Shown here in pieces: positions 1 to 12,388 of a stretch of DNA of 12,388 bases. The translations under genes were made by a program, and so were the position numbers. Positions within the stretch are counted from its first letter, which is position 1; each line of letters opens with the position of its first letter. Source of the stretch: Prevotella sp. GTDB taxonomy: Bacteria > Bacteroidota > Bacteroidia > Bacteroidales > Dysgonomonadaceae. The notes beneath the pieces were generated by a model. The model was given only the letters and a program-made list of their open reading frames with translations, searched no databases and was not told the DNA's origin. The DNA lies in the NCBI GenBank assembly GCA_031263965.1, contig JAISES010000318.1:1-12388 (forward strand). The letters run 5' to 3'.

Positions 1-27
1 AGGACAGCAGGGTGTGTGTTTATTACA

Positions 28-61
28 CAAATATAGTGCTAGTCCACATCGTGGTCGCAAA
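28..61 (-). promoter_or_regulatory. Candidate Bacteroidota-type promoter reading left out of the window
   Basis: On the minus strand a TTTG (plus bases 58-61) is followed after 22 bases by TATATTTG (plus 28-35). This fits the known Bacteroidetes sigma-ABfr pattern of TTTG near -33 and TAnnTTTG near -7, with a spacer at the long end. The sequence TATCTTTG (plus 58-65) also fits the -7 box and overlaps the proposed -33. Any transcript would serve a gene to the left of the window. Such short motifs occur by chance in AT-rich DNA. Confidence 0.25.
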
Positions 62-138
62 GATACTTTAAAATTCCTGAAAAATACGCATTGCAGGAGA
101 AAGCGAGAGAACTATTAAATATTTTTAATCTAAAAAGA

Positions 139-286
139 GGATGTATCAAAAGTAAAACTACACTATCAAAGTGTTACCCTCTTTGTCATTCTGAATGCAA
201 TGAAGAATCCCGACTCTCCGGACACGGGATGTTTCACTCCGTTCAACATGACAAAAAGAAAGTGAAAATTACTTTTGACACACCCT
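139..286. repeat. MITE-like palindromic repeat, about 150 bp
   Basis: Bases 139-164 and 261-286 form an imperfect terminal inverted repeat with the shared core TCAAAAGTA/TACTTTTGA. A second nested pair lies inside: TTGTCATTCTGAA near 183-195 against TTCAACATGACAA near 242-254. A third is GAATCCCG against CGGGAT around 205-230. The whole unit could fold as one long hairpin. It has no coding capacity; the short ORFs that cross it follow the symmetry of the repeat. It resembles non-autonomous mobile repeats, but no matching transposase is in the window. Confidence 0.6.
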
Positions 287-463
287 CCTGTAATATTTAA
301 CCCTTTCAGGGTTAATGCTCTGGCATCTAGGATGGAAGCCTGATATACCGCTTTCGCCCCCGCGGAGCTGTATATATTAGCCCAACGGCAACACCTTGGG
401 TAATAGAGCACAACCTCCGGCAGGCGTCCTGTAAGGACAACATAACATCTTTTGTCATGTACT
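286..463. repeat. Composite dispersed repeat (two modules also present near 6.7 kb)
   Basis: Module one is TGTAATATTTAACCCTTTCA and following bases, with a small hairpin at 299-313. It recurs in the same orientation at 6731-6757. Module two, 381-463, begins CCCAACGGCAAC and ends TTTGTCATGTACT. It recurs inverted at 6650-6730 with only scattered mismatches. Because one module is direct and the other inverted, the two loci are assembled from separately moving pieces rather than copied as one block. Confidence 0.65.
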
Positions 464-483
464 TAGAGTGAAGAGTGAAAAAA

Positions 484-535
484 ACTTGTAACTTGTAACT
501 GTCCGCAAGGCGAAGTAACCTGTAACTGTAATTGT
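484..535. repeat. Low-complexity TGTAACT-type repeat
   Basis: Several copies of ACTTGTAACT or CCTGTAACTGT occur around a short GTCCGCAAGGCG segment. There is no open frame of interest. It is similar in style to the heptamer array at 8089-8144. Confidence 0.45.
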
Positions 536-633
536 TAAAGTTTTTTTTACTGTAATAAATAAAGTAAAAACATCTTTTATAGGGTAAATTAAAGCAGGGA
601 TAAAACATATGACATAAAGGCGAACCCTTATAT

Positions 634-664
634 CTAAACTAAACGAAAACTAAACTAAACTAAA
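634..664. repeat. CTAAA short tandem repeat
   Basis: Five CTAAA pentamers occur in the order two, a CGAAAA interruption, then three. The array is about 145 bases upstream of the propeller gene start. Copy-number change here could alter spacing of upstream control sequence, but I see no convincing promoter boxes around it. The rest of 464-807 is AT-rich and holds no gene I can support. Confidence 0.5.
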
Positions 665-807
665 CAGAATATATGGGGAATATAAGTGGTTTTTATTTTG
701 CTGTTTCAAATAATTTGTGTTAAATTAGACTTCGAATAGCAGATACTTGAAGTTGCAAAAGTTTCTGCGCAAATAATTTTTTATGTCGAACCTTAAATTA
801 TGTGCTT

Positions 808-1659
808 ATGAAAACTTTATACATTTTCTTTATCGCATTCGTTTTGATTACGCTAAATGCTTGTGAACAAGACCCATGGGGGCCTCAGGCTGTCTATATT
901 CATAGCCCTGTTGCGTCTCCGGATGGGCGTAAAATAGCATATATTTCTAATCCAGATAATCATAATAGATTCAAAATTTATCTGGTGGATATAGACGGTA
1001 AAAACATCAAATCGCTTGGCGAAGAAATATCATGGACAAACTATATATCATGGTCACCGGACGGAAGCCTGCTTGCCTATAGTGACGGCATATTGACGTT
1101 GCAAGGTGATAAGGTTACTGGTTTCCGCCCGATGAATGTACCTGATAAACGTCTCGATGAACCGGACTGGTCGCCGGATGGCAAAACCATATTGTTTCGT
1201 ACCAATATGGAATTACACTTAACCGATCCGTTTTTTAAAAATATCCGCAAGCTTCCGTTTACAGGCGAGCATCCTAAATGGCATCCTAACGGAAAGGATA
1301 TTATATATACAGAGGACAATAATATATTTGTATCGGATACGCTGATACAAAATAAAGTGCAATTGACCAATACCGGAACCTTGGATATTCCGTTCTTTTA
1401 TCCTTCCTTTTCTCCTGACGGAAAAATGATCGTTTATCAGAATCGTGTGTATGGTGGTCGTTCAACCCAAATGTTTGTGATGAACTCTGATGGTTCAAAT
1501 CCTGTATTGCTGGACGAAGGGTTTAGCCCTGTATGGACACCCGACTCAAAACATATTATTTATGTAAAAAAAGAAGATGGGGATAATTTGTGGAAAATAT
1601 CAATTGAAGACAAAAGCAAAGAAAAATTGACCGAATATACCTATTCAAAATCACACTAA
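808..1659 (+). CDS. TolB-like six-repeat beta-propeller lipoprotein
   Basis: This is a 283-residue exported lipoprotein. The signal peptide ends in a lipobox LNAC with Cys19, followed by E-Q-D, so it is expected to be lipidated and held in the envelope. The mature part has six PD40/WD40-like repeats, each with a core like W-S-P-D-G-(K/S)-x-I-x-Y, near residues 34, 81, 120, 157, 200 and 242. This matches the six-bladed propeller of the TolB C-terminal domain, without the TolB N-terminal domain. A GTG at 802 is in frame, but ATG 808 gives the standard M-K-T leader and is preferred. No Shine-Dalgarno is visible, as is normal for Bacteroidota. The next gene starts 9 bases after its stop, so the two are very likely cotranscribed. 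Propellers of this type usually bind proteins or glycans. Partnership with the downstream protease is inferred from spacing only. Confidence 0.88.
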   Translation: MKTLYIFFIAFVLITLNACEQDPWGPQAVYIHSPVASPDGRKIAYISNPDNHNRFKIYLVDIDGKNIKSLGEEISWTNYISWSPDGSLLAYSDGILTLQGDKVTGFRPMNVPDKRLDEPDWSPDGKTILFRTNMELHLTDPFFKNIRKLPFTGEHPKWHPNGKDIIYTEDNNIFVSDTLIQNKVQLTNTGTLDIPFFYPSFSPDGKMIVYQNRVYGGRSTQMFVMNSDGSNPVLLDEGFSPVWTPDSKHIIYVKKEDGDNLWKISIEDKSKEKLTEYTYSKSH

Positions 1660-1668
1660 ATTTTTACT

Positions 1669-4155
1669 ATGAAAACACATTATTTATTTTTGCTTATTGC
1701 TCTTTGGGCAATAAGTCTTACCTCCTGTCGGCAAAAAGATGACGTTGCAGAAGATGATTCCGACAACTCTACAGTGAGGATAATATTAAGTATCGGAAAA
1801 CAATATGTTACGGATAAATATTTTGAAGCGCCTGTAGATTCGGTTGGGGACCCCGAGTTGCGAACTATTTTGTCGGATAATAATATACAAGGATTGGTTG
1901 CTTTGTTTAAGAACAGGTACGACGGCGAAGGACTGTTGAAACCGGAAATAGATGACGACTCGAATGAACATTGGATCGTCATACATGCCGAAGGCAGGCA
2001 GAGGGCAGAATGTCTGGTAAACTCACTGGCTAAAGCCGGAGCAGTCTGGTCTGTTTACATTGAAGACTTGAAGCTGATATCTACTTCCCTAAACTCTTAT
2101 CCTTTTAATTTTATGGACCAGTGGCACTTGACAAGAATCGATGGTATAAATATAGCAGAAGCCTGGAATATAAACAAAGGGCGCAACGATGTTATTGTAG
2201 CCGTATGCGATGGCGGCGTAGACTATACCCATCCCAACCTCGACCCGGGCAACCGGAGCAGAGTTATACAGGGATATGATACCGGAGACAATGATAACAA
2301 CCCGATGGACGACCTGTCCAAAGGCGATTTTGCAGGGCATGGAACCCATATAGCAGGTATAATCGGCGCTAATCCGACAGCAAAAAATAATATTTCCGGC
2401 GTTATGCAAAATTGCAAGATAATGCCGGTGAAGATGGTCGGATCAGGCGGTATAAAAGTGCCTTTTACCAATAATTATATCTGGGATTTTTCAACAACCG
2501 CTTTTCCCGGTGATGTAGCCGATGCCATCGATTATGCCATCAACAATGGGGCACACATTATTAACTTAAGCTATGGCTTTGCCGTTCCGGATATTCCTTT
2601 GGCTGATATTCTTCTTAAGGTAGTCCCTCTCAGGCAGGCTATAGACAGGGCCTATTACGATAAGAATGTGGTTGTAGTAGCCTCTATGGGAAACGACGGG
2701 CCCAATAATACAAGGCCTTACTTTCCGGCCATGTACCATGGCGTAATTGCGGTGGGGAATACGGATAATCTCAAGAAAAGGTATCAAAGCTCCAGCGTAG
2801 GATCGCATATAAGCGTTTCAGCTCCCGGAACGAATATATTATCTACGGTAAGGGGGCCAAAAGACACTATCGGATATAAAACCGGCACTTCTATGGCTTC
2901 ACCTGTAGTGGCAGGATTGGCGGGTCTTATTATATCGCAAAGCAAAGACCGCAACCTGAATCTGACAAACGATGATGTGCGGAGGATAATGGAGCTTACT
3001 GCAGATGATGTATTATCTGAGTCTGGATTTGGATTTGGATTTGGATTTGACAGAGAAACAGGGCATGGTATAGTAAATGCATATAAGGCTTTGTCTTTAA
3101 TTAAAGAGCCGAACAGAGTTGTTCATGGTGAAATTAAGGGTGGAACTAGAACGAAGGTTCAAACAATTAGCAAATGGATACTTTCCGGAAGTTCTCCGTG
3201 GGTAGCAATTGCGGGAGGAGTATATCCAATTGTCGAACAATATGAGATGAAAGCGCATGTTACATTTCCTCAGGAATTTATAGTTCCCCCTACTGTTTGG
3301 ATGAGAAGCAAGGAAAGTGCATCTATGAGTTTCGCTAACCCAAATGATGGCTATCCTTTTGTAGAAATCACGAATGTAACGACCAAGGGTTTTGATGTGC
3401 GTTACGCTATTTATTTTGCCCAATATGATATGCAGGGACGATCCATAGCCAAATGGATACCATGGACAGAAGATAAAGTGAAAATAGCCTATACGGCAGT
3501 GGGTGTTCTGCCACCTACAATCGAAACGAGTCAGACAATGGCCTGTAATACTTATACGTTAAAGGACCTTATTCAAGGGACTACGATCAACTGGCAATCC
3601 ACTTCTACCATGACTCTCGTTTCCGGTCAAGGAACTCCAACGGCTACTTATCAGTCGTCAAGTAATAGTTATAATACAGTTAAGGCTACAATTACATATA
3701 ATGGAAACAGTTATACTGTGGAAAGTTCGCAAGTTTGGGTAGGAGCACCAGCTACTCCCGATATTCAAAATAGTTCGGAGTTGGATCCTGCCTATACGGC
3801 AAATACACTTTATAATTTTTCAGTCTCGAAGAACCTTGGAGATATCGTTAATTGGCGAGTTGAAGGGAATGCTCAGCTTATTGGTAAATCAGATGGAGAA
3901 TACTATTCATCTTTATCTATAAAGACCGGCAAATTATCGCTAAGGGACGAATATTCAATCTTCAGGATATATGCTACTTCTCAGAATAAGTGTGGGGCAT
4001 CACTTGAGGTAGAAAAAGAAATTTATTTCTATCCCATTGGTTCTGGAAGTATTCAAGTTAACTTGAAATCTGCTACCGTTGTTTCTGCCTCCACCTTCGC
4101 TCCTGTCACCGTCAAGGTGTACGTACAACTTCAATACGGGTACGCTGATGTATAG
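1669..4155 (+). CDS. S8 family (subtilisin-like) serine protease, exported, C-terminally frameshifted
   Basis: This 828-residue secreted peptidase has a signal peptide with lipobox LTSC (Cys20). Residues about 29-150 form a propeptide-like region. The subtilase domain spans about 165-475. The catalytic triad is complete: Asp181 in CDGGVD, His224 in GHGTH and Ser408 in GTSMASP, with oxyanion Asn342 in MGNDG. After the protease domain come roughly 340 residues of Ser/Thr-rich beta-sandwich-like sequence, suggesting Ig/PKD-type modules for substrate or surface binding. The frame ends at 4155 after ten residues that look unlike the family. The proper C-terminus continues in another frame at 4124-4279. 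Removing one copy of the GTAC duplication at 4119-4126 would give one 868-residue protein. The protease core is intact, so activity may persist, but localisation could be altered. It lies 9 bases behind the propeller lipoprotein gene. Confidence 0.9.
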   Translation: MKTHYLFLLIALWAISLTSCRQKDDVAEDDSDNSTVRIILSIGKQYVTDKYFEAPVDSVGDPELRTILSDNNIQGLVALFKNRYDGEGLLKPEIDDDSNEHWIVIHAEGRQRAECLVNSLAKAGAVWSVYIEDLKLISTSLNSYPFNFMDQWHLTRIDGINIAEAWNINKGRNDVIVAVCDGGVDYTHPNLDPGNRSRVIQGYDTGDNDNNPMDDLSKGDFAGHGTHIAGIIGANPTAKNNISGVMQNCKIMPVKMVGSGGIKVPFTNNYIWDFSTTAFPGDVADAIDYAINNGAHIINLSYGFAVPDIPLADILLKVVPLRQAIDRAYYDKNVVVVASMGNDGPNNTRPYFPAMYHGVIAVGNTDNLKKRYQSSSVGSHISVSAPGTNILSTVRGPKDTIGYKTGTSMASPVVAGLAGLIISQSKDRNLNLTNDDVRRIMELTADDVLSESGFGFGFGFDRETGHGIVNAYKALSLIKEPNRVVHGEIKGGTRTKVQTISKWILSGSSPWVAIAGGVYPIVEQYEMKAHVTFPQEFIVPPTVWMRSKESASMSFANPNDGYPFVEITNVTTKGFDVRYAIYFAQYDMQGRSIAKWIPWTEDKVKIAYTAVGVLPPTIETSQTMACNTYTLKDLIQGTTINWQSTSTMTLVSGQGTPTATYQSSSNSYNTVKATITYNGNSYTVESSQVWVGAPATPDIQNSSELDPAYTANTLYNFSVSKNLGDIVNWRVEGNAQLIGKSDGEYYSSLSIKTGKLSLRDEYSIFRIYATSQNKCGASLEVEKEIYFYPIGSGSIQVNLKSATVVSASTFAPVTVKVYVQLQYGYADV
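3025..3048 (+). repeat. In-frame GGATTT x4 microsatellite in the protease
   Basis: There are four perfect GGATTT hexamers encoding (Gly-Phe)4, residues 453-460 of the subtilase. They lie just before D-R-E-T-G-H-G-I-V-N-A, the conserved last helix region of S8 domains. Because the unit is six bases, gain or loss of copies keeps the frame and would only change loop length. Confidence 0.9.
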
Positions 4156-4279
4156 CGAGAAGAATGTAATCGACTTCAATATTCAGAATACTACGCTCAA
4201 AGACGGTATCTACGTTGTAGTCACCACCGACCAAAACGGTGAAACCAAGAGTGAAAAAGTAATAAAGACAAGGAACTAA
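4124..4279 (+). pseudogene. Detached C-terminal secretion/sorting-like domain of the protease
   Basis: The second plus-strand frame directly continues the upstream protein: V-K-V-Y, then N-F-N-T-G-T-L-M-Y-S-E-K and about 35 more residues. It contains L-K-D-G-I-Y-V-V-V and ends with E-K-V-I-K-T-R-N. This pattern (V-x-V-Y-N, G-x-L-x-Y, G-I-Y-x-V, terminal K-V-I-K) is that of the roughly 80-residue beta-sandwich domains at the end of type IX secretion cargo in Bacteroidota, with the first strands still in the upstream frame. The frame change lies at tandem GTAC GTAC (4119-4126). There is no independent start codon in a sensible place, so it is read as the broken tail of the protease. A terminator follows 15 bases after its stop, which supports this stop as the original gene end. 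Confidence 0.72.
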
Positions 4280-4293
4280 GAATAAGAGCAAGA

Positions 4294-4318
4294 CCACGGA
4301 AACTTTCCGTGGTTTTTT
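4294..4318 (+). terminator. Rho-independent terminator after the protease gene
   Basis: A perfect 8-bp stem CCACGGAA/TTCCGTGG with a 3-base loop is followed directly by six T. It sits 15 bases after the TAA at 4277-4279 and closes the propeller-protease transcription unit. Confidence 0.9.
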
Positions 4319-4340
4319 CCCCTCACCCTTTTCCCGTCAA

Positions 4341-4364
4341 ATTATCTATAAATACTTAGATAAT
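4341..4364. promoter_or_regulatory. Perfect inverted repeat just upstream of the tail-chaperone gene
   Basis: ATTATCTA (4341-4348) and TAGATAAT (4357-4364) form an 8-bp perfect dyad with an 8-base spacer, ending 10 bases before the ATG at 4375. It could be an operator or a 5' leader hairpin. It is AT-rich with no T-run, so it is unlikely to be a terminator. Its function is unknown. Confidence 0.35.
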
Positions 4365-4374
4365 TTTAGAATAT

Positions 4375-5067
4375 ATGATAAAACTTGAATTTGAGAACAT
4401 GTCGCTGGTTATTCCCGAAGGCTGGCACGAGGTAAAACTGGCTGATTATGAGAGGTGGAACACGCAGAAACCCGAAACCAAGCAGGAGTATGTCCGCTTT
4501 GTGGCCGATGTGTGCAATGTAGAAGCCAGTGTGCTGCTCGAAGCTCCGGCAAAGGTATTCGACATTATTACCGGGACTATCCGTTTCGTTTTCGACTCGG
4601 AGCCTGAACCGTCCAACAGGGTGAACATCGGCGGTAAAGACTATTTTGTATCCTTCTCGGACAAGCTGACTTTGGGCGAATGGGTAGATATTGAGAGCGT
4701 TATCGGCAGCGAAAGCACAGGCAAATTGTCCGAAATGCTCGCTATTCTGTGCCGTCCTGCCGGTGAAAAGTACAATTCCGACCTGGCCGGAGAACGACAA
4801 GCGATGTTTCGCAACCTGACCTGTGACAAGGTATTGCCGCTGATAGGTTTTTTTTTACTCAAAAAGAAAAGATCCGACGAGATTTTGAACCACTATTCAA
4901 CGGTGGCGGATCAGGCAAACCGGTTTCTAAGGGATACCGGGACTTTTGTAATAAATGGGGGTGGTATAAAACTATTGCCGATCTGGCAGAGGATAAGATA
5001 CATTTATTTGGTACGATCACTGAAAAAACAGTTGTCGAAGTTTTCGGATTCCTCCTTTACCGCATAG
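4375..5067 (+). CDS. Phage tail assembly chaperone-like protein, zero-frame product
   Basis: This 230-residue protein starts at ATG 4375. It begins with a beta-rich segment (I-K-L-E-F, V-I-P-E-G-W-H-E-V). It contains T-L-G-E-W-V-D-I-E near residues 99-107 and L-A-I-L-C-R-P-A near 122-129. I recognise this layout from proteins placed between tail tube and tape measure in Bacteroidota phages. The assignment rests on pattern memory, not a search. Such chaperones bind the tape-measure protein during tail assembly. The last ~70 residues of this frame, from about residue 161, look poor: they are rich in ATA, AGG, AGA, CGA and CTA codons and end with S-K-F-S-D-S-S-F-T-A. The other frame over the same bases looks better, so the zero-frame tail may be a short-form end or not native. 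No tape-measure gene follows; the next gene is on the opposite strand. Confidence 0.65.
   Translation: MIKLEFENMSLVIPEGWHEVKLADYERWNTQKPETKQEYVRFVADVCNVEASVLLEAPAKVFDIITGTIRFVFDSEPEPSNRVNIGGKDYFVSFSDKLTLGEWVDIESVIGSESTGKLSEMLAILCRPAGEKYNSDLAGERQAMFRNLTCDKVLPLIGFFLLKKKRSDEILNHYSTVADQANRFLRDTGTFVINGGGIKLLPIWQRIRYIYLVRSLKKQLSKFSDSSFTA
4848..4856 (+). promoter_or_regulatory. Candidate -1 slippery site, run of nine T
   Basis: Read in the zero frame the site is GGT TTT TTT TTA. Bases 4848-4854 are T-TTT-TTT in the X-XXY-YYZ register required for -1 slippage. The upstream limit for any switch is the TGA at 4824-4826 in the -1 frame, only 22 bases before the run, so the run is in the permitted window. 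I did not find a clear strong stem-loop or pseudoknot 5-9 bases downstream. The following bases are A-rich (CAAAAAGAAAAG). Confidence 0.5.
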
Positions 5068-5123
5068 ACAAGTCGCGGGCCGAAGAAGACCAGTACAAGT
5101 TTGAAAAACAGATACGGAGGTAA
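4848..5123 (+). CDS. -1 frame extension of the tail chaperone (gpT-like)
   Basis: The frame one base back is open from 4827 to the TAA at 5121-5123, overlapping the end of the zero frame. It encodes a well-formed protein segment with Y-R-D-F-C-N-K-W-G-W-Y-K-T-I-A-D-L, then E-K-T-V-V-E-V-F-G-F-L-L-Y-R-I-D-K and a charged end E-K-Q-I-R-R. No start codon suits a separate gene, so it is read as the C-terminal part of a fusion. A -1 step at the T-run gives 249 residues: about 160 zero-frame residues plus 89 from here. This matches the known G/G-T organisation of long-tailed phages, where a rare frameshift adds the tape-measure-binding T part. A one-base loss from a T10 run in an originally single frame gives the same picture. 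Confidence 0.6.
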   Translation, partial: FFFTQKEKIRRDFEPLFNGGGSGKPVSKGYRDFCNKWGWYKTIADLAEDKIHLFGTITEKTVVEVFGFLLYRIDKSRAEEDQYKFEKQIRR

Positions 5124-5130
5124 TATATTA

Positions 5131-5203
5131 ATTTGAAAATGAGCAAATTAGCAAATTGTTTTGTCGCTTTGCGCAATCATCAAATCTGCTCATTTTCAAA
5201 TTT
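5131..5203. terminator. Inverted repeat between convergent genes, possible bidirectional terminator
   Basis: ATTTGAAAATGAGCA (5131-5145) pairs perfectly with TGCTCATTTTCAAAT (5187-5201) around a 41-base loop that itself contains TTGCGCAA. It lies in the 85-base gap between the plus-strand chaperone (ends 5123) and the minus-strand transglutaminase gene (ends 5209). The right half, 5164-5203, is also a dispersed repeat, similar to 8165-8205. The stem is AT-rich and the loop long, so termination is plausible rather than shown. Confidence 0.45.
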
Positions 5204-5208
5204 GCTAA

Positions 5209-6393
5209 TTAATATTCCTCCCAAAACAGCTTGTCGTTGGTCGTAATATAATCGTTCCTTACAGGATCGGGCGTGTAACCCGCAGGATATAAATTGAGAT
5301 ACCCGCCGGTTGTTCCGGCTGTCTCTACATTATACCCGTTATGTAAAGGAGATGTCAGCCAGTAAAGGTTTTTAGCCATATACGAGTCCAGATAGTATTC
5401 CTTTGTCTGCTTGTTTTGATTGTTCCAGTTGGCATCTTCGTTCAGTACTAACGGCTTGTCGGCGCGCAGGCGTTCCCTTACTTCGGCTATACCGAGCAGG
5501 TTACCCTTTTCGTCGCTCACATAGGCGTTGAATGTAGGATCCATCCACAACCATTTGTTCAGCGTTTTGGAATATACGGCGTTGATAACATGGCAATCGA
5601 AAATATATTCTTTAGGCATGCAAGTGATAAACCTCGATTTGAAACCCATTGCCAGATAGCATTCGTTAAGCATTGTTGCCATCATACGGCAGTTTACTCC
5701 ACGGTTTTCGGCATCGCATACTTTCACTATATCGATTGCGTTTTTCGAAGACGGGTTAGTGGAACTTCCATCATGTCTGACGCGGTTGTGAACCCACGTC
5801 ATCAGGTTTTTTATCTGCGATATTTCATCACCCTTGCCTGCAATGCTGTCGAGGTTGAAGTATTGGCGGATACGTACCAGATTCGGGTCGGAAGCCTCGA
5901 GGTATGTGAACAGGATTTCTTCTTTGGGTAAGTCGTTGCTATAGCCGGATGCATCTTTTAACACTTCTGTAAAATCCCCGATCTTTTTCAGTTTCAGCAT
6001 CACGTCTTCGAATCGTTTTTCGTTCCGGATGTTATCCAGGTCGGAATCCTGAAGCGTATGCCCGTAGTCATTCCATTTGTACTCAAAGGCTTTTTCGAAG
6101 TTGTCCAGAGCTTTTTCTTTATTATTCAAAAGGCTGTAACTGCAAGCCTTATTATAATAAACCAAACCGAGGAAAGGAGAAATTGTTTCTTTGTCCTTAT
6201 CCGGCAGATGGTTGTAATAGCTGATTAACGAGTCGTACAGAACAATGGCTTTTTTATAATCCTTATCCCCTGCGGCAGAACTTGCGGCATTATATAGTTT
6301 TTGCAGATCAACCAGAGGTGTATTGCCGGAAGTTTGTGAAAATGCCAACAGGCTGAACAGTGAAATAATCAGAAGGCTAGCTATTTTTTTCAT
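5209..6393 (-). CDS. Secreted TPR / transglutaminase-like domain protein
   Basis: This is a 394-residue protein with a Sec signal peptide (M-K-K-I then hydrophobic residues to about 18, cleavage near L-A-F-S-Q) and no lipobox, so it is probably periplasmic or released. Residues about 30-135 are helical with TPR character: D-Y-K-K-A-I-V-L-Y-D-S-L, then Y-Y-N-K-A-C-S-Y-S-L and K-E-K-A-L-D-N-F-E-K-A-F. Residues about 195-290 are a transglutaminase-like cysteine-protease fold with the expected triad: Cys235 in G-V-N-C-R-M-M, His268 in D-C-H-V-I-N-A-V, and Asp285 in W-L-W-M-D-P-T-F. In bacteria this fold includes proteases, amidases and inactive binding versions; the specific substrate cannot be told. 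The C-terminal 100 residues carry aromatic-rich sequence with no recognised domain. It is convergent with the chaperone gene and preceded by a repeat cluster, so it appears to be a single-gene unit. Confidence 0.88.
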   Translation of the reverse strand: MKKIASLLIISLFSLLAFSQTSGNTPLVDLQKLYNAASSAAGDKDYKKAIVLYDSLISYYNHLPDKDKETISPFLGLVYYNKACSYSLLNNKEKALDNFEKAFEYKWNDYGHTLQDSDLDNIRNEKRFEDVMLKLKKIGDFTEVLKDASGYSNDLPKEEILFTYLEASDPNLVRIRQYFNLDSIAGKGDEISQIKNLMTWVHNRVRHDGSSTNPSSKNAIDIVKVCDAENRGVNCRMMATMLNECYLAMGFKSRFITCMPKEYIFDCHVINAVYSKTLNKWLWMDPTFNAYVSDEKGNLLGIAEVRERLRADKPLVLNEDANWNNQNKQTKEYYLDSYMAKNLYWLTSPLHNGYNVETAGTTGGYLNLYPAGYTPDPVRNDYITTNDKLFWEEY

Positions 6394-6498
6394 AACGTCA
6401 CTTTTTTTAATGTCTAATAATTATATGACGTATCAACTCAGAAATTGTTACATCATTTTGTAAATAAATTCTTTGTACTCTCTGATTGTTTTTATTCC

Positions 6499-6583
6499 CG
6501 TCATTGCGAGCGAAACGTAGTGTAGCGAAGAAATCCATAAAATGCGCATCTGGATTGCTTCGCCTTTCAGGTTCGCAATGACG
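6499..6583. repeat. CGTCATTGCGA palindromic repeat, full copy 1
   Basis: The terminal arms CGTCATTGCGA and TCGCAATGACG are perfect 11-bp inverses. Inside, CGAAGAAATCC faces GGATTGCTTCG with one mismatch, so the unit folds as a long hairpin. It is the same family as 9976-10050, and a half copy lies at 11981-12011. It is about 105 bases upstream of the transglutaminase gene start, outside any gene. Confidence 0.8.
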
Positions 6584-6623
6584 AAACTCTAGGCCGTTGC
6601 TCTTGCAGAATTTGATGAAGATT
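6577..6623 (+). repeat. 47-bp direct repeat, copy 1
   Basis: The sequence from AATGACGAAACTCTAGGC through TCTTGCAGAATTTGATGAAG and ATT is repeated with two C/T differences at 6974-7020, offset by 397 bases. The bases just after copy 1 (6624-6650, TGCTATAAAATTC and CAGTTTCTGAGTAC) resemble, inverted, one arm of the palindrome at 11870-11892. Confidence 0.75.
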
Positions 6624-6649
6624 TGCTATAAAATTCAAGCAGTTTCTGA

Positions 6650-6852
6650 GTACATGACAAAAAATGTTATGTTGTCCTTACAGGACGCCGGCCGAGGTTG
6701 TACTTAATTACCCAAGGCGTTGCCGTTGGGCTGTAATATTTAACCCTTTCAGGGTTATCTCCTTGATATTTTCAGGCTGAAAGCCTGATATATCTCAGCA
6801 CAGGGCAACGCCCTGTGTATAGGAGACAGTATCAACGACGCCCTGAAAGGGC
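6650..6852. repeat. Composite dispersed repeat with a chain of short hairpins
   Basis: 6650-6730 is the inverted copy of 381-463. It is followed by module TGTAATATTTAACCCTTTCA (copy of 286-313) and a series of tight 3-base-loop hairpins: 6742-6756 AACCCT-TTC-AGGGTT, 6773-6787 CAGGCT-GAA-AGCCTG, 6799-6817 CACAGGGC-AAC-GCCCTGTG and 6840-6852 GCCCT-GAA-AGGGC. Small ORFs crossing this region carry no family signal. Confidence 0.65.
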
Positions 6853-6857
6853 AGAAT

Positions 6858-6948
6858 CCCCCGCTGGCGCGGACATTTGTCCGTGCCTCGAAGAGCAATC
6901 CTTTTTTTTGCTGCGCGACACCCTGACTACAAATCTGCGCGAGCGGGG
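6858..6948. repeat. GCGCGGACATTTGTCCGTG repeat, copy 1
   Basis: The 91-bp unit starts CCCCGCTGGCGCGGACATTT and ends ATCTGCGCGAGCGGGG; its two ends are imperfect inverses of each other (CCCCGCTGGCGC against GCGCGAGCGGGG). The middle has AGAGCAATCC followed by a T-run and GCTG. A second copy with the same layout is at 10627-10719. This is typical of REP- or MITE-like elements, but no REP-associated transposase is present. Confidence 0.75.
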
Positions 6949-6973
6949 GGGCGCAATGACGATGGTAGCTCGT

Positions 6974-7020
6974 AATGACGAAACTCTAGGCTGTTGTTCT
7001 TGCAGAATTTGATGAAGATT
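6974..7020 (+). repeat. 47-bp direct repeat, copy 2
   Basis: This matches 6577-6623 with two differences and ends 50 bases before the start of the next gene. Together the copies bracket a block holding the composite repeat and the GCGCGGACATTTGTCCGTG repeat, suggesting a segmental duplication or recombination between repeats. Confidence 0.75.
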
Positions 7021-7070
7021 GTAAAAGTTTATCTATTCTATAAAAGCCATTTTTTTCTAAACAAATAGAT

Positions 7071-7619
7071 ATGATAAACAGTATAATCAACATTTTTCAC
7101 ACACAGGCACAACAGCACAAATCGCTGAAAGCCTTTTACTACGGGCGTAACTACGAACTCGGCAGCGGCAAAGACCTTTATCCTCTCTTGTGGCTCGAAG
7201 ACCCTTTGACAGGATACAGCCGCGGCAATGTATTCTCCAATTCGGTTAATTTTTCTATTCTTCTTTTACCCGACAAGGAACACACGGTTGCAGAGGTGCA
7301 GAGCCTTGCTTTCTCCATTGGGCTGAATATCATCGAGCGGATAAAGAAACAAGGCGACGAACTGGGCGTCAGCATACAGCCCGACTGGAGCTACCTGACG
7401 CTGAGCAATTACTACGACGACAATGCCTGCGGATGCCGTTTTACCGTCAATTTTACGCAAGCCAACATGCAAAATCTGTGCCTGATAGACGAACAATTCG
7501 ACAACGGCAAGCAGTTTGAAGTGGCAAACCTATTGAAAAGCTTCGATGTTTCTCCTGCCAACACCTGCGAAGTGTTTACGGATAAATTTCCTGTATTTGA
7601 TCTAAAAACAAGAAGATGA
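7071..7619 (+). CDS. Phage tail-completion-like protein (tail terminator position)
   Basis: This 182-residue protein resembles a family seen next to gp10-like genes in Bacteroidota phages and prophages. The visible pattern is D-L-Y-P-L-L-W-L near residues 35-42, V-N-F-S-I-L-L-L-P-D at 59-68, a helix with S-I-G-L-N-I-I-E-R-I at 82-91, then N-Y-Y-D-D-N-A-C-G-C-R-F-T-V-N-F at 113-128 and a central Cys137. In family members the corresponding parts are a short beta-alpha-beta fold thought to cap the tail tube. No signal peptide or membrane segment is present, so it is cytoplasmic. Its stop overlaps the next start (ATGA at 7616-7619), indicating translational coupling. The start at 7071 has no Shine-Dalgarno. 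The role is inferred from pattern memory and neighbours; the phage-like origin is firmer than the exact part. Confidence 0.6.
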   Translation: MINSIINIFHTQAQQHKSLKAFYYGRNYELGSGKDLYPLLWLEDPLTGYSRGNVFSNSVNFSILLLPDKEHTVAEVQSLAFSIGLNIIERIKKQGDELGVSIQPDWSYLTLSNYYDDNACGCRFTVNFTQANMQNLCLIDEQFDNGKQFEVANLLKSFDVSPANTCEVFTDKFPVFDLKTRR

Positions 7620-8089
7620 ATAATCATGTGTTAAAAGTAGTCGAAGAAATAAGCCGCGACATTGTGGCTTTGGCTCAGTTTGTCCTCGATAACGACAGTA
7701 TCGGGGTAAACAGGAAAACGGGAAGAAACACTCTGAAGGACAGCATCATGATAAAAGATGCGGATTCCCGTATCAGCTTTGGCAGCAATGGAGATAATGC
7801 GGTGATAGAGATTTTGTTCAACAACTATATCGACTACATCGAAAAAGGCCGTTCTCCGGGCAAGATGCCGCCCATCAGCGCACTGAAAGAGTGGGCGCAG
7901 TCGCGCGGCATTTCCACCGGCAACAGTACGCTTTTTGCCATAGCCAACGCCATCAAGCGCGACGGCATCGAAGGACGTCCCATATTGGCAACTCTCGAAC
8001 GGGAAATAGAAATCAGCTTCGAAAACGAATGGTACGACAAGCTATTCGAAGCAATGACCTCAGAGTTAAATAAATACTTCGACAACTGA
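7616..8089 (+). CDS. Phage HK97 gp10-like neck / head-tail joining protein
   Basis: This is a 157-residue protein with the hallmark middle of gp10-like phage proteins: Y-I-D-Y-I-E-K-G-R-S-P-G-K-M-P-P at residues 71-86, L-K-E-W-A-Q-S-R-G-I at 90-99, then F-A-I-A-N-A-I-K-R-D-G-I-E-G-R-P at 107-122. In known phages this protein sits at the connector between head and tail and the gene is beside the tail-terminator gene, exactly as here. It overlaps the upstream gene by four bases and should be cotranslated with it. The reading frame is intact and the length usual. The stop codon TGA overlaps the first base of the heptamer array that follows. Of the phage-type genes in the window this is the most confident call. 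Confidence 0.75.
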   Translation: MNNHVLKVVEEISRDIVALAQFVLDNDSIGVNRKTGRNTLKDSIMIKDADSRISFGSNGDNAVIEILFNNYIDYIEKGRSPGKMPPISALKEWAQSRGISTGNSTLFAIANAIKRDGIEGRPILATLEREIEISFENEWYDKLFEAMTSELNKYFDN

Positions 8090-8144
8090 ACAGTGAACGG
8101 TAAACAGTGAGCAGTAAACAGTGAGCAGTCAACAGTCAACAGTG
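8089..8144 (+). repeat. Heptamer tandem array, eight units of AACAGTG type
   Basis: Eight consecutive 7-base units run without slip: AACAGTG, AACGGTA, AACAGTG, AGCAGTA, AACAGTG, AGCAGTC, AACAGTC, AACAGTG. The array begins on the last base of the gp10-like gene stop codon. Units are too short and have no spacers, so it is not a CRISPR. The stretch 8145-8220 after it is AT-rich and holds the dispersed motif CTCATTTTCAAATTT. Confidence 0.85.
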
Positions 8145-8164
8145 AATTAGCAGATTATTTTTCT

Positions 8165-8205
8165 TCGCTTCGCGCGAATTTTCAAATTTACTCATTTTCA
8201 AATTT
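8165..8205 (+). repeat. TCGCTT-GCGC ... CTCATTTTCAAATTT dispersed repeat
   Basis: About 41 bases match 5164-5203 with a few differences: TCGCTT(C/T)GCGC, then TCAAAT(T/C)T(A/G)CTCATTTTCA and AATTT. It ends 15 bases before the ATG of the 573-residue gene. The other copy ends just past the chaperone gene. The family is intergenic and AT-rich. Confidence 0.6.
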
Positions 8206-8220
8206 TTAAATTAAATAATC

Positions 8221-9942
8221 ATGGGATATTTTATAAAAGAACTTAAAGATATAGCCAGGGTAACCGAACCTTCCAAATTTTCCTTGTCTTCTAATCCGAA
8301 TTTTGTACAATTCGAAAGTAAGGTTACAGGAGGTAAGCCCGTCGAAATAACCATTGAGGTTATAGGAAACGGATTAGTTTGCATAGCTGAAGGCTCTGGT
8401 GGTCCTCTGGACCCTATTAAATGCATGTATTTAATAAAGTTTACAATAACGGAAAGCAGGACAAAAACACCTCATGTCTTTGGAGGCACTTATAAAATTG
8501 ATAACATAGGGGGAGGTACTTTTTATATGGGTAACTCGGCAGTACAGGACTTGATCCTGATAGCCGAGAATCTGAAAAATTGCCTGCAAGCCAACGATTT
8601 CATGGGCAGGAATTTTGACATAAGTATTCCTCTGGTACGTAACGATGATGGAACATTAGAGAAAGGGACAACAATAAAAATCACGGCCAAAGGTAATGGC
8701 GAGGATTATGCCTTTAGCCTTACCCCTGATGTAGAAGATAGTTACAAAGATTTATTTTATGAACATTTCATAAAAGTTACAGGAGAGTCGGAGAATGTTG
8801 CATCCAACGACTCTTTCTCCGAAGGCCACAGCCCCGTGGAATTACATTTGGAACTGTACAAAAACACAGGCGTATTTCCCGGAACGGACAGTACGCCCGA
8901 CGACCGGAATACAGGCTCGCTTGTGACCACTCTCACCAAGTCTTATGCGAATAACCCTCTTTGGTTTAACGTAAATATATTGGAGAGTAAAGATTATTCG
9001 CGCGATTTTCTGAAAGACGAAAACCTGTGGTTTGATACGGGTACAGTCCGTGATTTCAGGTTTGCAGCCAAAAGGCTGGTATCAGCTAAAAATCATTACG
9101 AAAATTCGCTCTTTTACTATTCTGATGTATTATACCTCGTCAACGGCTACCAACGCAATCTTGATACGAACGACCTGTCGGCGTATGTTTACGATACCTC
9201 GGAGGCGACGAAAGCAAAACCGTTGACTACCCAGCCCCAACTGTTTCACATCAAAGGGCAGGCGCAGTATTTCAACTTCCTGCTTTCCGATGCCGGCCAC
9301 AACGACGAACAGGGTGGGAATCTGGGTATAACATACCGGATATTCAGCCAGTCGGGACGCTTCCTTGCCGAAAAGGTGATGCACGCCATGCCTAAGCACG
9401 GGTTTCATGCGGTCAATACTATTCGTTTAGACATCGACGGGGCGATAGAGGAATATCCCACTGCCGGACGGGTGGAAGCCTGTTTGTCGCGCTCGCTGCC
9501 CGGTAAGGACAATTACATTGCAGTGACCGAGCCGTTGCGGTTCAGGATACTGCCTTCGTGCCTGTACAAGGTCAACGACTTTGCGTTCCTCAATTCGCTG
9601 GGAGGGTGGAGCAGCTTTAACTTTGCCGGAACAGACCAGTCGGAATTTAAGACAAAGACGAATACCTTCTTCAAAACGCACACGCCCGACAAGACCATCA
9701 GCAGCGAGTTGGAAGCCGTTTACAGTAAAGATGCGGAAGAGCAGTTCTCGGTGCAAACAATGCCCATTACCCGCGATGTGGCCGGATGGCTGCGCGAACT
9801 GAGCGCCTCGAAAGCCGTGTACGAATTATCCACGAAGAGGTATGTCATTGTTGATGACCTGACGATAAAACCCAATTCGAAGGACGATCTTTTCCGCCTC
9901 GAAATGAAGTACCGGTATTCCGATATTTACAACGCAAAGTAA
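8221..9942 (+). CDS. Large phage tail-associated structural protein (putative)
   Basis: This is a 573-residue protein without signal peptide or membrane segment. It is beta-rich. The N-terminal module has S-S-N-P-N-F-V-Q-F-E-S (residues 23-33), then a F-T-I-T-E / G-G-T-Y-K-I-D pattern. A related strand pattern N-N-P-L-W-F-N-V-N occurs at about 243-251. The C-terminal part has W-L-R-E-L near 523, Y-V-I-V-D-D near 541 and ends L-E-M-K-Y-R-Y-S-D. I recognise the N-P-N-F-V-x-F-E start and the V-I-V-D-D-x-x-I-K-P end as features of large baseplate or distal-tail proteins in Bacteroidota phages, but cannot name the part. It follows the neck genes by 131 bases of repeats in the same direction. Base composition changes along it: sampled 60-base rows near the start are about 32-42 percent G+C, those near 9241-9600 are 50-58 percent, which suggests a mosaic gene. 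Confidence 0.6.
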   Translation: MGYFIKELKDIARVTEPSKFSLSSNPNFVQFESKVTGGKPVEITIEVIGNGLVCIAEGSGGPLDPIKCMYLIKFTITESRTKTPHVFGGTYKIDNIGGGTFYMGNSAVQDLILIAENLKNCLQANDFMGRNFDISIPLVRNDDGTLEKGTTIKITAKGNGEDYAFSLTPDVEDSYKDLFYEHFIKVTGESENVASNDSFSEGHSPVELHLELYKNTGVFPGTDSTPDDRNTGSLVTTLTKSYANNPLWFNVNILESKDYSRDFLKDENLWFDTGTVRDFRFAAKRLVSAKNHYENSLFYYSDVLYLVNGYQRNLDTNDLSAYVYDTSEATKAKPLTTQPQLFHIKGQAQYFNFLLSDAGHNDEQGGNLGITYRIFSQSGRFLAEKVMHAMPKHGFHAVNTIRLDIDGAIEEYPTAGRVEACLSRSLPGKDNYIAVTEPLRFRILPSCLYKVNDFAFLNSLGGWSSFNFAGTDQSEFKTKTNTFFKTHTPDKTISSELEAVYSKDAEEQFSVQTMPITRDVAGWLRELSASKAVYELSTKRYVIVDDLTIKPNSKDDLFRLEMKYRYSDIYNAK

Positions 9943-9975
9943 GATTCTCTCCCGTACTTGCAAGCTTTTCTCTCC

Positions 9976-10050
9976 CGTCATTGCGAACGGAGTGAAGCAA
10001 TCCAGAAAGATGATAGCTGGATTACTTGGGCTACTGCCCTCGCAATGACG
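9976..10050. repeat. CGTCATTGCGA palindromic repeat, full copy 2
   Basis: Perfect 11-bp terminal arms CGTCATTGCGA/TCGCAATGACG enclose GAAGCAATCC facing GGATTACTTG. It lies 33 bases after the stop of the 573-residue gene. Same family as 6499-6583. Confidence 0.85.
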
Positions 10051-10064
10051 AAGCTATATAAATG

Positions 10065-10100
10065 ACAATCCCCCTGATCTGTAATGGACAGGGGGATTGT
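10065..10100. terminator. Bidirectional terminator between convergent genes
   Basis: A perfect 12-bp stem ACAATCCCCCTG/CAGGGGGATTGT has a 12-base loop. Plus-strand bases after it are TGGTTTATTT; the minus-strand exit is CATTTATATA. It sits between the plus-strand tail-associated gene (ends 9942) and the minus-strand small lipoprotein (ends 10105), so it can serve both. Confidence 0.75.
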
Positions 10101-10104
10101 TGGT

Positions 10105-10527
10105 TTATTTAGCTTTATAAAGTTCTATTTTTGTATAATCTTTACGATATATGGTTAAAATATTATTCGATAGTTTATAATCGGTAAAAGTTGAATACGT
10201 ACTTGTACTGTCTACACCTGATAAAGATATAGTATTTTCAATCTTTCCGTTATTATATATCCATTTGGAAAGCCAATAGTTACCTAAATCTTTATAGCTA
10301 AGCAGCTCTTTTGTAGCCTTTAAGAATCTGTATTCTTTCATCCTATTCTCCTCAAAAACCAATACTAATGAATCTATTTCGTAGGAGTGATACCATACTC
10401 CTGCTATTATATTGTTGTCAACACTTACATATTCATAGTCTTTACTTTTTTCAAATTCTTCTTTTTCGCAGCTATAAAAAATACCTGACAGGCTTATTGC
10501 AAGAATAAGTATAAATTTTGTCTTCAT
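10105..10527 (-). CDS. Small lipoprotein, lipocalin-like beta protein of unknown role
   Basis: This 140-residue protein has a clear lipoprotein leader M-K-T-K-F-I-L-I-L and lipobox F-Y-S-C (Cys20), followed by E-K-E-E, so it is expected to be membrane anchored. The mature part is beta-rich: I-A-G-V-W-Y-H-S-Y-E near 41-50, D-S-L-V-L-V-F-E-E-N-R near 52-62, then repeated strands ending L-T-I-Y-R-K-D-Y. The G-x-W start and short antiparallel strands recall the small lipocalin-like lipoproteins common in Bacteroidota; I cannot assign a family with certainty. It is very AT-rich compared with the adjacent tail gene. It is a single-gene unit, ending in the bidirectional terminator. Confidence 0.78.
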   Translation of the reverse strand: MKTKFILILAISLSGIFYSCEKEEFEKSKDYEYVSVDNNIIAGVWYHSYEIDSLVLVFEENRMKEYRFLKATKELLSYKDLGNYWLSKWIYNNGKIENTISLSGVDSTSTYSTFTDYKLSNNILTIYRKDYTKIELYKAK

Positions 10528-10626
10528 GGCTTCATGTTTTTTTAATTATTATAAATGTAAAACTAAAAAAATAACATCTGGTTTAAATTACCGGATTAAT
10601 ATTTCTTTATCTATAAAGTAAAAAAC

Positions 10627-10719
10627 CCCCGCCGGCGCGGACATTTGTCCGTGTCTTGCCCAAAGAGCAATCCTTTTTTTGCTGCACAACACACAGACTA
10701 CAAGTCTGCGCGAGCGGGG
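10627..10719. repeat. GCGCGGACATTTGTCCGTG repeat, copy 2
   Basis: The 93-bp copy of the element at 6858-6948 has the same ends (CCCCGCCGGCGCGG and CTGCGCGAGCGGGG), the same AGAGCAATCC plus T-run core, and scattered differences. It lies between the small lipoprotein promoter region and the end of the phosphatase gene. The adjoining 10737-10764 (GCAAATTTTTGTTATGTACT, then CAGAAACT) resembles inverted parts of 6634-6670. Confidence 0.75.
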
Positions 10720-10764
10720 CAGCATAATATAATATTGCAAATTTTTGTTATGTACTCAGAAACT

Positions 10765-11253
10765 TTATATCAAATCTTTTTTTACTTTATCTAATAACCC
10801 GTCGCAAGAATCTTCTAACAGGTCGAGAACCAGTTCGAAGCCCTCTGTTCCGGAATAATACGGATCGGGGATGTGATCGTTTTCATATTTTTTCGAAAAA
10901 TCCATCATGCGGTGAACCTTTGCTTCCGAATCGAGATCCGGTGCAAGGCGCAATATACTATTATAATTGCTGTCATCCATTGCTAATATTATATCGAAAC
11001 GGTCGAAATCGCAACTCGTAAATTTGCGGGAAAGCGAGTCGAATTTATACCCTCTGCGGGCTCCATGCTGCCTCATTCGCGAATCGGGTAATTCACCTAC
11101 ATGATAACCTGCCGTTCCGGCTGAATCTACTTCTATTTTGTCTTTTAATCCTTGCCTTCTTACCATCTTCCTGAAAATTCCTTCGGCAGCAGGAGACCGG
11201 CAAATATTTCCCAGACAAACGAAAAGGACTTTGTAAGTAGCATTATCAGACAT
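10765..11253 (-). CDS. Low molecular weight protein-tyrosine phosphatase
   Basis: This 162-residue cytoplasmic enzyme hydrolyses phosphotyrosine on proteins. The P-loop C-X5-R is complete: V-C-L-G-N-I-C-R-S-P with nucleophile Cys13, Arg19 and Ser20 near the N-terminus. The general-acid loop is H-I-P-D-P-Y-Y with Asp130. D-S-A-G-T at 43-47 is the usual conserved strand-turn. Length and order match the family closely. Arsenate reductases of the same fold are an alternative, but the D-P-Y-Y loop favours a tyrosine phosphatase. It begins 36 bases after the stop of the thioredoxin-like lipoprotein gene on the same strand, so the two are probably cotranscribed with this gene second. In Bacteroidota such enzymes often act on capsule-export tyrosine kinases, but no kinase is nearby. 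Confidence 0.93.
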   Translation of the reverse strand: MSDNATYKVLFVCLGNICRSPAAEGIFRKMVRRQGLKDKIEVDSAGTAGYHVGELPDSRMRQHGARRGYKFDSLSRKFTSCDFDRFDIILAMDDSNYNSILRLAPDLDSEAKVHRMMDFSKKYENDHIPDPYYSGTEGFELVLDLLEDSCDGLLDKVKKDLI

Positions 11254-11289
11254 ATTTTTTCTTATTCATTATTTCGTTAATAATCTCTT

Positions 11290-11802
11290 TCATTCTTTGG
11301 TATTCACAACCTGTTTTTTCTTATTCAGCAAGACTTCATCGATAGCCTCCTTTAATGTCTGTTTCGGCAATGCTCCCTGCGCCATTTGCGGTTGGCCTTC
11401 CATTGGTACGAGCAACAGGCTTGGAATGCTTCTTATTCCGAACATTGCTGCCAATTCCTGCTCAGCTTCGGTATCTATCTTATAGATATAAATTTGTCCG
11501 TCATATTCAGCCGCCAGCTCTTCCAATACAGGGGCTATAGCTTTACATGGTGCGCACCAGTCGGCATAAAAATCGATCAAAGCCGGTTTGTCGCCCAAAT
11601 ACTTCCATTCCGAAGGGTTAGCTTCGTAATTAGTCACTTTTTTGAGAAAATCTATTTTGTTTAAGTGTATCGTTTTCATTTTATTCTCCTTTTTTACTGT
11701 TTCTGTTGTCTCGGCTTTTGCCGTTTGCTTATTTTCTGTTTGCCCGTTGCAGGAACTAAATAAAAAGCCTGCGAATAGTAATACTAATAAAATTTGTCTC
11801 AT
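11290..11802 (-). CDS. Thioredoxin-fold lipoprotein
   Basis: This is a 170-residue protein with a lipoprotein leader ending F-S-S-C (Cys18), a polar Thr/Glu/Lys-rich linker to about residue 40, then a whole thioredoxin domain. The active site is Y-A-D-W-C-A-P-C-K with Cys83 and Cys86, and the cis-proline loop is S-I-P-S (Pro127). It should exchange disulfides in the periplasm while anchored to a membrane. Met42 starts M-K-T-I-H-L-N-K-I-D-F, which looks like the normal start of a soluble cytoplasmic thioredoxin of this group. The leader and linker therefore look like an addition in front of a complete protein, and an internal start giving a cytoplasmic form is possible. It is first in a probable two-gene unit with the tyrosine phosphatase. 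The reducing partner is not in the window. Confidence 0.9.
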   Translation of the reverse strand: MRQILLVLLFAGFLFSSCNGQTENKQTAKAETTETVKKENKMKTIHLNKIDFLKKVTNYEANPSEWKYLGDKPALIDFYADWCAPCKAIAPVLEELAAEYDGQIYIYKIDTEAEQELAAMFGIRSIPSLLLVPMEGQPQMAQGALPKQTLKEAIDEVLLNKKKQVVNTKE

Positions 11803-11869
11803 TTTTCTTCGTTATTATTTTCTGTTTTGTATGTATCCTGTTGTGAAGAATCCACGGTACGGCATCTTT

Positions 11870-11974
11870 AGAAGCTGTTTAAATTTTATAGCAAATTTTT
11901 TTTCAAATCCCATAATAATATTTTTCGCTAAAATTAAAACAGTTTCTTAGCTTTATTTGTTTCAGAAACTGTTT
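11870..11974. repeat. AGAA-CTGTTT-AATTTTA palindromic repeat
   Basis: AGAAGCTGTTTAAATTTTAT and following GC (11870-11892) is inverse to 11926-11947 (CGCTAAAATTAAAACAGTTT and CT) with few mismatches. A second inverted pair AAACAGTTTCT (11937-11947) / AGAAACTGTTT (11964-11974) overlaps it and is perfect. Single-arm relatives are at 6624-6650. It lies upstream of the thioredoxin-lipoprotein gene. Confidence 0.7.
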
Positions 11975-11980
11975 CCTTCC

Positions 11981-12011
11981 CGTCATTGCGGGGGTTTACC
12001 CGAAGCAATCC
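11981..12011. repeat. CGTCATTGCGA-family repeat, half copy
   Basis: CGTCATTGCG and CGAAGCAATCC are present as in the left halves of the full copies (6499-6583, 9976-10050), but the right half is replaced by AATGACCCC. It is a truncated element. Confidence 0.65.
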
Positions 12012-12031
12012 AATGACCCCACCCCGCGGCT

Positions 12032-12052
12032 CTGCCCTAAAAGGCAGGGCAG
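12032..12052. repeat. Short hairpin CTGCCCT/AGGGCAG
   Basis: A perfect 7-bp stem with a 7-base loop AAAAGGC, followed by TTAAGTGCT. It shares GGGC-GTTAAGT with the hairpin at 12229-12283. It belongs to a group of nested repeats that fills 12030-12290. Confidence 0.5.
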
Positions 12053-12067
12053 TTAAGTGCTGAATTT

Positions 12068-12202
12068 AAACACAGAGTAAAAGGAGTAAGAGGAGTTCTT
12101 TATTTCATTATTTTTCAGGATAATATGAAATACTATTTTTAGATAAAAATAAAAAACTATTCTTTAATAAAAACTCTTTTAAACTCCTTTCACTCTGTGT
12201 TT
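12068..12202. repeat. MITE-like element with 20-bp terminal inverted repeats
   Basis: AAACACAGAGTAAAAGGAGT (12068-12087) is inverse to ACTCCTTTCACTCTGTGTTT (12183-12202) at 19 of 20 positions. The arms extend inward imperfectly (GAGGAGTTCTTTATT against AATAAAAACTCTT). The middle is AT-rich without coding sequence. The total is 135 bp, a normal size for a non-autonomous element. Confidence 0.75.
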
Positions 12203-12228
12203 TATTATAATCGAACCATATAGCACTC

Positions 12229-12283
12229 AACAGCCATGCCCCAAAAGGAGAGAGAGGCTTTCCCCCGTAGGGGCAGGGCTGTT
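12229..12283. repeat. AACAGCC-TGCCCC hairpin repeat
   Basis: AACAGCCATGCCCC (12229-12242) and GGGGCAGGGCTGTT (12270-12283) are inverse with one mismatch, with a 27-base loop. AGCACTCAACAGCC at 12222-12235 is also inverse to GGGCAGTTAAGTGCT at 12047-12061, enclosing the MITE-like element. The remaining bases to 12388 are AT-rich and contain no gene I can support. Confidence 0.65.
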
Positions 12284-12388
12284 AAGTTCTTTTATATTTA
12301 ATTATTTTTGAGTTTATTAACTTCAAGAGTTCTTTGAAATGATTATATTAGCGTAAAAAAAGTATAATGACATTACCGGAAATGCTAT

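Follow-up and report, generated by a model that had tools for sequence, protein, structure and literature searches.

A conserved run of nine thymines at a putative frame switch in tail-chaperone-like genes of Bacteroidota phages and Dysgonomonas

Tail assembly chaperones, with their ribosomal frameshifting, are a textbook example of recoding, and the main survey of tail frameshifts is reportedly that of Xu et al. in 2004. The -1 protein can be reached in two ways, as an extra U in the message and a -1 step of the ribosome give an identical product. The run in Shigella mxiE is exactly nine bases long. A source that refers to mxiE gives its run as Tn with n over 8 (PMC3711429). In lambda, gpG is made in many copies and gpGT in few, and the excerpts on this phage in a review describe binding of the tape measure and the tail tube (Atkins et al. 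2016, PMC5009743). Extracts of Baranov et al. (2005, PMC1088944) regard a conserved 9A or 9T length, together with a shifted frame that is conserved among homologues, as grounds for purposeful transcriptional slippage. The same extracts state that slippage-prone runs are under-represented, and name replication slippage as another possible cause.

A nine-thymine run in two clades of genes

The stretch of DNA analysed here (the window) is the whole of a 12,388-nucleotide contig from an assembly of 527 contigs, which is 82.67% complete and 5.8% contaminated. Some genomes of the group that are labelled Prevotella sp. belong to the same genus as the Dysgonomonas genomes and are probably misnamed. 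The forward strand of the window carries a tail-assembly-chaperone-like open reading frame of 230 residues (4375-5067, the zero frame), which is conserved over its full length in relatives and whose AlphaFold2 model has a mean pLDDT of 83. Within it lies a run of nine Ts (T9, 4848-4856), read in the zero frame as GGT TTT TTT TTA, which is the putative slippage site. The -1 frame of the same strand is open from 4827 to 5123, between a TGA at 4824-4826 and a closing TAA at 5121-5123, and from the T9 run onward it encodes a conserved T-like domain (KWGWYKTIADLAEDKI...). A one-base shift at T9 is predicted to yield a fusion of 249 residues, compared with 230 for the zero-frame product. The initial annotation of this locus had correctly described the two overlapping frames, the T-TTT-TTT heptamer in the -1 register (4848-4854) and the length of the fusion, this last as a prediction from sequence.

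The gene was found in 22 of 61 genomes at 24 places, its own included, and every match spans most of residues 1-230. A search of 395 genomes of the phylum (query A2) returned the gene's own genome as the sole match, and one of 393 genomes of the order (query A3) hit six. Additional relatives came from genome contigs (29 loci) and from virus contigs (1, 31, 15 and 25 loci, with many loci in common). After duplicates were removed, this first clade comprised 64 distinct genes with the run, including that of the window. Nine Ts are found in 62 of them and all 62 encode the -1 domain, three with W-G-[LF]-Y or W-T-W-Y as its motif; the other two, L075 and L096, have ten Ts (T10) and one continuous frame. 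Relative L116 is without the run and has a single frame, as does L144, a weak match from the order-wide search in whose locus no gene-strand run of at least seven Ts is present. L075 and L096 are natural fusions; Dysgonomonas sp. 520 carries L075 as an additional copy of the gene, beside the T9 copy L073.

A second clade emerged from a structure search among viral models, which led to a 175-residue protein of Nonlabens phage P12024S. By sequence, three divergent relatives had no tblastn match in the phage collection at 1e-3, the window protein matched P12024S/L only (E values of 5e-3 to 6e-3, with the limit set at 10), and a -1 domain gave matches only at E 3 and above. The 35.7-kb P12024S genome has a single gene-strand T9, at 23578, and this falls inside P12024S_38, the gene of that protein. 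At this T9 the -1 frame codes for a domain containing LKWSWYHTF. Of this domain the record annotates just the final 55 codons, as a separate hypothetical gene, P12024S_39; the record links no frameshift to the two (together 23136-23830 of locus L145). This result corrects the reading of P12024S_38 and P12024S_39 as separate hypotheticals. The clade was drawn from 63 virus-contig loci, or 64 with P12024S, which reduce to 45 distinct genes. T9 is present in 44 of these, and the remaining one, L158, has T10 and keeps two frames. The -1 domain is encoded in 43, the other two (L184 and L198) stopping at a contig end before it. Flavobacterium phage 6H (L146:10352-10927) lacks T9 at the corresponding place and its -1 frame runs into a stop at once, which counts against universality of the device. 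The 6H gene is a structural relative, with a likely C-terminal domain in the -1 frame behind the stop; the C-terminal domain in 6H is likely made another way, or not at all.

The initial annotation had asked whether relatives keep two frames with a slippery run, and this arrangement was found in 106 distinct genes besides that of the window. Among these 107 two-frame genes, the run is exactly nine Ts long in 106 (the window's included) and ten in the remaining one; 105 encode a WGWY-type domain in the -1 frame, and the other two end at contig ends. Five more relatives do not have the two-frame device. With a 50% identity cut-off the T9 genes fall into 28 groups, and with 30% into 6 (n=125, T9 genes only, with second-clade duplicates kept in), so the agreement on nine Ts does not arise from close copies alone.

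The rival explanation put forward was that a T10 gene had lost a single T, through mutation or through base-calling in the window's own assembly, and an assembly that is 82.7% complete and 5.8% contaminated gives some reason to consider it. However, T9 with two frames recurs in 105 other distinct genes, which come from assemblies other than this one, from isolates and from virus contigs. This recurrence in independent assemblies refutes the proposal; we rejected assembly error and regard loss of a T in the window as wildly improbable. Sequence conservation shows a genuine frameshift site that is kept widely among relatives, and it excludes both assembly error and chance mutation as the source of T9.

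Another rival is phase variation, in which the DNA run itself would change between T9 and T10 by replication slippage and so switch the fusion on or off between cells. It has in its favour the T10 genes L075 and L096 with their single continuous frames, and the presence of L075 (T10) and L073 (T9) in one genome, that of Dysgonomonas sp. 520, where 138 of 160 residues before the run are identical. This pair raised our estimate for phase variation, by a small step within the range of the very improbable. Against it, T8 is absent and only three T10 runs occur among the 109 run-bearing genes, one of them (L158) still in a two-frame gene; the near-identical pairs L007/L008 and L082/L083 are all T9, and in T9 genes conservation extends to both frames. 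With the run length near-invariant and both frames conserved, phase variation was rejected.

Coding in both frames past the run

The initial annotation had considered the zero frame good only up to about residue 160, with the two frames coding one after the other. Neither point held. Past the run, the zero frame remains open for 65-85 codons in 50 of the 62 first-clade genes (24-51 codons in the other 12) and is conserved there, and in the window conservation and open-frame statistics identify about 69 codons (4857-5064) that are coding in both frames. When the -1 frame was given random synonymous codons, the chance of an open zero frame had a median of 0.027 per gene in those 50 (0 to 0.114), and was 0.054 for the window gene.

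The overlap also differs from the upstream part of the gene in its third codon positions, which vary in 61.6% of codons upstream compared with 27.4% in the overlap (276 pairs from 24 Dysgonomonas-type genes), and in 60.7% compared with 45.6% in 66 pairs from 12 Bacteroides-type genes. Measured by BLOSUM62 per site, the zero-frame tail is more similar between genes than are resampled sequences, and this holds for each of the five pair groups. When Dysgonomonas-type genes were compared with Bacteroides-type genes, the tail scored 0.88 and the resampled sequences 0.19, and in the weakest pair group the values were 0.33 and 0.03. The excess of similarity was 0.30 to 1.57 in the overlap compared with -0.20 to 0.44 in unused upstream frames as a control, and these excesses carry a difference in scoring, as the overlap resampling avoided zero-frame stops and scored stops -4 and the upstream control scored stops 0. 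The weakest overlap group (0.30) has controls of its own at -0.07 to -0.20. These conservation statistics cover the first clade. In the second, the zero-frame tail has 54-83 codons in 38 of 45 genes (one of these cut by a contig end) and 15-24 codons in four, P12024S and its kin, and three genes are cut by contig ends below 50 codons.

By these sequence measures the zero-frame tail is conserved more strongly than constraint from the -1 frame would require. The AlphaFold2 model of the window's tail contains two helices, at residues 150-193 and 203-225, with pLDDT values of 69-92 by block and 51 for the last ten residues. Since the tail is open, conserved and predicted to be helical, about 69 codons are coded twice, and T9 would choose between the C-terminus of a 230-residue and that of a 249-residue protein.

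Polymerase or ribosome as the slipping agent

The length of the run is held more strictly than its position in the codon. In 55 genes it starts at codon position 3 (within GCT in 37, AGT in 10, GGT in 5, and AAT, TCT and TGT in one each) and closes in TTA (19) or TTG (36), giving TTR in 55 of 55. In 51 genes it starts at position 2 (GTT 39, CTT 10, ATT 2) and closes in TAY (46) or TCN (5). An extra T at one end of the run is paired with one T fewer at the other, which keeps the length and not the phase, and the changes of codon phase are few events. In the same genes TTT accounts for 59% of the codons for Phe and TTR for 52% of those for Leu, so codon bias alone does not explain TTT and TTR in every gene.

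In total, 73 phage loci (616 kb) contain 83 gene-strand runs of at least nine Ts, about one per locus at the slip site and some ten located elsewhere. Neighbouring genes were examined in 270 other ORFs from the window and 20 loci (L027-L046, up to 20 kb each) of Dysgonomonas and two family relatives. T runs of at least nine are absent from these ORFs compared with 4.6 expected from synonymous shuffles, and A runs of at least nine occur twice compared with 24.7, about a twelvefold depletion. In 106 ORFs of the phage loci the corresponding values, 0 and 0.33 for T and 2 and 2.46 for A, are uninformative. No conserved RNA pairs were detected near the run in 39 sequences, and downstream folding resembled that of other parts of the gene, 5 of 62 genes having z below -2 compared with 3 of 62 for the control, which extends to the relatives the earlier remark that the window has no obvious downstream stem.

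The exact T9 suggests that some of the transcripts probably gain one U through RNA polymerase, which would lead to proteins of 230 and 249 residues. Polymerase slippage is favoured because nine Ts are fixed in two phases, conserved RNA structure is absent, and T9 and A9 are depleted in neighbouring ORFs. Both Baranov-type signs are found here, namely conservation of run length together with the shifted frame, and depletion of long runs in neighbouring ORFs. Under this scheme the polymerase would slip on T9 so that some messages carry U10 in place of U9, and the U9 message would be translated into the 230-residue protein and the U10 message into the 249-residue protein. By analogy with lambda gpG/gpGT, the shared N-terminal part would bind the tape measure and the -1 domain would recruit the tail-tube subunit. 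The zero-frame tail, with its predicted pair of helices, would act as a working alternative C-terminus.

Programmed -1 ribosomal frameshifting, with tRNA-Phe (and tRNA-Leu) moving back one base on U_UUU_UUU or U_UUU_UUR, would give the same 230- and 249-residue products, as in E and E+E' of phage P2, and we consider it a real but less probable possibility. The T_TTT_TTT heptamer is in register in the window (4848-4854) and, by run phase, in both classes of gene; T_TTT_TTR is likewise in register in phase-2 genes, and the residues flanking the run are themselves conserved. An extract of PMC3091744 describes P2 as shifting -1 at TTTTTTG in the same kind of gene and without a downstream hairpin, and the tail-chaperone cases in the reviewed portion of PMC5009743 are described as ribosomal. 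However, a ribosomal slip alone demands neither nine Ts in both phases nor TTR in all 55 position-3 genes. The missing conserved stimulator structure also speaks against it, although a stimulator is not present in every phage case. The programmed frame change at T9 in a tail-chaperone-like gene, as proposed in the initial annotation, is supported by conservation, but the ribosome as its sole agent is not, as the polymerase fits the fixed length better.

Polymerase slippage at T9 may be a shared device. We lean, by a narrow measure, towards the view that tailed phages of Bacteroidota and a scattered, domesticated phage set of Dysgonomonas set their chaperone ratio in this way, with overlaid C-termini, and that they would form the first phage tail-gene family known to slip at transcription and not on the ribosome. 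Among the open-licence papers listed, which cover the literature in part, neither transcriptional slippage of tail chaperones nor this T9 family was reported. If T9 slips during transcription, the ratio of products could be set at that stage too, with the two-product plan kept. The T9 device may also serve as a marker for unrecognised Bacteroidota phages.

Phage context and likeness to known systems

The assignment to tail chaperones draws on layout and structure. A two-product layout, with a common N-terminus and a -1 shift, surrounds one site in the 107 two-frame genes, the products being predicted. HK97 tail assembly chaperone 2ob9 is the best-scoring solved chain for both structure models, with a weak Z score. 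In alignment A5 the zero-frame rows are misaligned over about their last 25 residues, and that part of the L096 model draws on fewer rows. Foldseek with the zero-frame model found no match in the PDB at 1e-3. The two frames of the window gene have no Pfam match and weak PHROG matches of unknown function, and those of L118, a phage-like contig, have no PHROG match. These searches and the weakness of the 2ob9 match leave some room for a gene in which the frame switch is real and the product is another phage structural or assembly protein. We consider this unlikely, given a gene plan of an N-terminal protein lengthened by helices in the -1 frame, set within a phage structural module, and an HK97 chaperone at the top of the ranking for both models.

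In L118 and L210 the gene order is chaperone, F1, F3, F2, an 863-residue gene and a 1021-residue tape-measure-like gene. The window has homologues of three of these on the forward strand: F1 (182 residues, 7071-7619), found directly 3' of the chaperone in L118; F3 (157 residues, 7616-8089), with a PHROG match of unknown function at E 1.6e-4; and F2 (573 residues, 8221-9942), which belongs to the phage gene order of L118 and L210. Between or beside them are genes for a PD40 beta-propeller protein (802-1659, forward), a subtilase of family S8 with a weak H-lectin match (1669-4155, forward) and a protein that combines a transglutaminase core with TPR-like stretches (5209-6393, reverse).

A similar dispersal is seen across 25 Dysgonomonas genomes (G000-G024), where the chaperone was found in 20, portal in 22, terminase in 23, a tape-measure-like gene in 22 and a head-like gene in 18. 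In the 18 good genomes the counts are 17 for each of chaperone, portal, terminase and tape-measure-like gene and 15 for the head-like gene. Portal and terminase are mostly single-copy, and DUF6712 and F1-F3-F2 also belong to the set, as seen in the fetched loci only. The phage genes are often far apart or on separate contigs and are interleaved with unrelated genes, some of them for secreted peptidases. In the one-contig genome G003, terminase lies at 4.54 Mb and the other set genes at 4.97-5.02 Mb. Stop codons interrupt the aligned stretch in 8 of 19 head-like matches and in one portal match, which argues against full intactness of the set. This scattering of a phage structural set through Dysgonomonas chromosomes looks like a domesticated phage and may represent a candidate gene-transfer-agent-like system. 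No report of such a system in Dysgonomonas was present among the literature matches listed. The Bacteroidota phage lineage given in the initial annotation holds as far as a phage-derived origin is concerned, but not as an ordinary phage, since the window gene belongs to a dispersed, genus-wide set of the bacterial chromosome.

Among known systems, lambda gpG/gpGT and HK97-type genes likewise make two proteins with a shared N-terminus from one gene, with the extension in the -1 frame, according to the relevant part of PMC5009743. They differ from the present family, in which the slip site is T9, no sequence match to them was found, and a long, conserved zero-frame tail lies over the -1 domain. 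In lambda and HK97 the chaperone lies directly before the tape measure, whereas here F1-F3-F2 and the 863-residue gene stand between the chaperone and the 1021-residue gene. Phage P2 E/E+E', as described in part in PMC3091744, likewise has a tail gene that slips at a T-rich site with no hairpin downstream, but its site is six Ts and a G (TTTTTTG), compared with nine Ts in two codon phases here, one of which is without TTTTTTG. Thermus dnaX (A9), IS elements with A9 and Shigella mxiE, in extracts of PMC1088944 and PMC3711429, resemble this family in that homopolymer length and shifted frame are conserved; here the genes are those of phage tails and slippage is predicted from sequence. Polymerase slippage in tssM of Citrobacter rodentium, as described in PMC4256274, yields a type VI secretion protein in two lengths, but it is the rescue of one interrupted gene, whereas T9 appears to be a family-wide device.
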